NCBI GenBank assembly: GCA_026706485.1
Contig: JAPOYR010000007.1
Location: 1-64,000, forward strand
Source of the DNA: Chloroflexota bacterium
GTDB lineage: Bacteria > Chloroflexota > UBA11872
Direction of reading: 5' to 3'
Length of the DNA: 64,000 nucleotides
Shown: positions 1-64,000 of the stretch, one piece after another
Position numbering within the stretch: the stretch's first letter is position 1
Layout: each line of letters starts with the position of its first letter
Position numbers and translations under genes: made by a program
Notes under the pieces: model-generated
Database searches by the model: none
What the model was told of the DNA's origin: nothing
Seen by the model: only the letters and a program-made list of their open reading frames with translations

Positions 1-2911
1 TGGCCCGCTCGACGAAGAGGGAGTAGAGGTTGATGTCGCCGCCGCCGAGCAGGGGGTATTGACCGGAGGCGCGGATCAGCTTGCCCAGGGTGTCGGCGCG
101 GTGCTTGGCGGCGTCGTAGGCAGCGACGAGGGTGGCGGGCGGATGACCCCCTCCCCAGCCCTCCCCCTTCCAGGTGGAGGGAGCCGGAATCGAGGTGGAG
201 GGGGCCGAACTGGCCTGGTCGCGGAGGTGCTGGATGGCGGCTTTGCGGGCGGCGGCGGTGGGGGCGCGGGCGATGGCGGGGTCGCGGGTGGCGAACCACT
301 CGACTTCTTGCAGCTTGATGCGATCCCAGGGGGGATTGCCGATCACGGCGTCGAATCCGCCTTCGGGGCGAAGGCTCTGCCAGTTGCTCCAGACGCCGGG
401 GAAGGCGGCCTCCCAGTGCAGAAAGTCCTCGCGGTCGGCGATGGCCCGAGACTGCGTCCAGCGGTCCGTGAACTCGCGCCAGATTTCGTCCTGGGTGATG
501 GACCCGTCCGCGGCGTCCGGACCGCGGGCCAGCAGGTCGAAGGCGATGCTCGACTCGCGCCCCAGGGTCTCGACCACCGCGCCCTCGAGGGAGGCCTGGG
601 CGCACCGCCTCAGACCTGCCGTCTGCCAGCGCAGGCCGGCGAGGAAGTCCAGCACGCCGCGCAGTTTCGCCGTGGCTTGCTCGACGCCCTCGAACAACCC
701 GGCCGATTGCTTCACCTCGGCCACGTCGGCGTCGGAGAGCCGCTCGATGCGCTGCATGCCGGCCGTGGCGGCCTCGGCCCCGGCGATGGCGCTGCTGGCG
801 CTGAGTCCGCCCAGCTGGTCGAAGTCCTGGCGCGCGTCCAGCACCCGCAGGCCCAGCAGCGAGTCGCCGCAGCGCAGATGGTGGTCCAGGAACGATAGCG
901 GCGCGCCGACGGTGAAGCTGTGCAGCCAGAGCGACACCTTGGCTAGCTCGACGGTCAGCGGGTTCTTGTCCACGCCGTAGATGCAGCGCTTGAGCACCAT
1001 GCGGCGGATGATGGTCTGGTCGCTCAGCTGCGCCTCGTCCATGACCCAGTTGGCGTCCCGCGCGCGCTGCAGGAGGTCGTCCCGAATCCGCGCTACGCGC
1101 TCCAGCAACGGCGACTCGTAGGCGTCGTCGCCGTCCAGCCATTCCGGCACCGCCGGGGCGTACTCGATGAGGTCCGCGACGTAGTCGGCCAGAAAGTCGA
1201 CGGCGGTGACGAGGAAGTGTCCGCTGCCCATGGCCGGGTCGAGCACCTTTAGCTCCAGCACCGCCTGGGCCGGGTCCAGCCGCTGAAGCTCGGCCAGCCG
1301 CTGGCACTTGGGACGGCGGTCGCTCGCGAGCTCGCGCGCCCTGTGCTCGAACGCCGAGAGCCGCTCTTCCGCCAGCGGCTTGAGCGTCTGGTCCAGGATC
1401 AGGTCGACCAACTCCTGCGGCGTGTAGAAGCTGCCGCTGTCCTTGCGCGCGTAGGGATTGAGGCGGGTCTCGATTTCGCCCCGGCTGTTGCGCACCGGCT
1501 CCCGCTCCAGAAGGCGCTCATAGATCGAGCCGAGCTGCTGCACCGACATGTCGCGGTAGTTGACGAACTGCCGGCGTCCGTCGATCTCGGCGTGACTCAG
1601 GTCGTGGACGATGGGGGCGAAGGCCGCGTCGGACAGCCGCACGGCGTCCAGCAACGGCGCGGCGTCGGCGGCGAACAGGCCGCCGTTGTAGGGCGGGAGT
1701 CCGATGGAGTCGTCGCCGGTGTCGATCAGCCCGGCCAGCGTCATTACGCGGTCGTAGTAGTTGCCGGCGCGGGACGAGAAGGTATCGCCGTCATCCATGC
1801 GGCGGGCGATGTCGTCGCGGACGCGCTTGCGCAGCCCGTAGTCGTCGTAGCGCGAGTCGTTGACCGGCAACAGGCCGCGGTCCTCGGCGTAGAGCACGAA
1901 GAGCAGCCGATAGAGCAGCACCAGCGCCGCCTGCCGCGCGTCGGGCAGGCTCGCGCCGCCAGCGTCCAACAACGCCGCGATGAGGTTGGGAAAGGCGCGC
2001 TCGAACACCACGCCCGACAGGTCCTGCGCCACCTGCTGCTCGTAGCGCCGTCCTTCGGCCAGCGCGGTTTCGAGGAAGGTGGTGGTGGCGCCGGGTCGGA
2101 GCACGAAGGACCGGCGCCGGAACAGCAGGAAGAAGGTGCGGAGGCTGTCGGCGGCGGAGGGGACCCCCTCACCCCAACCCTCTCCCCCAGGAGAGGGAGC
2201 CGGAGGACCCCCTCCCCAGCCCTCCCCCTTCCAGGTGGAGGGGGCCGAAGTCGCGTCCGTTCGCCCTGAGCTTGTCGAAGGGTGTGGTTCGACAGGCTCA
2301 CCACGAACGGGGGAGGGCGGACCGCTGCCGGCGATGAGCGCGGCGAGGTCGGCTTCGAAGTAGCCGGTGGCGCGGGGACGCGCCCGCTGGTCGTAGAGCC
2401 GCCAGACGCCGCCGTCGGTGAGGATGCCCCAGCGCAGTCGACCGTCCGTGATGTCGTTGGCGGTGCGCAGATAGCGGAGTATCTGCCCGTGGGGCGTGCC
2501 GGTGCGCGCACGGCCGCTTACCTCGCGCGCGTCGAGCTGTCGTCCGAAGCGCTTGCTCTCGGCCACGACCGCGGCATCGAGGAAGCGTTCGTCGGGGATT
2601 ACGCGAGCCGCGGCGCGCGCCTTTGCGTCCGCATCAGCGAACAGCAAGTGATCGGGAATGTCTTCGTTTCGCGTCGTGCCCTGCTGCGGTAGGTAATCGG
2701 CCCAGCCCAGGAGCTCCAGGAGAGGTCGGATCAGCTCCTGTTCGGTCTCGGATTCGTTGGGTTGGTCGAAGCGACTGAAATCGGCGAACAGGCGGCGGGC
2801 GCCGTCCCGAAATCTGTGGAAGGCATCCGGATGGGCGAATGTGGCGTCCCAGTCCCCGGTGGCCTTGATGCCGTCGGTGAGGAAGTACTGGGTAAAGAGT
2901 TGGCCTTGCAC
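1..2911 (-). CDS. Eco57I-type (type IIG-like) restriction-methylation protein, C-terminus beyond window
   Basis: This looks like a fused DNA endonuclease and N6-adenine methyltransferase. The GTG start at 2911 has an in-frame TGA three codons before it. The N-terminus has a PD...ExK nuclease pattern (IPDHLLF near residue 86, VVAESKRFG near 118). The SAM-binding motif DPAMGSGHF is near residue 558, YGVDKNP follows, and the catalytic GNPPWDRIK is near residue 858. The frame is open for at least 970 codons to the window edge, so the target-recognition part is not seen. Two segments, about residues 196-250 and 904-924, are encoded by palindromic genomic repeats yet stay in frame. The HEPN/MNT pair lies upstream on the same strand. 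A BREX PglX or DISARM methylase role cannot be excluded, because no partner genes are visible. Confidence 0.85.
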   Translation of the reverse strand, partial: MQGQLFTQYFLTDGIKATGDWDATFAHPDAFHRFRDGARRLFADFSRFDQPNESETEQELIRPLLELLGWADYLPQQGTTRNEDIPDHLLFADADAKARAAARVIPDERFLDAAVVAESKRFGRQLDAREVSGRARTGTPHGQILRYLRTANDITDGRLRWGILTDGGVWRLYDQRARPRATGYFEADLAALIAGSGPPSPVRGEPVEPHPSTSSGRTDATSAPSTWKGEGWGGGPPAPSPGGEGWGEGVPSAADSLRTFFLLFRRRSFVLRPGATTTFLETALAEGRRYEQQVAQDLSGVVFERAFPNLIAALLDAGGASLPDARQAALVLLYRLLFVLYAEDRGLLPVNDSRYDDYGLRKRVRDDIARRMDDGDTFSSRAGNYYDRVMTLAGLIDTGDDSIGLPPYNGGLFAADAAPLLDAVRLSDAAFAPIVHDLSHAEIDGRRQFVNYRDMSVQQLGSIYERLLEREPVRNSRGEIETRLNPYARKDSGSFYTPQELVDLILDQTLKPLAEERLSAFEHRARELASDRRPKCQRLAELQRLDPAQAVLELKVLDPAMGSGHFLVTAVDFLADYVADLIEYAPAVPEWLDGDDAYESPLLERVARIRDDLLQRARDANWVMDEAQLSDQTIIRRMVLKRCIYGVDKNPLTVELAKVSLWLHSFTVGAPLSFLDHHLRCGDSLLGLRVLDARQDFDQLGGLSASSAIAGAEAATAGMQRIERLSDADVAEVKQSAGLFEGVEQATAKLRGVLDFLAGLRWQTAGLRRCAQASLEGAVVETLGRESSIAFDLLARGPDAADGSITQDEIWREFTDRWTQSRAIADREDFLHWEAAFPGVWSNWQSLRPEGGFDAVIGNPPWDRIKLQEVEWFATRDPAIARAPTAAARKAAIQHLRDQASSAPSTSIPAPSTWKGEGWGGGHPPATLVAAYDAAKHRADTLGKLIRASGQYPLLGGGDINLYSLFVERA
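146..207. repeat. Palindromic repeat, family A, inside the restriction gene
   Basis: This is a C-rich/G-rich imperfect inverted repeat (CCCTCCCCCTTCCAGGTGGA core) of the same family found between genes elsewhere. On the minus strand it is translated in frame as a Ser/Pro/Gly/Trp-rich segment (APSTWKGEGWGGG), just before AAYDAAKHRA. Confidence 0.85.
2160..2310. repeat. Compound palindromic repeats, families A and B, inside the restriction gene
   Basis: Two family A units (2160-2253, CCCTCTCCC...GGGAGAGGG type) are followed by one complete family B unit (2257-2310, CCGTTCGCCCTGAGC ... GCTCACCACGAACGG). All three are read through without a stop on the minus strand, giving about 50 low-complexity residues between the nuclease-like N-terminus and the next domain. 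Confidence 0.85.
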
Positions 2912-2962
2912 GTCAGTTGGTCAGTGTGGCACGGGGTGGGCGGTGGAGGGGCGGGCTCGGTA

Positions 2963-3000
2963 CCCCCGTTCATGGTTCGACAGGCTCACCACGAACGGGG
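2963..3000. repeat. Family B half-element
   Basis: Arms CCCCGTTC and GAACGGGG enclose the conserved GGTTCGACAGGCTCACCA core. It lies between the HEPN gene and the restriction gene and could form a hairpin in a shared transcript. Confidence 0.75.
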
Positions 3001-3066
3001 GTGGGCTCGTAGCAAACGAGCGCATGCGCGAGTGGGTCGAGACGCGCGGTGTAGGCGTGGCGAGGG

Positions 3067-3450
3067 CTACGCCTGTGCTACAGCGGCAGCAATCTGCTTG
3101 GCGAGTTCAATTGCGTGTTTCGCGTCGTTGACGTTCGGCTCGTGAGCGCCCTCGGTTGGATAGCGCGTGATCGCCGAATATTCGTTCAAGATTTCGGCCG
3201 CCGGCCTGAGGTCCGCAAAGGCCGGATTCAGGCCAGTGCACAGCCGGATGAGGTAGGGCAGGTCGTGGACAAGGCGAAACGGGACGTCGTGAGCGACCAG
3301 ATAGCCCTTGAGGTACTTCTCCGCGCATTGCTGGGCGTGGAAGCAGGCCGCGGCCCGCAGCGGCCGGTCGGGCCCGAGTGCACGGCGAGCAATCTCCAAG
3401 TCCTCGTCGGCTTTGGCGAACCAGGCCTGTTCAGGCGGCGTGGCGGTCAT
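3067..3450 (-). CDS. HEPN-domain protein (putative toxin of a HEPN/MNT pair)
   Basis: 127 residues, predicted all-helical. It contains the HEPN core AACFHAQQCAEKYLKGYLV and a later EYSAITRYPTEG segment typical of the PF05168-type HEPN family. In HEPN/MNT pairs the HEPN partner is usually an RNA-cleaving toxin that the MNT partner neutralises, often by nucleotidylation. Its first 20 nt overlap the end of the MNT gene, so the two are surely co-transcribed and probably translationally coupled. A classic RX4HXY motif is not obvious, so RNase activity is not assured. The restriction gene follows 155 nt downstream. Confidence 0.85.
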   Translation of the reverse strand: MTATPPEQAWFAKADEDLEIARRALGPDRPLRAAACFHAQQCAEKYLKGYLVAHDVPFRLVHDLPYLIRLCTGLNPAFADLRPAAEILNEYSAITRYPTEGAHEPNVNDAKHAIELAKQIAAAVAQA

Positions 3451-3775
3451 AGAGGACTTCGGAGTCTTCCAGCATGCGGCTGATCATGGAGTTGGGGTCC
3501 CGGCGGTATTTGGCGATCACGTCGGCCGAGCGGATCAGGACATCGACCGGCAGAACGAAGTGGTCGGCGATGGCGAGGCGGATGGGGTTGCCGCGGCGGG
3601 GTGGTTCGACGCCAGGGCGCAGGACGACCAGCAGGTCCAGGTCGCTGTTCTCGTCGACTTCGCCACGGGCGCAACTGCCGAACATGATGATTTGCTCCGG
3701 CTCGAAGCGCTCCACGATCAGCCGCGTGATGGCCTCGATGGTTTCGCGGTTCAGAGGGTCTTCAACGATGCGCAT
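3431..3775 (-). CDS. MNT-type nucleotidyltransferase (putative antitoxin)
   Basis: 114 residues with the minimal nucleotidyltransferase signature GSCARGEVDENSDLDLLVVL, that is G-S followed by the paired DLD metal-binding aspartates. The family transfers nucleotides onto the partner HEPN protein or otherwise holds it inactive. The gene comes first in the pair and overlaps the HEPN start by 20 nt, which is the usual order for many MNT-HEPN modules. The ATG at 3775 gives the full N-terminal helix. Confidence 0.88.
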   Translation of the reverse strand: MRIVEDPLNRETIEAITRLIVERFEPEQIIMFGSCARGEVDENSDLDLLVVLRPGVEPPRRGNPIRLAIADHFVLPVDVLIRSADVIAKYRRDPNSMISRMLEDSEVLYDRHAA

Positions 3776-4296
3776 GGGTGGCTAAGTGGCCCTTCGGGTG
3801 TCGATGATCCCGTTTGCCAGGGCGTTCATGTAGGCAAGGATAGGGTGTTTGGGCCCTACCGGGCGTCGAACCGGGCCGCGTTGTCGCGGCGACAAGGTCG
3901 GCGGTCGCCGTTTCGGGCCCGATCCGGAAGCCGGGGGCCGTTCATGGTTCGACGGGCTCACCACGAACGATGGCGGGCTCATGGCGAACGCGGCCGGGGT
4001 CGGGCATCTGAGACTCCTCGCTGCGCTCGGAGTGACAGGGTGGGCGCTCGGGGTGACAGGTGTGGGCGCCCTCACCTCCGTATCGGGTACGGGGCAGACT
4101 CTGACCCCCTCCCCTTTCCAGGTGGAGGGGGCCGGAGTCGAGGGAGAGGGCTGGCCCGCGGAGGGGCGACGCATGCGTCGCCCCTCCACCGGACGGCTCC
4201 GGGCGCGCCTGGCGTGGTGGGGGGCGGGGCGAATCGGTAGCATGGGCGTTCGGGGCCCGTGTCTGCGGCCTGATTTCTTTCTCGGTGAGCTAACTC
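3776..4296. repeat. Intergenic repeat cluster upstream of hisC
   Basis: No gene is supported here. The stretch holds a family B half-element (3938-3970), family D fragments with GGAGTGACAGG (4010-4060), a short CCGTATCGGGTACGGGGCAG motif (about 4077-4096) that has a counterpart near 16400, a family A unit (4101-4152), and a perfect 28-bp palindrome (4160-4187, GGGGCGACGC centre ATGC GTCGCCCC). TAGCAT at 4238-4243 could be a -10 element for hisC, but this is weak. Confidence 0.75.
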
Positions 4297-5382
4297 GTGC
4301 GGCTGCGACGCGATATGGCGGCGATTCACGGATACGTGCCGGGCTTGCAGCCTGGCGACGGCGGCTGGATCAAGCTCAATACGAATGAGAGTCCCGAGGC
4401 CTCGCCGGCGGCGGTGGCCGCCCTGCGCGAGGCGGCCGGCGCGTCGATCCGGCTTTACCCCGATCCGATCAGCCGCGAGCTGCGGGATGCCGCCGCGCGC
4501 CGCCATGGCGTGCAGCCCGAGCAGGTGGTCTTCGGGAACGGCTCGGACGATCTGCTCAACCTGCTGATCCGCGTGGCGTGCGATCCGGGCGACCGGGTCG
4601 TCGCGGCGACGCCGAGCTATTCGCTCTATCCGGTGCTGGCCGCGATTGGCGGCTGCGACATTCGCGAGGTGCCGCTGGGCGACGACTTCGCGTTGCCGGT
4701 GCGCCAGCTGGCCGCCGCGCGCGGCAAGATCACCTTCGTCGCCAGTCCCAACAACCCCGCCGGCACCCACTACGAGGCGGACGACCTGCGCTGGCTGGCG
4801 TCCCGCGTCAATCTGCTCGTGATCGACGAGGCGTACGTCGAGTTCGCCGACCGGGACAACGTGGACCTGCTGCGCGAGTGCGACAACGTCTGCGTCACGC
4901 GCTCGTTCTCCAAGAGCTTCGGCCTGGCGGGATTGCGGCTTGGCTACGCGGTGGCGAGCCCGGAGCTTGCCGACGCGCTGCTGCGGGTGAAGGACTCCTA
5001 CAACGTCAGCCGCCTGGCGCAGGCCGCCGGGCTGGCGGCCCTGGGCGACCTCGATTGGGCGGAGCGTCACTGGTCCGCGATCCGTTGCCGCCGCGACGCG
5101 CTGGCGGCGACGTTACAGGAGCGATTCGGGCTCAAGTGCCACCCGTCCCAGGCAAACTTCGTATTTGTCGAGCTTGACGGGTACGATGCCGCGGATGTTC
5201 AGCGCCAGCTCGAAGATCGCCGCATTGTGGTCCGGCGTTTTGCCGGCGATCCGCGCATCGCGAATGCGCTTCGGATCTCCATCGGCTCGGCGGAAGACAT
5301 GCAGTTGTTCATGGCCGCGTTCGGCGACGTGCTCGGGCACGAGGCCGGCGCGGCGCAATCTTGTGACACCGATCCAGGGTGA
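4297..5382 (+). CDS. hisC: Histidinol-phosphate aminotransferase
   Basis: 361-residue PLP-dependent class I/II aminotransferase for histidine biosynthesis (imidazole acetol-phosphate to histidinol phosphate). It has the HisC N-terminal pattern IKLNTNESPEASP, the phosphate-binding GNGSDDLL, SPNNPAG, the cofactor aspartate in LLVIDEAYVEF, and the PLP lysine in TRSFSKSFGLAGLRLGYA. The GTG start is followed by an alternative ATG seven codons in. No other his gene is nearby. hppA begins 40 nt downstream, so the two may share a transcript. A related aromatic aminotransferase role is possible but less likely given the HisC-like termini. Confidence 0.92.
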   Translation: MRLRRDMAAIHGYVPGLQPGDGGWIKLNTNESPEASPAAVAALREAAGASIRLYPDPISRELRDAAARRHGVQPEQVVFGNGSDDLLNLLIRVACDPGDRVVAATPSYSLYPVLAAIGGCDIREVPLGDDFALPVRQLAAARGKITFVASPNNPAGTHYEADDLRWLASRVNLLVIDEAYVEFADRDNVDLLRECDNVCVTRSFSKSFGLAGLRLGYAVASPELADALLRVKDSYNVSRLAQAAGLAALGDLDWAERHWSAIRCRRDALAATLQERFGLKCHPSQANFVFVELDGYDAADVQRQLEDRRIVVRRFAGDPRIANALRISIGSAEDMQLFMAAFGDVLGHEAGAAQSCDTDPG

Positions 5383-5422
5383 CATGGCCCACCGCCGGTG
5401 GGCGTCGAGGGGGGTTTAGGTC

Positions 5423-7630
5423 TTGGAAGGTCTAGTGTGGGTCGTCCCGGCGGCCATCGTGGTTTCCGTCGCCGTGGTCGGATACCTCGTCCGTGATGTT
5501 TTGACGCGGCCGATCGACCGGAGCGGTCGCAGCGCCGAATTGATTCCGGCGGTCCAGGGGTTGGACGACGCGGAGCGGAGCCGTCTGTTCGCGTCCATGC
5601 AGCTCAACGGCGACCGCATCTATGAAGGCGCGACGGCCTTCCTGCGGCGGCAGTACCGCACCATCGCGTTCCTCGCGCTCTTCGCGGCTGCCGGGTTGTC
5701 GGTGCTGCTGTTCTTCTTTGGCGCCAACGAGGCGAAGGGCATCGAGGCGGGCGACATTGCCTGGCGCACCGGGGTTTCGTTCCTAGTGGGCGCCGCCGCC
5801 TCCGCGCTCTCCGGCATCATCGGCATGATCGTGGCGGTCAAGTCCAACGTGCGGACCGCCAGTGCGGCCACCAAGTCGCTGGGCGACGCCCTGACGGTGG
5901 CCCTTCGGGGCGGCGCCGTTTCCGGAATTCTCATCGTCGGCCTGAGCCTGCTGGGCGTGTTCGTGCTCTTCGCCCTGTTCGATGGCTTCGGCAATCCCAC
6001 ACGGGCCCCTGAGCTGATCGTCGGCTTCGGGTTCGGCGCCAGCTTCGTGGCGCTGTTCGCGCAGCTGGGCGGCGGCATCTACACCAAGGCCGCCGACGTG
6101 GGCGCGGATCTGGTGGGCAAGGTCGAGGCCGGTCTGCCCGAGGACGACCCGCGAAACCCCGCAGTGGTGGCCGACCTGGTCGGGGACAACGTGGGCGACT
6201 GCGCCGGACGTGGCGCGGACCTGTTCGAATCGACCGCCGCCGAGAGCATCGGCGCGATGATCCTGGGTGTGGCCGTGTTCAAGGCCATCGAGGCCGCGGC
6301 TCCGGGCACAGCGGGCGTCGAGTGGATCCTGTTTCCGCTGGTGGTGCGCTCATTCGGCACCATCGCTTCGGTCATCGGTCTGCTCGTGATCCGGCCCGAG
6401 CAAGTGCGCGACGCGCAGAAAGCGCTCGACATCGGCTATTGGACCACCGCGCTGTTTTCGGTTGTTGGAATGGCGATTGCGGTGTTCGTGATGCTGGAAT
6501 CCGCCTGGTTCTTCCTGTCGGGAGTCATCGGCATTCTGACGAGCGTGGCATTCGTCTACATCACGCAGTACTACACCGCGGGCACGTGGCGCCCGGTCCG
6601 TGAGATTGCCGAGGCGTCTCGCACCGGTCCCGCCACCAACATCATTTCGGGAATGGCGCTCGGCTTGGAGAACACGGCCGCGCCGATCATCGTCATCTCG
6701 ATTGCCCTTTGGACCTCGTTCCACACGGGCGTCGAGGGCTTCGCAGCGCTTGGAATCCCGATCGGCACCTTCGAGGCCGGCGTTTTCGGTACCGCTGTCG
6801 CCACCATGGGCATGCTCATGAGCGCGGCCTACATTCTGGCCATGGACACCTTTGGTCCGATCTCGGACAACGCGGGCGGCATTACCGAGATGGCCGAGGC
6901 ACCCGAGGACGTGCGGGACATCACCGACGGCCTGGACGCGGTCGGCAACACGACCAAGGCGCTGACCAAGGGCTACGCCATCGCCTCGGCGGCGCTGGCC
7001 GCGTTCCTACTGTTCAGCGCCTACCTGGAAACGGCCGACCTCCACAGCGTCGACCTGGCCAAAGTCGAAGTCTTCATCGGCGCCATGCTGGGCGCCATGC
7101 TGGTGTTCCTGTTCAGCTCGTTGGCCATCCGCGCCGTCGGTCGCGCCGCGAGCACGATGATCCAGGAAGTCCGGCGGCAGTGGCGCGAGAACCCGGGCAT
7201 CCTCGAGGGGACCGTCGAGCCCAGCTACAGCCAGGCGGTTGACATCAGCACGCGCTCGGCGCTGCGGGAGATGATTCTGCCGGGCCTGCTGGCCGTCCTG
7301 ATGCCGGTCGTCGTGGGCCTGGTGCTGCGCGCCGAGGCCGAAGCCGCGTTTCTGATGGTGGGAACCATCGCGGGCGTGCTGCTGGCCACGGTGATGAACA
7401 ACGGCGGCGGCGCCTGGGACAACGCGAAGAAGTTCATCGAGGCCGGAAATCTCAAGGACGAGGACGGCAACCCGATTGGCAAGGGAACCGAGGAGCACGC
7501 CGCGTCCGTGGTCGGCGACACCGTTGGCGACCCGTTCAAGGACACGGCGGGTCCATCGCTGCACGTGCTGGTGAAGCTGCTCAGCACGATCACCCTGGTT
7601 CTGGCGCCGGTCTTTGTCGTGACCGCCTAA
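5423..7630 (+). CDS. hppA: Membrane-bound proton-pumping pyrophosphatase, K+-independent type
   Basis: 735-residue polytopic membrane protein that couples pyrophosphate hydrolysis to ion pumping. The active-site loop DVGADLVGKVEAGLPEDD, the motif DNVGDCAGRGADLFES and the second acidic motif GDTVGDPFKDTAGPS are intact. The segment AVGNTTKALTKG has lysine where K+-dependent enzymes have alanine, which marks the K+-independent class, known so far as H+ pumps. The start is taken as TTG at 5423 behind GAGGGGGG, because an in-frame TAG lies two codons upstream; a later GTG is possible. It sits between hisC and uppP, only 9 nt before uppP. Confidence 0.95.
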   Translation: MEGLVWVVPAAIVVSVAVVGYLVRDVLTRPIDRSGRSAELIPAVQGLDDAERSRLFASMQLNGDRIYEGATAFLRRQYRTIAFLALFAAAGLSVLLFFFGANEAKGIEAGDIAWRTGVSFLVGAAASALSGIIGMIVAVKSNVRTASAATKSLGDALTVALRGGAVSGILIVGLSLLGVFVLFALFDGFGNPTRAPELIVGFGFGASFVALFAQLGGGIYTKAADVGADLVGKVEAGLPEDDPRNPAVVADLVGDNVGDCAGRGADLFESTAAESIGAMILGVAVFKAIEAAAPGTAGVEWILFPLVVRSFGTIASVIGLLVIRPEQVRDAQKALDIGYWTTALFSVVGMAIAVFVMLESAWFFLSGVIGILTSVAFVYITQYYTAGTWRPVREIAEASRTGPATNIISGMALGLENTAAPIIVISIALWTSFHTGVEGFAALGIPIGTFEAGVFGTAVATMGMLMSAAYILAMDTFGPISDNAGGITEMAEAPEDVRDITDGLDAVGNTTKALTKGYAIASAALAAFLLFSAYLETADLHSVDLAKVEVFIGAMLGAMLVFLFSSLAIRAVGRAASTMIQEVRRQWRENPGILEGTVEPSYSQAVDISTRSALREMILPGLLAVLMPVVVGLVLRAEAEAAFLMVGTIAGVLLATVMNNGGGAWDNAKKFIEAGNLKDEDGNPIGKGTEEHAASVVGDTVGDPFKDTAGPSLHVLVKLLSTITLVLAPVFVVTA

Positions 7631-7639
7631 ACCGGGGCG

Positions 7640-8446
7640 GTGCTGTTCGAGGCGGCTCTGTTGGGCGCCGTGCAGGCGCTCACGGAGTTTCTGCCCGTGA
7701 GCAGTTCGGCGCACCTGTTGCTGGTGCCCGAGTTCGCCGGGTGGACCGACCCGTTTCTGTCGGGCCTGATGCTCAGCGTGGCTTTGCATCTGGGCACCGC
7801 GCTGGCGCTGGCCGTGGCGCTGTGGCGCGACTGGTGGCGGCTGACGCTCGGTGTCGTCGGTCGCGGCGACGACCCGGCCGTGTCGCGCCGTGTGGCGGCG
7901 GGCATCGCGGGGTCGACGGTGCTCGTCGGCGCGGTGGCCTATCCGCTGCACGGCGCGCTGACGGAGACACGAACGCTGCTGTTCGCGTCGATCATGCTCA
8001 TCGCGTTCGGCGTGCTGCTGGCGGCCATCGATCGCTGGGCGCCCACTCGCACCACCTTCGAGAGCACCCGCCTGCCCATATGGCTGCTCGTCGGTCTGAG
8101 CCAGGTCGTGGCGCTGATTCCCGGCGTCTCGCGTTCCGGGATCACCATGACCGTAGCGCGTGCCCTGGGTGTGAGGCGGCGCGCCGGCGCGCGCTTCTCG
8201 CTGCTGCTGCTGACGCCCATCGTGCTCGCTATCGGAATCGCGGAACTCTCCGCCGCCGCCGGTACGGAGGCCTTCGAGTCGGTTGCGGGCGCGCTGGCGA
8301 TCGGTGCGCTCGCGGCGGGATTAGTCGGGGTGGCCGTCATCCGGGTCTTGCTCTGGTTCGTGGCCACCCACAGCCTGCTTGTCTTCGGCGCATATCGGGT
8401 TGCACTTGGCGTGGCCGCGCTGGTGGTTCTTGCCGTGCAGCCGTGA
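7640..8446 (+). CDS. uppP: Undecaprenyl-diphosphatase (BacA/UppP family)
   Basis: 268-residue integral membrane enzyme that dephosphorylates undecaprenyl diphosphate to recycle the lipid carrier for cell-wall glycans. The two family motifs are present: TEFLPVSSSAHL near residue 15 and PGVSRSGITM near residue 160. The first usually reads EGxTEFLPVSSTGH; here the residue before TEF is Ala instead of Gly and S-A-H replaces T-G-H. GTG start 9 nt after hppA, so probably co-transcribed with it. Confidence 0.93.
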   Translation: MLFEAALLGAVQALTEFLPVSSSAHLLLVPEFAGWTDPFLSGLMLSVALHLGTALALAVALWRDWWRLTLGVVGRGDDPAVSRRVAAGIAGSTVLVGAVAYPLHGALTETRTLLFASIMLIAFGVLLAAIDRWAPTRTTFESTRLPIWLLVGLSQVVALIPGVSRSGITMTVARALGVRRRAGARFSLLLLTPIVLAIGIAELSAAAGTEAFESVAGALAIGALAAGLVGVAVIRVLLWFVATHSLLVFGAYRVALGVAALVVLAVQP

Positions 8447-8455
8447 ATGCGCCCG

Positions 8456-8461
8456 TATAAT
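8456..8461 (+). promoter_or_regulatory. Candidate -10 element of argC
   Basis: A perfect TATAAT lies 28 nt before the argC ATG, in otherwise very GC-rich DNA. No convincing TTGACA-like -35 is seen at the usual distance. The short leader carries TGAGG as the ribosome-binding site. Confidence 0.6.
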
Positions 8462-8489
8462 CGCGTTTAGCCACCTGAGGCACCGCGTG

Positions 8490-9518
8490 ATGCGCCTGGG
8501 ACTTCTCAACGCCACCGGCTATACCGGCGGCGAGATGATCCGCTATCTGGCCAGCCACCCCGACCTGGAACTGACGAGCCTGACGGCACGCAGTCAGGCC
8601 GGCAGCACCGTGGGCGACGTGTTGCCCTGGGTCCGGGCCACGGCGCGGCCCGACTACGCCGACCTGCGGCTCACGCCGGAGCTGGACGGGTCGGTGGATG
8701 CCGTCGTGTCGTGCCTGCCGCACAGCGCGTCCGCGGCGCAGCTGGCGCCGCTGCTCGACGACGGGGTGCCGGTGGTGGACGTCAGCGCCGACTTCCGACT
8801 GCATGACCTGGCGGTCTATCGCCAGTGGTATGGCGAGCACCCGGCGGCGGAGTGGATCGCCGACGCGGTCTACGGCCTCACCGAGTTCCGGCGTGACGAA
8901 CTGCGGCACACCAAGCTGGTGGCCAATCCTGGGTGCCACGCCATCGCGGCGGAGCTGGCCGTCGGTCCGGCATTGGCGGCGGGCCTTGTCGAGCCGTCCG
9001 TGATCGTGGACTCGAAGACCGGCATCTCGGGCGCCGGCCGTAGCGCCGGAACCAAGTTCACCTACTCCGAGATCAACGAGAGTGCGGCGCCCTATAACGT
9101 CGCCGCCCACCGCCACGGCCCGGAGATCGCGCAGGAGCTGACCACGCTCGCGGGGACGCCGGTGCAGGTCACGTTCGTTCCGCACCTGGTGCCCATGACG
9201 CGCGGGATTCTCTCGACGAGCTACGCGCGGCTGCGTGACGGGGCGACGGGCGCGGATGTCGATGCGGCGTACGAGGACCGATACGGCGGCGAGCCGTTCG
9301 TGCACCTGGCCGACGAGCCGCCCCGCACCAAGTGGACCACCGGCACGAACCATTGCTTCGTGCAGGCGGTGGCCGACGAGGCCACGGGCACCCTGATCGC
9401 GATGAGCGCCATCGACAACCTGGGCAAGGGCGCGGCCGGCGCCGCGCTGCAGAACGCCAACCTGATGCTGGGCCTCGACGAGCAGGTGGGACTCGGCATC
9501 CCGGCGGGCTATCCGTAG
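8490..9518 (+). CDS. argC: N-acetyl-gamma-glutamyl-phosphate reductase
   Basis: 342-residue NADPH-dependent reductase, third step of arginine synthesis. The ATG at 8490 gives the canonical MRLGLLNATGYTGGEMIRYL Rossmann start (GxTGYTG). The catalytic cysteine is in KLVANPGCHAIA, and the substrate-binding histidine region is TFVPHLVPMTRGI. The open frame extends 37 codons further upstream, but that part overlaps the promoter and has no family similarity. Its TAG is followed at once by the argJ ATG. Confidence 0.95.
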   Translation: MRLGLLNATGYTGGEMIRYLASHPDLELTSLTARSQAGSTVGDVLPWVRATARPDYADLRLTPELDGSVDAVVSCLPHSASAAQLAPLLDDGVPVVDVSADFRLHDLAVYRQWYGEHPAAEWIADAVYGLTEFRRDELRHTKLVANPGCHAIAAELAVGPALAAGLVEPSVIVDSKTGISGAGRSAGTKFTYSEINESAAPYNVAAHRHGPEIAQELTTLAGTPVQVTFVPHLVPMTRGILSTSYARLRDGATGADVDAAYEDRYGGEPFVHLADEPPRTKWTTGTNHCFVQAVADEATGTLIAMSAIDNLGKGAAGAALQNANLMLGLDEQVGLGIPAGYP

Positions 9519-10742
9519 ATGGGCGCCAATCCCGAAACGCTTGACGGATTCGCGGTGATTCCCGGCGGCGTGGTGGCGTCGCGCGGATTCAAGGCCGGGT
9601 CGATCGCCGCCGGCATCAAGGCCAGCGGCGCTCTGGATCTTGGGGGCATCTTCAGCACCGTCGCCCCCTGCACGGTGGCCGCCACGTTCACCACCAACCG
9701 CGTGACGGCCGCCAACGTGGAGATCAACCGCGCCCGGGTCGCCGGCGGCCAGGCGCGGGGCGTGGTGTTCAACAGCGGCAACGCCAACACCTACACGGGC
9801 GCCGAGGGGCGCGCCGACGCGATGCGCATGGCGGAGCTGTTCGCCGAGCGTCAGGACGTTGCACCCGAGGAAATCCTGATGGCGTCCACCGGCGTCATTG
9901 GATTTCGACTGCCGATGGATCGCGTGGCCGACGGCATCCGGCGGCTCGAGCTGACCTCGGTCGACGGGATCGACGTCGCCACGGCGATGATGACCACCGA
10001 CGCCTACCCCAAGACGATCGCGGTGGAGGTGCCGCTCTCGATCGGGACCGTGCGCATCGGCGGCGCCGCCAAGGGCGCCGGCATGATCCACCCCAACATG
10101 GCCACCATGCACTCGTTCGTCACGACCGACGCCGCCCTGGACGCCTCGTTCGCCCTCAGCGCCCTGCGCGCGGCGGTTGACGATTCCTTCAACGTGATTT
10201 CCATCGACGGCGATCAGTCCACGAGCGACACCGTGCTGATGTTCGCCAACGGCGCGAGCGAAACGCCCAAGCCAGAGGGGGCCGACGCCGAGACGTTCGG
10301 TCGCGCGCTTCGGGCGGTTTGCCAGCATCTGGCGCGGGAAATCGTGCGGAACGGCGAGGGAGTCACCAAGCTGGTCACGATCGAGGTCCGGGGCGCGGTG
10401 GACGCCACCGACGCGCGGCGCGCCGGGCGCGGGATTTCCACCTCGCTGCTGGTCAAGACGGCGGTGTTCGGCGGCGACCCCAACTGGGGACGCGTCGTCG
10501 CCGCGCTCGGGAATAGCGGGGCCGAGTTCGATCCCGAAGCCCTGGACATTTGGATCGGGGACACCTGCACCGTCGAGGATGGGCGCATCCAGGACTACCA
10601 CGAGCCGGACGTTGCCGCGCACCTGCGCCAGTCGGAATGCCGCATTGCGGTCGATCTGCACGCGGGACCGGCCAGCGCCACGGCCTGGACCGGCGATCTC
10701 TCGCACGACTACGTCACCATCAACGCGGAGTACATGACCTAG
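9519..10742 (+). CDS. argJ: Bifunctional ornithine acetyltransferase / N-acetylglutamate synthase
   Basis: 407 residues. Transfers the acetyl group from N-acetylornithine to glutamate, closing the acetyl cycle. The self-cleavage site is clear: KGAGMIHPNMA|TMH, with the nucleophilic threonine at about residue 196, so the chain should split into alpha and beta subunits. Other conserved parts are FNSGNANTYTG and FGGDPNWGRVVAALG. Its presence means a separate ArgE or ArgA is not required for the acetyl cycle. The start codon abuts the argC stop with no gap. Confidence 0.96.
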   Translation: MGANPETLDGFAVIPGGVVASRGFKAGSIAAGIKASGALDLGGIFSTVAPCTVAATFTTNRVTAANVEINRARVAGGQARGVVFNSGNANTYTGAEGRADAMRMAELFAERQDVAPEEILMASTGVIGFRLPMDRVADGIRRLELTSVDGIDVATAMMTTDAYPKTIAVEVPLSIGTVRIGGAAKGAGMIHPNMATMHSFVTTDAALDASFALSALRAAVDDSFNVISIDGDQSTSDTVLMFANGASETPKPEGADAETFGRALRAVCQHLAREIVRNGEGVTKLVTIEVRGAVDATDARRAGRGISTSLLVKTAVFGGDPNWGRVVAALGNSGAEFDPEALDIWIGDTCTVEDGRIQDYHEPDVAAHLRQSECRIAVDLHAGPASATAWTGDLSHDYVTINAEYMT

Positions 10743-10745
10743 CTC

Positions 10746-11546
10746 GTGGCCGCATCCTCGGACTCAGGCATGGACGATTTCCGGGGACGCTACGTCGTGC
10801 TCAAGGTCGGCGGCACGGCGGACGTTGAACGTGGGCGGATTGGCGCCGACGTCCGGGACCTGGTCGCGGCGGGCGCGCGGGTCGCGATTGCCCACGGCGG
10901 CGGCGACGCGTTGAGCGACTACTTGGCGAAACGGGGAGAAACCGCGACCTGGATCGACGGCTTGCGGGTGACATCCGCGGCCACCCGCGACGCCGCCGTG
11001 ACGGTCTTTCGCGGCATGGTGGCCCCGGCGCTGATCGGTGAGCTTGTGGCCAACGGCGTGTCGGCCGTCGGCATCGCCGGCAATGACGGCGATGTGATCC
11101 GAGTCGAGCAGCAGCTTCCCGCGCTGGGCTACGTGGGCAGGGTGCGCGAGGTGCGGCGCGGATTGCTGGACGACCTCACCGCGCGCGGACACGTGCCGAC
11201 GATCGCGCCGCTGGGGCTGGGGCCGGACGGCGAGCTTTTCAACGTGAACGGCGACGAGATCGCCGGGGCCGTGGCGCGTGCGGTTCGAGCGGACGCCCTG
11301 CTGTTCCTGACCGACGTGCCGGCGGTTCTCGATGCCGATGGCGAGCCGATCCGCGACCTGCCGGCTGGTCGCGCCGTCGATCTGATCGCCGACGGAGTGA
11401 TCCGCGACGGCATGGTGCCCAAGGTCCGCGCGGCGATGGACTTGCTGGACGCGGTCGCCGCCGTCTGGATCACCGACGGCCGGCAGCCCCACGCCATTCG
11501 GCAGACCCTGGTCGAGAGCGCCGTGGGCACGCGCATCGTTGCCTGA
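10746..11546 (+). CDS. argB: Acetylglutamate kinase
   Basis: 266-residue amino acid kinase, second step of arginine synthesis. It has VVLKVGGTADVE for ATP phosphate binding, AHGGGDALSDYL for the acetylglutamate site, GLRVTS, and FNVNGDEIAGAVA. GTG at 10746 lies 3 nt after argJ; ATG at 10770 (MDDFRGRYVVLKVGG) is an equally good start. The sequence is somewhat divergent, and LysW-linked kinases of the LysZ type resemble it, but the arg gene context favours ArgB. Confidence 0.9.
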   Translation: MAASSDSGMDDFRGRYVVLKVGGTADVERGRIGADVRDLVAAGARVAIAHGGGDALSDYLAKRGETATWIDGLRVTSAATRDAAVTVFRGMVAPALIGELVANGVSAVGIAGNDGDVIRVEQQLPALGYVGRVREVRRGLLDDLTARGHVPTIAPLGLGPDGELFNVNGDEIAGAVARAVRADALLFLTDVPAVLDADGEPIRDLPAGRAVDLIADGVIRDGMVPKVRAAMDLLDAVAAVWITDGRQPHAIRQTLVESAVGTRIVA

Positions 11547-11567
11547 CGCGCATGGTTGGGCGCGCCA

Positions 11568-11573
11568 TATAAT
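11568..11573 (+). promoter_or_regulatory. Candidate -10 element of argD
   Basis: A second perfect TATAAT, 31 nt before the argD start, in the short gap after argB. It suggests argD can also be transcribed on its own. No clear -35 is seen. Confidence 0.55.
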
Positions 11574-11604
11574 TCCTGCCAACCCGCACGGCTAGAGTTC
11601 ATCC

Positions 11605-12798
11605 ATGACCCAATCAGCGACGGACTGGCAGGCACGCGAAGCCCAGGTCTATCACCAGACGTTCGCCCGCGCTCCGGTCACCCTGGTGCGGGGCAGCGGC
11701 ATGCAGGTGTGGGATGACGCCGGCAACGAATACCTGGACTTCGCCGCTGGCATCGCGGTGAACGCCCTCGGCCACGCAAATCCCGATATCGCCGATGCCG
11801 TGGCGGAGCAGGCGCGCACCCTGGTTCAGGTGTCCAACCTCTTCTACACCACGCCCCAGGTCGAGCTGGGCGAGCGGCTGACCGGTCACTCGGCGCTGGA
11901 TCGGGTGTTTTTCGTCAACAGCGGCGGCGAGGCCACCGAGACCTGCGTCAAGATTGCGCGCAAGTGGGGCCGGCAAAACCGCGACGGCGCGACCGGTGTG
12001 ATCACGACGCTGCGCGGCTTTCACGGCCGCTCGCTGGCCATGACCGCCGCCACCGGCACGCCGGCCTATCACGAGCCATTCGAGCCGATGCCGGCCGGAT
12101 TCACCCACGTGCCCTATAACGACCTGGACGCGGTGCGCGACGCTATCGACGACTCCACCGCCGCGGTGATGCTGGAGCTCATTCAGGCCGAGGGCGGCGT
12201 GTGGGTGGCGGACACGGAGTACGTGACCGGACTCCGCGAACTCTGCGACGAGCACGGCATCCTGCTGATTCTGGACGAGGTGCAAACTGGCATCGGGCGC
12301 ACCGGCAAGCTGTTCGCCTACGAGCACTTTGGCGTCACGCCCGACCTGATGGCCCTGGCCAAAGGGCTAGGCGGCGGGCTGCCCATTGGCGCCGCGCTGA
12401 GTACCGAGCGGTGCAGTGTGCTGCGGCCGGGCGACCACGGCTCGACGTTCAGCGGCAACCCGCTCGTCTGCGCCGGCGCCCGCGTGGTGTTCGATCACGT
12501 CACGGCTCCGGGATTCCTCGACGAAGTGGCGCGCAAGGGCGACCATGCCGCCGCCGAGTTGCGGCGCCTGGGCCGCGAGACCGGCGAGATTACGGACGTG
12601 CGTGGGCTTGGGCTGCTGGTGGGGTTCGATCTCACGGGCCCCGAGCGCGCCGACCACGTGATTGCCTACGCGCGCGATCACGGCGTGTTGCTGATCAAGG
12701 CCGCCGCAGCGACGATCCGCCTGGTGCCGGCGTTGACCATCAGCGACGCCGAGTTGGACACGGGCCTTGAAGTCATTGGCACGGCGCTGCGCGCCTAG
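11605..12798 (+). CDS. argD: Acetylornithine aminotransferase
   Basis: 397-residue class III PLP aminotransferase that makes N-acetylornithine. Signature blocks are FFVNSGGEATETCVKIARKW, the cofactor aspartate in ILDEVQTGIGRTG, the PLP lysine in LMALAKGLGGGLPIGA, and GSTFSGNPLVCAG. ATG start 58 nt after argB. Class III enzymes overlap in specificity (ornithine, succinylornithine), but the arg cluster makes ArgD the natural call. Confidence 0.94.
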   Translation: MTQSATDWQAREAQVYHQTFARAPVTLVRGSGMQVWDDAGNEYLDFAAGIAVNALGHANPDIADAVAEQARTLVQVSNLFYTTPQVELGERLTGHSALDRVFFVNSGGEATETCVKIARKWGRQNRDGATGVITTLRGFHGRSLAMTAATGTPAYHEPFEPMPAGFTHVPYNDLDAVRDAIDDSTAAVMLELIQAEGGVWVADTEYVTGLRELCDEHGILLILDEVQTGIGRTGKLFAYEHFGVTPDLMALAKGLGGGLPIGAALSTERCSVLRPGDHGSTFSGNPLVCAGARVVFDHVTAPGFLDEVARKGDHAAAELRRLGRETGEITDVRGLGLLVGFDLTGPERADHVIAYARDHGVLLIKAAAATIRLVPALTISDAELDTGLEVIGTALRA

Positions 12799-12820
12799 CG
12801 CGGGGCGCCGGACCCCGCGC
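12798..12820 (+). other. GC hairpin at the argD stop codon
   Basis: Stem GCGCGGGG / CCCCGCGC (8 bp, perfect) with a 7-nt loop. It begins within the argD TAG and ends 19 nt before argH. There is no T-run, so it is not a standard intrinsic terminator. It could modulate read-through or mRNA stability between the two genes. Confidence 0.4.
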
Positions 12821-12839
12821 GCGGGCTGAGATCGCCGGC

Positions 12840-14264
12840 ATGTGGGGCGGGCGCTTCGAGTCGGAGCCCGCCGACGCGGCGCGAGCGTTCACCCGCTCGT
12901 TTCCCTGGGACCAGCGGCTCTACCGCGAGGACATTGTCGCCAGCCGGGCCCACGCCGCCATGCTCGGCGCGCGGGGCATCATCGATGCGTCCGACGCCGA
13001 GGCGCTGACCGGCGGGCTGGACCGGCTGCTCCAGGAACTCGACGAGGCCGGCGGCCCCGTCGACGCCGGCGACGAGGACATTCACAGCTTCGTGGAGCGC
13101 GTCCTCATCGAGCGGCTCGGGGATCCCGGTCGCCGTCTGCACACCGCCCGCAGCCGCAACGACCAGGTCGCCACCGACATGCGGCTCTACGTGAAGGGCT
13201 TGACGCTTCGGATCGGGCGCGCGCTGGCGGACCTGATGGCCGCGCTGGTCGACCGCGCCGAGCCGGACACGGTCGCGCCCGGATTCACTCATCTTCAATC
13301 CGGGCAGCCGGTCACCCTGGGGCACTACCTGCTCGCGATTCACGAGATGCTCAGCCGCGACCTCGACGGCTGCTACCAGGTCTTCGCCCTGGCCGATGTC
13401 TGCCCGCTCGGGAGCGGCGCGCTGGCGGGCGTGCCCTATGACATCGATCGCGAGCAGGCGGCGCATGCCCTGCATTTCAGCCAGATCTCGCGCAACAGCA
13501 TGGACGCCGTGGCCGACCGGGACTATCTGCTGGGGCTGCTCAATCTCGGCGTGGGCATCCTGCTGCACCTGTCGCGATGGGCCGAGGACCTGGTGGTTTG
13601 GGCCTCGCCCGGCTACGCGATGGTCGAGTTCGACGACGCCTACGCCACCGGCAGCAGCATCATGCCGCAGAAGAAGAACCCCGATATCGCCGAGCTCGTT
13701 CGCGGGCGCGCGGGCACGGCGCTGGGGATTGCGTCGGGCATGGCCGCCACGGTCAAGGGGGTGCCGCTCACGTATGGCCTGGACCTCCAGGAGGACAAGC
13801 AGGCCCTGTTTCGCATGGAGGACCTGGTGCTCCCCACGCTGGAGATCATGTGCCAGGCCTTCGCCACGCTGCGGTTCAATCGCGAACGCATGGCGCAGAT
13901 GGCGACGGCTGGTCATGCCACGGCGACCGAGATCGCCGACTACCTCGTCGAGCAAGGCGCGCCGTTTCGCGAGGCCCACGAGATCGCGGGCCGCGTCGTC
14001 TCCGCGGCGATCACCGCCGGCGTCGAACTGCACGAACTCACCGATGACCAGCTTCGCGCGATCGACCCGCGACTTGGCCCCGAGCTGCGGAAACGACTCA
14101 CCGCGGAGAGCTCGGTCGCGCGACGCGACGTGCCGGGCGGCACCGCGCCGCGCCGGGTGAGCCTGGCCATCGACGACGCGCGGCGGCGCATCGAGCTCGA
14201 GCGCGGCCGCCTGCGGGAACTCACCGCCAGCGGACTGCCCGCCGCGCTGGCGCCCCGGAACTAG
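12840..14264 (+). CDS. argH: Argininosuccinate lyase
   Basis: 474-residue fumarase/aspartase-superfamily enzyme, last step of arginine synthesis. It opens with MWGGRFESEP, has HTARSRNDQVATDMRLY for substrate binding, and the catalytic-loop signature GSSIMPQKKNPD. It is slightly longer than many ArgH proteins (about 460), mainly at the C-terminus. argG and argF, which would be expected nearby, are not in this window. Confidence 0.96.
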   Translation: MWGGRFESEPADAARAFTRSFPWDQRLYREDIVASRAHAAMLGARGIIDASDAEALTGGLDRLLQELDEAGGPVDAGDEDIHSFVERVLIERLGDPGRRLHTARSRNDQVATDMRLYVKGLTLRIGRALADLMAALVDRAEPDTVAPGFTHLQSGQPVTLGHYLLAIHEMLSRDLDGCYQVFALADVCPLGSGALAGVPYDIDREQAAHALHFSQISRNSMDAVADRDYLLGLLNLGVGILLHLSRWAEDLVVWASPGYAMVEFDDAYATGSSIMPQKKNPDIAELVRGRAGTALGIASGMAATVKGVPLTYGLDLQEDKQALFRMEDLVLPTLEIMCQAFATLRFNRERMAQMATAGHATATEIADYLVEQGAPFREAHEIAGRVVSAAITAGVELHELTDDQLRAIDPRLGPELRKRLTAESSVARRDVPGGTAPRRVSLAIDDARRRIELERGRLRELTASGLPAALAPRN

Positions 14265-14288
14265 GCCGGGCCGGGCGGTTATTCTCGC

Positions 14289-14297
14289 TGCTACCCT
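14289..14297 (+). promoter_or_regulatory. Candidate extended -10 element of lysC
   Basis: TGCTACCCT (TGn plus TANNNT) lies 30 nt before the GTG start, matching the arrangement seen before nrdR and the nucleoside phosphorylase gene. No -35 match. Confidence 0.4.
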
Positions 14298-14327
14298 TGC
14301 CTGCCTACTACGCGCGGGAGTCGGCTA

Positions 14328-15560
14328 GTGGCCACCCTGGTCTTTAAGTTCGGCGGAACGTCCGTGGCGACGCGTGAGCGCATCGCCGCCGTGGCCGAGC
14401 GCGTGGCCGACGCCGCGGCGGGCGGGGACCGCCTGGCCGTGGTCGTCTCGGCTCGCGGCGACGCCACCGATAGACTCATCGAGGAGGCCGAGCACACCGT
14501 CCCGCGTCCTCGTGCGCGCGAGTTGGACATGCTGATGTCCACCGGTGAAACAGCCTCGGCCGCCCTCGTCGCGATGGCGGTGAGCGCGCACGGTCCGGAG
14601 GCCGTGGCGCTGAGCGGAATCCAAGCCGGAGTCGTCACCGACGGCGTGTATGGCCGCGGCCGCATCGACCGACTTGACCCGTCCCGCGTGCGGAGCGAGA
14701 TGGATGCGGGCCGGATTCCGATCATCGCCGGGTTTCAGGGACTCGGACCGGGCGGCGACATGGTCACGCTGGGTCGCGGAGCGTCGGACACGACGGCGGT
14801 TTCGCTGGCCGCAGCCCTGCGCGCCGACCGCTGCGACATCTTCACCGACGTCGAGGGCGTCTACACCGCCGACCCGCGGTGCGTGCCGCAGGCGCACAAG
14901 CTGGACGCCATTGGCTACGGCGAGATGCTGGAGATGGCGCAGCTTGGCGCCAAGGTCATGCAGCACCGCTCGGTGGGCATTGCCCAGCGCTTCCGGCTGC
15001 CGGTCGTGGTACGTTCCAGTTTCGTCGATTCACCGGGGACGTCCATGATGGCGGCTGAAGCTGTCGAGATCGAAAGCGTCGCGCTGGTCCGCGGCGTGGC
15101 CCACGACACCGACGTGGCGCGCATCACCGTGCGAGCCGTGCGCGACCGACCGGGACTGGCGCACGGCATTTTTCAACCTCTGGCCGATCACGGCATCAAC
15201 ATCGACGTCATCGTCCAGAATTTGTCCGAGGCCGGGACGACCGATATCTCGTTCACCGTGAGCAAGGCCGACATGGCCGCGGCGGTTGACCTGGTGCGGC
15301 CGATTGCCGCCGAAATTGGGGCGGGGGACGTCTCGGCCGACGCCAGCCTGGGCAAGGTCGGGATTGTCGGCGTCGGCATTCAGAGCACGCCCGGAATTGC
15401 CGCCCGCGCCTTCGGCGCCCTCGCCGACGCCGGCATCAACATCCTGGGCATCACGACCAGCGAGATCCGCATCACCTGCCTCGTCGCCGAAACCGAGGTC
15501 GAGCACGCGGCGCGCACCCTGCACACGGCGTTTGGGCTGGATGCGGACTCGGCGCAGTGA
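14328..15560 (+). CDS. lysC: Aspartate kinase
   Basis: 410 residues. Phosphorylates aspartate at the head of the lysine/threonine/methionine pathway. The N-terminal kinase domain starts VFKFGGTSVATRERI and includes the substrate segment TGETASAALVAMAV and DIFTDVEGVYTADPR. The C-terminus has two ACT domains (from about residues 260 and 340; SEAGTTDISFTV and GVGIQSTPGIAARAF), so feedback inhibition by lysine and/or threonine is likely. GTG start; it follows argH by 63 nt. Confidence 0.95.
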   Translation: MATLVFKFGGTSVATRERIAAVAERVADAAAGGDRLAVVVSARGDATDRLIEEAEHTVPRPRARELDMLMSTGETASAALVAMAVSAHGPEAVALSGIQAGVVTDGVYGRGRIDRLDPSRVRSEMDAGRIPIIAGFQGLGPGGDMVTLGRGASDTTAVSLAAALRADRCDIFTDVEGVYTADPRCVPQAHKLDAIGYGEMLEMAQLGAKVMQHRSVGIAQRFRLPVVVRSSFVDSPGTSMMAAEAVEIESVALVRGVAHDTDVARITVRAVRDRPGLAHGIFQPLADHGINIDVIVQNLSEAGTTDISFTVSKADMAAAVDLVRPIAAEIGAGDVSADASLGKVGIVGVGIQSTPGIAARAFGALADAGINILGITTSEIRITCLVAETEVEHAARTLHTAFGLDADSAQ

Positions 15561-15652
15561 GGCGTGAGCTACACAGCCGGCGCGGAGGTCATTGGTAAAC
15601 TCGGGCCGACTCGCGCGGGAGGCGGCGCGGTCGCTTACGGGACAGGCGCGAC

Positions 15653-16171
15653 ATGGTCGAAATGATGGTTGACAGCGTGCGCGTCAACCTGGTCAGTCCG
15701 AGCCGGGTGGTCGTCCTCAAGGAGTGCGACGGCGCTCGCTACCTGGCCATCATGATCGGCACCGCCGAGGCGGACGCCATTGCCGTCAAGCTGCAGGATC
15801 GGCAGGTCCAGCGTCCGCTCACCCATGATCTGCTGCGCTCGCTGGTCGACACGGTTGGTGCCGGCGTGCAGCACGTCTCGATCACCAAGATGGTCGATCA
15901 GATCTACTACGCCAACATCGCCATGACCTTCAACGGCCGGCAGCTGGAGGTCGACTGCCGGCCCAGCGACGCCATTGCGCTCGCGGTGCGCGTGAGCGTG
16001 CCGATCCTCGTCGACGAGGAGGTCCTCGGCCAGGCCGGGTTCGAGGCCGACCAGGAGCAGGAGGACACCGAGTCCACCGACGGCGACGCGGAACCGGTCT
16101 CGGAGGAGAAGCTCGAGGTCTTCCGCAAGTTCATCGACCAACTCGACCTCGACGACTTCGGCCGGTCCTAG
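15653..16171 (+). CDS. Bifunctional nuclease family protein (DUF151)
   Basis: 172 residues. Matches the BFN/DUF151 family: VDSVRVNLVSPSRVVVLKE at the start, YLAIMIGTAEADAIAV, and RPSDAIALAVRVSVPILVDEEVL. A C-terminal acidic linker leads into a short helix (EKLEVFRKFIDQLDLDDF) of the kind seen in UvrB/C-interacting tails. Related proteins have DNase and RNase activity. TAAACT at 15596-15601 may be its -10 element. The biological role in bacteria is poorly defined. Confidence 0.88.
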   Translation: MVEMMVDSVRVNLVSPSRVVVLKECDGARYLAIMIGTAEADAIAVKLQDRQVQRPLTHDLLRSLVDTVGAGVQHVSITKMVDQIYYANIAMTFNGRQLEVDCRPSDAIALAVRVSVPILVDEEVLGQAGFEADQEQEDTESTDGDAEPVSEEKLEVFRKFIDQLDLDDFGRS

Positions 16172-16445
16172 CCCCCGCGCCGACAACTGAGACCATTGAA
16201 CACAGGAGTGAGGGCGACGCATGCGTCGCCCCTACGCATGGGGTCACGGGTTGAGCGGCCGCTGAATCGCCGCCTTCCGAGACCTTTGCAGAATCCAGCC
16301 GGGCTTGGGGATGACCGGGCGCATCCTGTCCGATCCCAGGTTCAACGAATGGTGGATTCCCGCCTTCGCGGGAATGACGAAGGGTTACGCAAAGGTCTCC
16401 CCGTATCCCGTACGGGGCAGGCTCCCCGTCGGAATGACTGAGGGC
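16172..16445. repeat. Intergenic repeats after the bifunctional nuclease gene
   Basis: The stretch holds a perfect palindrome GGGCGACGCATGCGTCGCCC (16212-16231, family E, same core as 4160-4187), a family C element GATTCCCGCCTTCGCGGGAA followed by TGACG (about 16354-16379), and CCCCGTATCCCGTACGGGGC (about 16400). It lies between convergent genes, so these hairpins may act in transcript ends. Confidence 0.75.
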
Positions 16446-16748
16446 CTACGCCTCCCGGTGCAGGGGGCCGCCGGGCGCGAACTGGCCGCCTTCGGGCAAT
16501 GGCAGGCGCTGCACGCGCTGGCGGAAGGTGCCCTCGCCCTTGGTCAGTTCGTGCGGATCCCAGCCCTGTTTCTCCAGTTCGGCCAGCACGTAGGTGCGAT
16601 CGAACAGCTCGCCAGTGGACGGGTCGCGCAGCTCGTGCGACCAATGGAGCATGTGCTTGGGGAACTCGAAATACCCTTCGCTCTCGCGCCGCGGCACGCG
16701 CAGTCGCAGCTCGGAGACTCGGATGTGGCGGCGGGCAGCGTCAGACAT
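16446..16748 (-). CDS. Small hypothetical protein
   Basis: 100 residues, family not recognised. It is rich in charged and aromatic residues (ESEGYFEFPKHMLHWSHELRDPSTGELFDRTYVLAELEKQGWDP is read in pieces across residues 23-65), with no membrane segment or signal peptide. It is the last gene of the minus-strand set that starts at 18985, 65 nt after the methyltransferase, and codon usage matches its neighbours. No function is proposed. Confidence 0.6.
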   Translation of the reverse strand: MSDAARRHIRVSELRLRVPRRESEGYFEFPKHMLHWSHELRDPSTGELFDRTYVLAELEKQGWDPHELTKGEGTFRQRVQRLPLPEGGQFAPGGPLHREA

Positions 16749-16813
16749 GGGCAGTGATTCTCGCGGGGACCCTCGCGGTCAGTGGCAATTCTGTTGACCG
16801 GTGCGGGAGTCTG

Positions 16814-17611
16814 TCAACGAGCGCGCCGACGCGCGCAGACGATGAGGTTCGGCGAGTCCGGAGACCACGGCCCGCGCCGATAGTCGCCATAGACGGCCAG
16901 CTCGGCGAATCCCGCGGCGCGAATCTCGTCGACCAACTGGTCGTGGCTCATGAGGGCGAGGCTGTATCCGAGCCGCAGCTCCTCGGATGGCTCGCCGCCG
17001 TCCCCATGGAGCCGGTAGATGAGCAGGCTTTGGCCTCGATCAGTCTCCGGGTCGTAGGTGTAGAAGCGCTCGCGCGTGATGAGCCGATCCGTTTCCGGGT
17101 CGCGCTCCAGAAACTGCACCGTCTCGTGGTCCGGGGTGCGATCGATTGCATTCGCCGCGAACACGTCGATCACCAAGCTCCCGCCCGGCCGCAGGTGGTC
17201 GAACGATGCGGCCAGGCACGACGCTCGCGCCTTGGCGTCGGGCAGTAGCAGGAGCGCGTTGAATGCAGCGACCACCACGTCGAACGACACGTCGAGTCGA
17301 AAGCGCGCCATGTCGCGGTGAGTAAACGCAACGCGGGCAGCGATCTCTGGCTCCAACGTCGCTCGCTTGGCGCGAGCCCGGGCCAGCATGCCCTCCGATA
17401 TATCCAATCCGGTAACTTCGTGACCGAGCGTCGCCAGCGCCAGCGCCACTCGCCCCGTGCCGGTGGCCAACTCGAGGATGCGCGAAGGCGCCGGTCCCGC
17501 GCTGGCCGCCAGGAACTCCAGCTCATCGCCGGTGCAATCGGGGTATTCGAAGTCATAGACGCGCGCGGCCTGGTCGTAGCCAGTTTCGGCGAACGGCGGC
17601 TGCGCGGTCAT
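16814..17611 (-). CDS. Class I SAM-dependent methyltransferase
   Basis: 265 residues from the ATG at 17611. It shows the Rossmann SAM-binding blocks: motif I ILELATGTGRVALALA, the acidic motif II VTGLDISEGML, motif FDVVVAAFNALLLL and the post-motif LRPGGSLVIDVF. The substrate is unknown; the layout resembles small-molecule methyltransferases. The start codon overlaps the endonuclease V stop (ATGA-type), so the two are translationally coupled. Confidence 0.85.
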   Translation of the reverse strand: MTAQPPFAETGYDQAARVYDFEYPDCTGDELEFLAASAGPAPSRILELATGTGRVALALATLGHEVTGLDISEGMLARARAKRATLEPEIAARVAFTHRDMARFRLDVSFDVVVAAFNALLLLPDAKARASCLAASFDHLRPGGSLVIDVFAANAIDRTPDHETVQFLERDPETDRLITRERFYTYDPETDRGQSLLIYRLHGDGGEPSEELRLGYSLALMSHDQLVDEIRAAGFAELAVYGDYRRGPWSPDSPNLIVCARRRAR

Positions 17612-18315
17612 GCGCGGGCAAGGGCGCGCGCGGCGAGGTGTGCCTGTCGCAGCGGCTCCGGCTGGCGAAAACGTCCCGTGCACCGCAACACCAGGGCCGT
17701 CGCCGCTTGCAGCGAGAGCCTGTGGCCCACCGACACGAACACCGGCGACACGTCGGCCCGCGTGCGCAGCACGGCGCCCACCACCTCGCCTCGCAGCGTC
17801 AGCGCGGCCTGCGATCCGCGCGGCCCGTCGGGCATCGGGTGGTCACCCACGAGTCGCGTCTTGGCGCAGCCGGCGGTGGGCAGATCGAGCGACAGTCCGA
17901 GGTGGCAGGCCAGGCCGAAGCGCCGCGGGTGCGCCAAGCCGTGCCCGTCCACCAGCACCGCCTGTGGCGTCGTGCGCAAACGCTTCACGGCGGCCAGCGC
18001 CGCCGGCAGCTCGCGAAACGCCAGCAGGCCGGTGAGGTAGGGAAAGCCTACCGGCTCCTCCGCCGTGGCCGTCTCGCGCAACTCGAGCGTCGGAATGTGG
18101 ACCAGCGCCGCCACCGCAATGGCCGTCTCGTGGCGCACGTGCACGTCGACCCCGGCCACAAGGCTGGCGCGCCGCGCCGACCCCGCCGCGACGACGCGCG
18201 TCGCCAACTGTTCCTGCAATGTGCGGGCGCCGGCGGCGTCCGATGGCCAGCCGAGATTCGGAAGCGTCAGCGTTTGCCTAGCCCGCGCCAGTGGACCCCG
18301 ACTGCCGCTCGTCAA
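17608..18315 (-). CDS. nfi: Endonuclease V (deoxyinosine-specific)
   Basis: Repairs deaminated adenine (hypoxanthine) in DNA by nicking one base 3' of the lesion. About 235 residues if the TTG at 18315 is the start. That start overlaps the nucleotidyltransferase gene by 38 nt; the open frame extends further upstream but only inside that gene. Catalytic blocks are AGVDVHVR (metal aspartate), FPYLTGLLAFRELPA, VDGHGLAHPRRFGLACHLGL (second aspartate), and KTRLVGDH. Some positions differ from the consensus (for example T in FPYLTG where P is usual), but the key acidic residues are present. The exact start is uncertain. Confidence 0.85.
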   Translation of the reverse strand: MTSGSRGPLARARQTLTLPNLGWPSDAAGARTLQEQLATRVVAAGSARRASLVAGVDVHVRHETAIAVAALVHIPTLELRETATAEEPVGFPYLTGLLAFRELPAALAAVKRLRTTPQAVLVDGHGLAHPRRFGLACHLGLSLDLPTAGCAKTRLVGDHPMPDGPRGSQAALTLRGEVVGAVLRTRADVSPVFVSVGHRLSLQAATALVLRCTGRFRQPEPLRQAHLAARALARA

Positions 18316-18985
18316 GCTCCTGCTCGAGGCGTGCGTGGTCTTTGACGCTGTCCATGGCGCGCCACCAGGCGCGCGATGGGAACGCACCCAGCTTCCCTTG
18401 GGCGGCAAGGTCGGGAAACGTCGAGTCCTCGTGGTCGCCGACGACGGGTAGCTGGTGCTCGATCTCACGGCTCATCACGTAGACGCCGCCGTTGACCCAA
18501 TGCGGCAGCACGGGGTTGGTGGCGAATTGCCGCACCTGCCGACCCTCGATCTCCACGATGCCGAACTGGCTGACGTAGGGCGTGAGCAGAATGGTGGCGG
18601 TGTTTCCGTCCTCGCGGTGCTGCGCGATCATCGGCGCCAGCTCCTGGGCCGAGAGGATGTCGGCATTCGTGGCGATGAACAGCTCCTCGGTCGCGGGGAT
18701 TTGGGCGCAGCCGAGCCGCAAGCCGCCGCCGCGCCCCATGGGCGTGTCCTCCACCTCGTACGTGATCTCGACCCCCAGGGAGCCTCCGTTGCCGAAGTAG
18801 TCCTGGATGACCGCGTGCATGGCGCCGCAGGACACGACAAACCGATCGACCCCCTGGCCGATCAACCAGTCGATTTGACGCGCCATGATGGGTCGCCCCG
18901 CGACCTCCACCATGGGCTTCGGTCGGTCCGCCGTGAGCGGCCGCAGCCGCTCGCCCTTGCCTCCGGCAATCAGCACCGCGTACAT
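18278..18985 (-). CDS. Sugar-phosphate nucleotidyltransferase
   Basis: 235 residues. The N-terminus LIAGGKGERLRPLTADRPKPM is the nucleotidyltransferase signature (nucleotide binding GGxGxRLxPLT, catalytic lysine in PKPM). NADILS holds the metal-binding aspartate, and VNGGVYVMS is typical of the glucose-1-phosphate thymidylyl-/mannose-1-phosphate guanylyltransferase superfamily. It is short, without a C-terminal hexapeptide-repeat domain, so it may be a heptose- or hexose-1-phosphate guanylyltransferase. First gene of the overlapping set with nfi and the methyltransferase. Confidence 0.85.
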   Translation of the reverse strand: MYAVLIAGGKGERLRPLTADRPKPMVEVAGRPIMARQIDWLIGQGVDRFVVSCGAMHAVIQDYFGNGGSLGVEITYEVEDTPMGRGGGLRLGCAQIPATEELFIATNADILSAQELAPMIAQHREDGNTATILLTPYVSQFGIVEIEGRQVRQFATNPVLPHWVNGGVYVMSREIEHQLPVVGDHEDSTFPDLAAQGKLGAFPSRAWWRAMDSVKDHARLEQELDERQSGSTGAG

Positions 18986-19013
18986 CGCTGACTCTTGCTC
19001 CCCGGTCCTTTCA

Positions 19014-19047
19014 GGGAATCTTCCCGTTACCGATCCCTTAACGGGAA
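19014..19047. promoter_or_regulatory. Two overlapping inverted repeats between divergent genes
   Basis: GGGAATCTTCCC (19014-19025) overlaps TTCCCGTTA ... TAACGGGAA (19021-19029 and 19039-19047, perfect 9-bp arms, 9-nt spacer). They lie 28-62 nt upstream of the nucleotidyltransferase start and about 185 nt before nrdR. The position fits an operator for the minus-strand genes. The arms do not resemble an NrdR box. Confidence 0.4.
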
Positions 19048-19102
19048 ATCTACAGAAACCTGTTGGGACATCCCTTGCGGGCGCCCATTCCGCTGGCGAC
19101 CC

Positions 19103-19129
19103 GGGCAGCCGTCAGGGCTGCCCCTACGG
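19103..19129. repeat. Family E-like palindrome upstream of nrdR
   Basis: GGGCAGCCGTCAGGGCTGCC followed by CCTACGG, the same GGGC...GCCCCTAC layout seen at 40210, 43062 and 60145. It lies in the 245-nt gap between divergent genes. Confidence 0.65.
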
Positions 19130-19190
19130 CGAGCGACGGATCGTCCCCGCCGCATTCTAGGCCGCCGGGGAGCCGCACGACCGGCATCTT

Positions 19191-19199
19191 TGCTAGGTT
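19191..19199 (+). promoter_or_regulatory. Candidate extended -10 element of nrdR
   Basis: TGCTAGGTT (TGn plus TANNNT) lies 31 nt before the proposed CTG start, the same spacing as for lysC and the nucleoside phosphorylase gene. This supports starting translation at 19231 and not further upstream. Confidence 0.45.
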
Positions 19200-19230
19200 C
19201 GGGCGCCCTTGGGGCGATGGGAGACAGACG

Positions 19231-19872
19231 CTGCGCTGCCCGGAATGTGGAACGGATCGCCTGCAAGTGGTCGACTCGCGCGAAGCGCCGGACGCCGTGC
19301 GCCGGCGTCGCGAGTGCAGCGAAGGCCATCGGTTCACGACCTACGAGCGGTGCGAGGTCTTTAGCTGCCCGCGCTGCTCCGCCACCGAAACGCGTGTCGA
19401 AGGCACCGACGTCGGCGCGCGCGGCGTGGCGCGCACCCGTCGCTGTGGTCGCTGCGGCCTGATCTTCGACACCATCGAAGGCCTGGTTCGCCCCGACATT
19501 TCCGTGATCAAAGCCGACGGGCGGCGCGAACCGTTCAGCGGCGGCAAGCTCTTCGGCGCGGTGCGCGCGGCGTGCTCCAAGCGGCCCGTGGTGACCGAGG
19601 ACGTGCTGGTGCTGGCGGACGGCATCGAGGCCGAGCTACGGGACACCGGTCAGACCGAGGTGCGCTCGGCCGTGCTGGCCGAAATGGTCCTCGAGCGGCT
19701 CCAACCGCTCGACGAGGTCGCCTCGGTTCGCTACGCCTCCAGCTACGTCGAGCCCGGCGGGGTGGAAGAGATGCTGACGGTGATTCGCCAGACCCTGGAT
19801 CGGCGAGAGCTGCAATCGATTCGCGAGACGAACCTGCCGCTCGTCGCGGACGAGTCGGAGTCCTCCACCTGA
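19231..19872 (+). CDS. nrdR: NrdR-like ribonucleotide reductase repressor with two zinc ribbons
   Basis: 213 residues from a CTG at 19231 that follows GGGAGA by 6 nt and gives the canonical N-terminus MRCPECG. NrdR represses ribonucleotide reductase genes through a zinc ribbon and a nucleotide-sensing ATP-cone. Here the first ribbon (C3, C6, C29, H33 in RRRRECSEGHRFTTYER) lacks the usual fourth Cys. It is followed by a second, complete ribbon (C46-C49, C72-C75; CPRC ... RTRRCGRCGLIFDTIE). The ATP-cone follows (VIKADGRREPFSGGKLFGAV, ACSKRPV). The only other in-frame starts are TTGs at 19063 and 19075, inside or before repeat DNA. No nrd genes are in view. Confidence 0.85.
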   Translation: MRCPECGTDRLQVVDSREAPDAVRRRRECSEGHRFTTYERCEVFSCPRCSATETRVEGTDVGARGVARTRRCGRCGLIFDTIEGLVRPDISVIKADGRREPFSGGKLFGAVRAACSKRPVVTEDVLVLADGIEAELRDTGQTEVRSAVLAEMVLERLQPLDEVASVRYASSYVEPGGVEEMLTVIRQTLDRRELQSIRETNLPLVADESESST

Positions 19873-19892
19873 ATCCGGCGCCGGCGCGGACG

Positions 19893-21047
19893 GTGCTCCC
19901 CGTCGGCGGGTTCGTGGCGCTTGGCGTTGCGCTTGCCCTGCTCGGCCTGGTGATTGGGCTGCGCCACGAGCTGCGGCTGGCGGTGGACGTGGGCAACGCG
20001 CTGGCATCGCTGATTCCCAGCGACGATCAGTCGGAGACTGCCGAACCCAACGCGCGGAGCGTCGGCTACACGAGCCGCGCGGGCGATGAAATCCCGGCCG
20101 ATCTCTACGCAGCGTCGGCCGACGGCCCCGGCCCGGCGCTGATCCTGGTCAACGGCGTCGAAGTGACCGGACGGCGGCATCCGGTCCTGGTGGCGTTTGC
20201 GGAGTCGCTGGCGCGGGCCGGATTCGTCGTGCTGGCGCCCGAGCAACTCGGCAACGCGGCCTACCGCCTAGTCGATCGCGACCCGGACGCCCTCGTGGCG
20301 GGCTTCGAGTTCCTGGCGCGGCAACCGGAGGTCGATCCCCAGCGAATCGCCTTCGTGGGCGTCTCCACGGGCGGATCGCTGTCGCTCGTGGCCGCCGCCG
20401 ATCCGCGCATCGCCGACGACGTCGCGTTCGTCGCCACCGTCGGCTCCTACTACAGCCTGGCGACGCTGCTCCAGGCCGCCACGACCGGCACCATCCTCGA
20501 CGACGGCGGCCTTCGACCGTTCACCCCGCACCGCTACGTGTGGGGCGTCGCGCGCAACACGTTGGTCAGCCATCTGCCGGACGCCACCGATCAGCGGATG
20601 CTCTACGACCTTTTTCCCGCCGCTTCGCCCGATCCGGACCCTGACGCGCTGGCGCGCACGGACCTCGACGATTTCACGGCGGCCGGTCGGGCCGTCTTCG
20701 AACTCTTTGCCAATCGCGATCCGCAGCAGGCCTCCTATCGCATTCGCCGCATGGAGGCGCACCTGCCGCTCAGTCTCGACGCGCTTTCGCCGGTGGGCGT
20801 GGCCGACGGGATCCAAGCGAAAGTCCGCATGCTCCACGACCTCGGCGACACCTACATTCCAAGCAGCGAGTCCAAGCGCTTGCTGCGTCGACTCGGCCCG
20901 CGGCAGGCGGTGCTCACCCAGACCGACGTGCTGGAGCACGCGCTGCTGGATGAGGTGCAGCTCTCGCCCGACTTCCTGCTGGGCACCTTCGCGCCCGGCA
21001 TGTTGAGCCTGTTTGGGTTTACCTTCGCCGCGCTGCACGGTCTGTGA
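19893..21047 (+). CDS. Membrane-anchored alpha/beta hydrolase
   Basis: About 384 residues if GTG at 19893 is used; a CTG at 19869 overlapping the nrdR stop or a GTG at 19911 are alternatives. One N-terminal hydrophobic helix (VGGFVALGVALALLGLVIGL) anchors the protein, with the catalytic domain probably outside. The nucleophile elbow is FVGVSTGGSLSL, the acid is probably in MLHDLGDTYIP, and the histidine in VLEHALLDEV, near the C-terminus. A second hydrophobic stretch closes the chain. Substrate unknown; the fold suits esterases and dienelactone-hydrolase-like enzymes. Confidence 0.75.
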   Translation: MLPVGGFVALGVALALLGLVIGLRHELRLAVDVGNALASLIPSDDQSETAEPNARSVGYTSRAGDEIPADLYAASADGPGPALILVNGVEVTGRRHPVLVAFAESLARAGFVVLAPEQLGNAAYRLVDRDPDALVAGFEFLARQPEVDPQRIAFVGVSTGGSLSLVAAADPRIADDVAFVATVGSYYSLATLLQAATTGTILDDGGLRPFTPHRYVWGVARNTLVSHLPDATDQRMLYDLFPAASPDPDPDALARTDLDDFTAAGRAVFELFANRDPQQASYRIRRMEAHLPLSLDALSPVGVADGIQAKVRMLHDLGDTYIPSSESKRLLRRLGPRQAVLTQTDVLEHALLDEVQLSPDFLLGTFAPGMLSLFGFTFAALHGL

Positions 21048-21154
21048 TCGAGCCGCCGCGCGGTTGGCCTTTGTGAGGCAAAGGCCCTACCTTCTGTGGC
21101 GATGACGTGGGCGATGGGATCCCCTCGGCCGGTCCCGCCCGGAGGCTGCGCGGC

Positions 21155-22258
21155 ATGAGCAACGACTTGCGGAACGTGGATGTCGCGATCGTCGGCGGCG
21201 GCATCGTGGGCTGTGCAGTGGCGCTGGCCGCGCGTCGCGCCGGACTCACGGCGGCGATCCTGGAGCGCGGACGCATCTGCGGCGAGGCGTCGTCCGTGGC
21301 GGCGGGGCTCATCTGCGGGCAGTACGACGCCGACGGAGACTCGCCGCTGGTCCGGCTGCGATTGGCGGGACGCGACGGATTTCCCGAATTCGCAGAGCTC
21401 TTGGAAGCGCTCGGCGGCGCTCCGGTCGGCTATCTCCCGGGCCCCACCATGGGCGTCGCCCTGACGGACGACGAGCGCGAGCGACTCTTGGCGCGCGTCG
21501 CCGCACAGCGGGAAGCCGGTTTCGACGTCGAGTTCCTCGAACCGGACGAAGCGCGACGTCGCGAGCCTGTGCTGGCGCCTGATGTCACCGGCGCGGCCAT
21601 CTACCCGGACGGGCAGGTCGACACGCATCGATGGGCGCCGATCGTGCATCGCGCGGTCCTGGCGGCGGGCGTGGACGTGCACCTGGGCGCGGAGGTCGTG
21701 GCGATCTCGGGCGGCGCCAGTGCGGCGGTGCGAACCGTGCGCGGCACGGTCAGCGCGGACCACGTCGTGCTGGCCACGGGTCCCTGGGCGCGCGAGCTGC
21801 TTCCCTGGGTTCCCGTCGTCCCGTCCAAGGGGCACATCATCACCTTCGAAGCGCCCAATCTCCGCACGCGCCACGTCATCCACCGGCCCGCCGGCACGCT
21901 GAGCCAGCGATCGGATGGGCGCTTGATCTTCGGCGCCACCAAGGAGCGCGCGGGTTTCGACCGGCGGGTGCGGGCAGGTGCGATCGAGTCGCTGCTCCGC
22001 GCCGCCTCGGCGGGGGTCCCCGGGTTGGCGGACGGAACGCTCACGGGGATTCTGACGGGATTTCGTCCGGACTCCGAGGACGGCCTGCCGTTGATCGGGC
22101 GCGATTCTCGGAGCGGGGTGATGCTCGCGACCGGCCATCACACCCACGGCGTCACGATGAGCTGGCTGACGGGACAGATCGTGGCCCGTCTGCTGACCGG
22201 CGAAGATCCCGGCTACCCGATTGCGCCGTTCAGTCCCGATCGGTTGAGCGATCGTTAG
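21155..22258 (+). CDS. FAD-dependent oxidoreductase (DAO/glycine oxidase family)
   Basis: 367 residues from ATG 21155, with GGAGG 9 nt upstream. The dinucleotide-binding motif is VDVAIVGGGIVGCAVALAARRAG. Later blocks LATGPWARELLPWVPVVPSKGH and TGFRPDSEDGLPLIG ... TGHHTHGVTMSW match D-amino acid or glycine oxidases and ThiO. No thi genes are nearby, so the amine substrate is open. It stands alone, with repeats on both sides. Confidence 0.85.
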   Translation: MSNDLRNVDVAIVGGGIVGCAVALAARRAGLTAAILERGRICGEASSVAAGLICGQYDADGDSPLVRLRLAGRDGFPEFAELLEALGGAPVGYLPGPTMGVALTDDERERLLARVAAQREAGFDVEFLEPDEARRREPVLAPDVTGAAIYPDGQVDTHRWAPIVHRAVLAAGVDVHLGAEVVAISGGASAAVRTVRGTVSADHVVLATGPWARELLPWVPVVPSKGHIITFEAPNLRTRHVIHRPAGTLSQRSDGRLIFGATKERAGFDRRVRAGAIESLLRAASAGVPGLADGTLTGILTGFRPDSEDGLPLIGRDSRSGVMLATGHHTHGVTMSWLTGQIVARLLTGEDPGYPIAPFSPDRLSDR

Positions 22259-22452
22259 CTTCCCGCCGTCGGAAACCTCTGCACAGACTGTCGACATCCC
22301 ACGCCCGAGCGCCGGATCACCCTCACCCTAGCCCTCTCCCATCAAGGGAGAGGGGACCGGACCTGCTCCCACCGACTGTGAGATGTCCAAACTCGATTCC
22401 GGCCTTCGCCGGAATGACGGAGGGGTTCGCGACGGTCCCCATTACGGCGATT
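22259..22452. repeat. Intergenic repeats between convergent genes
   Basis: The gap holds a family A unit (22318-22360, CCTCACCCTAGCCCTCTCCC plus reverse arm) and a family C unit (22395-22420, GATTCCGGCCTTCGCCGGAA plus TGACGG). It lies between the FAD oxidoreductase and polX, which face each other. Confidence 0.75.
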
Positions 22453-24198
22453 CTATCGATGTGGCGACCAGCGCCGCGGCTTTGGTTGGCTCAGCCACGC
22501 CGTCAGGGCCTCCGGCGCCATGGTGTTGAGCACGTCGCCGGCGGTGAGCCACGCGCGGCGAGCCGTGGCGACGCCGTAGCGCATGTAGGCCAGGCTTTCG
22601 GGGCGGTGAGCGTCGGAGTTGATGGCAATGGGCACCCCCAGCTCCTTGGCCCGGCGTGCCATCACGTCGTCCAGGTCGAGTCGCTCCGGTGAGGCGTTGA
22701 TTTCCATGGCCGTGCCGGTCTCGGTGGTCGCCGTATCATTAAAAAAAAAAACGAACTCGTAGCCGTCGCGGTAGCCGAGCATGCGCCCCGTGGGATGGCC
22801 GATCACGTCCACGTGGGGGTTGCGAATCGCCGCGATCAGCCGCGCCGTCATGGCCTCGCGCGGCTGATTGAAGTTGCTGTGAATCGACGCCACCACGACG
22901 TCGAGCTCGGCCAACAGGTCGTCGTCGTAGTCAAGAGCGCCGTCGCTCAGAATCTCGACCTCGCTGCCGTGCAGCACCCGAATGCCGGAAACATTGGCCC
23001 TCGCCTGCTCGATTTCGTCCCGCTGCGCCGTGATTCGCTCCGGCGACAGGCCGTTGGCGACCTGCAAGCTGCCCGAGTGGTCCGTGATGCCGATGAAGGC
23101 GTATCCGGCGGCCTGCGCCGCCTGCACCATATCGGCGATCGACGCCGCGCCGTCGCTCCAGAGTGAATGCCCGTGGAACTCACCGCGGATGTCGGACAGC
23201 TCGATGAGCTCGGGCAGCGAGCCGTCCGCCGCCGCGGCAACCTCGCCGCGGCTCTCGCGAAGCTCGGGCGGAATCACGGGCAATCCGAGGGCCGCGTAGA
23301 CATCGGCCTCGCTGGGCGCGGGCCGGCGCACCTGGGTCTCGACCTCATCCAGCCCCCACTCGTTGAGCGACAGGCCCAATGCCAGCGCGCGGTGCCGCAA
23401 CTCGATGTTGTGCTCCTTCGACCCGGTGAAGTAGACCAGCGCCGCGCCGTAACTGTTCGGCGGCACCACCAGCAGATCGACCTGGAGATTGTTGGCCACC
23501 AGCACGCTGGATTTGGTCGAGCCCGACGCCAGCACCTCGTCGATGGCCTCGTGGTCGAGGAAGTGGCGCATCACCGGGTCGGGGTCGTCGGCGGCGGCCA
23601 GGATGTCCAGGTCGCCAATGGTCTCCCGCATCCGGCGCAGGCTGCCGGCGCAGGTCGCCTCGGATACGCCGGGTGCCGCGCGAACGTGGGCCGCGAGGTG
23701 CTCCGCCAGCGGCAGCACGTCGCCCAGCAGGTGGCGCGCGGTGCGTTCGCGGAAGCGCTGCAGCTCGCGCAGGAGGCGTTCCTGCCGCTTGGCGCCGATG
23801 CTGCGCACCTGCGCCAACTCGTTCGCTCGCGCCGCCGCTTCCAACTCGTCGATGCTGGTGATCTCCAGCTTCGTGTAGAGCGTGGCCGCGGTCTTGGGGC
23901 CGAGGCCGGGCACTCGCAGCATGTCGAAGACGCCGGGCGGAATCTCGGCCCGCAATTCCTCGTATTCCGCGACGCTGCCGGTGGTCACGAGCTCGCGCAG
24001 GAATCCCGCAATGCCCTTGCCGATGCCCGGCACCGACTCCAGCGAATCGCTCGCGACCAACTCGCCCAGGTCGACGGTTAGCCCGTCCACCCGGCGCGAA
24101 GCCGTGCGAAACGCCCGCACGCGAAACTGATTGGCGCCGCGGAGCTCCAGCACGTCCGCGAATGCTTCCAGCAGATCGGCCGCGTCCTTGTTTGTCAT
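22453..24198 (-). CDS. polX: DNA polymerase/3'-5' exonuclease PolX
   Basis: 581 residues from ATG 24198 (MTNKDAADLLEAFADVLELRG). Family X repair polymerase: two helix-hairpin-helix segments (SVPGIGKGIAGFL, RVPGLGPKTAATLY), the nucleotidyl-transfer aspartates in ETIGDLDILAA and NNLQVDLLVV, and FTGSKEHNIELR. A C-terminal PHP exonuclease domain starts EFHGHSLWSDG and ends INSDAHRP. Residues after YRDGYEF are abnormal: FVFFFNDTATTE is the translation of an oligo-T run plus the Illumina P5 adapter, in place of the family's own residues, with the length kept. The gene is otherwise intact. Confidence 0.92.
   Translation of the reverse strand: MTNKDAADLLEAFADVLELRGANQFRVRAFRTASRRVDGLTVDLGELVASDSLESVPGIGKGIAGFLRELVTTGSVAEYEELRAEIPPGVFDMLRVPGLGPKTAATLYTKLEITSIDELEAAARANELAQVRSIGAKRQERLLRELQRFRERTARHLLGDVLPLAEHLAAHVRAAPGVSEATCAGSLRRMRETIGDLDILAAADDPDPVMRHFLDHEAIDEVLASGSTKSSVLVANNLQVDLLVVPPNSYGAALVYFTGSKEHNIELRHRALALGLSLNEWGLDEVETQVRRPAPSEADVYAALGLPVIPPELRESRGEVAAAADGSLPELIELSDIRGEFHGHSLWSDGAASIADMVQAAQAAGYAFIGITDHSGSLQVANGLSPERITAQRDEIEQARANVSGIRVLHGSEVEILSDGALDYDDDLLAELDVVVASIHSNFNQPREAMTARLIAAIRNPHVDVIGHPTGRMLGYRDGYEFVFFFNDTATTETGTAMEINASPERLDLDDVMARRAKELGVPIAINSDAHRPESLAYMRYGVATARRAWLTAGDVLNTMAPEALTAWLSQPKPRRWSPHR
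22719..22751 (-). other. Illumina P5 adapter remnant and homopolymer (assembly artefact)
   Basis: On the minus strand, T11 (22751-22741) is followed by AATGATACGGCGACCACCGA and GA (22740-22719), which equals the first 22 bases of the Illumina P5 adapter. The match ends where the adapter would continue TCTACAC and the gene continues CCGGC. The true bases of polX here are unknown. Confidence 0.95.
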
Positions 24199-24350
24199 GC
24201 TCGTTCGCGCATCTCGTCCACCGATCTCGGGCGGTTCCGGCGATTGCCGTGGCGTTGCATTCTCACCGAATCCCTGACAGCGCGCGCAATCGGACGCGGC
24301 AGCGGGACGCTCGACATCGTGGTTGCACGACGCCATGCTAGGCGGCGACT

Positions 24351-26357
24351 TTGCGCGCCCCGGGGTACTGCGTCATTCCACGTCCGGTCGACACGTCGCG
24401 GGCGGTCGCGGGACAGGCGCTGGCACGGGTGCTTGCGATTGTCATCGCGGTGGCAGTTCTTGCCGTACCGCCGCCGGCATTCGCGGCTGAATCGGGGTTT
24501 GCCACCGCGCAGGTTTCGGCTGCCAAGTACTTCCCGGTACTCGAGCACAACGTGTCCGACCTTGCGGGAACGTTTGCCGACGGCCGTGGCTACACGGCGA
24601 GTTTTCTCCAGCACTTCGAGCGAACCGGCGGCGTAGAGCGCTGGGGATTCCCGACCTCGGCCATTGTCGAGGAGACGCTCGGAACGCTGACGCAGTACTA
24701 CCAGCGCGGCGTGGTGGACTGGCAGCCGCCGCCCGGCGGGGGCGCCCACACGTTCCTCCGCCGCCTCGCGTGGGACTACGTGGGCGGCGGGTTGGGCGGC
24801 TCGGAGGATCAGGGCGTCGAGCCGGACCTCACCAATCCCAACCCCGGCGAGGCGCTCGGTCCCTGGGGCCACAAGGTTTCCGACTTTTCGGTGGAAGGCG
24901 CGAGCACGGGCTTCGCCAGTTTTTTCAACCGGCTCGGCGGCGTCGAATCGTTTGGCTTCCCCAAGAGCGACGCGCGACACGACGATCACCCGCAGGCCGT
25001 GCTGCACGACCCCACCCGGCCGCCGGACGACCGTATTCGCCAGTACTTCCAAGCGGCGGTGCTCGAGTATCACCCGGAGTCGCCGGGGTCGCCGGTGAAG
25101 CTGCGCTTGCTCGGGGACGTCGTACGGGACAGCCGATATCCCTATGGCGCCTGGCGGCAATACCTGGCATTTGCCCCCGAAGCGCCGCTGGCGGCCGGCG
25201 ATGCGCTTGAACTCGGACTCGAAAGTCGCCGCGGGCCGCGCGGCCCAACCGTGGCCGACGCGGCAGAGTTCCTGCAGCTGTCGCTGCTGCGCGTGCAGAC
25301 CGACAAAGGCTGCGGGTCGGCCTTCTTCGTCACCGCCGACGGCTATGCGGTTACCAATTGGCACGTCGTACAAGACGCCGTCGGCATCGTCGTGTCGAGC
25401 CCAGGGGGCTACATCGCAGAAGCCGAGATCGTGGCAGGCGACGCCGATCGCGACATTGCCCTGCTGAAGGTCCCGGACGAGGGCCACGTTCCGGTGATCT
25501 GGGGCGACTCCGACGGCCTTCAGACCGGCGACCACCTGGTGGCGCTCGGCTACAGCGTGACGCTGGTCCAGCGCGGCTCCAACTGTCCGCCACTGCCGAC
25601 GGTGACGACCGGTGTCCTGTCCAATCGCGTGGTCAATGAAGGGGTCAGCTATCTCCAGACCGACGCCGCGCTGAATCCCGGTAGCAGCGGCGGGCCCGTC
25701 GCGACGACGTCGGGCCAAGTCATCGGCGTGACCGTGGCCGGGTTTGCCGAACTTCAGAACACAAACTTCGTCATTCCTGGTTCCGAAGTGCGCGCGTTGG
25801 TCGATACGTGGCTCGAAGACATTCGCGTTGGCGAAGCGCCGCCGGCGATTCCGCCCGCTGCCGAACCCGAGATCTTGTTCAGGAGCCGGCGGGTGCGTTG
25901 CGACGGTTTCGGCGGATCCGATTTGGGTACCAAGAGCTTCAATTTCGCCCTGGGAACGACGATCGAGACGTTTGGCGACGCCGCGGCGGTGATTACGTTC
26001 AACGACGTGTTCGACCAGGAATTCCAAAGTCGCGACACGCTGTATCTTGGTCCCCACATTTGGAATGGTGAACGGTCGCAGTTCACATGGGTCCGGGTGA
26101 CCGGCGGCCACCTCGAGGTCGTGGCTTCCGACGAGATCGTGGCGATTCCCGCGGATTCAACGTCGTACACGCTGGTTCTCGTGTACGACGCCGGATCGGT
26201 GCAGCTCTTTGTCAACGACGAGGAGCGCTACGTCGAAGACGGCTTGCAGTACGAATACCCGAAGCTCTCGCTGGGTTGCACGGGACTGGTCGATCCGGGT
26301 CGCGACTACGTCGTGTTCTCGGACATGCGGATCGTCGGCGTGCCGCTTCCCGGATGA
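24351..26357 (+). CDS. Secreted trypsin-like (HtrA-type) serine protease with GGFGFP repeats
   Basis: 668 residues with TTG start at 24351; a GTG at 24429 would shorten the signal. A signal peptide ends at PPPAFAA|ESG. Two repeats follow: FLQHFERTGGVERWGFPTSA...QYYQRG (about 83-120) and FFNRLGGVESFGFPKSD...QYFQAAVLEYHPE (about 190-243), likely wall- or ligand-binding. The protease domain has an intact triad: H338 in VTNWHVV, D368 in DADRDIALLKV, S446 in LNPGSSGGPV. There is no PDZ domain. A C-terminal beta-rich domain (about 520-668, LVLVYDAGSVQLFVNDEERY) resembles concanavalin-like binding folds. A dead paralogue lies 1.1 kb downstream. Confidence 0.85.
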   Translation: MRAPGYCVIPRPVDTSRAVAGQALARVLAIVIAVAVLAVPPPAFAAESGFATAQVSAAKYFPVLEHNVSDLAGTFADGRGYTASFLQHFERTGGVERWGFPTSAIVEETLGTLTQYYQRGVVDWQPPPGGGAHTFLRRLAWDYVGGGLGGSEDQGVEPDLTNPNPGEALGPWGHKVSDFSVEGASTGFASFFNRLGGVESFGFPKSDARHDDHPQAVLHDPTRPPDDRIRQYFQAAVLEYHPESPGSPVKLRLLGDVVRDSRYPYGAWRQYLAFAPEAPLAAGDALELGLESRRGPRGPTVADAAEFLQLSLLRVQTDKGCGSAFFVTADGYAVTNWHVVQDAVGIVVSSPGGYIAEAEIVAGDADRDIALLKVPDEGHVPVIWGDSDGLQTGDHLVALGYSVTLVQRGSNCPPLPTVTTGVLSNRVVNEGVSYLQTDAALNPGSSGGPVATTSGQVIGVTVAGFAELQNTNFVIPGSEVRALVDTWLEDIRVGEAPPAIPPAAEPEILFRSRRVRCDGFGGSDLGTKSFNFALGTTIETFGDAAAVITFNDVFDQEFQSRDTLYLGPHIWNGERSQFTWVRVTGGHLEVVASDEIVAIPADSTSYTLVLVYDAGSVQLFVNDEERYVEDGLQYEYPKLSLGCTGLVDPGRDYVVFSDMRIVGVPLPG

Positions 26358-26426
26358 GCAACCGGCTTTCGTGCCTGCAAGATGGCGCAGTACGAACTTC
26401 GCTCCAGTACGAGAGGGAGTGACCCG

Positions 26427-27275
26427 ATGATGAAACTCTGTCTGCTGTCGCTTTCGTTCAAGCGCTCCTTCGCGGCGGGCGCGATGGACATCTGGTCGTT
26501 TCTCGACGTGGCCAGGGACCTCGGCTTTGACGGCGTGGACCTGCACGCGCTTGGGCTTCCGTCAGACGACGATCGCGTGCTCGACAAGGTCGCGGACGCC
26601 TGTCTTGACCGCGGGCTTTCGATCCCCTGCGTCTCGATCGGCAATACATACGCAGGACCGGAAGAGCACCTGCACAAGCAGATTGCCATGACCCACCGCT
26701 GGATCCGCGCGGCGGCTCGGCTCAAGGCCCCTCAGGTGCGGGTCTTCGCCGGAACGGCGGAGCCCGGCGACGAGTCTGCCGGGTGGACGCGCTGCGTCGC
26801 GGCGCTGCGGCAGTCGGGGGCATTCGGCGCCGAGCTGGGCGTGCGGGTGAGCCTGCAAAACCACAATCACCGGCAGATCGCGCGCACGGGAGACGACGTG
26901 CAGCGCATGCTGGCGGACGTCGGCCACCGGAATATGGGGCACGTGCTGGACTGCGGCCAGTACGCGGGATCGCCCGGCGCCAGCGGCTATGCCGAAGATC
27001 CCGATCGCGCCGCATACGACTATCTGGCCAGCATCGAGCAGACAGCCCCCTTGGCCACTCACGTGCGCGCCAAGATCTACGAGATGCGCGACGGTCGCGA
27101 GACCAGCCTGGACTATGAGCGCATCTTCCGCGCGCTGCGCGGGGTGTCCTACAACGGCTGGGTGAGCCTGGTATACGAAGGCCAGGGCGACGAACGCGCC
27201 GATATCGCCGCGGCCATCCCGATGCTGCGGCGGTTCATGGCCGAATACTCCACGCCTGTCGTTTCGGCTGAGTGA
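26427..27275 (+). CDS. Sugar phosphate isomerase/epimerase-like TIM-barrel protein
   Basis: 282 residues from ATG 26427, behind a strong GAGAGGGAG site. Matches the AP-endonuclease-2/xylose-isomerase-like family: ARDLGFDGVDLHALGLPSDD, VRVFAGTAEPGDES, SLQNHNHRQIARTGDD, NMGHVLDCGQYAG, HVRAKIYEMRDG and WVSLVYEGQGDE. The His/Asp/Glu metal ligands expected at strand ends are present. Substrate unknown; such proteins often isomerise or dehydrate keto-sugars or inositols. It sits between the two protease paralogues, so either it was inserted into a tandem duplication or all three genes belong together. Confidence 0.83.
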   Translation: MMKLCLLSLSFKRSFAAGAMDIWSFLDVARDLGFDGVDLHALGLPSDDDRVLDKVADACLDRGLSIPCVSIGNTYAGPEEHLHKQIAMTHRWIRAAARLKAPQVRVFAGTAEPGDESAGWTRCVAALRQSGAFGAELGVRVSLQNHNHRQIARTGDDVQRMLADVGHRNMGHVLDCGQYAGSPGASGYAEDPDRAAYDYLASIEQTAPLATHVRAKIYEMRDGRETSLDYERIFRALRGVSYNGWVSLVYEGQGDERADIAAAIPMLRRFMAEYSTPVVSAE

Positions 27276-27458
27276 GCGCGTTTGCGGCCGTCGGGCTCGT
27301 CTGACATCGCCACAGACGGATGGCCGCCGGCATCGGCCGCGAGCGTAGGCCCATTTGGTCCATCGCTGCTCGACACTTTTAGCGCAGCGGACCACAATTG
27401 GGGAAACACTCGTTTGGTCCAAAGATGTAGCGTGACTTGGCGTCCGGCCGTCTCAGCC

Positions 27459-29432
27459 ATGGCATTCGCAGTGCGACGTCTCGCTCGCGTGCTCGCTGTG
27501 GTGGTGGTGGGCTCGGCGCTTGTTGCACCGTCAGCCGCGCGCGCGGCCGAATCCGCGTTCGCAACCGCGGAAGTTGCCGCCAACACTTACTTTCCGCAAC
27601 TCGAGCACAACGTCGCCGATGTCGTGGGAACGCTCAGTGACGGCGCTTCCTTTGCGGCGAGCTTCCTTCAGAACTTCGAGCAGACCGGCGGCGTGGAGCG
27701 ATGGGGTTATCCCACATCGGCCATATTCGAAGAGACGCCCGGAACCCTGACGCAGTACTACCAGCGGGGCGTCATCGATTGGCGGCCGCCGCCCAGCGGC
27801 GAGGCTCACACGTTCCTACGCCGCTTGGCGTGGGACTACGTCGGCGGCGGCCTCGGCGGATCGGAGGATCAGGGAGTTGAGCTGGGCCTCACCAATCCCA
27901 ACCCCGGCGACGAGTTCGGTCCCTGGGGGCACAAGGTTGCGAACGTCTCCGTGGAAGGCGTCGACATTGGCTTTGCGGACTTCTTCCACCGGCTCGGCGG
28001 CGTGGCGTCGTTCGGCTTCCCAAAGACTGACGCCCGTCGTGACGACCACCCGCAGGCCGTGCTGCACGATCCCACCCGCCTCGTCGACGGTCGAATCCGT
28101 CAGTACTTTCAAGCCGCCGTGCTCGAGTACCACCCAGAGTCGTCGCATGCGCCCGTGAAGCTGGGGTTGCTGGGCGACACCCTGCGCAACACGCGCTATC
28201 CCGGCGACGCCTGGCGGCGCTATGCGGTGTTTGGCTCCGAGGCCCCGTTTGCCGTCGGTGAGCGCATCGAGACGAAGCTCGAACGGCGGCGCGGCACACA
28301 CGGGTCAACCGTTGAGGACGTGGCGGACTTCCTCCAAGTCTCGCTGCTCCGCGTGAACACGGACGTCGGGTGCGGGACGGGCTTTTTCGTGACGGAGAGC
28401 GGCTATGCCGTGACGACCTGGAACCTCGTGCGCAACGCCCGAATCATCCAGGTCTCAGGCCCAGGGGGACGTGACGAAGGGGCGCTGCTCATCGCCGGAG
28501 ACGCGTACCTCAACATTGCGCTGATAAGAGTCCCAGGCGACGACCACATCCCGGTGATTTGGGGCGACTCGAACGGGCTGGACGCACAAGTTGAGCTTGT
28601 GACACTGGGATACGAGGCCGAGCGGATGGCGAGAGCAGGGGCTATCGGTTGTCAGGCGGAGCCGACATCGGCGACGACTTCGTTATCAGGTGTGAACTCT
28701 AACCGGTGGCTTGGGGTACAGCCGGGAATCAACGTGGGGCAGATGGGAGGACCGGTAGCACTACGCACCGGGCATGTGGTGGGAGTCCTAACGCCCAGAT
28801 ACCCGGTCAACGGAGGGATAGCTGACTTGGTTCCCGCGGCATCCGCACAGCCAGTCGTTGAATCTTGGATCGACGAAGTCAGCCGCGGCGGGACGCCTAC
28901 TCTGCCTCATCGGCCGCGTTTCGATCCTGATGTGCTGGCCGAGCGCGACTGGGAGCCATGCCCCGGGACTCCGGGCCCAGATGGAACCATCACCGTGCGG
29001 GGCGCCAAGATCGAGTTTACGGCAACCGTGCAGCTGAGCCCATACAAAGTCCCTGTAGGCCTAATTCAATTTCGCGATGCATATAGCCCTGAATTGGGAA
29101 ATCGCGACCTCGTTTACTTCGGTCCGCTCGGGACCGCAAGCGGAGGAATCTCCATGCTTACATGGCTGAGAGATAGTGTCGGATCTTATTCCAGGCTGCG
29201 AGAAGGTGGTCATGAGGACATCGTGATTGGGGGATCATTTCATATCAGGTTTGTCTACGATTCTAGTTCGGTCGCACTATATATTAATGGTCAGGCTGCG
29301 CACTTGGAATCCGGGCTTCCATATGGCGATTACATATGGTTCCAAGTCGAGTGCCTTGCCTCAACAGGGTCGCCAGATATGTTCTATCATAATTTGCGTA
29401 TAACGGGAATAGCTCCGCCAGAGAACTGGTAG
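27459..29432 (+). CDS. Secreted pseudoprotease, paralogue of the 24351 protease
   Basis: 657 residues from ATG 27459, with signal peptide ending SAARAA|ESA. Domain order equals that of the 24351 protein: two GGFGFP/QYF repeats, protease-like domain, C-terminal beta domain. The repeats are highly similar between the two. The protease domain has lost all three catalytic residues: TTWNLV for TNWHVV (H to N322), YLNIALI for DRDIALL (D to N352), NVGQMGGPV for NPGSSGGPV (S to M429). The frame is still fully open, so it is likely made and retained for a non-catalytic role such as binding or inhibition. From about 28600 onward the DNA is visibly less GC-rich than its surroundings. Confidence 0.85.
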   Translation: MAFAVRRLARVLAVVVVGSALVAPSAARAAESAFATAEVAANTYFPQLEHNVADVVGTLSDGASFAASFLQNFEQTGGVERWGYPTSAIFEETPGTLTQYYQRGVIDWRPPPSGEAHTFLRRLAWDYVGGGLGGSEDQGVELGLTNPNPGDEFGPWGHKVANVSVEGVDIGFADFFHRLGGVASFGFPKTDARRDDHPQAVLHDPTRLVDGRIRQYFQAAVLEYHPESSHAPVKLGLLGDTLRNTRYPGDAWRRYAVFGSEAPFAVGERIETKLERRRGTHGSTVEDVADFLQVSLLRVNTDVGCGTGFFVTESGYAVTTWNLVRNARIIQVSGPGGRDEGALLIAGDAYLNIALIRVPGDDHIPVIWGDSNGLDAQVELVTLGYEAERMARAGAIGCQAEPTSATTSLSGVNSNRWLGVQPGINVGQMGGPVALRTGHVVGVLTPRYPVNGGIADLVPAASAQPVVESWIDEVSRGGTPTLPHRPRFDPDVLAERDWEPCPGTPGPDGTITVRGAKIEFTATVQLSPYKVPVGLIQFRDAYSPELGNRDLVYFGPLGTASGGISMLTWLRDSVGSYSRLREGGHEDIVIGGSFHIRFVYDSSSVALYINGQAAHLESGLPYGDYIWFQVECLASTGSPDMFYHNLRITGIAPPENW

Positions 29433-29468
29433 CATGGCGCGCGAAATCGCAGCGAGCGGACTCTCCGA

Positions 29469-30422
29469 ATGAGCGCGGAAACCATTGGCGTCCTGGGCGC
29501 GGGGCTCATGGGCCACGGCATCGCCCAGGTCTTCGCCGCCGCCGGTCACCCGGTGGTCATGGTCGACGCCGACCCCACGGCGTTCGACCGCGCCCGCGCC
29601 AAAATTCGCCAGAACCTCGACCTGCTGATCGAGTACGAATGGCTGAACGCGACAGAGGCGGACGCCGTCCTGCCGCGAATCAGCACCTCGACCGATCTCG
29701 CCGCCCTGGCCCCAGCCGATCTCATCATTGAAGCCGTGGCCGAGGACGCCGAGATCAAGCGCGAGGTCTACGGCAACCTGGCGCCGCACCTGCGGCCCGA
29801 GACGATCCTGGCGACCAACACCTCTAGCATCCCGATTCGCGTCCTCGCCGACGCCACCGACCGCCCCGACCGTTTCACCACCACCCACTTCTTCCGCCCG
29901 GCCTACATCATTCCGATGGTCGAGGTGACCAAGGGCGAGCAGACCTCCGAGGCCACCGTCACGCGGGTGCTCGCGCTCCTCCGCGGCGCCGGGCTGCGCC
30001 CCGTGCGCATCAACGTGGACCTGCCGGGACAGGTGGCCAATCGCCTGCGCCAGGCGCTGTTCCGCGAGGCGCTGGATCTGGTGGAGCGCGGCGTGATTTC
30101 CGCCGAGGACATCGACGAGCTTGCCGGCTTTTCCTTCGGTCCGCGCATGCCGCTCATGGGCGTGATCCGCGACCGCGACCTCGTGGGACTTGACATCACC
30201 GTCCGGGGCGCCGAGCGCGTCTGGCCGGACCTTTCGAACGCCTCAGAGCCGCACGCCTCGCTCCGCGAGCTTGCCGCCGACGGGCACCTGGGACTCAAGA
30301 CCGGGCGCGGCTTCTGCGACTGGTCGGACGTTGATTTCGCGGCCTATTGGACGAAGCTTGAGCGGCAGCAGCTCGAAGTATTCGGCGCCCTGCGCCGGGC
30401 GGACGCCCTGCCGCGCGACTGA
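29469..30422 (+). CDS. 3-hydroxyacyl-CoA dehydrogenase family protein
   Basis: 317 residues. NAD-binding motif IGVLGAGLMGHGIAQVFAAAGH at the start, LIIEAVAEDAEIKREVY, NTSSIPI, the catalytic histidine in TTHFFRPAYIIPMVEV, and the C-terminal helix ANRLRQALFREALDL. The HFFRPAYIIPMVEV variant is closer to L-gulonate/carnitine-type dehydrogenases than to beta-oxidation enzymes, which more often read HFMNPVPVM. It lies just before an FAH-family gene, which suggests a short carbon-catabolism unit. Start ATG 29469, 36 nt after the pseudoprotease. Confidence 0.87.
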   Translation: MSAETIGVLGAGLMGHGIAQVFAAAGHPVVMVDADPTAFDRARAKIRQNLDLLIEYEWLNATEADAVLPRISTSTDLAALAPADLIIEAVAEDAEIKREVYGNLAPHLRPETILATNTSSIPIRVLADATDRPDRFTTTHFFRPAYIIPMVEVTKGEQTSEATVTRVLALLRGAGLRPVRINVDLPGQVANRLRQALFREALDLVERGVISAEDIDELAGFSFGPRMPLMGVIRDRDLVGLDITVRGAERVWPDLSNASEPHASLRELAADGHLGLKTGRGFCDWSDVDFAAYWTKLERQQLEVFGALRRADALPRD

Positions 30423-30451
30423 CCCGCCGACAATGCCGGGCGGCGAGCGCG

Positions 30452-30457
30452 TATCCT
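30452..30457 (+). promoter_or_regulatory. Candidate -10 element of the FAH-family gene
   Basis: TATCCT lies 36 nt before the ATG at 30494, with a possible AAAGG ribosome-binding site between. No -35 match. Confidence 0.3.
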
Positions 30458-30493
30458 GCGCGGGACGCAACGCATCTGCGAAAGGCACGGCTC

Positions 30494-31261
30494 ATGGACC
30501 TCGTTCGCTACGAATACCAGGGTGAAATCCGCCACGGCATCCGCGAGGGCGATAACGTCGCCGAAATCGAGGGCGACTTCTTCGGCGATTTGCAGCGCAC
30601 CGGCGCGATCGCGGCGCTCAGCGACGTCAAGCTCAAGTCGCCGACGATGCCAAGCAAGATCCTCAATATCGCCGGAAACTTCTACAGCCACCTGGGCGAC
30701 AGCCCGCCGTTCACGCGGCCGCAGCCCTTCCTGGCCCCGCCGTCGTCGGTGATCGACCCGGGAGACGACATCGTGATTCCGGCGGGCAGCGTCAACGTCG
30801 ACTACGAGGGAGAGATCGCCGTCATCATCGGCAAGCGGGCGCGCAAGGTCTCGGTGGACGACGCGCCCAACTACATCCTCGGCATCTGCCCTGCCAACGA
30901 CGTCAGCGAGCGCGATTGGCAAAACGGCGATGACAAGGACGTGCAGTGGTGGCGCGCCAAGGGCGGCGACACCTTCTCACCGTTCGGACCGTGGATCACC
31001 ACCGGGCTGAACTATCGCGACATCAACCTGAAGACCCTGGTCAACGGCGAGGTGGTGCAGTCGACCAACACCAAGGACGACATGGTGCACGACATCGACA
31101 CGACCTTGAGCTTCATCTCGCAGCACATGACGCTGGAGCCGGGCGACGTCATCTTTTCCGGCACCCCGCAGTCCACCACCGCGCTCAAGCCGGGCGACGT
31201 GGTCGAGGTGCACGTGGACGGGTGCGGCGTGCTGTCCAATCCGGTGGCGGCGGAGGCGTAG
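30494..31261 (+). CDS. Fumarylacetoacetate hydrolase family protein
   Basis: 255 residues. Metal-dependent FAH fold: metal ligands in VNVDYEGEIAVIIGKRARKV, then NDVSERDWQ, KGGDTFSPFGPWITTG, LVNGEVVQSTNT and PGDVIFSGTPQST. Members cleave C-C bonds of acylpyruvates or catechol meta-cleavage products, or hydrate and decarboxylate sugar acids (ketodeoxy-sugar dehydratases). Next to the dehydrogenase at 29469 it may act on sugar acids or aromatic breakdown products. Specific substrate unknown. Confidence 0.87.
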   Translation: MDLVRYEYQGEIRHGIREGDNVAEIEGDFFGDLQRTGAIAALSDVKLKSPTMPSKILNIAGNFYSHLGDSPPFTRPQPFLAPPSSVIDPGDDIVIPAGSVNVDYEGEIAVIIGKRARKVSVDDAPNYILGICPANDVSERDWQNGDDKDVQWWRAKGGDTFSPFGPWITTGLNYRDINLKTLVNGEVVQSTNTKDDMVHDIDTTLSFISQHMTLEPGDVIFSGTPQSTTALKPGDVVEVHVDGCGVLSNPVAAEA

Positions 31262-31279
31262 CCACCGCAGGGACGGCGT

Positions 31280-32251
31280 CTACCCCATAAAGGGTCGCGC
31301 GAGCAGGGCGCTGTACTTGAACTTCTCGGTCTTGACGTCGAGCTCGCGCTCGTCCTCGGGCGTGAGCGTGATGTCTAGGGCGGCGGCGTTGGTGCGGGCC
31401 TGCTCGGCGTACTTGGCACCGGGAATGACCACGACGCCGGGGTGCCGCAGCAGCCAGGCCAGCGCCACTTGCGCCTGGTAACAGTCGTGCCGTTCGGCCA
31501 CCTTGGTCAGCGTGTCGACCACGGGGGCCGCGGCTTCGTAGCCCTTGTCGCGAAACCGCGGCGACCAGCGCCGGCCGTCGCCGGGCCGGCTGTTGAAGTG
31601 ATAGTTGCCCGTGAGCATGCCCTGGGCCAGTGGGCTATAGGCCAGCAGCGTCACGTTCAACTCCTGGCACGCCTTGAGCACACCGTTGGTCTCGGGCGCG
31701 CGCCGCAGCAGGCTGTACTCGACCTGGTTCGACGCCAGGGGCACGCCGAGGTCGGCCAGGCGCGCGTGCATCCGGCGCATGGCGCGGGCGGTGAAGTTGC
31801 TCACGCCCACCGCGCGGACGCGCCGGTCGCGGACGGCGCGCGCCAGCGCCTGGGCGAGGCGCCGATGGGGAATCAGGCTCATCGGCCAGTGAATCTGATA
31901 GAGGTCAATGGTGTCTAGGCCGAGTCGCGCCAGGCTGCGATCGATCGCGTCATCGACCGAAGTGGACCGGAATCGCCGCGGTGACGGCCAATATTTGGTG
32001 GCCACCACCGTTCCGCGGGACGCGCGGGCCAGCGGGCCAAGAATTCGCTCCGACTCGCCGCGCCCATAGATCTCGGCGGAATCGAACAGGTTGCAGTCGG
32101 CGTCGCGCGCGGCGGCGAATGCGCCTTCCACGTCCTCGCGCTTGTGCACGCGGCCATACTTCCAGTACTTCGTATCGCCCCACTGCCAGGTGCCCACGCC
32201 GACTCGACCGACGGTGATGCCGGTAGCGCCCAGGCGGCACGTGTCACTCAT
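31280..32251 (-). CDS. Aldo/keto reductase
   Basis: 323 residues from ATG 32251. NADPH-dependent AKR barrel with the catalytic tetrad D-Y-K-H: FDSAEIYGRGESE (Asp, Tyr), VVATKYWP (Lys), YQIHWP (His). GVSNFTARAMRRM and LAYSPLAQGMLTG are further family blocks, and IPGAKYAEQ lies in the cofactor-binding end. The substrate cannot be inferred. It begins 14 nt after the Phd-like antitoxin gene on the same strand. Confidence 0.9.
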   Translation of the reverse strand: MSDTCRLGATGITVGRVGVGTWQWGDTKYWKYGRVHKREDVEGAFAAARDADCNLFDSAEIYGRGESERILGPLARASRGTVVATKYWPSPRRFRSTSVDDAIDRSLARLGLDTIDLYQIHWPMSLIPHRRLAQALARAVRDRRVRAVGVSNFTARAMRRMHARLADLGVPLASNQVEYSLLRRAPETNGVLKACQELNVTLLAYSPLAQGMLTGNYHFNSRPGDGRRWSPRFRDKGYEAAAPVVDTLTKVAERHDCYQAQVALAWLLRHPGVVVIPGAKYAEQARTNAAALDITLTPEDERELDVKTEKFKYSALLARPFMG

Positions 32252-32265
32252 GACCGATGGTCGAC

Positions 32266-32520
32266 CTATTCCAGTTCGAGAACCCGGTGACTGAACGCCG
32301 GATCGTCGAAGTCGGCGGGCCATTCGCTCGCAGCCCCTTCGAGGCCTAGTCGCCGTCGGGCCGCATTCAGCTTGTCGAAGTCGATCCCACCGGCCTTGCG
32401 GCAGCGAACAAGCTCGGCCGCGGGTTCGCCATGCTGGATGATGACCACCCGCTCACCACGCTGCGCGGCGGTGACAAGCTCAGCGAGTCGTGCTTTCGCT
32501 TCGGCTAGGCCAAGTTCCAC
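32266..32520 (-). CDS. Phd/YefM-type antitoxin, apparently orphan
   Basis: 84 residues: MELGLAEAKARLAELVTAAQRGERVVIIQHGEPAAELV is the prevent-host-death fold (DNA binding and dimerisation), followed by a variable tail (ASEWPADFDDPAFSHRVLELE) that would wrap a toxin. The usual downstream PIN or RelE toxin is missing; an aldo/keto reductase follows 14 nt later. It may be a remnant or act in trans. Confidence 0.82.
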   Translation of the reverse strand: MELGLAEAKARLAELVTAAQRGERVVIIQHGEPAAELVRCRKAGGIDFDKLNAARRRLGLEGAASEWPADFDDPAFSHRVLELE

Positions 32521-32625
32521 TGAGCAGCCTCCGACGGCGCGGGATTCGGGCAGAGCGCGATATCTACTTCAAAGTGCCGCTGCGACCGCACCGACGGCAC
32601 AGCGGCTGACACCCAAAATCGCGGG

Positions 32626-32699
32626 CGACCCCGAGAGGACTCGAACCTCCGACCTTGTGGTCCGCAACCACACGCTCTATCCAACTGAGCTACGGGGTC
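32626..32699 (-). tRNA. tRNA-Arg (anticodon GCG)
   Basis: 74-nt cloverleaf on the minus strand. Acceptor stem GACCCCG/CGGGGTC, D-arm GCTCAGTTGGATAGAGC, anticodon arm TGTGG-TTGCGGA-CCACA, T-arm with TTCGAGT, discriminator G. The loop TTGCGGA puts GCG at positions 34-36, which reads Arg codon CGC. CCA is not encoded. The anticodon is unusual, as most bacteria use ACG (inosine-modified). Its first 10 nt overlap the end of the upstream CAAX-like protease gene. Confidence 0.92.
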
Positions 32700-33352
32700 G
32701 GTGCGGCAAGTCTATCAACAGGGGGTGGCTCGACCCCCTGCGGAGAGTCATTGGCCCAGGCCCGCCGGGCCATTTGCCCTGCGGCCACGAAGATCGCAAG
32801 GTCGGCGGCTGCGTGCATGACGATGGCCGGAACGATGGACCAGTAGTACGCCGTCATGATGCCGAACATCGCCCCGCCTAGAGTTCCGAGGACCAAAAAC
32901 GAAACCGGAAACCGCGCCAGCGCGTGGTGCACGCCGAATACGACCGACGTGATCGCGATGGCCCAGGGCATGCCCACAAAATTGGCCAAACCGAACAGCG
33001 CGGCGCCGCGGAAGAACAGCTCCTCGGCGACCGGGTTCAGCACGACGAAGAACGGCAGCTCCAGCGCCAAGGCGGACCGGTCGGGGGCGGTCCGGGGCCG
33101 CCACAGCCAGCGGCGGTAGGCGAGCGACACCAATCCGGCGCCGACGGCCAGAAGGGCGATGAGCAGCCAGTCGCGCAAGTAGAAGTCGAATCGCAACCCG
33201 ATTGCCAGCGGGTCGATGCCGGCCACGGCGATCCAGATCAGCGGTGCGGCGATCAGCAGCACGATGCGCGTCGGCACGTCCCAGCGCATCCAGGCCCAGG
33301 CGTCGCGCCAACCGCGCCGCGCGACGAGGGGACCGCTGGTTGCAGAAGTCAT
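32690..33352 (-). CDS. CPBP-family intramembrane metalloprotease
   Basis: 220 residues from ATG 33352. Several membrane segments (for example IVLLIAAPLIWIAVAGI and LLIALLAVGAGLVSLAY) and the CPBP/Rce1 motifs: EELFFRG, FGVHHAL, and a final HAAADLAIF. The family has glutamate-type intramembrane protease activity, or in some members acts in bacteriocin immunity and protein maturation. The stop codon TAG is formed by nucleotides of the tRNA-Arg gene, so the two genes overlap by 10 nt and are probably processed from one transcript. Confidence 0.88.
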   Translation of the reverse strand: MTSATSGPLVARRGWRDAWAWMRWDVPTRIVLLIAAPLIWIAVAGIDPLAIGLRFDFYLRDWLLIALLAVGAGLVSLAYRRWLWRPRTAPDRSALALELPFFVVLNPVAEELFFRGAALFGLANFVGMPWAIAITSVVFGVHHALARFPVSFLVLGTLGGAMFGIMTAYYWSIVPAIVMHAAADLAIFVAAGQMARRAWANDSPQGVEPPPVDRLAAPTP

Positions 33353-33446
33353 TGACCGTTCAACTCCATCACGGCAATTCGCATATCCGCCTGGTACATC
33401 TTGCCAGCGGCACACGTCCAACGCGCCGCGACCCCGCGCCGGACTT

Positions 33447-34472
33447 CTAGGGCCGATAGGCCTCGGAAGTGGCCAGTCGCCGGCCGTACTGGCGGTCGTA
33501 GTACTGCTGAACCTCCCCGGACACGATCGGCTCCCACCAGTCGCGGTGCTCGACGTACCAATCCACCGTGAGGTTCAGCGCCGAGGCAAAGTCGTGCTCG
33601 GGCTGCCAGCCGAGGCCGCGCAGGCGCGAGGCGTCCATGATGTAGTCCCAGTCGTGCCCCGGCCGGTCCTCCACGAACCGGATCAGCGATTCCGGCCGGT
33701 CCAGCCGCTCCAGAATCGCTTTGACGACGGTGAGGTTGTCCCGATTGTTGCCGGCGGCCACGTTGTACACCGTGCCAACCTCACCCCGTTCCAACACGCT
33801 GAGGACGGCGCGGGAGTGGTCGTCCACGTGCAGCCGGTCCCGGCGCTGCTCGCCCCGGCCGTAGACCGGCAGCGGCTTGTCGAGTAAGGCGTTGATGGTA
33901 AACAGCGGCACGGCCTTCTCGGGGTGCTGCCAGCCGCCGATGGTGTTCGCGCCGCGCGTGATGCACACCGGCAGGCCGTAGGTGGCGTGCAGCGCCAGCA
34001 CCTGCAAGTCGCCGCCGGCCTTGCTGGCCGAATAGGGACTGCGCGGCCGCAGCAGGTCGTCCTCGTAGAACGCCTGGCCGTGGCTTTCGCCGTAGACCTC
34101 GTCGGTGCTCACGTGCACGATGCGCTCGACGCCGGCGTCGCCGGCCGCGCTCATCAGGACGAAGGTCCCGGTCACGTTGGTGCGCAGGAACGCTTGGGCG
34201 TCCTGCAACGAACGGTCCACGTGCGTCTCGGCGGCGAAGTTCACCAGCCAGCGCGCCCCGGCGAGGACCGAGGCCGCGGCCTCGGGGTCGGCGATGTCGC
34301 CCGCGATGAACTCGGCGTCAACGCCCGCCAGGCGCGCCCGGTCGCCCGCATAGGTGAGCTTGTCCAGCACGCGCAGCCGCCACTCCGGGCGGGCGGCGGC
34401 GACATAGCGCGCGAAGTTCGCGCCGATGAATCCCGCGCCCCCGGCAATGACCAGGATCGGACCGTCTGCCAT
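33447..34472 (-). CDS. rfbB: dTDP-glucose 4,6-dehydratase
   Basis: 341-residue extended SDR enzyme that makes dTDP-4-keto-6-deoxyglucose, the branch point for rhamnose and other deoxysugars. Motifs: NAD-binding GGAGFIGANF, NFAAETHVDRSL, catalytic VSTDEVYG (with Asp-Glu) and YSASKAGGD (Tyr-Lys), RGANTIGGWQHPEKAVP, and C-terminal RPGHDWDY. In most RmlB proteins the segment reads TNNYGPYQFPEKLIP; here GANTIGGWQHPEKAVP differs, so substrate range may vary. rmlA, C and D are not adjacent. Confidence 0.88.
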   Translation of the reverse strand: MADGPILVIAGGAGFIGANFARYVAAARPEWRLRVLDKLTYAGDRARLAGVDAEFIAGDIADPEAAASVLAGARWLVNFAAETHVDRSLQDAQAFLRTNVTGTFVLMSAAGDAGVERIVHVSTDEVYGESHGQAFYEDDLLRPRSPYSASKAGGDLQVLALHATYGLPVCITRGANTIGGWQHPEKAVPLFTINALLDKPLPVYGRGEQRRDRLHVDDHSRAVLSVLERGEVGTVYNVAAGNNRDNLTVVKAILERLDRPESLIRFVEDRPGHDWDYIMDASRLRGLGWQPEHDFASALNLTVDWYVEHRDWWEPIVSGEVQQYYDRQYGRRLATSEAYRP

Positions 34473-34530
34473 GCGGCATTCTAGCGGCGGCGGCCCGTGG
34501 GCCCGCCACGCATGGGCGCCGGCCGTGGGC

Positions 34531-34539
34531 TGCTAGGCT
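34531..34539 (+). promoter_or_regulatory. Candidate extended -10 element of the nucleoside phosphorylase gene
   Basis: TGCTAGGCT lies 32 nt before ATG 34572, in the 99-nt gap between divergent genes. Same form as before nrdR. Confidence 0.4.
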
Positions 34540-34571
34540 CGTTTTCCGCCCCCTCAACGCCACGACTCCGC

Positions 34572-35366
34572 ATGCCATCCACCTCGCCCCTCGACTGGCT
34601 CGACGCGTTCGGCGACGACGAGCCGGTCATCGATCCCGGCCGCCATATGCGCGAGATGGCTGAGCGCGCCGGGGAGGCTGAGCGCGCCGCCAGCGCCCCG
34701 CTGGTGCTTGCCTCGTTCATGCCGCCGACCGTTGAGGTCATTGCGGAAACGATTGGGGCGCGGTCCGCATGGCGTGGCGTGCGCGTCGGCGAGCTGGATG
34801 GGACGCGGGCGGCAGTCGCCAAGCTGTCCGCGGGGGCGTCGTGGACGGTGATGACGCTCGAAGAGTTGATCGCGGGCGGTGCGCGGACGATTCTCATCGG
34901 CGGCGCGGTGGGCAGCTTGCAGCCGCACATCCACATTGGCCACCACGTGGTCCCCACCGGCGCGCGGCGCGAGGAGGGCACCTCGTTTCACTATGCCGGG
35001 CCGGAGCATGCGGCCGCCGCTTCAGGCCCCGCCACGCGGGCGCTGCTGGAGGCCACCCGCGAAGGCTCGCGGCCGGCTCACGAGGGCCGCGTCTGGACCA
35101 CCGACGCGCCCTACCGCGAGTTTCGCGGCAAGGTGGCGCGCTACGCCGCCGAAGGCGACCTGGGCGTCGAGATGGAATCCTCCGCGGCGATGACGCTGGC
35201 CGCCGTGCGGGGCGTCGACATTGGGCTCATCCTCACCGTCAGCGACCATGTGTTCGATCCCGGCTGGGGCAACATCTTCGGAACGGACGAGTACGCGGCC
35301 AACTGCGCGGACCTGGCGCAAATCATGCTGACGGCGGCCCGCAAGCTCGTCGCCGCCGAGGCGTAG
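34572..35366 (+). CDS. Nucleoside phosphorylase family protein (PNP/UDP type)
   Basis: 264 residues from ATG 34572. Fits the phosphorylase I fold: LIGGAVGSLQPHIHIGHHVVPT for the phosphate/ribose side, GVEMESSAAMTLAAVRG with the ribose-binding Met-Glu pair, and LILTVSDHVFDPGW with the base-binding Ser-Asp. Purine or uridine specificity cannot be read directly. The stop is 1 nt before the next gene, so it forms an operon with the HpcH/HpaI aldolase-like protein. Confidence 0.85.
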   Translation: MPSTSPLDWLDAFGDDEPVIDPGRHMREMAERAGEAERAASAPLVLASFMPPTVEVIAETIGARSAWRGVRVGELDGTRAAVAKLSAGASWTVMTLEELIAGGARTILIGGAVGSLQPHIHIGHHVVPTGARREEGTSFHYAGPEHAAAASGPATRALLEATREGSRPAHEGRVWTTDAPYREFRGKVARYAAEGDLGVEMESSAAMTLAAVRGVDIGLILTVSDHVFDPGWGNIFGTDEYAANCADLAQIMLTAARKLVAAEA

Positions 35367-35367
35367 G

Positions 35368-36297
35368 ATGTCGGCGACAGAGCCCGCTTTGGTGAAAGGA
35401 GTGCGCGTGACTCGCGTCAACCGTTGCATCGAGCTGCTTGAGTCCGGCCAGCCGATCTACATGGACGGCGTGCCCGAGCTGAGCTATGACGCCGGGCGCG
35501 AGCAGTCCGGCACTTGGGCGGACTACCTCACGGTCGAATTCGAGCACTTTCCGCTCAATACCGTTGGTCTAGCCGCCTTCATGCGCGGCCTGCGCGATGC
35601 GGGGCCGACGCGCAGCGGCCATCCCACGCCGACGGTGATTTGCACGCTCCCGGCCCACGGCGCATCCGCAGCGGAGATCCACGCCAACGCGTGGCAGATT
35701 CGGCACATCCTCACCGCGGGTGTTCACGGGCTGCTGCTGTGCCACGCGCGGGACCCGGCGGCCGTGCGCGCGTTCGTGGAGGCCTGTCGCTTTCCGTTTC
35801 AGACCATCGGCGTCGGGTCGGGCCTGGGTGAGGGCACCCGCGGCGCGGGCGGGCAGTCGGCCGCGGCCGAGATCTGGAGGCTCGACCCTGAGGCATACCT
35901 GCGCGTCGCCGATCCATGGCCCCTCAACCCGCATGGGGAGCTGCTGCTCGGACTCAAGATCGAGGACCGCCACGCTTTGCAACGCGCACGTGAGACGACC
36001 GCCGTGCCCGGGGTCGGATTCGCCGAGTGGGGTCCGGGCGACATGGCCATGTCGTTCGGCCATGCCTCGCGGCACGATCCGCCCTACCCGCCCGAGATGG
36101 ACGCCGCCCGCACGGCCGTTCGCGCCGCCTGCGCCGCGGCGGGCCTCCCGTTCCTGTGCAGCTGGGCGGACCCGGCCATGACGATGGAAGAGCAGGTGCG
36201 GCATCTCATCGACGAGGTTGGCGCCCTTATCATCGGCGGTGGCGAGGCCCACGCGGCCTTCGGGCGGGGCTATACCCAGCGCGCGATGCCGGTGTAG
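35368..36297 (+). CDS. HpcH/HpaI aldolase/citrate lyase family protein
   Basis: 309 residues. Resembles class II pyruvate aldolases of the HpcH/HpaI family: YLTVEFEHFPLN near the start, HILTAGVHGLLLCHARDPAAVRAFVEACRF in mid-barrel, GLKIEDRHAL with the metal-binding Glu-Asp, and FAEWGPGDMAMSFG. Such enzymes cleave or form 2-keto-hydroxy acids. The family's usual catalytic arginine is not certain, so activity may differ. Directly coupled to the phosphorylase gene (1-nt gap). Confidence 0.83.
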   Translation: MSATEPALVKGVRVTRVNRCIELLESGQPIYMDGVPELSYDAGREQSGTWADYLTVEFEHFPLNTVGLAAFMRGLRDAGPTRSGHPTPTVICTLPAHGASAAEIHANAWQIRHILTAGVHGLLLCHARDPAAVRAFVEACRFPFQTIGVGSGLGEGTRGAGGQSAAAEIWRLDPEAYLRVADPWPLNPHGELLLGLKIEDRHALQRARETTAVPGVGFAEWGPGDMAMSFGHASRHDPPYPPEMDAARTAVRAACAAAGLPFLCSWADPAMTMEEQVRHLIDEVGALIIGGGEAHAAFGRGYTQRAMPV

Positions 36298-36670
36298 ATC
36301 GACCGTAATTGAATAACGGCGCCTCGGCCTGCGAGTGGACTGCGGAATGCCCACCGAATTGTCATTCCGAAACGAAGTGAGGAATCTAAGGACGCTGTGC
36401 ATGCTTCCCGCCCCTTAGATTCCTCGCCTGCGGCTCGGAATGACAGGGAGGCCATCTCCCGTCCTCGGAGTGTCCGCCCGGTCGTCATGAGCACCCACTT
36501 GTCAGTTCGAAGCGCAGCGAGAAATCTGCGACCGCTGCCACAAGCGATGCCTATCGTCCGAGCAAAACTCGGACGAGCAAGAATCCTCTTGGCCGCTCGG
36601 CATCATGCCCCGATCATGGTGAAGGAACCCCCGATCGCCGGGACTGCGGCGGACAGAAACAGGTTGCACG
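36298..36670. repeat. Intergenic family D repeats
   Basis: No gene is supported. A large inverted repeat occupies 36360-36449: GTCATTCCGA...GAGGAATCTAAG on one arm and CTTAGATTCCTCGC...TCGGAATGACAGG on the other. A third related fragment lies near 36500-36530 (GTCAGTTCGAAGCGCAGCGA). The rest of the gap holds nothing recognisable. Confidence 0.75.
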
Positions 36671-37246
36671 ATGGGCGATGAAGTAGTGCTGGCGGGAATC
36701 GCCGGAAGCTTGCGCCGCGGCTCGTTCAACGCGGCGCTGTTGCGCGAGGCCCAGGCTCTGGCGCCCGCCGATACGCGCCTTGACATCGTGGACCTGGCGT
36801 CGCTTCCGCTCTACAACCGCGACCTCGAGGACGACGGCCTCCCCGCGCCGGTCGCGGAGTTCCGCCAGGCCCTTGCCGCCGCCGACGGCCTGGTGGTCGC
36901 GACGCCGGAATACAACTACTCCATCCCCGGCGTGCTCAAGAACGCCATCGACTGGGCCTCGCGGGGGCCCGACTCGCCGCTGGACGGGAAGCCCATGGCC
37001 ATTATGGGCGCGGGCGGCCGCTTCGGTACGGTGCGGGCGCAGATGCACCTGCGCGAGATCGCGCTGCACAACAGCATGCGGGTGATGATCGACCCGGAGG
37101 TGTTCGTGGCCGGCGCCTGGGGCGCGTTCGACGACCAGGGCCAGCTCACCGACGAACGCCTACGCGAGCGCGTCCGGCAGCTCATGGCGGCGTTTCGCGA
37201 GTTCGTCCGCTACGTCCCCGGCGACCCCACGCTGCGCTGGGCGTGA
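36671..37246 (+). CDS. NADPH-dependent FMN reductase
   Basis: 191-residue flavodoxin-like protein. GIAGSLRRGSFNAALL binds the FMN phosphate, TPEYNYSIPGVLKNAIDW is the family signature, and MAIMGAGGRFGTVRAQMHLRE is a second flavin-contact block. Members reduce FMN, quinones, azo compounds or chromate. ATG start at 36671. It precedes the isocitrate dehydrogenase gene by 77 nt with its own gap, so joint regulation is unclear. Confidence 0.88.
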   Translation: MGDEVVLAGIAGSLRRGSFNAALLREAQALAPADTRLDIVDLASLPLYNRDLEDDGLPAPVAEFRQALAAADGLVVATPEYNYSIPGVLKNAIDWASRGPDSPLDGKPMAIMGAGGRFGTVRAQMHLREIALHNSMRVMIDPEVFVAGAWGAFDDQGQLTDERLRERVRQLMAAFREFVRYVPGDPTLRWA

Positions 37247-37287
37247 GCGGGGTGACCCGAGCCGGAGACGCCCGGTGACGGCGGCGA

Positions 37288-37293
37288 TATGCT
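37288..37293 (+). promoter_or_regulatory. Candidate -10 element of icd
   Basis: TATGCT, followed by AGGCGCC, lies 30 nt before the icd ATG. GCAGGAGA at 37311-37318 is a good ribosome-binding site. Confidence 0.4.
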
Positions 37294-37323
37294 AGGCGCC
37301 GTTGCCTGGCGCAGGAGACCCGA

Positions 37324-38775
37324 ATGACGGACAAGACCCCGATCACCGTGGCCTATGGCGACGGCATCGGACCCGAGATCATGCCGGCGGTCATGCACAT
37401 TCTCGAGACTGCCGGGGCGCGCATCGAGCCCGAAGTCATCGAGATCGGCGAAAGGGTCTACCAGCGCGGTATCACCACCGGCATCGACGACGCTGCGTGG
37501 GAGTCCATCCGGCGCACGCGCGTCTTCCTCAAGGCGCCCATCACCACACCGCAGGGCGGCGGATTCAAGAGCCTCAACGTCACCACGCGCGTCGCGCTCG
37601 GCCTCTTCGCCAACGTGCGGCCCGCCGCCACGTTCCATCCCTACATTCAGACCAAGCACCACCCCGACATGAACGTAGTGCTGATCCGCGAGAACGAGGA
37701 AGACCTCTACGCCGGCATCGAATACCGCCAGTCCGCCGACGTGATGCAGTCGCTCAAGCTCATCTCCCGCCCGGGCAGCGAGCGCATCATTCGCTACGCC
37801 TTCGAGTACGCCCGCCATCACGGGCGGTCCAAGGTCACCGCCTTCGCCAAGGACAACATCATGAAGCTGTCGGACGGCCTCTTTCATGAGGTCTTCGACG
37901 AGATCGCGGCGGAGTATCCGGACATCGAAGCCGAGTACTGGATCGTGGACATCGGCGCGGCGAAGCTGGCCGACACGCCGGAGATGTTCGACGTGGTGGT
38001 GCTGCCGAACCTCTACGGCGACATCCTGTCGGACGTGGCGGCGCAGATCGCCGGCTCGGTGGGACTTGCCGGAGCCGCCAATATCGGCGAGAACGCGGCA
38101 ATGTTCGAGGCCATCCATGGGTCCGCGCCGCGCCGCGCGGGGCAGAACCTGGCCAATCCGTCGGGCCTGCTTAACGCCGCGGTGCTGATGCTGGATCACA
38201 TCGGCCAAGCCGAGGTGGCCGGCCGCGTGCAGAACGCCTGGCTGCGAACCCTGGAAGACGGCATCCACACCTACGACATCCACACGCCGGAATACAGCAA
38301 GGCCAAGGTCGGCACGCGGGAGTTCGGACAGGCCGTGGCCGACCGCATCGGTGAATTGCCCCAGACGTTGCCCGTCGCCGTGTACGGAGTTGGCGGCCGA
38401 ACCCCGGTGCACCCGGCGTCGGTGCCGAGCAGCAAACCTGCCAAGGAGACCGTGGGCGTGGATGTCTTCTTTGACTGGAACGGCACGGAGCCCGCGGGCC
38501 TTGCGCGCCGGCTAGAGGAGACCAATGGCGCGGGCTTGACCCTGCGGATGATCAGCAACCGGGGCGCCCAGGTCTGGCCCGAGAACGTGGCCGACGGGCT
38601 CTTGGTGGACCAGTGGCGCGCCAGGTTCATGGGCGACGACGGCGCGGCCGTCGACCATGGGCAGATCGTCGCGCTTCTAGGGCGCATCGCCGCGACGGGG
38701 CTGGATTTCACCAAAACCGAGCACTTGTGTACGTTTGACGGCGCGCGCGCATATTCCCTGGCGCAAGGCGAGTGA
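37324..38775 (+). CDS. icd: Isocitrate dehydrogenase (long, Thermus/Rickettsia-type)
   Basis: 483 residues. Converts isocitrate to 2-oxoglutarate in the TCA cycle. [13 protein letters not shown] at the start, substrate site [17 protein letters not shown], metal-binding region [21 protein letters not shown], and cofactor region [20 protein letters not shown]. The two arginines sit where E. coli Icd has Lys344-Tyr345 (KYAG), which suggests NADP use, but this is inference. A C-terminal domain of about 120 residues (from [14 protein letters not shown]) marks the longer type seen in Thermus, not E. coli-type Icd. Confidence 0.88.
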
Positions 38776-38782
38776 CGGACCT

Positions 38783-39280
38783 ATGAGCAACGAATCCTCC
38801 GACCCGAAGGTCGGCATCCTGATGGGCAGCGCCTCCGACTGGGGCACGATGAAGTCCGCCGCCGACACCCTGAAAGACTTGGGCATTCCGCACGAGGCGC
38901 GGGTGCTCTCGGCTCATCGCACGCCGGCCGAGACGATGGAGTACGCCAGCTCGGCGGAGTCGCGCGGGCTGGGCGTGATCATCGCCGCCGCCGGCGGCGC
39001 AGCGCACCTGGCCGGTGTGGTGGCCGCGCATACCATGCTGCCCGTGATCGGCGTGCCCATGCAGGCGTGGTCGCTGGATGGCTTGGACTCGCTGCTCTCG
39101 ACGGTGCAGATGCCGCGCGGCATTCCCGTCGCCACGGTCGCCATCGGCAAGGCCGGCGCGGTCAACGCCGGGATCCTGGCCACGCAGATCCTCGCCACGG
39201 CCGATCCCGCGCTGCGCGAGACGCTGCGACAGCGGCGCGAGGCGCAGGCGGCGGAAATCCTCGAAGAAACGTTAGAGTAA
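38783..39280 (+). CDS. purE: N5-carboxyaminoimidazole ribonucleotide mutase
   Basis: 165 residues from ATG 38783. Purine synthesis enzyme: [20 protein letters not shown], the catalytic segment [32 protein letters not shown], and [18 protein letters not shown]. Begins 8 nt after icd. purK, the usual partner of class I PurE, is not in this window. Confidence 0.95.
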
Positions 39281-39311
39281 GGGCGATTCGTCCTGCGTGG
39301 TGGTTGAGCCG

Positions 39312-40052
39312 ATGCCGCTGACCGACGCCCAAGTCGCCCAGTTCCGCGCCGACGGCTACCTCGTCGTGGAAGACGTCGTGCCTCTGGAGCACGTGGAAGC
39401 AATGCGCCGGCGCATCGACGCGGTGACCTCCCCCGCCGGCAGCGCCGACGCCGACCGCATGGGAGTGCAGCTCGAGCCCGACGCCCCCGCCGATGGCGCC
39501 TTGCCCCGCAAGCTGAACGAGCTGGCGCCGCATGACGTCGTGTTCGAGCGGCACGCCGAGTCGCCGGAGTTGCTGGAGATGGTGGGCCAGCTCATCGGCG
39601 AACCGTTGCGCCTGTACTCCGATCAGGCGTTCCTCAAGCCGCCGCGCCAGGGCAGCGCCAAGCCCCCGCACCAGGACAACGCCCACTTCGGCATAGACCC
39701 GGCCGACTGGGGCGTGACGGTGTGGTGCGCGCTGGACGACGCCACCGAGGCCAACGGCTGTATGCAGTACTTTGCGGGCTCGCACCTGGAGGGCGCCGTG
39801 CCGCACGTGTGGGAAGGCGGCACGACGCATCTGATACCGGAGCGCCTCGAGCTGCCCGCGCCCGTGCACGCGCCGGTGCGCGCCGGAGGCGTGATCTTCC
39901 ATCACCTGCTGACGTTCCACATGTCCGCTCCCAACACGAGCGACGCCTGGCGAAGGGCCTACGCCTGCCACTACATCCGCACGGATGCCAGCCACATGGA
40001 CGAGGAGCCGATCCAGGCCATGCTCGGCGAGGACCACCCGCTCAAGCGCTGA
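39312..40052 (+). CDS. Phytanoyl-CoA dioxygenase (PhyH) family protein
   Basis: 246 residues from ATG 39312; a GTG at 39297 is an alternative. Fe(II)/2-oxoglutarate oxygenase: [22 protein letters not shown] at the N-terminus, metal ligands HQD in [11 protein letters not shown], and the distal histidine in [32 protein letters not shown] is the typical family strand. Natural substrates of bacterial PhyH proteins are diverse, including osmolytes, lipids and natural products; none can be named here. Confidence 0.87.
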
Positions 40053-40327
40053 CGGGATCCAGGGGCATTCGGTGGCCCGCGCTGCGTGCAGCGTGGGAGG
40101 GGCCGGCCCCTCACCCTATCCCTCTCCCCGTGGGAGAGGGGACCGGACCGGCTGCGTGTGAGTCTCCCAGGTTGCACGCAGCCTGGGCCACCGGATAGGG
40201 GTTCCTGTAGGGGCGGCCCGTGTTGCCGCCCGGAGGGGCCAGAGATCCGCCACGGCCGGGGCGCGTTGACGCCCGCGCGCCGGACCGCCACCATCACCGC
40301 ACGCCGGCCGGCCGCGCGAGGTTCCCG
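40053..40327. repeat. Intergenic repeats before the CehA-like gene
   Basis: A long inverted arrangement occupies 40070-40196: GGTGGCCCGCGCTGCGTGCA ... CACGCAGCCTGGGCCACCGG (family F) enclosing a family A unit (40108-40147, CCCTCTCCCCGTGGGAGAGG). It is followed by a family E-like palindrome (40210-40231, GGGCGGCCC ... GCCGCCC). Confidence 0.75.
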
Positions 40328-42838
40328 ATGTCCGACTACGAGGCGCTGACGATTGCTCCCCTTTGCAATGCCGACGCCGGCTTGATCGGCGACGAGGGCC
40401 GTGAGTGGCTCGGCCGCCGGGACGTGCGCGGACTGCCCTTCGACATCGGCGACGCGGAGGGCTCGCTGGTGGCGTTGTTCGGTCCTGACGGCCACACCGA
40501 GCCGCAGCGCGTCGAAATTGGTCGGGCGGCCGTCACGCTCACCTTCGCGCACTCGCTGGCGTCGTCACGGCTCCCCGAAGGCGACCTGCCGGGCGATACG
40601 GTTGCCGTCTACCGGGTGCACTTCGCCGACGGCGAGACGCAGGATCTCCAGATTCGAGAGCGCTTCGAAATTGGAGTGACCGCGCACTCCACCGACTTGT
40701 TCCGGGTCGGCGCCCCGTTCCTGGCGCTTCCCCAAGCCGACCCGCCCGCCGCGCCGCGCGACGTGGTCGAGCGCGAGGGCATGGGCCGCGCGCTGACGGA
40801 CGTCGGCACGCCGCCGCTGCCCGCGTTCTCGCTGTTTCCCTGGCGCAACCCGCGGCCGGACGTTGAGATCGCGGCGGTCGAAGTGCGTCCCACCGAACGT
40901 GCCGTCGTCCTCTGCGGCGTGTGCGTGGGAATGGTCGATGAGGATCCGCTGCGCGCGGACGCGCGCCGGGCGGTCGTGGTCGAGCTGCCGCAGCCGGAGG
41001 ACGCCGACCGGCCCTTCGCCGTCGAGATTGCCGTCGACCGCGGCACCGCGACGCACGCGCACCCGCTGCCGCGCGACCCGGACGCCTTCTTGACCTCGGA
41101 CACGGCCGGCTGGGGCGAGGCGAAGAACCCGGGCAGCAGCCCCGCCTATAGCGAAATCGCGGCCACGCCGTCGGCAACCGTGCGCGTGGAGCTGGAGGGC
41201 GAGGAGCTGGGACAGGTGCGCTTTGGCGAGCTGACGGCGAAGGGCGAGCTGACGCCATCCGAGCGGCTCACCGTGCGGGCGTCCGAAACCGGTCGCGCCT
41301 GGGTGCACACGCGTGTCGTGGACGCGGCCACCGGACGCCCCGTGCCCTGCCGCATCCACTTCCGCTCGCCCGAGGGCGTGCCCTATCAGCCCCACGGCCA
41401 TCACGCTCACCTGAATGCTGAGCACGACACCTGGCACGTCGACGTGGGCGGCGACCTGCGGCTGGACCAGGCCACCTACGCCTACATCGACGGTCGCTGT
41501 CAGGGCTGGCTGCCCACCGGCCGCGTGCTGGTGGACGTGGCCCGCGGGTTCGAGTACGAGCCGTTTCGCGCTGCAATCGAGATCAAGCCCGGCCAGCGTG
41601 AGCTCGAGCTGAAGCTCGACCGCTGGACCGACATGAACGCCCAGGGCTGGTACAGCGGCGACACCCACGTCCACTTTCTGTCAGGCGATGGGGCTAACGT
41701 CGAAGCCGCCGGCGAAGACCTGAATGTGGTCAATGTCTTGCAGTCGCAGTGGGGCTCGCTCTTCACCAACACCGAGGACTTCATCGGCCGGCCGCGCGTG
41801 TCCGACGACGGCCGCACCATCGTCTACGTCTCGCAGGAGAACCGGCAGCACTTCCTGGGTCACCTCACGCTGCTGGGGCTTACGGACCCGGTGATGCCCT
41901 GGTGCTCCGATGGGCCGACGGAAGCGGAGCCGGGCGGATCGATGGAGACCACCCTGTCCCACTGGGCCGACGCCTGCCATGCGCAGGGGGGCACGGTGGT
42001 GATCCCGCATTTGCCGTTTCCCAACGGCGAGCCGGCCGCCCTGATCGCCACGGGGCGCGCCGACGCGGTGGAGATGCTGACGCAAGGGCCCTTCGCGCAC
42101 ACCGAGTACTACCGCTATCTCAACGGCGGCTACCGCCTGCCGCTGGTCGGGGGCACGGACAAGATGTCGTCCGAGGTGCCGGTCGGGTTGTATCGCACCT
42201 ACGTGCGGCTCCCGTCCGACGAGCCGTTCAGCTATGAGTCGTGGTGCGCGAACATGGCGGCGGGGCGCACGTTCCTCAGCGGGGGGCCGATCATCACTTT
42301 GCGCGTGGACGGCCATGAGCCCGGCGACACGCTGCATCTGGACGCGAACGGCGGCAGCGTCACGGTGGAGGCGTCGGTCGAGTCGATTCTGCCGGTACAC
42401 AGCCTCCAGATCGTGCGGGAGGGGCAGGTGGTGGCCGAGGCGCAGGCGTCAGGCGGCGCACGGAAACTGCGGCTGTCCGAAACGCTTGAAGTCTCCGCGC
42501 CCACCTGGCTCACGGCGCGCTGCGGCGGGCCGTCCTACTTCGACGCCCCCGAGCACCATGACGTCTGGCACCGTCAGCGGTTCGCCCACACGTCGCCGGT
42601 CTACGTGGCCGACGGTGACGCCGAGTGGTCCATGTGGAGCGACGCCACGGCGCAATACATGCTCACGCTGATCGACGGCAGCCTGGACTACATTCGCCAC
42701 CGCAGCACCCAATATCCGGCCGGCCACGCCAGCCACCACCACGGCGAGGCCGATCACGTGGGATTTCTCGAACGCCCGTTCCACGAGGCCCGCGAGGCCA
42801 TCCACCGGCGGATGCACGCGCTCGGCATTCCGCACTAA
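40328..42838 (+). CDS. CehA/McbA-like metallohydrolase (PHP-type) with beta-sandwich N-terminus
   Basis: 836 residues from ATG 40328. The first half (to about 430) is beta-rich, with no signal peptide. The C-terminal half is a PHP-like domain: metal-binding GWYSGDTHVHFLSGDG, VVIPHLPFPNGEPAA, and LVGGTDKMSSEVPVGLYRTY. CehA carbaryl hydrolase and related proteins hydrolyse esters and carbamates, while relatives of this size in environmental genomes often sit with sugar-active genes. The tail is His-rich (HASHHHGEADH). The neighbouring PhyH gene suggests joint use in catabolism, unproven. Confidence 0.83.
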   Translation: MSDYEALTIAPLCNADAGLIGDEGREWLGRRDVRGLPFDIGDAEGSLVALFGPDGHTEPQRVEIGRAAVTLTFAHSLASSRLPEGDLPGDTVAVYRVHFADGETQDLQIRERFEIGVTAHSTDLFRVGAPFLALPQADPPAAPRDVVEREGMGRALTDVGTPPLPAFSLFPWRNPRPDVEIAAVEVRPTERAVVLCGVCVGMVDEDPLRADARRAVVVELPQPEDADRPFAVEIAVDRGTATHAHPLPRDPDAFLTSDTAGWGEAKNPGSSPAYSEIAATPSATVRVELEGEELGQVRFGELTAKGELTPSERLTVRASETGRAWVHTRVVDAATGRPVPCRIHFRSPEGVPYQPHGHHAHLNAEHDTWHVDVGGDLRLDQATYAYIDGRCQGWLPTGRVLVDVARGFEYEPFRAAIEIKPGQRELELKLDRWTDMNAQGWYSGDTHVHFLSGDGANVEAAGEDLNVVNVLQSQWGSLFTNTEDFIGRPRVSDDGRTIVYVSQENRQHFLGHLTLLGLTDPVMPWCSDGPTEAEPGGSMETTLSHWADACHAQGGTVVIPHLPFPNGEPAALIATGRADAVEMLTQGPFAHTEYYRYLNGGYRLPLVGGTDKMSSEVPVGLYRTYVRLPSDEPFSYESWCANMAAGRTFLSGGPIITLRVDGHEPGDTLHLDANGGSVTVEASVESILPVHSLQIVREGQVVAEAQASGGARKLRLSETLEVSAPTWLTARCGGPSYFDAPEHHDVWHRQRFAHTSPVYVADGDAEWSMWSDATAQYMLTLIDGSLDYIRHRSTQYPAGHASHHHGEADHVGFLERPFHEAREAIHRRMHALGIPH

Positions 42839-43120
42839 GTCCTCCGGTGGCCCAGGCCGCGGGCGGTCTGGGAGATTCAGCCGTGGCCTGGGCGACACCA
42901 TCGCAGGCGGATCGAGTCCCCTCTCCCCACCGTGGGAGAGGGTTAGGGTGAGGGGGTCGGCCGATCCCACGCTGCAGGCAGCGGGAGCCACCGGACTCGC
43001 AGCGTGGGCCTCCGAAGGCGGGCCAACCAACGGTCGGGCATGGCCGCGCGTCGGTACACCTGTGGGGGCGGTTCGCAAACCGCCCCTACCAGACTTCCCG
43101 GCCTGAGCCGCCCGTTGTGC
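42839..43120. repeat. Intergenic repeats between convergent genes
   Basis: Family F-like arms (42844-42890 and 42964-43010) flank a family A unit (42920-42957, CTCTCCCCACCGTGGGAGAG). A family E-like palindrome (43062-43089, GGGGGCGGTTCGCAAACCGC plus CCCTAC) follows. Confidence 0.75.
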
Positions 43121-44020
43121 CTACGCCTTCGGCGAGCCGTTCGTGGGGGTGGGCGCGTGCCGCATCACTGCGTCGGAGTCGATCGAACGCAGGTGCAGAT
43201 CGCGCTGCGGGAACGGGATCTCGACGTCGTGCTCCCGGAACGCCTCGTCGATCTGGAAGTGCAAATCGCTGAGCGTCGCAAACCGCTCGCTGATGTCGGC
43301 GACGTAGCACAGGATGCGGAAATTGAGCGACGAGTCGCCGAACTCGAAGAAGAAGATGCGCGGCTCGGGGTCGTCGAGCACGTTCTCGTGGCCGTTGACG
43401 GCCTCGCGGATGAGGCGCTCGACCAGGCGCGTGTCGGAGCCGTAGGCCACGCCCACGATGAAGTCCACCCGCACGCGGCGGTCGTCGTGGGTCCAGTTGG
43501 TGACGGTGGTGGAGATGAGATCGCCGTTGGGCACTATGGCCTGGGTCTGGTCGAACTTGCGCAGCGTCGTGGCGCGAATGCTGATGCGCTCCACGGTGCC
43601 CAGCTCACCGCCCACGTCGATGATGTCTCCAACCTTCACGGGCCGCTCAACCAGCAGGATCACGCCGGAGACGAAGTTGTTAGCGATGTTCTGCAGGCCG
43701 AAGCCGATGCCCACGCCCAGGGCGCCGAAGATGATGAGGACGGAGTCCAGCTGCAGACCGATCGACTGAAAGCCGATGAAGAGGCCGACGAGAATGATGA
43801 GGTACCGGCCAAGGTTGCCGATGATGTGCAGCGTGCTTTCCTGGATGTCGGCGACCTGGCCAATGCGGCGCTCGATCAGCCAGCGCACACGGCCGGCGAT
43901 GATCCAGGTGATCGCCAGGATGACCAGCAGCACGACGATGCTGAGGGGCGTGATGGGCTCTTCCCCCAGGCTGAACATGGGCGCGTTGAAGGCGTCCCAC
44001 ACGGTGTTCCATAACTCCAT
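43121..44020 (-). CDS. Small-conductance mechanosensitive channel (MscS family)
   Basis: 299 residues. Three N-terminal membrane helices (ITPLSIVVLLVILAITWIIA, YLIILVGLFIGFQSI, VLIIFGALGVGIGFGLQNIA) lead into the conserved pore-lining helix and LQNIANNFVSGVILLVERPVKVGD. The beta domain has VPNGDLISTTVTNWT. It releases solutes on osmotic downshock. No large extra N-terminal domain is present, so it is of basic MscS size. Stands alone. Confidence 0.93.
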   Translation of the reverse strand: MELWNTVWDAFNAPMFSLGEEPITPLSIVVLLVILAITWIIAGRVRWLIERRIGQVADIQESTLHIIGNLGRYLIILVGLFIGFQSIGLQLDSVLIIFGALGVGIGFGLQNIANNFVSGVILLVERPVKVGDIIDVGGELGTVERISIRATTLRKFDQTQAIVPNGDLISTTVTNWTHDDRRVRVDFIVGVAYGSDTRLVERLIREAVNGHENVLDDPEPRIFFFEFGDSSLNFRILCYVADISERFATLSDLHFQIDEAFREHDVEIPFPQRDLHLRSIDSDAVMRHAPTPTNGSPKA

Positions 44021-44116
44021 CAGGCGTCTCCGGGGCTGGGTGGGGTCGTGGGCAGGTGCATGTTAAGGCAGCGTCTTGGGGATTGGGCCGGACTGGACAA
44101 CCTGAGCGGTCTGCGG

Positions 44117-44728
44117 CTACTCGAACCACCAGTAGTGCATCGGCGCGAGCCAATACGTCGCCGGGTCCTGTTCCTCTGGAAGCCGCTTGAGCGCGAGGTC
44201 GCGCCGCCAGCAACCGCTGAATCCTTCTCGCGCGGCCAGCGCCGCGATCACGGCGTCCCGCTCGTGATCGCTGATTCCGGGCTTGGCGTGGATTCCGAAG
44301 CAGCGTTTCAGCTCGTCGAATCGCTTCGGCTCGTCGAAACGGCAGCCCCAGGCTCGCAGGAACAGGCCGGGGTGGGATTCCGTGATGGACAGCTCGGGAA
44401 AGCAACAACGCAGCTCGACGGCGAACATGGCGCCTTGCGCCAGAACGGCTCCGTACAGCGAGTTGATGGCGAGCACCTTGCCGGGCGATGCGTTGCCGTA
44501 CTTGCACCGAAGCCAGCGGTCGGCCTTGCGGTCGCCTCGCTTGGCCGACGACAGCCACATGGGAGCGTCGATGCCTGCGCCCTGTGGCGTGCCCTGGATC
44601 CACTCGGCGGCTTCGTGGGCGGATGACACGCAGCCGGTCCTCGTGGCGCCGTCGGCGAAGAGCTCCGCGATGCCGAAGTTGCTTGTTCCGCCCGGATCGG
44701 CTCCGATCCAGACTGGCCGGCGGCTCAT
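44117..44728 (-). CDS. DUF429 family protein (predicted RNase H-like fold)
   Basis: 203 residues. It starts with WIGADPGGTSNFGIA, as in the DUF429 family; GIDAPMW and ITESHPGLFLRAWG hold the acidic and His positions, and SDHERDAVIAALAAREG is the C-terminal acidic motif. The family is predicted to be nuclease-like, with no settled function. Single gene. Confidence 0.8.
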   Translation of the reverse strand: MSRRPVWIGADPGGTSNFGIAELFADGATRTGCVSSAHEAAEWIQGTPQGAGIDAPMWLSSAKRGDRKADRWLRCKYGNASPGKVLAINSLYGAVLAQGAMFAVELRCCFPELSITESHPGLFLRAWGCRFDEPKRFDELKRCFGIHAKPGISDHERDAVIAALAAREGFSGCWRRDLALKRLPEEQDPATYWLAPMHYWWFE

Positions 44729-44810
44729 CAGGCCCTCGCCGAGCGCGGATCGCTCGCGTTTTCAGTCCAGGGAACTAGTAGCCAAATCCCGTCTACTCGG
44801 TCGCCAAACT

Positions 44811-44865
44811 TCCGTTCGTGGTGAGCTTGTCGAACCACGCCCTTCGACAGGCTCAGGGCGAACGG
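44811..44865. repeat. Complete family B element
   Basis: CCGTTCGTGGTGAGCTTGTC ... GCTCAGGGCGAACGG, two half-elements back to back. It is in the gap before the flavin amine oxidase gene end and matches 2257-2310 and 50926-50979. Confidence 0.8.
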
Positions 44866-44938
44866 GCCACGTGCGCCTTCCGGGTGGCGAGAGCTGGCTT
44901 GCGCTTGAATTGTCGCCAAGGCGGGCCTGATCCTGGAC

Positions 44939-46519
44939 CTAGCCCGCCATGACTCGCGCGTGGATCGAGTTCACCACCGTGTGGGCCGCCAGGGCGGCGC
45001 CTTCCTGCCAGCCGGGGAGCGCGGTTATCTGGTCGCCGGCAAAGTAGATGGCGCCGTCGGGGGCGAGGATCTCAGCGGGCGGCTGATAGCTCTCGGGCCA
45101 GGCGCCGAGCTGATAGGGCGCCTTGAGCCAGGCGCGGCTGACGCCCGCCTCGATCTCCTGCGCGTAGCCGGGGTGCAGGTGCTCGCCCTCGGCGATGGCA
45201 GTCCGCAGGCGCTCCGGTGGGGTCATGTTCGCCCAGCGCTCGCCCTGGCCCGGGAAGTCGTCCCAGATGTAGGCGCCCATGACGACGCCCTTCTCGCGGT
45301 GGTACCCGTTGGCCGGATACCAGATTTGGGTGATGTCCTGGTCGGTCCAGGAGATGCCGCCATAGATGGCGTGGTCATCCTCCCAGAACCGGCGGCGTGC
45401 CTGGAAGCCGATCTTGACCGCGGGCACGAAGGCGACGGACTCGATGGCGGCCTGGGTCTCGGAGGTGAAATCGTTGGGGATGTCCTTCAGAACCGGCGCG
45501 GGGATGGTGCAAATCACGAAGTCGGCGTCGAGGGCTTCGGTGACGCCGCTGCGTTGATTCCGGTGGACCACGCGGGCGCCGTCGGCGGTCTTGCGGATTT
45601 CTTCGACGACGCTGTTGTAGCGGATGAGCCGCCGGACCCGCGTCTCGAACGCCTTGGCGATGGCGTCCATGCCGCCCACGGGCTGGAAGAGGGTTGGATT
45701 CTGGTCGAGGAATTGGCTGAAGTGGAGCTTGTACTCCCAGAACTCCGAGCGAAGCAGCTCGCTGAAGTCCAGCGGATCGTTGACGTCCCCCGGCGCGAGT
45801 CCCGCGTTGACGGTTTCGCCCTGGTAGCCGCCGCGGTTCGAGCCGGCGTAGAGATAGTCGGGATCCAGGCCGCCGAACTCGACGAGCATGGGCAGCAGGC
45901 GCTCCTTGTCGTCGGCGGTCAGCGCGTCGTCGAGCGCGTTGCGGTTGATGGCCTTGGCCAGCAACTCCGCGATGTAGCCGCGCTGATCGGTCATCACCCG
46001 CCGCCCCACCACGGGCTGCCCGCCGAATCGCTCGGCGTTGTGAAAGAAGGCGGCGCGGTTGTCGTTGGTGAACATCTCGAGCTCGACGCCGAACTCCTTG
46101 CAATAACCAAGAATGATCCGGTGGTGGTAGGGAATGCGCGCCGGTCCGAGGTTGGCGTAGAGATGGTCCTCGTGGTCGAAGTCGACCCACTGCCGGCTGT
46201 CGACCTCGTGGATCACGTCGCCGGCGCGGGCGGTCAGGTTGCGACCTCCGGCGCGGTTGGTGGCTTCCAGGATGGTGCAGTGATAGCCCGCCTTGGATAG
46301 CTCATAGGCCGCCGTCATGCCCGAGATGCCGGCGCCCAGGATTACCACGCGCTTGCCGAAGCCCGAGCCGTCCGGCAGGTCCGGCGTGTCCGCCTTCGCG
46401 CTCGCCGGGCCCAACAGGCCCAGCGTGTTCATGGTGTGGTAGGTGGCCGCCACGCCCGCGGCCGAACCGACCAGGCGCAGGAACTGCCGCTTCGTCAGTC
46501 GCATCGTCATCGATGACAT
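44939..46519 (-). CDS. Flavin monoamine oxidase family protein with Tat-like signal
   Basis: 526 residues. The N-terminus LTKRQFLRLVGSAAG resembles a twin-arginine signal with K-R in place of R-R, so export is likely but not certain. FAD motif KRVVILGAGISGMTAAYELSKAG, then ILEATNRAGGRN, and the C-terminal flavin-contact block IYFAGDQITALPGWQEGA. Family members oxidise amines, polyamines or L-amino acids (for example tryptophan 2-monooxygenase and LAAO). The substrate is not evident. It is 155 nt after the solute-binding lipoprotein gene, on the same strand. Confidence 0.87.
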   Translation of the reverse strand: MSSMTMRLTKRQFLRLVGSAAGVAATYHTMNTLGLLGPASAKADTPDLPDGSGFGKRVVILGAGISGMTAAYELSKAGYHCTILEATNRAGGRNLTARAGDVIHEVDSRQWVDFDHEDHLYANLGPARIPYHHRIILGYCKEFGVELEMFTNDNRAAFFHNAERFGGQPVVGRRVMTDQRGYIAELLAKAINRNALDDALTADDKERLLPMLVEFGGLDPDYLYAGSNRGGYQGETVNAGLAPGDVNDPLDFSELLRSEFWEYKLHFSQFLDQNPTLFQPVGGMDAIAKAFETRVRRLIRYNSVVEEIRKTADGARVVHRNQRSGVTEALDADFVICTIPAPVLKDIPNDFTSETQAAIESVAFVPAVKIGFQARRRFWEDDHAIYGGISWTDQDITQIWYPANGYHREKGVVMGAYIWDDFPGQGERWANMTPPERLRTAIAEGEHLHPGYAQEIEAGVSRAWLKAPYQLGAWPESYQPPAEILAPDGAIYFAGDQITALPGWQEGAALAAHTVVNSIHARVMAG

Positions 46520-46599
46520 CGCTTCGTCTCCCCTATGCGCGCCTTCATCGCGCCCGGCGCGCTGGCAATCCTTAACCCGTCATGTGCGGCTGGTAGGAC

Positions 46600-46674
46600 T
46601 CATGCACGTTCGTAGAAGTCGATGGCGTTTCCGCCCAGCACGGCTGACGGTTCGCTGTCTGCGACTTTGGGGCA
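46600..46674 (-). pseudogene. Relic of an amidohydrolase C-terminus
   Basis: Directly after the TAA of the 46675 gene and in the same frame, 24 codons read CPKVADSEPSAVLGGNAIDF then YERA and a stop. The LGGNAxDFY end matches the C-terminus of the amidohydrolase at 47768 (RAALLGGNAMDFYQLR). This looks like the tail of a lost paralogue. Confidence 0.5.
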
Positions 46675-47733
46675 TTATGCCTGCGCGTTCCACATCTCGG
46701 CGCGGCGCATGAAGACCGTAGGGTCGTCGAGCCATTCGGCGTAGCCGAGACGCCGGTTGTCCGTCAGCCAGGCCATTCGCTCGTCGAGGCAGGACGCCAA
46801 CGCGGCGTCTTCGACGGCGAGGGTGAAACCGCCGTGCTCGACCCTCTCGTCGAGCGCGGTGACCGCGAACGCGCCGCCGGATGCGCGGGCGGCGTCGCGA
46901 TTGCCAACCTCGCCCCGGGCGATGGCATCGATCCGACCGTCACGCAGGGCCTGGAGCAGCTCGGTTTCGCCGGCGTCGTCGCCGAGGTAGATCACCTGGG
47001 GCAGGTTGTCTGACGGTGGATCGAGCCGTCGGCGGCCGTCGAGGTTCGGTGACGCACCGGCGGCGGTGACCGTATAGGCGGCGCTGCCGTCGGCAACCAA
47101 CGTGCCACGCGGGGTTTCCACGCGCGTCCCGGCGGTCAGTAAGCCCTGAGCGTCGACGAGACCCGTGAGCTCGAGCAGGCGGGCCTCGCCCGTGGTTCCG
47201 GCCAGCGCCCCGACTCGCACATCGCGGTGCAGATCGTCATAGACGGCCAGGCGCTCGGCGTCGGCGGCGCGCACGAGCAGGGACTGACGAAACGTGATGT
47301 GGCCGGACGTGAAGACGACGACCGGCCGGCCGACAGCGTCTCGGGTGCGCGAGTCGAGAATCGTGATCCCGCCGCCGATCAGGTCATAGTCGGGGCCGGC
47401 GGATTGCAGCCAGATATCGTCCCAGGCGGCGATGCCGCGGCGGACAAACGACAGCCCCGTGTCGTCCATGGCTTCGAGCGCAGTCAGCAGATCGGCTTCG
47501 TAGCCTCGGTGGGTATTGAAGCCAGCGGCATTGGGGTCCTCGTCAGCGCTGTAGCTCACCGGGGCAAAGAAGGCGTAGAAGCCAACGGTGAGCGTGCGGT
47601 TGTCGTCCGTGCATGCCTTGACGGCGGACGCGCCTTCCCCGCAGGCGACCAAGCCAAGCAGGGCGAGCAGGGCAATGCCACACGCAATCGCCCCGGCAAG
47701 CGCGGCCGACGGCGGCGCTACCGTTGCGCGCAT
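46675..47733 (-). CDS. Orphan solute-binding lipoprotein (extracellular family 3-like)
   Basis: 352 residues. Lipoprotein signal with lipobox LLGLVAC|GEGAS (Cys near residue 31). The mature part has the family 3 solute-binding layout: LTVGFYAFFAPVSYSADEDP, GYEADLLTALEAM, DLIGGGITI, RVGALAGTTGEARLL and DARIDAIARGE-like RDGRIDAIARGEVG. Such proteins bind amino acids or small organic acids. No permease or ATPase gene is adjacent, so it may share a distant transporter or act as a sensor. Confidence 0.8.
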   Translation of the reverse strand: MRATVAPPSAALAGAIACGIALLALLGLVACGEGASAVKACTDDNRTLTVGFYAFFAPVSYSADEDPNAAGFNTHRGYEADLLTALEAMDDTGLSFVRRGIAAWDDIWLQSAGPDYDLIGGGITILDSRTRDAVGRPVVVFTSGHITFRQSLLVRAADAERLAVYDDLHRDVRVGALAGTTGEARLLELTGLVDAQGLLTAGTRVETPRGTLVADGSAAYTVTAAGASPNLDGRRRLDPPSDNLPQVIYLGDDAGETELLQALRDGRIDAIARGEVGNRDAARASGGAFAVTALDERVEHGGFTLAVEDAALASCLDERMAWLTDNRRLGYAEWLDDPTVFMRRAEMWNAQA

Positions 47734-47767
47734 GGTCGTGCCAATACGGTGGCCGTGCCCGGCGCGC

Positions 47768-48616
47768 TCAACGCAGTTGGTAGAAATCCATCGCGTTCCC
47801 GCCCAACAGCGCCGCGCGTTCGCTCGGACTCAACCCGCCCAGCGCGGCCGTCACCCGCTCGAACGTGTCCTCGTAGGGAGCGGCCATGAGAGCCACCGGC
47901 CAATCGCTGCCCCAGATCAATCGGTCGATGTCGAACGCGTCGAGAACCGTGTCGACCGCCGGCTGGATGGTTTCCGTGGTCGGCGACGAGGGGCATTCGG
48001 TGAGCAGGCCCGAGACCTTCACCCGCAGGTGCTCATAGGGCGCCAGCGCGCGCATGCCCTCATGCCACGCCGAGAGGTCGCCCGACTCGAACGGCGGCTT
48101 GGCCATGTGATCCACGATCAGCTTCCCGCCGTCGTTTTCGCGCGCGATTGCCGGGATATGGGGCAGGTGCGGCGTTTTCACCAGCAATTCCACGATGTAG
48201 CCGCGCGAGACCACGGTGCGGATGCCGCGGCGCACGTCGTCGCGGGCCAGCCAGGCGGTGTCGGGCATGTTTTCGGCGCCGGCGCGCAGGCCCTTGAACC
48301 AGGGGCTGAGCGCCAGTTGATCCAGCTTGGCTTCAAGATCCGAGGCCGTGAGATCGAGGTTGGCGATCACGCCGACGACAAAGTCGTACTCGTCGCAGAG
48401 GTCCAGGTACCAGGGCTGCTCGGCCCAGGCCGTGCTCGCCTCGACGATGACCGAGCGATGCACCCCGGCGGCGTCCATGTGCGGCTTGAGCGTGGACGGG
48501 GTGTAGGTCTGGCGCAGCGTGTCGGGCATCGTGTCGTCCATCCATGGCAAGTGGGACTGTCCGATCACCCAATAGTGGTTGTGGGCGTCGACGACGAGCG
48601 GCGCGTCAGGCGTCAT
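47768..48616 (-). CDS. Amidohydrolase family protein (COG3618-type lactonase-like)
   Basis: 282-residue TIM barrel. VVDAHNHYWVIGQSHLPW gives the metal-binding HxH; KLIVDHMAKP, RVKVSGLLTE and LIWGSDWPVAL (catalytic Asp) follow; the C-terminus is ALLGGNAMDFYQLR. Relatives include L-fuconolactonase and other sugar lactonases, as well as 2-pyrone-4,6-dicarboxylate hydrolase. With the glycan-related genes nearby a sugar lactone is plausible. The solute-binding lipoprotein gene follows 34 nt downstream. Confidence 0.86.
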   Translation of the reverse strand: MTPDAPLVVDAHNHYWVIGQSHLPWMDDTMPDTLRQTYTPSTLKPHMDAAGVHRSVIVEASTAWAEQPWYLDLCDEYDFVVGVIANLDLTASDLEAKLDQLALSPWFKGLRAGAENMPDTAWLARDDVRRGIRTVVSRGYIVELLVKTPHLPHIPAIARENDGGKLIVDHMAKPPFESGDLSAWHEGMRALAPYEHLRVKVSGLLTECPSSPTTETIQPAVDTVLDAFDIDRLIWGSDWPVALMAAPYEDTFERVTAALGGLSPSERAALLGGNAMDFYQLR

Positions 48617-48667
48617 GGCTGATCTCTCACACGCGCGGGATGGCCGAGGGTACCAACGCGCTCACCA

Positions 48668-49495
48668 TCAGGTCTCCGACACTGCGTGGTCGGTTATCGG
48701 CTTGCCGCAGTGAGGGCATGCCGGCGGTCGCCTCGCGCTCCGCCGGGCCTCGAGTTCGTCCACGAACGCCGAGCCCAGGATGCCGGCCGGCAAGGCGAAG
48801 AGCCCGATGCCAAAGAGCGCAACCACGGCGCCCAGGATTCGCCCAAGCGGCGTCGCCGGCGCCAGGTCCCCGTAGCCCACCGTGGTCAGCGTCACCATGC
48901 CCCACCACATGGCGGCCGGGATGCTCGAAAAGCCCTCGGGCTGGGCGTCGCGCTCCGCCAGGTACATCAGCACCGACGCCATGAACAGGAGAATGAACGT
49001 GACGAACAGCGTGGAGAGCAGGGCGTTCCGCCGGCTGCGGAGGACCGTGCCGATGATCTCCACAGACTCGGAGTAGCGCGTGATCTTGACCAGCCGGAAC
49101 ACCCGCAGCAACCGCAGCGAGCGCACGAAGCGCAGGTCGGCCGTCACCAGCAGCGGGATGTAGAACGGCAGGATGGCGATCAGGTCCATCAGCACCAACG
49201 GTTGGACCGCGAACCGTAGCCGTCCCTTCACCGGATGCGCATAGTCGGGGTCTTCCGTGCACGCCCACACGCGCACGAGGTATTCCCCGGTGAAGATCGC
49301 CACGGACACGATCTCGAACACCAGAAAGGCGCCGCTGGCCTGCTCGCCCAAGGGCGCGATCGTCTCGAGGGCGATCGCCAGCAGGTTGAGGCCGATGAGC
49401 GTGATAAGGGCGGTGTCGAACAGGTGGCTCGGGCGGTCGCCTTCGGGCGTCGGCTCGACGATCTCGTAGGCGCGACGCTTGATCCGGCTATACAT
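48668..49495 (-). CDS. Voltage-gated potassium channel with C-terminal zinc-ribbon tail
   Basis: 275 residues, six membrane helices. The S4 voltage sensor has spaced arginines (LRFVRSLRLLRVFRLVKITRY), the selectivity filter is TLTTVGYGDLAP, and S6 reads ILGAVVALFGIGLFALPAGIL. This is the Kv-like single-subunit bacterial form. After S6 the short tail ends CPHCGKPITDH, a CxxC with possible metal ligands, instead of an RCK domain. Stands alone. Confidence 0.92.
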   Translation of the reverse strand: MYSRIKRRAYEIVEPTPEGDRPSHLFDTALITLIGLNLLAIALETIAPLGEQASGAFLVFEIVSVAIFTGEYLVRVWACTEDPDYAHPVKGRLRFAVQPLVLMDLIAILPFYIPLLVTADLRFVRSLRLLRVFRLVKITRYSESVEIIGTVLRSRRNALLSTLFVTFILLFMASVLMYLAERDAQPEGFSSIPAAMWWGMVTLTTVGYGDLAPATPLGRILGAVVALFGIGLFALPAGILGSAFVDELEARRSARRPPACPHCGKPITDHAVSET

Positions 49496-49568
49496 CAGGC
49501 GCTGATCTCTGCGTTGGTGCGTCTACGGCGTACCGGCCGAGCCGCTCCCTGTCAATCCCGCGGGCGTG

Positions 49569-50867
49569 TCACTCCGGAACTGTCAGCGGCGCCAGCATCT
49601 CGTCGGTGATGAACTTGCCCAGCGAGAAGAGCTTGCGGTCGGTGTACCAGAGGATGCGGCGCCCGTCGCGCTCGGTGAGGCTGGAGTACATGGACAGCCA
49701 CCACATGTAGAGCGGGAACACGCCCACCTTTTGCGTGTCGAACAGCAGCAGCGGCTCGCTGAACCACACGGGCTGATAGGCGTCGGGGCGGTACTCGCCG
49801 ACGGCCAGGAACTGCGGGCGGCGGCTCTCCAGCGCGAGCGGGCCCTTGCCGCCGTAGCCCCAGCCGTCGTGGTTCTGAAACAGCAGCAGGTAGCGCCCGT
49901 CCTCCAGCCTGTACATCGGCGAGGGCGAATTGGGGTTGAGCATCGGCTCGCCGCCGTCCGTGAAGCGCAGCACCTCGGTGGGGCGCCAGGTGAGGGCCTC
50001 GGCATCGTCGGACACCGTGTACCAAAGCTCGCCGTTGGCGGTGCGCATCTCGGCGAAGAGCCGGCCATCCGGCAGCAGCACCAGCCCCGGCTCCTCGCAG
50101 AAGGTGTAACCGTCGGACGCCTGCGGCTCGAAGCTGACCGGCACCTGGATGAGGTTCTCGTCCTCGGGCAGCCAGGTGATCCGCACGTCCTTGGGATGCG
50201 GGCCGTCGTCGATATTCTCGAAGCGCAGGAACTCGCAGCGAAACTCGCGAAACATGCCGTTGGGCCTGTCGCCCATGTGCGGCACGTAGGGCTTGGGCGT
50301 GATGTACTGCGCCGCCCAGCGGGTGAGCGCCACGACGTGACGGCCCTTGGCGTCGCGAATGGGCTTCTGCCACACGATCCCCATCGGCGGCACCGCGGGG
50401 TCCGGGTGGTCGATGGGCGTGCGGCGGTACTCGATGTCGACCCCGCCGTCGATCCAGGTGTGGCCGTCGTCGTCCGAGTAGCGGCAGCGCAAGTGGGCGT
50501 TGAGGGCGTTTTCGCCGTAGCCGACGGAGCGGTTGTAGTAGCAGTAGATGCGCCCGCTGGACGCGATGACGGGAAAGCCGAAGCTGCTCACCTGGCCGGC
50601 CGGCCCGGCCGGGTGAATCTGCGCGGGCTCGGTCCAGGTGTGACCGTGGTCCGAGCTGCGGGCGAAGTAGACGCCGTAGTCGCGGGCGTCCGGCTCGTAG
50701 GCCAGGGTCCAGATCGCGAGCAGATCGCCGCCCGGCGTGTAGTCGACCAGCACGTGGTCCTGGTGCTCGGGGTGTTCGGGCACCCGCGTGGGCAGGTGCA
50801 GCACCAGGTCCGGGTCCGTGCGCCGCCAGTCCTTGCTGTAGCAGGCGTAGTCGCCTTCAACCGGCAT
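49569..50867 (-). CDS. Sialidase-like (BNR/Asp-box) protein, copy 1
   Basis: 432 residues, no signal peptide. Predicted six-bladed propeller: Asp-box-like motifs SSDHGHTWTEP, YSDDDGHTWIDG and a degenerate VSDDAEALTWRPT. Sialidase-like blocks CEEPGLVLLPDGRLFAEMRT and GWGYGGKGPLALESRRPQF follow. Family proteins cleave sialic or related acidic sugars, but many BNR proteins have other glycosidase roles. It is paralogous, in inverted orientation, to the gene at 54305. Confidence 0.82.
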   Translation of the reverse strand: MPVEGDYACYSKDWRRTDPDLVLHLPTRVPEHPEHQDHVLVDYTPGGDLLAIWTLAYEPDARDYGVYFARSSDHGHTWTEPAQIHPAGPAGQVSSFGFPVIASSGRIYCYYNRSVGYGENALNAHLRCRYSDDDGHTWIDGGVDIEYRRTPIDHPDPAVPPMGIVWQKPIRDAKGRHVVALTRWAAQYITPKPYVPHMGDRPNGMFREFRCEFLRFENIDDGPHPKDVRITWLPEDENLIQVPVSFEPQASDGYTFCEEPGLVLLPDGRLFAEMRTANGELWYTVSDDAEALTWRPTEVLRFTDGGEPMLNPNSPSPMYRLEDGRYLLLFQNHDGWGYGGKGPLALESRRPQFLAVGEYRPDAYQPVWFSEPLLLFDTQKVGVFPLYMWWLSMYSSLTERDGRRILWYTDRKLFSLGKFITDEMLAPLTVPE

Positions 50868-50925
50868 TGGCGCCCTCCATTCGGTAGCTTCGTGCGACGG
50901 GCCTAGGGTATGCGCGAGCGCCTCC

Positions 50926-50979
50926 CCGTTCGTGGTGAGCCTGTCGAACCACGCCCTTCGACGGGCTCAGGGCGAACGG
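50926..50979. repeat. Complete family B element
   Basis: CCGTTCGTGGTGAGCCTGTC ... GCTCAGGGCGAACGG, between the GH42-like gene and sialidase copy 1. Confidence 0.8.
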
Positions 50980-51050
50980 AACTGTAGTCGCCTGCTTGGT
51001 GCGCGTCCCTGAGGCTCGCGCATGCGCCCCAGACTCATCGGAGTTTCGGG

Positions 51051-53156
51051 CTAGGCCTCGTCGCAGTGGAACACGCCGACGCTCCAGGGCTTCATCGTGA
51101 CCGGGAAGCCGTTGTCCACGATGGCGACCGGGGCGTGGGCGATGAGGTCCGTGACCTCCGATACCGCCCAAGCCGGGCGCAGCGTGGCCGAGGCCGCCTG
51201 CCGCGACAGGTTCTGCACAAAGACGAGCCAGCCGCCCTGCTTCGATCGTCGGCGGACCGGCACGATGGGGTCGCCGTCAACCGCGACGGGGGCGCTGACG
51301 CCCGCGGCGTCAGCGGCCGCTTGCACGACCGCCGGAATGGCGACGTCGTCGAATCCGGCCGACAGGGTCAGGCCATACCAGGTGATGCGGCCGTCACCGC
51401 TGCGCACGGCCACGGTGTGATCACCGATTCGCGCGACGGCTTCGGTCGAGCCCTGCGGCTCGAGGAGGGCGTAGCCGCAGGTGGTGGTGATGGGCACCGG
51501 GCCGTGGGGGGTCTCCAGGACGTTCCGCCCGTTCGCGATGTCGCTCTCGGTCACCGCCGAGAAGTCTGCCACACGCACGCCGATCCGGTCGGCAAAGCCC
51601 TCCGGCGGGTTGTAGCTGGACTGACCGTTGTGCGAGTAGGTCCCGAAGCTGCCCTCGATGAGCACCTGCATCTCCGGGTTTTCGTCCAGCGCGCGCACCA
51701 GGTGGTCTCGCGTCGCGTCGTCCATCAGCGCCACGTTCGGCAGCACCAGCAGCCGGTAGCCCGACCAGTCCATTTTGGGCGTCACCGGGTCAGCCGGGAT
51801 GCCCCGCAGCCAGAGCGTGCGGTAGACGCCACGAAAGTCGGCCAGGAAGCGCTCGTCCTGCTGGCCGAACTGGAACAGCTCGTGCGAGTGGGCGTCGTAG
51901 ACGATGGCCACGTCGGCGCGCGGCGCCTCCAGCGGCAGGTGGTCGCTCAGCCCCTCGATCTGTTCCAGCGCCTCGACCACCGCGCGGAAGCGGGGTGTCG
52001 GCTCGCCGTCCAGGGCCACCATGTTGTAGCCGGGCGACTCGAAGCTCAGGTACTCCGGCCGGTATTGCCAGAACATGGCGCCGGCCGCGCCGCCAATCAG
52101 CGTCATCCAGAGCAGCATGGTCTGCTCACAGGGGTGCGACTGCTTGTTCCAGGTCACGCCCCCGCGGGACATGCCAGCGTAGATCTCCTCGTTCCACCAC
52201 CGCCCGTTGCGGCCCACCTGGCGCGACCAGTCGAAGCCCAGCGCCCGGTCGGCGATGAGGTTCGGATCGTCCACCGTGAGCAGGTGGTTGGACGCCATGG
52301 ACATGCCCCAGCTGTCCACCAGGGGCGCGCAATATTCGTCCTTGGGCTGCGGGCGCCAGCCGCCGTGAGCGCGCTTTTCGTGCACCGGATCGATGGAGTT
52401 CGCCAGGTCCATCATCCACTTCAGGTAGTTGGCGATGTTCTCGTGATGGAAGCGCCGGTACCAGCGCATTTCGACGACGTTGCGGTTGGATCGCGGCGGC
52501 TCGACGTCTTCCCAGCGGCGGAAGCGGCGGTCGAACACGGCGTTGAGCTCGTCAAGGGTGAACTGCTCCCGCAGCCACGCCTTGTACAGCGCGAGCGTGT
52601 GCACGCAGTAGCAGGGGAAGCCTTCACCCTGGGCCGCCCAGGCCGACGACAGGTTTGGCCCGTCCCAGATGCCCCAAATGAGCAGATTGGGCCGGTCCTT
52701 GTAGCGGTTGATGGCGTGCCGCAGGAAGTCGCCGGCCAGACGGCGAAACTCGGGGTGGTCGAAGCAATGGACCTGGGCGCCCTGGGCATAGGCCGGGTGC
52801 GCGTCCTGGACGACGAGCTCGTTGCGATAGTTGACGACTTGCATGTCGGGGTAGTGGCGCAGCAGCCAGTCGGGACCGGCGCCGTGGGTGGCCGTGGGCA
52901 CGTCGAGCCAGACATAGAGCCCGTGCTTTTCGGCGGTGTCGAAGAGCAGGTCGATGTCGTCCATCTCGTAGTGGCCCGGGCTCGGCTCGAACCACTGCCA
53001 GTAGGGAAACGAGCGCACGATGCGCAGCCCGGCGGCGCTCAGACGCGCAAAGTCTTCGTCCCAGACCTCGGGCTTGGGCGTGGGCGGGCGGTAGTACTCC
53101 ACCCCCACGGGAAACGGCACGCCGGGGATGCCGAATCGATTGTCCTGGGCCATCAC
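51051..53156 (-). CDS. GH42-like (beta-galactosidase family) glycoside hydrolase
   Basis: 701 residues, no signal peptide. N-terminal TIM barrel: GVEYYRPPTPKPEVWDEDFARL, LRIVRSFPYWQWFEPSPGHYEMDDID, then the trimerisation-like domain (APRADVAIVYDAHSHELF, YRLLVLPNVALMDD) and a C-terminal beta domain. A candidate nucleophile glutamate is in RWWNEEIYAGMSRGG. The expected acid/base Asn-Glu pair after the barrel strand (FLIWxxxNE type) reads LLIWGIWDGPNLSS, with no Glu. Either Asp serves, or the enzyme is altered. It is followed by sialidase copy 1 on the same strand. Confidence 0.82.
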   Translation of the reverse strand: MMAQDNRFGIPGVPFPVGVEYYRPPTPKPEVWDEDFARLSAAGLRIVRSFPYWQWFEPSPGHYEMDDIDLLFDTAEKHGLYVWLDVPTATHGAGPDWLLRHYPDMQVVNYRNELVVQDAHPAYAQGAQVHCFDHPEFRRLAGDFLRHAINRYKDRPNLLIWGIWDGPNLSSAWAAQGEGFPCYCVHTLALYKAWLREQFTLDELNAVFDRRFRRWEDVEPPRSNRNVVEMRWYRRFHHENIANYLKWMMDLANSIDPVHEKRAHGGWRPQPKDEYCAPLVDSWGMSMASNHLLTVDDPNLIADRALGFDWSRQVGRNGRWWNEEIYAGMSRGGVTWNKQSHPCEQTMLLWMTLIGGAAGAMFWQYRPEYLSFESPGYNMVALDGEPTPRFRAVVEALEQIEGLSDHLPLEAPRADVAIVYDAHSHELFQFGQQDERFLADFRGVYRTLWLRGIPADPVTPKMDWSGYRLLVLPNVALMDDATRDHLVRALDENPEMQVLIEGSFGTYSHNGQSSYNPPEGFADRIGVRVADFSAVTESDIANGRNVLETPHGPVPITTTCGYALLEPQGSTEAVARIGDHTVAVRSGDGRITWYGLTLSAGFDDVAIPAVVQAAADAAGVSAPVAVDGDPIVPVRRRSKQGGWLVFVQNLSRQAASATLRPAWAVSEVTDLIAHAPVAIVDNGFPVTMKPWSVGVFHCDEA

Positions 53157-53252
53157 GCCACCCCCACGCCACCGTCACCACGTGCCGCGCATGGTACCCG
53201 CCGGCAGGATTCCTGGTCAGTCAAACAGCCATGGTGAGGAGGCGGTCTGGGT

Positions 53253-53258
53253 TAGGCT
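53253..53258 (+). promoter_or_regulatory. Candidate -10 element of the DUF7662 gene
   Basis: TAGGCT in GGTTAGGCTGTG, 31 nt before GTG 53290. Same hexamer as at 34534. Confidence 0.35.
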
Positions 53259-53289
53259 GTGCCGAGTGCGGATTCCTGGTGTGGCCGCC

Positions 53290-53535
53290 GTGAGCAAGTA
53301 CGATCCCTTGCGCCAGTTTCTGGCGGACCGCCGCGACAGCGAGTGGCGAGCGACCTTCGCCGACGTCGAAGGGGTTCTTGGATTCACGCTGTGTGATTCC
53401 GCCCGAAAGCACCCTGCGTGGTGGGCAAACAGCACCAGCCATCCTGAGGCGCGTTCCGGCTGGCTTGCAGCGGGGTGGAAGACCGTCGATGTCGATCTGG
53501 GCGGGGAGCGCCTGGTGTTCGTGCGGCAGACATGA
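53290..53535 (+). CDS. DUF7662-like small protein
   Basis: 81 residues from GTG 53290 (MSKYDPLRQFLADRRD). It matches a small domain pattern I recognise as DUF7662: KYDPLxxFL at the start, then TFADVEGVLGFTLCDSARKH, PAWWANSTSHPEARSGWLAAGW and VDVDLGGERLVFVR. In many genomes it is a lone small gene or part of a longer protein. Function unknown. Confidence 0.75.
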   Translation: MSKYDPLRQFLADRRDSEWRATFADVEGVLGFTLCDSARKHPAWWANSTSHPEARSGWLAAGWKTVDVDLGGERLVFVRQT

Positions 53536-53643
53536 CCCGAACAGGGCAGCTGGCACCAGATCTATCCGATCAATCATCTGGTCGAGTAAGGCACGCGCAA
53601 TCACGACAGTCGTCATCTACTGCAATCTGCACGAGGGTTTAGC

Positions 53644-54144
53644 TTGCGGCTGATCGTGACGCTATACCACCTCGCAAAGAGCTGGTTCCTGTTGGCACGG
53701 ATCGACCAAACCATATTGTATATGGGGACAGGGTGTAGGTTCGTAACGATGGTCTGGGCTCGAAGACTGTATGGGCCAATTGCGCTCCTCTACATTTTCT
53801 CAATCGCCGGTATATATCTGCAAAGTGTTGAGGAGCGATATGGGCTGATTCTATTGATCCCAATCGCCGCAATCTCAATTGCCCGCGCAGTTTTTCCTGA
53901 CATTACCAACCAGTCCTTACAAAGAGAGATCTTTCGGTGTGCATATCATGCCGATATGAAGTCACAAGCTGCGCACGTCAATATCAATAAACTCATGCAT
54001 AAGCAAGGGGAGAAACCGGTTCCACTTCCTGTGGGCGGCGACTTTCGTCGAATGCAGGAGTCTCTAACGAATCAAGTGAAGTACTACAACGCACTCAAGG
54101 GAGACGCAGCAGCGGCCATAGGCGGTCTGTTCCTGCGGCGGTGA
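53644..54144 (+). CDS. Hypothetical membrane protein, AT-richer than its surroundings
   Basis: 166 residues from TTG 53644; an ATG at 53722 (MGTGCRFVTM) is an alternative start. Two hydrophobic segments (YGPIALLYIFSIAGIYL and YGLILLIPIAAISIARAVF) are followed by a hydrophilic tail (YHADMKSQAAHVNINKLMHKQGE). Family not recognised. Codon choice is visibly more AT-rich than in neighbours, which suggests recent arrival. It lies between the DUF7662 gene and sialidase copy 2. Confidence 0.55.
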   Translation: MRLIVTLYHLAKSWFLLARIDQTILYMGTGCRFVTMVWARRLYGPIALLYIFSIAGIYLQSVEERYGLILLIPIAAISIARAVFPDITNQSLQREIFRCAYHADMKSQAAHVNINKLMHKQGEKPVPLPVGGDFRRMQESLTNQVKYYNALKGDAAAAIGGLFLRR

Positions 54145-54304
54145 GGAGCATCGGCCAGAGTCTTTCTAGCCGATCCGGACGTCACAGCTCGCAGCGTTTG
54201 ACATTGGAAGGTCATGGCAGTCCGTTCGCGCCGCTGCTTGGGACGGACTAGGCTGCGGCTACCTGGGCGGTGCGCGTCCGGGGTGATGGCGAGCGGGGTG
54301 TGTC

Positions 54305-55606
54305 ATGCCGGTCGAGGGCGACTACGAGTGCTTCAGCGACGATTGGCGCCGCACGAATCCTGACCTGGTCTTCTTCCTGCCCAAGCAGCCGCCCGAGTGG
54401 GTGGAGGCGGTAGATCACGTGCTGGTGTCCGAGACGCCGGGCGGCGATCTGCTGGCCATCTGGACCTATGGCACCAAGGCGGACGCCTCGGACCACACGG
54501 TGCTCTATGCGCGCAGCGAGGACGGCGGGCGCATCTGGTCCGAGCCGGGTGAGTTCGACCCGCCGGGACCCAAACCCGGCCAGGCGTCGTGCTTCGGGTT
54601 TCCGGTGATCAGCCGCACGGGCCGCATCTATGCCTTCTACAACAAGGGGACAGGCATCGGGCTGAGCTATCAGACCAGCTTCCTGCGCTGCAGCTATTCC
54701 GACGACGACGGTCGCACCTGGACGCCGGGCGGCGTGGACATTTCCTACCGACGCACGATCCTGAGCCATCCCGACCCGAGCATTGGCACGAACTCGATCG
54801 TGTGGCAGAAGCCGATCCGGGACGCGCTGGACCGGGTGCTGGTGGGCTACACCGAGTGGGCCTCGCCGGCGGCGCGGCAGGTGACCGGAGTGCGCCGGCC
54901 GGACGGCAAGGTGCAGTACTACCGCAGTGACTGCCGCTGCCAGTTCATGCGCTTCGACAACATCGACGAGGACCCCGAGCCGCGCGACGTGAAAATCACG
55001 TGGCTGCCGGACGACGAAGAGCTGATCACGGTGCCGCTCGAAAGCGACCCGGAGGCCCCAGAAGGCTCGTCGTTCTGCCAGGAACCGGCGCCGGTGCTGC
55101 TGCCCGACGACCGGCTGTTCACGGTGATGCGCACGCGAAACGGACAGATCTGGTACACGGTTTCGGACGACCACGGCCACTCGTGGCGGCCCACCGAGAT
55201 GCTGCGCTACAAGGACGGCGGCGAGCCGATGGAGAACCCGGTGTCGCCGACGCCGCTCTACCGCCTCAACGACGGACGCTATCTCCAACTGCTCCAGAAT
55301 CACGACGGGTACGGCTACGGTGCGGTGGGCATCGGCGACTCGAACAGCAGCCGCCGGCCGCAGTTCATTTCGCTGGGCGAGTACCGCCCCGACGCGCACC
55401 AGCCGATCTGGTTCAGCGACCCGGTACTGCTCTTCGACACCAACTGCGTGGGCGTGCCACCGTTCTACAAATGGTGGCTCTCGATGTACGCCAGCCTGAC
55501 GGAGCTGAACGGCGAGCGGATTTTTTGGTACTCGGACCGCAAGGTCTTCGGGCTGGGCCGCTACATCACGGACGAGATGCTGGCGGAGATGCCGGTGCCG
55601 GAGTGA
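54305..55606 (+). CDS. Sialidase-like (BNR/Asp-box) protein, copy 2
   Basis: 433 residues, start MPVEGDYECFSDDWRRTNPDLV, close to copy 1 (MPVEGDYACYSKDWRRTDPDLV in two stretches). Asp-boxes YSDDDGRTWTPG and VSDDHGHSWRPT, plus SEDGGRIWSEP. Shared blocks: CQEPAPVLLPDDRLFTVMRT, RYKDGGEPMENP and NHDGYGYG. The ends are also similar (LGRYITDEMLAEMPVPE against LGKFITDEMLAPLTVPE). No signal peptide. TAGGCT at 54249-54254 may be a -10 element. Together with copy 1 it forms a large inverted repeat of genes. Confidence 0.82.
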   Translation: MPVEGDYECFSDDWRRTNPDLVFFLPKQPPEWVEAVDHVLVSETPGGDLLAIWTYGTKADASDHTVLYARSEDGGRIWSEPGEFDPPGPKPGQASCFGFPVISRTGRIYAFYNKGTGIGLSYQTSFLRCSYSDDDGRTWTPGGVDISYRRTILSHPDPSIGTNSIVWQKPIRDALDRVLVGYTEWASPAARQVTGVRRPDGKVQYYRSDCRCQFMRFDNIDEDPEPRDVKITWLPDDEELITVPLESDPEAPEGSSFCQEPAPVLLPDDRLFTVMRTRNGQIWYTVSDDHGHSWRPTEMLRYKDGGEPMENPVSPTPLYRLNDGRYLQLLQNHDGYGYGAVGIGDSNSSRRPQFISLGEYRPDAHQPIWFSDPVLLFDTNCVGVPPFYKWWLSMYASLTELNGERIFWYSDRKVFGLGRYITDEMLAEMPVPE

Positions 55607-55634
55607 GGTGAGGCTTCGCTAGTAGGAGTTGGTA

Positions 55635-55886
55635 ATGGCGCTCTGGACTGATGAGGCAAGAAGGCGTGCGGCTGCTGAAGAGTGGGAGTTGCTTGACGAA
55701 GTGCCAGGACGTATCCAGTGCGACCTGAGTCACGGTTGGATTCCGGAGCACTCACACGCTCTGCGAATTCGTGGCACGCGGACTGGAATGACACTTGTCG
55801 TCGGGCGAGGCGTTGCGCGCAAGTACTTCAACATTCCTCCGAATCGCTTGGATGACCTGCTAGCGACGCTGGACCGAGCGCAGTAG
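55635..55886 (+). CDS. Small hypothetical protein
   Basis: 83 residues from ATG 55635 (MALWTDEARRRAAAEEWELLDE). Contains GRIQCDLSHGWIPEHSHALRI and VGRGVARKYFNIPPNRLDDLLATLD. Family not recognised; no membrane segment. It is 28 nt after sialidase copy 2, on the same strand. Confidence 0.5.
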   Translation: MALWTDEARRRAAAEEWELLDEVPGRIQCDLSHGWIPEHSHALRIRGTRTGMTLVVGRGVARKYFNIPPNRLDDLLATLDRAQ

Positions 55887-55984
55887 CAGTTGCACATGGC
55901 GTAACACGCCGATTGGCGCTCTTGCCGAAACTCCGACCGGCGTTGGATACAAGGGCTCTTAGCGCCGCCTACTCTCCCTCGCTC

Positions 55985-56413
55985 TCAGGCGGTGGTCACC
56001 TCGACTCGTAGGCTGCGCCCAACGGCTCGAAGAGCCTTGTGGACCTGGCTGACGTGGGAGCGGTGGTCTGGGTTGGTGAGCTTGCGCGCCGCCGACTCGC
56101 TGATGCCCAGCCTGCGGGCAAGTTCCACCTTTGTGATGCGCTGAGCTCGCATGGCCGAATACAGGGCAAGCTTGGCGGCGACGACCGGAGACACGGGGAC
56201 CAACGCCTGACCATCTACCGCTTCGCTGGGCGCGGGGATCTCCTGCTTTTGATGCACGTAGCCGGCCAGGGCGGCGGCGAGGGCGTCCTCGGCCATCGCC
56301 AGGGCTTCGGAACGGTCCGCGCCGCCAGTGATTGCTTCGGGCACATCGGGGAAGGTGGCGATCAAGCTGCCGTCGTCCACCGGCGTGAGCTCGCAGGGGT
56401 AGGCATAGGTCAT
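55985..56413 (-). CDS. hicB: HicB-family antitoxin with C-terminal HTH
   Basis: 142 residues. The N-terminal HicB fold (YPCELTPVDDGSLIATFPDVPEAITGG, DALAAALAGYV) is followed by a helix-turn-helix (KVELARRLGISESAARKLTNPDHRSHVSQVHKALRAVG). It would neutralise HicA and repress the operon. Gene order is hicA then hicB with a 3-nt gap. Confidence 0.9.
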   Translation of the reverse strand: MTYAYPCELTPVDDGSLIATFPDVPEAITGGADRSEALAMAEDALAAALAGYVHQKQEIPAPSEAVDGQALVPVSPVVAAKLALYSAMRAQRITKVELARRLGISESAARKLTNPDHRSHVSQVHKALRAVGRSLRVEVTTA

Positions 56414-56416
56414 GGT

Positions 56417-56623
56417 TCAGAATTCCTCCCGGTCAATGTTCAGTTGCCGCAGCATGGCGGCCACCAGACCCTTCGACAGCTCGCCTTGTTTCACCGTGGT
56501 GAATCGGGAACCAATGTAGAGACGGCCGTGGCTGCCCTTACCGTGAGCCGGATCGAAATGGGATTCCTGTCCCGTGGCGCGGGCATACCGCCGTGCCCGC
56601 CTGATGAACTCGCGGCTGGTCAC
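56417..56623 (-). CDS. hicA: HicA-family mRNA interferase toxin
   Basis: 68 residues. dsRNA-binding-like HicA fold with the conserved GKGSHGRLYIGSRFTTVKQG, including the catalytic histidine. It cuts mRNA when HicB is lost. First gene of the pair; coupled to hicB. Confidence 0.88.
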   Translation of the reverse strand: MTSREFIRRARRYARATGQESHFDPAHGKGSHGRLYIGSRFTTVKQGELSKGLVAAMLRQLNIDREEF

Positions 56624-56688
56624 GACGGATTATCGCACCTAAAGGTGCGATCAACAATGGCTACCAGCAACCAGAATTCCCTTCGACA

Positions 56689-59247
56689 CTAGGCCTCGAT
56701 GTGCAGCGACAGGTGATCGCCCGCGCCGACTAGGCGCGCGGGGACAAACTCCGCCCGTCCCACGTTGGTGAGCTCGAAGGCGCGCAGGTTGACCTCGCCG
56801 CCGAGGACGTCGAGGCGCACATTCCAGCCTTGGTCGTCCCTGGTGCGCGTGCAGGTGCCCCAGGCGGAGCCGTTGGACCAGAAGACCGTGCCGGGGGCGG
56901 CGGCGAAGCGCATCTCGCCGCGGACCGCGGAATGGCTAAAACCAGCGACGGCGACGACCGCTCCCCAGGCGGCCATGGCGCGGGCGTAGTGATGGCCGTA
57001 CTCCGGTTCGTCGAAGGGATTGCGCCGGGCGCCGTCATGCCGGGCGCGCACGGCCTCGATCACCCGCAGCGCGGCGTCCGGCTGGCCCTCCTGCAACATG
57101 CCGACGGCGGCGGTGTACTCGAGGCCGGACCAGACCTCGTTGCAGTAGGGGAACGGGCGCTCGGGGCGATCGCCGCGCGGATAGGCGGCGATAACGAGAC
57201 CGGCTTCGTCGGCGAGGGCGTAGCTGCGGAAGTGGTTGACGTGGCCCCGCATCGACGGGCGGAAGTTTTGGCGCATGATGGAACACAGCGTCGCGGCCAC
57301 GTGGTCGGGATCGAGCAGGGGGCCGAGTCCGCTGAGGCGGGCGGCGGCCTGACCGACGAGCTGGCCCACGAGGCAGCCGCTGCCGACCTGGTGCTCGGGG
57401 GCCTCGAGGTTTTGGGCAGCGTACTTCTCGGGTCGCCGCAGCCCGGGGGCGATGCGCGAGCGGTCGGACTGCGGCCGGATCTGGTGCTCGTAGTAGTCGC
57501 CGTTGAAGAGGTTGCCGTCGATCCAGGCGTGGCCCTGTTCGAACAGGCGGCGGCACTCGGCGGCGAACTCGGTCTCGCCGAGGTGCGCCGCCATCTCCTC
57601 CCCGGCACGCAGCGCGGCCAGGTACCAGCCGCCGATCTCGGGGTTGGGGCCGAAGTACTCCACGTCCATGGTGTTGTGCTGGCAGCCCTCCATGACGCCG
57701 TCGCGGTCGGCGTCCCAGCCGCCCTCGATCCAGCAGAACTCCAGCGCGCGGCGGGCGCCGGGCCAGACGCGCCGCAGGAAGTCGTCGTCACCGCTGAGCT
57801 GCCAGTCGCGGTAGAGCTTGACCAGGCAGCCGAGCTGGCCGTCGGCGGCGGCCAGACCCCAGTCGGACGAGCGCCCACGGGGGAGCGCCGCGCGGAACTC
57901 CATGTGGCCGTCGCTGCCGGTGGATTCGTTGAACTCGACCTCGCGCATAACGCGGGCCAGGTCGCCGAAGAGAAAGCCCGTGGCGTGCTCGTAGTTCCAG
58001 ACGTGCGTGCAGGTGCCGAAGCCCGCGCCCGCGTCGTCGAAGCAGCCCTCGAAGCCGTAGAGGCCGCCATCGGCGCTGCGAAAGGCGGTCTGCGAGCGCA
58101 GGGTGCTGAGGTTGAACAGCGCGGCTTCCTTGATCGCGTCAGGGATGTCGGCGTCACAAAAGGCGCGCACGAACCGGACGGTGTCTCGCTCGAGGTCGGG
58201 CAGGCGGGCGGCGGCGTCCTCGGCGGCGGCCCAGGCGTCGGGGACGCGGGTGGCGTAGTGATTCCCGACCCAGTCGGCGCGGTCGTCGCCGGTGCGCATG
58301 ACGTCCCAGGTGAGACGGTTGGGGAAGTGCCAGGCGAGCAGGAAGGTGACGGCGCGCTCTTCGCCCGGACCCAGGTCCACGGCGGCGGCAAGAGAGGCCG
58401 TGGGTGAATCGGCGGCGCCGGGCGGACGGTCGACCAGCCGCCCGTCCGCGCTGAAATCGTCCCAGAAGTCGAGCAGCGCGTCGCCCCAGGGAACGTCGTA
58501 CCAAGCCGTGCGCGCGGTGACCGTGTGATCGGGGGCGTCGAGGACCGTGAGGGCCAGGATCCCCCCCTGCTCGGCGTCGGCGGGAACGCCGTCGGAGCGC
58601 ATATCGAGCCCGCGGAGGCCATTGCCCAGGCGCCAACGGTTGACGTTGCGCTTCGGCTCGCCGTGCTTGCCGTCTGTGCCGATGAAGTTGGCCAAGGCGG
58701 CGCAGACCGAGACTCGAACGGGAACGTTTGACGGGTTGGCGGCCACCCAGCGCAGGACGGCCACGGGCAGGCCGCTGTCGTCGGCGCGGCCGGGGATCAG
58801 CGGGTTGAAGGCTTCGAGGCGGAGGTCAACGGGAATGTCCGGATCCTGCAGGCACACCTGCGCCAGCGGATAGGCGGCGTGGAACGATGCGTCGGCGAAG
58901 CGCGGCAGGCCGTGGTGGGGGACAGGGGAGCCGAGCGTCCCCTCGTAGTCGACCGGGTCGAGGTCGCGCTCCAGCAGCCGCGTGACGGGTTGCCGGTCCT
59001 GGGCTTGCACACGGACGGCGAAGAAGGCGCGGGGCTCGGTCATGTTGCGCGTGATGGGCACGTTGGGGACGAAGCCCTTGGCGGGTCGGTTGACGATTTC
59101 CCAGTCGCGCAGATCGCCGCGTCCGCCTAGCGAGACGGTACCCGTGCCGATGCCGCCAATAGGCATGGCCACGCGCCGCAAGCGGGCGCCGCGATAGCTG
59201 CGCAGCACGGGCCAGGCGGGGTTGAGGTCCGGTCCGTTCTGGGGCAT
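56689..59247 (-). CDS. GH116/GBA2-like beta-glucosidase (DUF608)
   Basis: 852 residues from ATG 59247 (MPQNGPDLNPAWPVLRSYRG). The first part matches the GBA2 N-terminal domain (AMPIGGIGTGTVSLGGRGDLRDWEI). The catalytic (alpha/alpha)6 domain has FLFGDLARVMREVEFNESTGSDGHMEFR, with the presumed nucleophile Glu, and GGWDADRDGVMEGCQHNTMDVEYFGPNPEIG, with the acid/base Asp. Family members cleave glucosylceramide, glucosides or xylosides. No signal peptide, so cytoplasmic. With the sialidase-like and GH42-like genes it suggests breakdown of imported glycans or glycolipids. Confidence 0.86.
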   Translation of the reverse strand: MPQNGPDLNPAWPVLRSYRGARLRRVAMPIGGIGTGTVSLGGRGDLRDWEIVNRPAKGFVPNVPITRNMTEPRAFFAVRVQAQDRQPVTRLLERDLDPVDYEGTLGSPVPHHGLPRFADASFHAAYPLAQVCLQDPDIPVDLRLEAFNPLIPGRADDSGLPVAVLRWVAANPSNVPVRVSVCAALANFIGTDGKHGEPKRNVNRWRLGNGLRGLDMRSDGVPADAEQGGILALTVLDAPDHTVTARTAWYDVPWGDALLDFWDDFSADGRLVDRPPGAADSPTASLAAAVDLGPGEERAVTFLLAWHFPNRLTWDVMRTGDDRADWVGNHYATRVPDAWAAAEDAAARLPDLERDTVRFVRAFCDADIPDAIKEAALFNLSTLRSQTAFRSADGGLYGFEGCFDDAGAGFGTCTHVWNYEHATGFLFGDLARVMREVEFNESTGSDGHMEFRAALPRGRSSDWGLAAADGQLGCLVKLYRDWQLSGDDDFLRRVWPGARRALEFCWIEGGWDADRDGVMEGCQHNTMDVEYFGPNPEIGGWYLAALRAGEEMAAHLGETEFAAECRRLFEQGHAWIDGNLFNGDYYEHQIRPQSDRSRIAPGLRRPEKYAAQNLEAPEHQVGSGCLVGQLVGQAAARLSGLGPLLDPDHVAATLCSIMRQNFRPSMRGHVNHFRSYALADEAGLVIAAYPRGDRPERPFPYCNEVWSGLEYTAAVGMLQEGQPDAALRVIEAVRARHDGARRNPFDEPEYGHHYARAMAAWGAVVAVAGFSHSAVRGEMRFAAAPGTVFWSNGSAWGTCTRTRDDQGWNVRLDVLGGEVNLRAFELTNVGRAEFVPARLVGAGDHLSLHIEA

Positions 59248-59357
59248 GTAGGAATCGTGCCTTACGTGCGCGGGCGCGTCAGCATCGGCATCGGGCACGC
59301 GCGGCATGCGTTACGTCGCGGGCCATGGGTATGGACGACCAGGGGAAGGATCGAACA

Positions 59358-59411
59358 GCTTCGCCAACCCGTTGTGGTTCGACTGGCTCACCACGAACGG
59401 GTTGGCGAAGC
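59358..59411. repeat. Family B half-element in a 16-bp inverted repeat
   Basis: Arms GCTTCGCCAACCCGTT and AACGGGTTGGCGAAGC are perfect 16-bp complements, enclosing GTGGTTCGACTGGCTCACCA plus CG. This is the longest exact stem among the repeats. It lies in the gap upstream of the gene at 59533. Confidence 0.85.
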
Positions 59412-59532
59412 GTATTGGCTGTGGTCGATGGGGAAGCGCTGTTCATGAGTGCGTGGCGCATGGGCGCCGCGGCGCGTTCTATTTGGGGAAAGAGCTGCCA
59501 GGGCGCTGGAGTTCACAAAGGAGAAGCAAGCG

Positions 59533-60045
59533 ATGCCCAAGCCCACCAAGAAGCTCAAGCTGCCGCATCCAGAGCTCACAGAGCTGATCGCAGCCCTCAA
59601 GGCCAACGTGACCCGTGTGGATTCGTGCGAGGTGGATCGGACCGAGGTCCGCTATTTCATCTGCGATCCGTGGCCCGAGTGGGCGGATCTCGCCATGTAC
59701 GACGAGGACGGCAACATCTACCTCCCCGAGAGTTTCGTGAACGCCGAGCCGGAATTCGCCTACCTGGTGGTGCTGCATGAGCACGTCGAGATCGCGCACA
59801 AGCTGGCGGGGCGATCCCACGCCTACGCCCATCGCCGGGCCTACCTGGCGGAGCTGCTGTCGGCGAAGGAGACGTTTACCGGGCCCGGTGAGCTGCGGCA
59901 GTTCCTCAAGCGGAGAATCGGGGGATACCCCGACTGGAAGGTGCCCAACAAGGCTGAGGTCGAGGAGCGGCTCTACGAGCTGCTGCAGGCCCCGAGGCCT
60001 TTGCGGGGCCGGCTCATCGAGGTGATGAGGAAGGCGAGGCTGTAG
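59533..60045 (+). CDS. Hypothetical protein with HExxExxH-like motif
   Basis: 170 residues from ATG 59533, with AAAGGAG 8 nt upstream. The middle reads FAYLVVLHEHVEIAHKLAGRSHAYAHRRAYL: a histidine-glutamate helix (HEHVEIAH) that resembles metal-binding sites of zincin-like proteins but is not a standard HExxH. Lys-rich start (MPKPTKKLKLPHPEL). No signal peptide. Family not recognised. Confidence 0.6.
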   Translation: MPKPTKKLKLPHPELTELIAALKANVTRVDSCEVDRTEVRYFICDPWPEWADLAMYDEDGNIYLPESFVNAEPEFAYLVVLHEHVEIAHKLAGRSHAYAHRRAYLAELLSAKETFTGPGELRQFLKRRIGGYPDWKVPNKAEVEERLYELLQAPRPLRGRLIEVMRKARL

Positions 60046-60092
60046 GGCGGGCGCGGGTACCGCGTTGGCGCACCATATCGGTGGCAGCTTGC

Positions 60093-60170
60093 CGTTGTGG
60101 TGCGACTGGCTCACCACGAACGGGTGGGCGGCATGGTTGTGCGCGGGCGAGTTTGAAACTCGCCCCTACC
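60093..60170. repeat. Family B half-element and family E-like palindrome
   Basis: CGTTGTGGTGCGACTGGCTC then ACCACGAACG (60093-60122), followed by GGGCGAGTTTGAAACTCGCC then CCTACC (60145-60170). They lie in the gap upstream of the DUF1697 gene. Confidence 0.75.
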
Positions 60171-60247
60171 GGCGGACGCTGGCTCGGCCCGATGGTCTAT
60201 GGTCGTCTGATTCGGGCGAAGCGCGGACGATTGCAGAGGAGCCACGC

Positions 60248-60793
60248 ATGAGCGGCGTTTACATCGCGCTGCTGCGGGCCATCAACGTCGGCGGCACCAA
60301 GAAGCTGCTGATGGCGGAGCTGCGGGCGATGTTCGAGGCGGCGGGTTGCGCGGACGTGCGCACGTATATCCAAAGCGGGAATGTGGTGTTCCGGGCGGAG
60401 CCGGCGCTGGCGGCGCGTATTCCAGAGCTCATTGAAGCGGAGATTGCCGCCACCAAGGGATTCCAGGTTCCCGTCGTGACGCGGTCGGCGGCGGAATTGG
60501 GCGCGGTGGTGGACGGCAATCCGTTTCTGGCGGCGGGGGCGGACCCGGCGAAGCTTCACGTGGGGTTCCTGGCGGAGGAACCCAGTGCGGCAAGGATCGC
60601 CGAGCTCGGTCCGGACCGCTCCCCGCAGGACGCCTTCGAGGTGAGGGGACGCGATGTCTATTTGCACTTCCCGAACGGCACGGCGCGGTCGAAGCTGACG
60701 GTCGACTACTTCGACCGGACGTTGGGCACGACGATCACCATTCGCAACTGGCGAACGGTCGGGAAGCTGCTCGAGATGGTCGGCGGCGACTAA
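60248..60793 (+). CDS. DUF1697 family protein
   Basis: 181 residues from ATG 60248, behind GAGGAG. Clear family start VYIALLRAINVGGTKKLLMAEL, then YIQSGNVVFRAE, LHVGFLAEEP, VYLHFPNGTARSKL and TIRNWRTVGKLLEM. The family is widespread and has no assigned function. Confidence 0.92.
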   Translation: MSGVYIALLRAINVGGTKKLLMAELRAMFEAAGCADVRTYIQSGNVVFRAEPALAARIPELIEAEIAATKGFQVPVVTRSAAELGAVVDGNPFLAAGADPAKLHVGFLAEEPSAARIAELGPDRSPQDAFEVRGRDVYLHFPNGTARSKLTVDYFDRTLGTTITIRNWRTVGKLLEMVGGD

Positions 60794-61033
60794 GGCAGCG
60801 AAACGCCGGTGCGCGGACCGACGCCCGGAGTGGCTGGATTCCGGCTTCCGCCGGGATGACGAACAAAGCGGCTGCTCGGTGAGACCCCCAAACCGCGGGA
60901 CTCCAGAAGTCAACAGCGCCGGATTTGTGCTGCGGGAACGGTGCGGCGTAAGGTGCGGCAATCACCGTGGCGCCGGGCCTGCCGCGCGAGTGGGGCGTGA
61001 GCGGCCGCGGTCCTTGCTGAGGGCGAGGTGCCT
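60794..61033. repeat. Intergenic region with a family C element
   Basis: GATTCCGGCTTCCGCCGGGA then TGACG (about 60837-60860) is a family C hairpin. The rest of the gap up to 61033 shows nothing else. Confidence 0.65.
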
Positions 61034-62800
61034 ATGACCGACCGCATCGCCGACCGCGGGTTGGTCAACGACCCGGTCTACATCACCGACCTGAGCGCCG
61101 TGGAGCCGGCGGACGCCGTGGGCCCGGTGCCGGCATTCCATCGCTGGCGCGCGATGTCGTACACCGCCGGCGATTTGAGCGGCCAGATGCTGCTGGCGGG
61201 TCCCGAGACGGCCGCGCCGGACGTGACGCTGGACCTGAACGCGAGCGGTTGGCACGCGATCACGCTGGGTGTGATGCCGCCGCCGGGTTACGAAGGCGCC
61301 CCATCGAAAGTGCTGGCGCGCCTGAGCGGCGATGCGACGCCGACGATGCTCACGGCGCAGCCGGCGCATCCCGAGATCGGGCACGACCTGCAACTCGTCG
61401 AGCTGTACTGGCGCACGGCCGATTTGACCGGCCAACAACTGGTGCTGGGGCAGCCGCAGTGGCAGACGGCGCCGGTGGATGCGGTGGGCGCCTGGCGGTC
61501 GGAGATCGTGCGTATTGCTTATGTCAAGCTGGTGCCACTGTCCGACGCCGAGGCCGCCGAGGCGCAAACCGAGCGCCAGCGCACTGACACCCGCACACTC
61601 TTCGCCCACCAGGACGCGCACGGACCGCACTACCTGTGGCGGTTGACGGATGCCGAGGGCATCCGGCGCGAGATCGAGCCCTATCGCCACACGGACTTCT
61701 CCCGCATGTATTGGGAGGCCGGCGAAGGCGACATCAGCTATTACTTCAGCAAATTCGCGCGCTGGTGCACGTTCGACGAGGCCGAGGACTTTGCGCGCGT
61801 GGGGGACCGGCTGCACGCCGAGAGCTGGCGGGAGTATCGCGAGCTGGGCGAGGACCCGCTCGATATCGCCATCGAGCACTGTCACGACGTCGGGTTGGAG
61901 ATTCACGCATCCTACCGGGTCGCCGGATTCCTGTACCCGCCGCCGATGGACCACTTCAACGTGGGCGACTCGTTCGCCGCGGCGCATCCGGAATGGCGCG
62001 GGGTGGATCGCAACCGCCAGACGACGCCGCGCATCGCCTACTCCTACCCCGAGGTGCGGGCCTACATAGTTTCGCTGCTGCGCGAGATGGCCGAGCGGCC
62101 CATCGACGGGGTGTGCCTGCTCTACAACCGGCGCCTGCCGCTGGTGGAGTACGAGCCGCCGGTGGTGGCGGCCTTCCAGGAGGAATACGGCCTCGATCCG
62201 CACGCGCTGCCGGCGGACGACGAGCGCTGGCTGCGGTTCCGCGCGCGCGAGCTCACCCAGTTCATGCGCGAGGTGCGGCAGGCGATGGATGAGATGGGCG
62301 CGGTGCACGGCAAGCGACTTGGCGTCTCGGCCGTGGTGGTGAGCAGCGAGCAGGAGAACCTGCAGAACGCGATCGACCTGGGAGCCTGGGTCGAGGAGGG
62401 CATCGTCGACACGCTGATTCCGTTCACCTCGGTGCCGATGGGTGAGTCGCGCGAGGAGTCCTGGGAGGATCCGGCGGATCTGGCGTATTTCGTAGACCTG
62501 GTGCGCGGGACGGACTGCGTGCTGGCGCCGGGGATGTTGCCGCGCCACCGCCCGCCCGAGGACGTGCGCCGCCAGGCGGCGGGCATCTACGGCGCGGGCG
62601 CCGATCACCTGTTCTTCTGGGACTCGGCGGGCGGCTCCGGCCGCGCGAATTTCGGCGCGATGTGGAACGCGCTGCGGCGGCTGGGGCACCGGGACGAGAT
62701 CGAGGCCTGGCGCGCGGCGGGCGAGCCTTCCCTGCAACCCACCGCGCAAAACGTGGACGTGCTGGACGACTGGGACCTGTCCTACACGACGCCGGGATGA
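61034..62800 (+). CDS. Putative GHL10-like TIM-barrel glycosidase, copy 1
   Basis: 588 residues from ATG 61034, with GGGCGAGG just before it. The N-terminal 180 residues look beta-rich (FHRWRAMSYTAGDLSGQMLLAGPETAAPDV...). A barrel follows: IEPYRHTDFSRMYWEAGEGD, HASYRVAGFLYPPPMDHFN, TPRIAYSYPEVRAYIVSLL, DGVCLLYNRRLPLVEYEPP, DTLIPFTSVPMGES and GADHLFFWDSAGG. This resembles glycosyl-hydrolase-like family 10 proteins. No signal peptide. Catalytic residues are not established. A close paralogue starts 139 nt downstream. Confidence 0.7.
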   Translation: MTDRIADRGLVNDPVYITDLSAVEPADAVGPVPAFHRWRAMSYTAGDLSGQMLLAGPETAAPDVTLDLNASGWHAITLGVMPPPGYEGAPSKVLARLSGDATPTMLTAQPAHPEIGHDLQLVELYWRTADLTGQQLVLGQPQWQTAPVDAVGAWRSEIVRIAYVKLVPLSDAEAAEAQTERQRTDTRTLFAHQDAHGPHYLWRLTDAEGIRREIEPYRHTDFSRMYWEAGEGDISYYFSKFARWCTFDEAEDFARVGDRLHAESWREYRELGEDPLDIAIEHCHDVGLEIHASYRVAGFLYPPPMDHFNVGDSFAAAHPEWRGVDRNRQTTPRIAYSYPEVRAYIVSLLREMAERPIDGVCLLYNRRLPLVEYEPPVVAAFQEEYGLDPHALPADDERWLRFRARELTQFMREVRQAMDEMGAVHGKRLGVSAVVVSSEQENLQNAIDLGAWVEEGIVDTLIPFTSVPMGESREESWEDPADLAYFVDLVRGTDCVLAPGMLPRHRPPEDVRRQAAGIYGAGADHLFFWDSAGGSGRANFGAMWNALRRLGHRDEIEAWRAAGEPSLQPTAQNVDVLDDWDLSYTTPG

Positions 62801-62823
62801 TGGTGGCTGTTGGCCGTGTGCCG

Positions 62824-62925
62824 AATCACCCTCACCCCGGCCCTCTCCCGTCGAGGGAGAGGGGGGCGGATGACCCTCACCTCAGCCCTCTCCCTTCCAG
62901 GGAGAGGGAGTCGGGCGGCAATCGA
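62824..62925. repeat. Two family A repeats between the GHL10-like genes
   Basis: Two units: CCTCACCCCGGCCCTCTCCC...GGGAGAGG and CCTCACCTCAGCCCTCTCCC...GGGAGAGG. The strong GAGGAGG ribosome-binding site of the next gene follows directly. Confidence 0.85.
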
Positions 62926-62939
62926 GTGAAGAGGAGGCA

Positions 62940-64000
62940 ATGAGCATGACGGCAGCGGCGACCGATCTCTTTGCCGACGGCTGGCTCAGCAGCCCGCCGC
63001 AGTACCGCGCGGACCTGGACCGCTGCGAGCCGGCCTCGGCGCTGAGCGCCACGGGCAAGCGGGGGCACTGGCGAACCATGTCGTTCGAGACGGACGACGT
63101 GGCGGGCACCATGATCGCGGCGGGGCCGGAGACCGCCGCGCCGGTGGTGAGCTTTCCGCTGCGCGCCAGCGGCTGGCACGCGGTGTCGGTGGGCATCGTG
63201 CCGAACTTCAAGTGCACCGACGACACCGCCACGGTGGCCGTTCCGGTCAAGCTCAGCAGCGACGACACCTATTCCCTGCTGACGCTGGACCTTTCCTCGA
63301 AGCAATCCCGGCTGCTGCCGGATTGGCATGGCGGCGGAGTGGCCGAGATGTTCTGGAAGATCGCCGACCTCACGGACATGAGCCTCGATATCTGCCAGCT
63401 GGTCCGGCGGGTGGCGCCGGGGGACGCGCCGGGGTCATTCAGCGGGCCGGCGGCGCGCGTGGCCTACGTGAAGCTGGTGCCGCTGACCGACGACGAACTC
63501 GAGATCTGGCAGGCGGACCTGGCCCGCACCGATACGCGGCGGCTGTTCGCGCACAACGACTCGCACGGGCCGCACTACCTGTTCCGGCTCACCACCGAGG
63601 AAGAGGTGCGGCGCGAGATCGAGCCCTACCGCGACACCGACGTCTCCCGCATCTACTGGGAGGCCGGCGGCGGCGACCGCACGCGGTTTTTCAGCCGCGT
63701 CGCCCGCGCCGAAATCATGGAAGGGCAGGAGGACTTCGGGCGGCGCGGCGATCGCATGCACGCCGAAAGCTGGCGGGACTTTCAACGGCAGGGCGTGGAC
63801 CCCTTCGACGTGGCGCTGGCGCACACGCACGCGCTGGGCATGGAATTCCACGCCTGCTACCGCGTGGCGGGGTTCAAATACCCGCCGCCGCTGGACGGCG
63901 CGAGCCTGGGCGAGGTCTTCTTCGACCGGCATCCCGAATGCCGCGGCGAGGACCGGGCGGGCAACCGCACGCCGCGCATGGCCTACAGCTATCCCGCGGT
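62940..64000 (+). CDS. Putative GHL10-like TIM-barrel glycosidase, copy 2, cut by window end
   Basis: ATG at 62940 behind GAGGAGG (62932-62938). The frame stays open for 353 codons to the window edge. It is collinear with copy 1: HWRTMSFETDDVAGTMIAAGPETAAPVV, ARVAYVKLVPLTDDEL, RTDTRRLFAHNDSHGPHYLFRL, IEPYRDTDVSRIYWEAGGGD, FHACYRVAGFKYPPPLDGA and TPRMAYSYPAV at the edge. Clearly a tandem duplication. The remainder of the barrel is outside the window. Confidence 0.75.
   Translation, partial: MSMTAAATDLFADGWLSSPPQYRADLDRCEPASALSATGKRGHWRTMSFETDDVAGTMIAAGPETAAPVVSFPLRASGWHAVSVGIVPNFKCTDDTATVAVPVKLSSDDTYSLLTLDLSSKQSRLLPDWHGGGVAEMFWKIADLTDMSLDICQLVRRVAPGDAPGSFSGPAARVAYVKLVPLTDDELEIWQADLARTDTRRLFAHNDSHGPHYLFRLTTEEEVRREIEPYRDTDVSRIYWEAGGGDRTRFFSRVARAEIMEGQEDFGRRGDRMHAESWRDFQRQGVDPFDVALAHTHALGMEFHACYRVAGFKYPPPLDGASLGEVFFDRHPECRGEDRAGNRTPRMAYSYPA

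Follow-up and report, generated by a model that had tools for sequence, protein, structure and literature searches.

Introduction

In the passages of PMC11123353 that print it for surface amplification, the Illumina P5 surface primer is given as ten T followed by AATGATACGGCGACCACCGAGA, a T10-P5 oligonucleotide ending in GAGA. During the paired-end turnaround, the grafted P5 oligonucleotide loses its 3′-phosphate and is then extended (PMC10963267). Illumina adapter-derived sequence has been kept in published bacterial genomes and MAGs, where such contamination is common, and a screen using AGATCGGAAGAG found its matches mostly at contig ends (Moeller et al., 2024; PMC11536531). In PMC3163567, the term “mispriming” refers to sequencing primers only. 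Our search of the literature returned no report of flow-cell mispriming of the kind considered below, and no printed copy of the U-containing P5 sequence turned up. The grafted oligonucleotide carries a cleavable U and a T10 spacer; we take base 22 of P5 to be its 3′ end after cleavage at this U, base 29 being the 3′ end of the intact grafted oligonucleotide.

Here we describe a P5 copy embedded in a bacterial gene for DNA polymerase X (polX). It lies in the window, by which we mean the whole 64,000-nucleotide stretch of Chloroflexota contig JAPOYR010000007.1 that was analysed.

Results

A P5 block within polX

The features at the locus are as follows.

22453–24336, minus strand: polX, bacterial DNA polymerase X with a PHP domain, longest ORF of 627 aa (from the ORF and from NCBIfam, Pfam and PDB matches)
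22719–22740, minus strand: P5 copy, first 22 bases (AATGATACGGCGACCACCGAGA); exact match, 0 expected, sole copy in the genome
22741–22751, minus strand: T11, taken to be the grafted P5 oligonucleotide's T10 spacer plus one; sole A10/T10 run in the genome
22719–22724, minus strand: CCGAGA, common to P5 and the closest congener G005, which has ACGGCGGCCGCCGAGA; this stretch contains or borders the priming-side junction
22725–22751, minus strand: 27 untrustworthy bases, native polX codons having been replaced in register (from comparison with G005)

A first-pass annotation of the DNA had claimed that T11 and 22 bases identical to P5 are embedded at 22719–22751 in the PHP domain of polX, and both the block and its setting were confirmed. 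AATGATACGGCGACCACCGAGA, representing bases 1–22 of P5, is matched exactly (22/22) at 22719–22740 on the minus strand, where 100 shuffles gave an expectation of 0. Directly 5′ of this copy on the minus strand lies a T11 run at 22741–22751 (A11 on the plus strand; 0 expected). With the 18-mer start of P5 and up to 2 mismatches, 22719–22740 is the only P5-like site in the genome (13 contigs, 3.37 Mb), and the A11/T11 is likewise the only A10/T10 run in these 3.37 Mb; the G+C content of the window is 68%. P7 gave no match in the same 13 contigs, and the usual adapter start, AGATCGGAAGAGC, gave 0 exact matches within the 64-kb window. The block is contig-internal, more than 22 kb from the start of its contig (C7). 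It is translated as EFVFFFNDTATTETGTA, and the reading frame of polX is open across it. The P5 copy stops one base before what we take to be the cleavable U of the grafted oligonucleotide. Moreover, the T11 agrees with the T10 spacer that the P5 oligonucleotide has when grafted to the surface, and is hence not incidental.

The real gene under the block is an ordinary polX. Its product reaches 543 bits with NF006375, the PolX equivalog model of NCBIfam (cut-off 426), and carries the Pfam domains HHH_8, HHH_5, DNA_pol_B_thumb and PHP, so that the HHH, polymerase X thumb and PHP domains of bacterial PolX are found in one protein. The block falls in the PHP-domain part, and the match to PolX from T. 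thermophilus (PDB 3au2; E=5.5e-131, 570 residues aligned) has no gap at this place. Loss of the polX frame was considered and is wrong, the frame being open with or without the block. Family similarity begins at residue 47 (MTNKDAADL), which is probably the true start; the first 46 residues correspond to 24199–24336.

An FAD-oxidoreductase-like ORF (21107–22258, named from its sequence only) adjoins polX. A short palindromic repeat, ATTCCGGCCTTCGCCGGAATGACGG, is present at 22396–22420 and 16356–16380, with one copy between polX and this ORF. When as many as 3 mismatches are allowed, the genome has 130 copies (control, 0), and the repeats are best read as a REP-like intergenic family. A second palindrome family, CCCTCTCCC-N5-GGGAGAGGG, has three copies in the window, at 22332–22354, 62841–62863 and 62886–62908 (0 expected).

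Native codons are overwritten, not displaced

The first-pass annotation had advised a comparison with polX of relatives. Five genomes of the same genus have EFDLDAVLTAAAETGT (in one genome, EFDVDAVFTAAAETGT) at the place where the window has EFVFFFNDTATTETGT; native DLDAVLTAAA-type codons stand at the site in all five, and the P5 string is present in none of them (0/5). Compared with the closest congener, G005, the block differs at 18 of its 33 bases and the sequence outside it at 109 of 1848, and the two polX genes align with no gap over the whole gene. The alignment across the block is gap-free for the five congeners and for 28 of 29 relatives. Length at the block is thus kept relative to the five congeners and to T. 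thermophilus PolX (3au2), and the frame is open, in agreement with the earlier statement that length is preserved against the family. Since the alignment with the congeners is gap-free, an insertion of 33 bases is ruled out, and the 33 bases have overwritten native codons without pushing them apart. The provably foreign part amounts at most to 22725–22751, because G005 has GCCGAGA at the 22719–22724 edge.

The native site of G005, ACGGCGGCCGCCGAGA, agrees with ACGGCGACCACCGAGA, the 3′ part of the cut P5, at 14 of 16 bases, the last six being exact. Sites with up to 2 mismatches to this 16-mer of the cut oligonucleotide's 3′ end number 16 in the 3.2-Mb genome of G005, the window's site included. 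For the window's own DNA, the chance that at least 8 of the last 10 oligonucleotide bases match is 0.0008.

The same string in other public assemblies

Among GTDB contigs, at least 120 stretches contain the string of T8 followed by the 22 P5 bases, as do 82 stretches of viral contigs. When 400 genomes were drawn evenly from the phylum, 5 had the string, 3 of them well inside a contig (the window's genome included). The peptide FFFNDTATTE had been called a known contamination signature; the underlying DNA string does recur as described, but our search of the literature returned no paper with such a peptide signature.

Fetched P5 copies were sorted by position into internal copies, flanked on either side by 200 nt or more of locus (n=20), and copies near the end of the locus (n=194), the end of a fetched locus being mostly a contig end. 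The complete 58-base adapter (P5 plus the sequencing-primer part) is present in 123 of the 194 near-end copies, which is what simple read-through would leave. Among the internal copies, P5 stops at base 29–30 in 13/20, at base 22–24 in 5/20 (window included) and at base 25–28 in 0/20, and the T run is T10–11 in 17/20; the two copies with other end points are L056, with the full 58 bases, and L199, with 44. A separate scan requiring just 15 P5 bases revealed no joins before P5 base 22.

P7 copies in viral contigs show the same T10 pattern. In the interior of one viral contig (L299, 7361–7391), T10 is followed by P7 cut after 21 bases, and base 21 directly precedes the 8-oxoG of grafted P7. This copy may be for P7 what the U-cut copies are for P5; no close relative spanned the block.

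Public genes with false segments include those for a sugar isomerase-like protein (L087), an NDUFA9-like protein (L102), a uracil permease (L065) and RmlA (L138), and further those for a phage protein (L133), a PCu(A)C copper chaperone (L098) and a phage D12-like nuclease (L142). The segments in all seven are ascribed to the same artefact.

Internal copies compared with relatives lacking the block

Internal copies were set against relatives without the P5 block. In L142 (T10 plus 29 bases of P5), 39 bases are overwritten in register with respect to seven relatives, and the closest of these, L357, with flanks ∼95–96% identical, has native GATCTACAC, the last nine bases of the intact oligonucleotide. 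In G294, P5 stops after GAGA and is followed by native TC; this block is gap-free against three congeners, and one of these natively has CCACCGAGA, the last nine bases of the cut 22-mer. G103, which like the window has T11 and 22 bases, aligns without a gap to seven relatives; native ACCGAGA is found in one of the seven (L712), others matching at 4/10. L141 (T10 plus 22 bases) is gap-free against L609, which matches the 3′ end of the 22-mer at just 6/10. Furthermore, a gap-free overwrite was seen at the DNA level for L133 and L138 and at the protein level for L138, L065, L087 and L098, with L102 showing a 3-residue length difference from a remote homologue. In most cases checked, the native DNA agrees with the 3′ end of the oligonucleotide at the junction.

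Discussion

It is practically certain that the 33 bases are an artefact and not part of the genome. The first-pass annotation had reached the same verdict, which is borne out by the P5 copy being the only one in the genome, by the native codons in 5/5 congeners and by the occurrence of the string in unrelated assemblies. That the strain itself carries the block is barely conceivable: the frame is open through it, which would suit real DNA, but the sequence and its spacer are an exact man-made string, identical to strings in unrelated genomes, and no congener has it at this site, which is conserved in a protein that is itself conserved.

Several marks of Illumina P5 occur together in the block, namely an exact P5, a spacer of about ten T directly 5′ and a P5 ending at base 22. 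The block is also absent in close relatives but present in unrelated assemblies, overwrites in register and has a native match at the junction (G005). The marks of adapter read-through at a contig end are lacking, as the AGATCGGAAGAGC motif is absent from the window and the site is contig-internal.

Mispriming on the flow cell is, with good confidence, the origin we propose for the block. In the closest relative, G005, the native DNA at this site is similar to the 3′ portion of a P5 that ends ahead of the U (ACGGCGGCCGCCGAGA against ACGGCGACCACCGAGA). In the paired-end turnaround, the grafted T10-AATGATACGGCGACCACCGAGA would prime inside the insert instead of at the adapter, leaving truncated strands in the cluster. 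A read towards P5 would then consist of genome, followed by TCTCGGTGGTCGCCGTATCATT and by about ten A from the spacer, at which point the truncated template would stop; from there the full-length strands of the cluster would dominate, and the read would re-enter the genome in register. What stands in the assembly is the native length with P5 and T10–11 in place of native bases and without the sequencing-primer part. If this mechanism is right, the P5 artefact is to be expected in read 2 only. Some cases speak against it: L609, the relative of L141, and relatives of G103 other than L712 match the 3′ end poorly, L102 differs in length from a remote homologue, and L056 and L199 keep 58 and 44 bases.

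We also think it likely that the artefact is a recurrent, site-directed one arising at the level of the read, in which grafted P5, either intact or U-cut, misprimes in inserts, so that T10 plus 22 or 29 bases are overwritten in register; the grafted P7 oligonucleotide probably misprimes likewise. Priming by the grafted oligonucleotide inside the insert would account for the T10–11, the two end points (22 and 29) and the 3′ match, as well as for the unchanged length and the absence of the sequencing-primer part. With an artefact of this kind, produced on the flow cell, one would understand why the overwrite is in register, why P5 stops at base 22, why the primer part is missing and why the pattern recurs in unrelated genomes.

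Two other routes to such a block were weighed. Untrimmed read-through could leave a contig ending in P5 and poly-A, which an assembler or gap filler then joined through short shared bases. Contaminating adapter is frequent in public assemblies and clusters towards contig ends (PMC11536531), and CCGAGA is common to both sides at one edge, as the first-pass annotation had pointed out (GCCGAGA in G005). These shared bases are real, but the fusion by the assembler that was read from them leaves unexplained the in-register overwrite, the stop at base 22, the missing sequencing-primer part and the recurrence in unrelated genomes. A join of this type should leave more adapter, whereas the 36 insert-adjacent bases are missing; it should stop anywhere in P5, whereas internal copies stop at base 22–24 or 29–30; and it should rarely keep length, whereas most internal copies compared overwrite in register. 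Moreover, an assembler normally needs an overlap longer than the six shared bases, and we consider such a join unlikely.

Less likely still is a correct assembly over which polishing or mapping wrote adapter tails gap-free. Length would be kept here too, and an assembly of only 13 contigs may have been curated or polished. However, the pattern recurs across many independent assemblies, for which a common polishing step is improbable, and P5 cut short at base 22 would still have to be present in the reads, so that the mispriming step is needed under this explanation as well.

For the window's genome, the consequence is that about 9–10 PolX residues, encoded by 22725–22751, are not to be trusted. 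Because the standard adapter motif (AGATCGGAAGAG) is absent, the block would be missed by ordinary trimmers and database screens. Artefacts of this class leave contigs unbroken and frames unshifted and place plausible-looking false protein segments in family alignments; if the reading is true, they persist in public genomes as segments such as FFFNDTATTE or LGGRRIIKKK. A simple screen for T9–11 followed by P5 (22 or 29 bases), or by P7, would flag them, and from the in-register rule curators can tell that bases were replaced and none added. The block means nothing as biology; as an error class it merits a database screen.

Set beside the known systems, the block shares with the grafted P5 surface primer, as printed in the relevant part of PMC11123353, the order T10 then AATGATACGGCGACCACCGAGA, although the sequence there is a designed primer and not a contaminant, and the window has T11. 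Like the database contamination described previously (PMC11536531), it is adapter-derived sequence in a published microbial genome, but it lacks the AGATCGGAAGAG motif, lies more than 22 kb inside its contig and keeps the length of the gene. Outside the block, the gene is an ordinary bacterial PolX (NCBIfam PRK08609; PDB 3au2) with HHH, thumb and PHP domains, from which it differs in that the residues encoded by 22725–22751 are not native.
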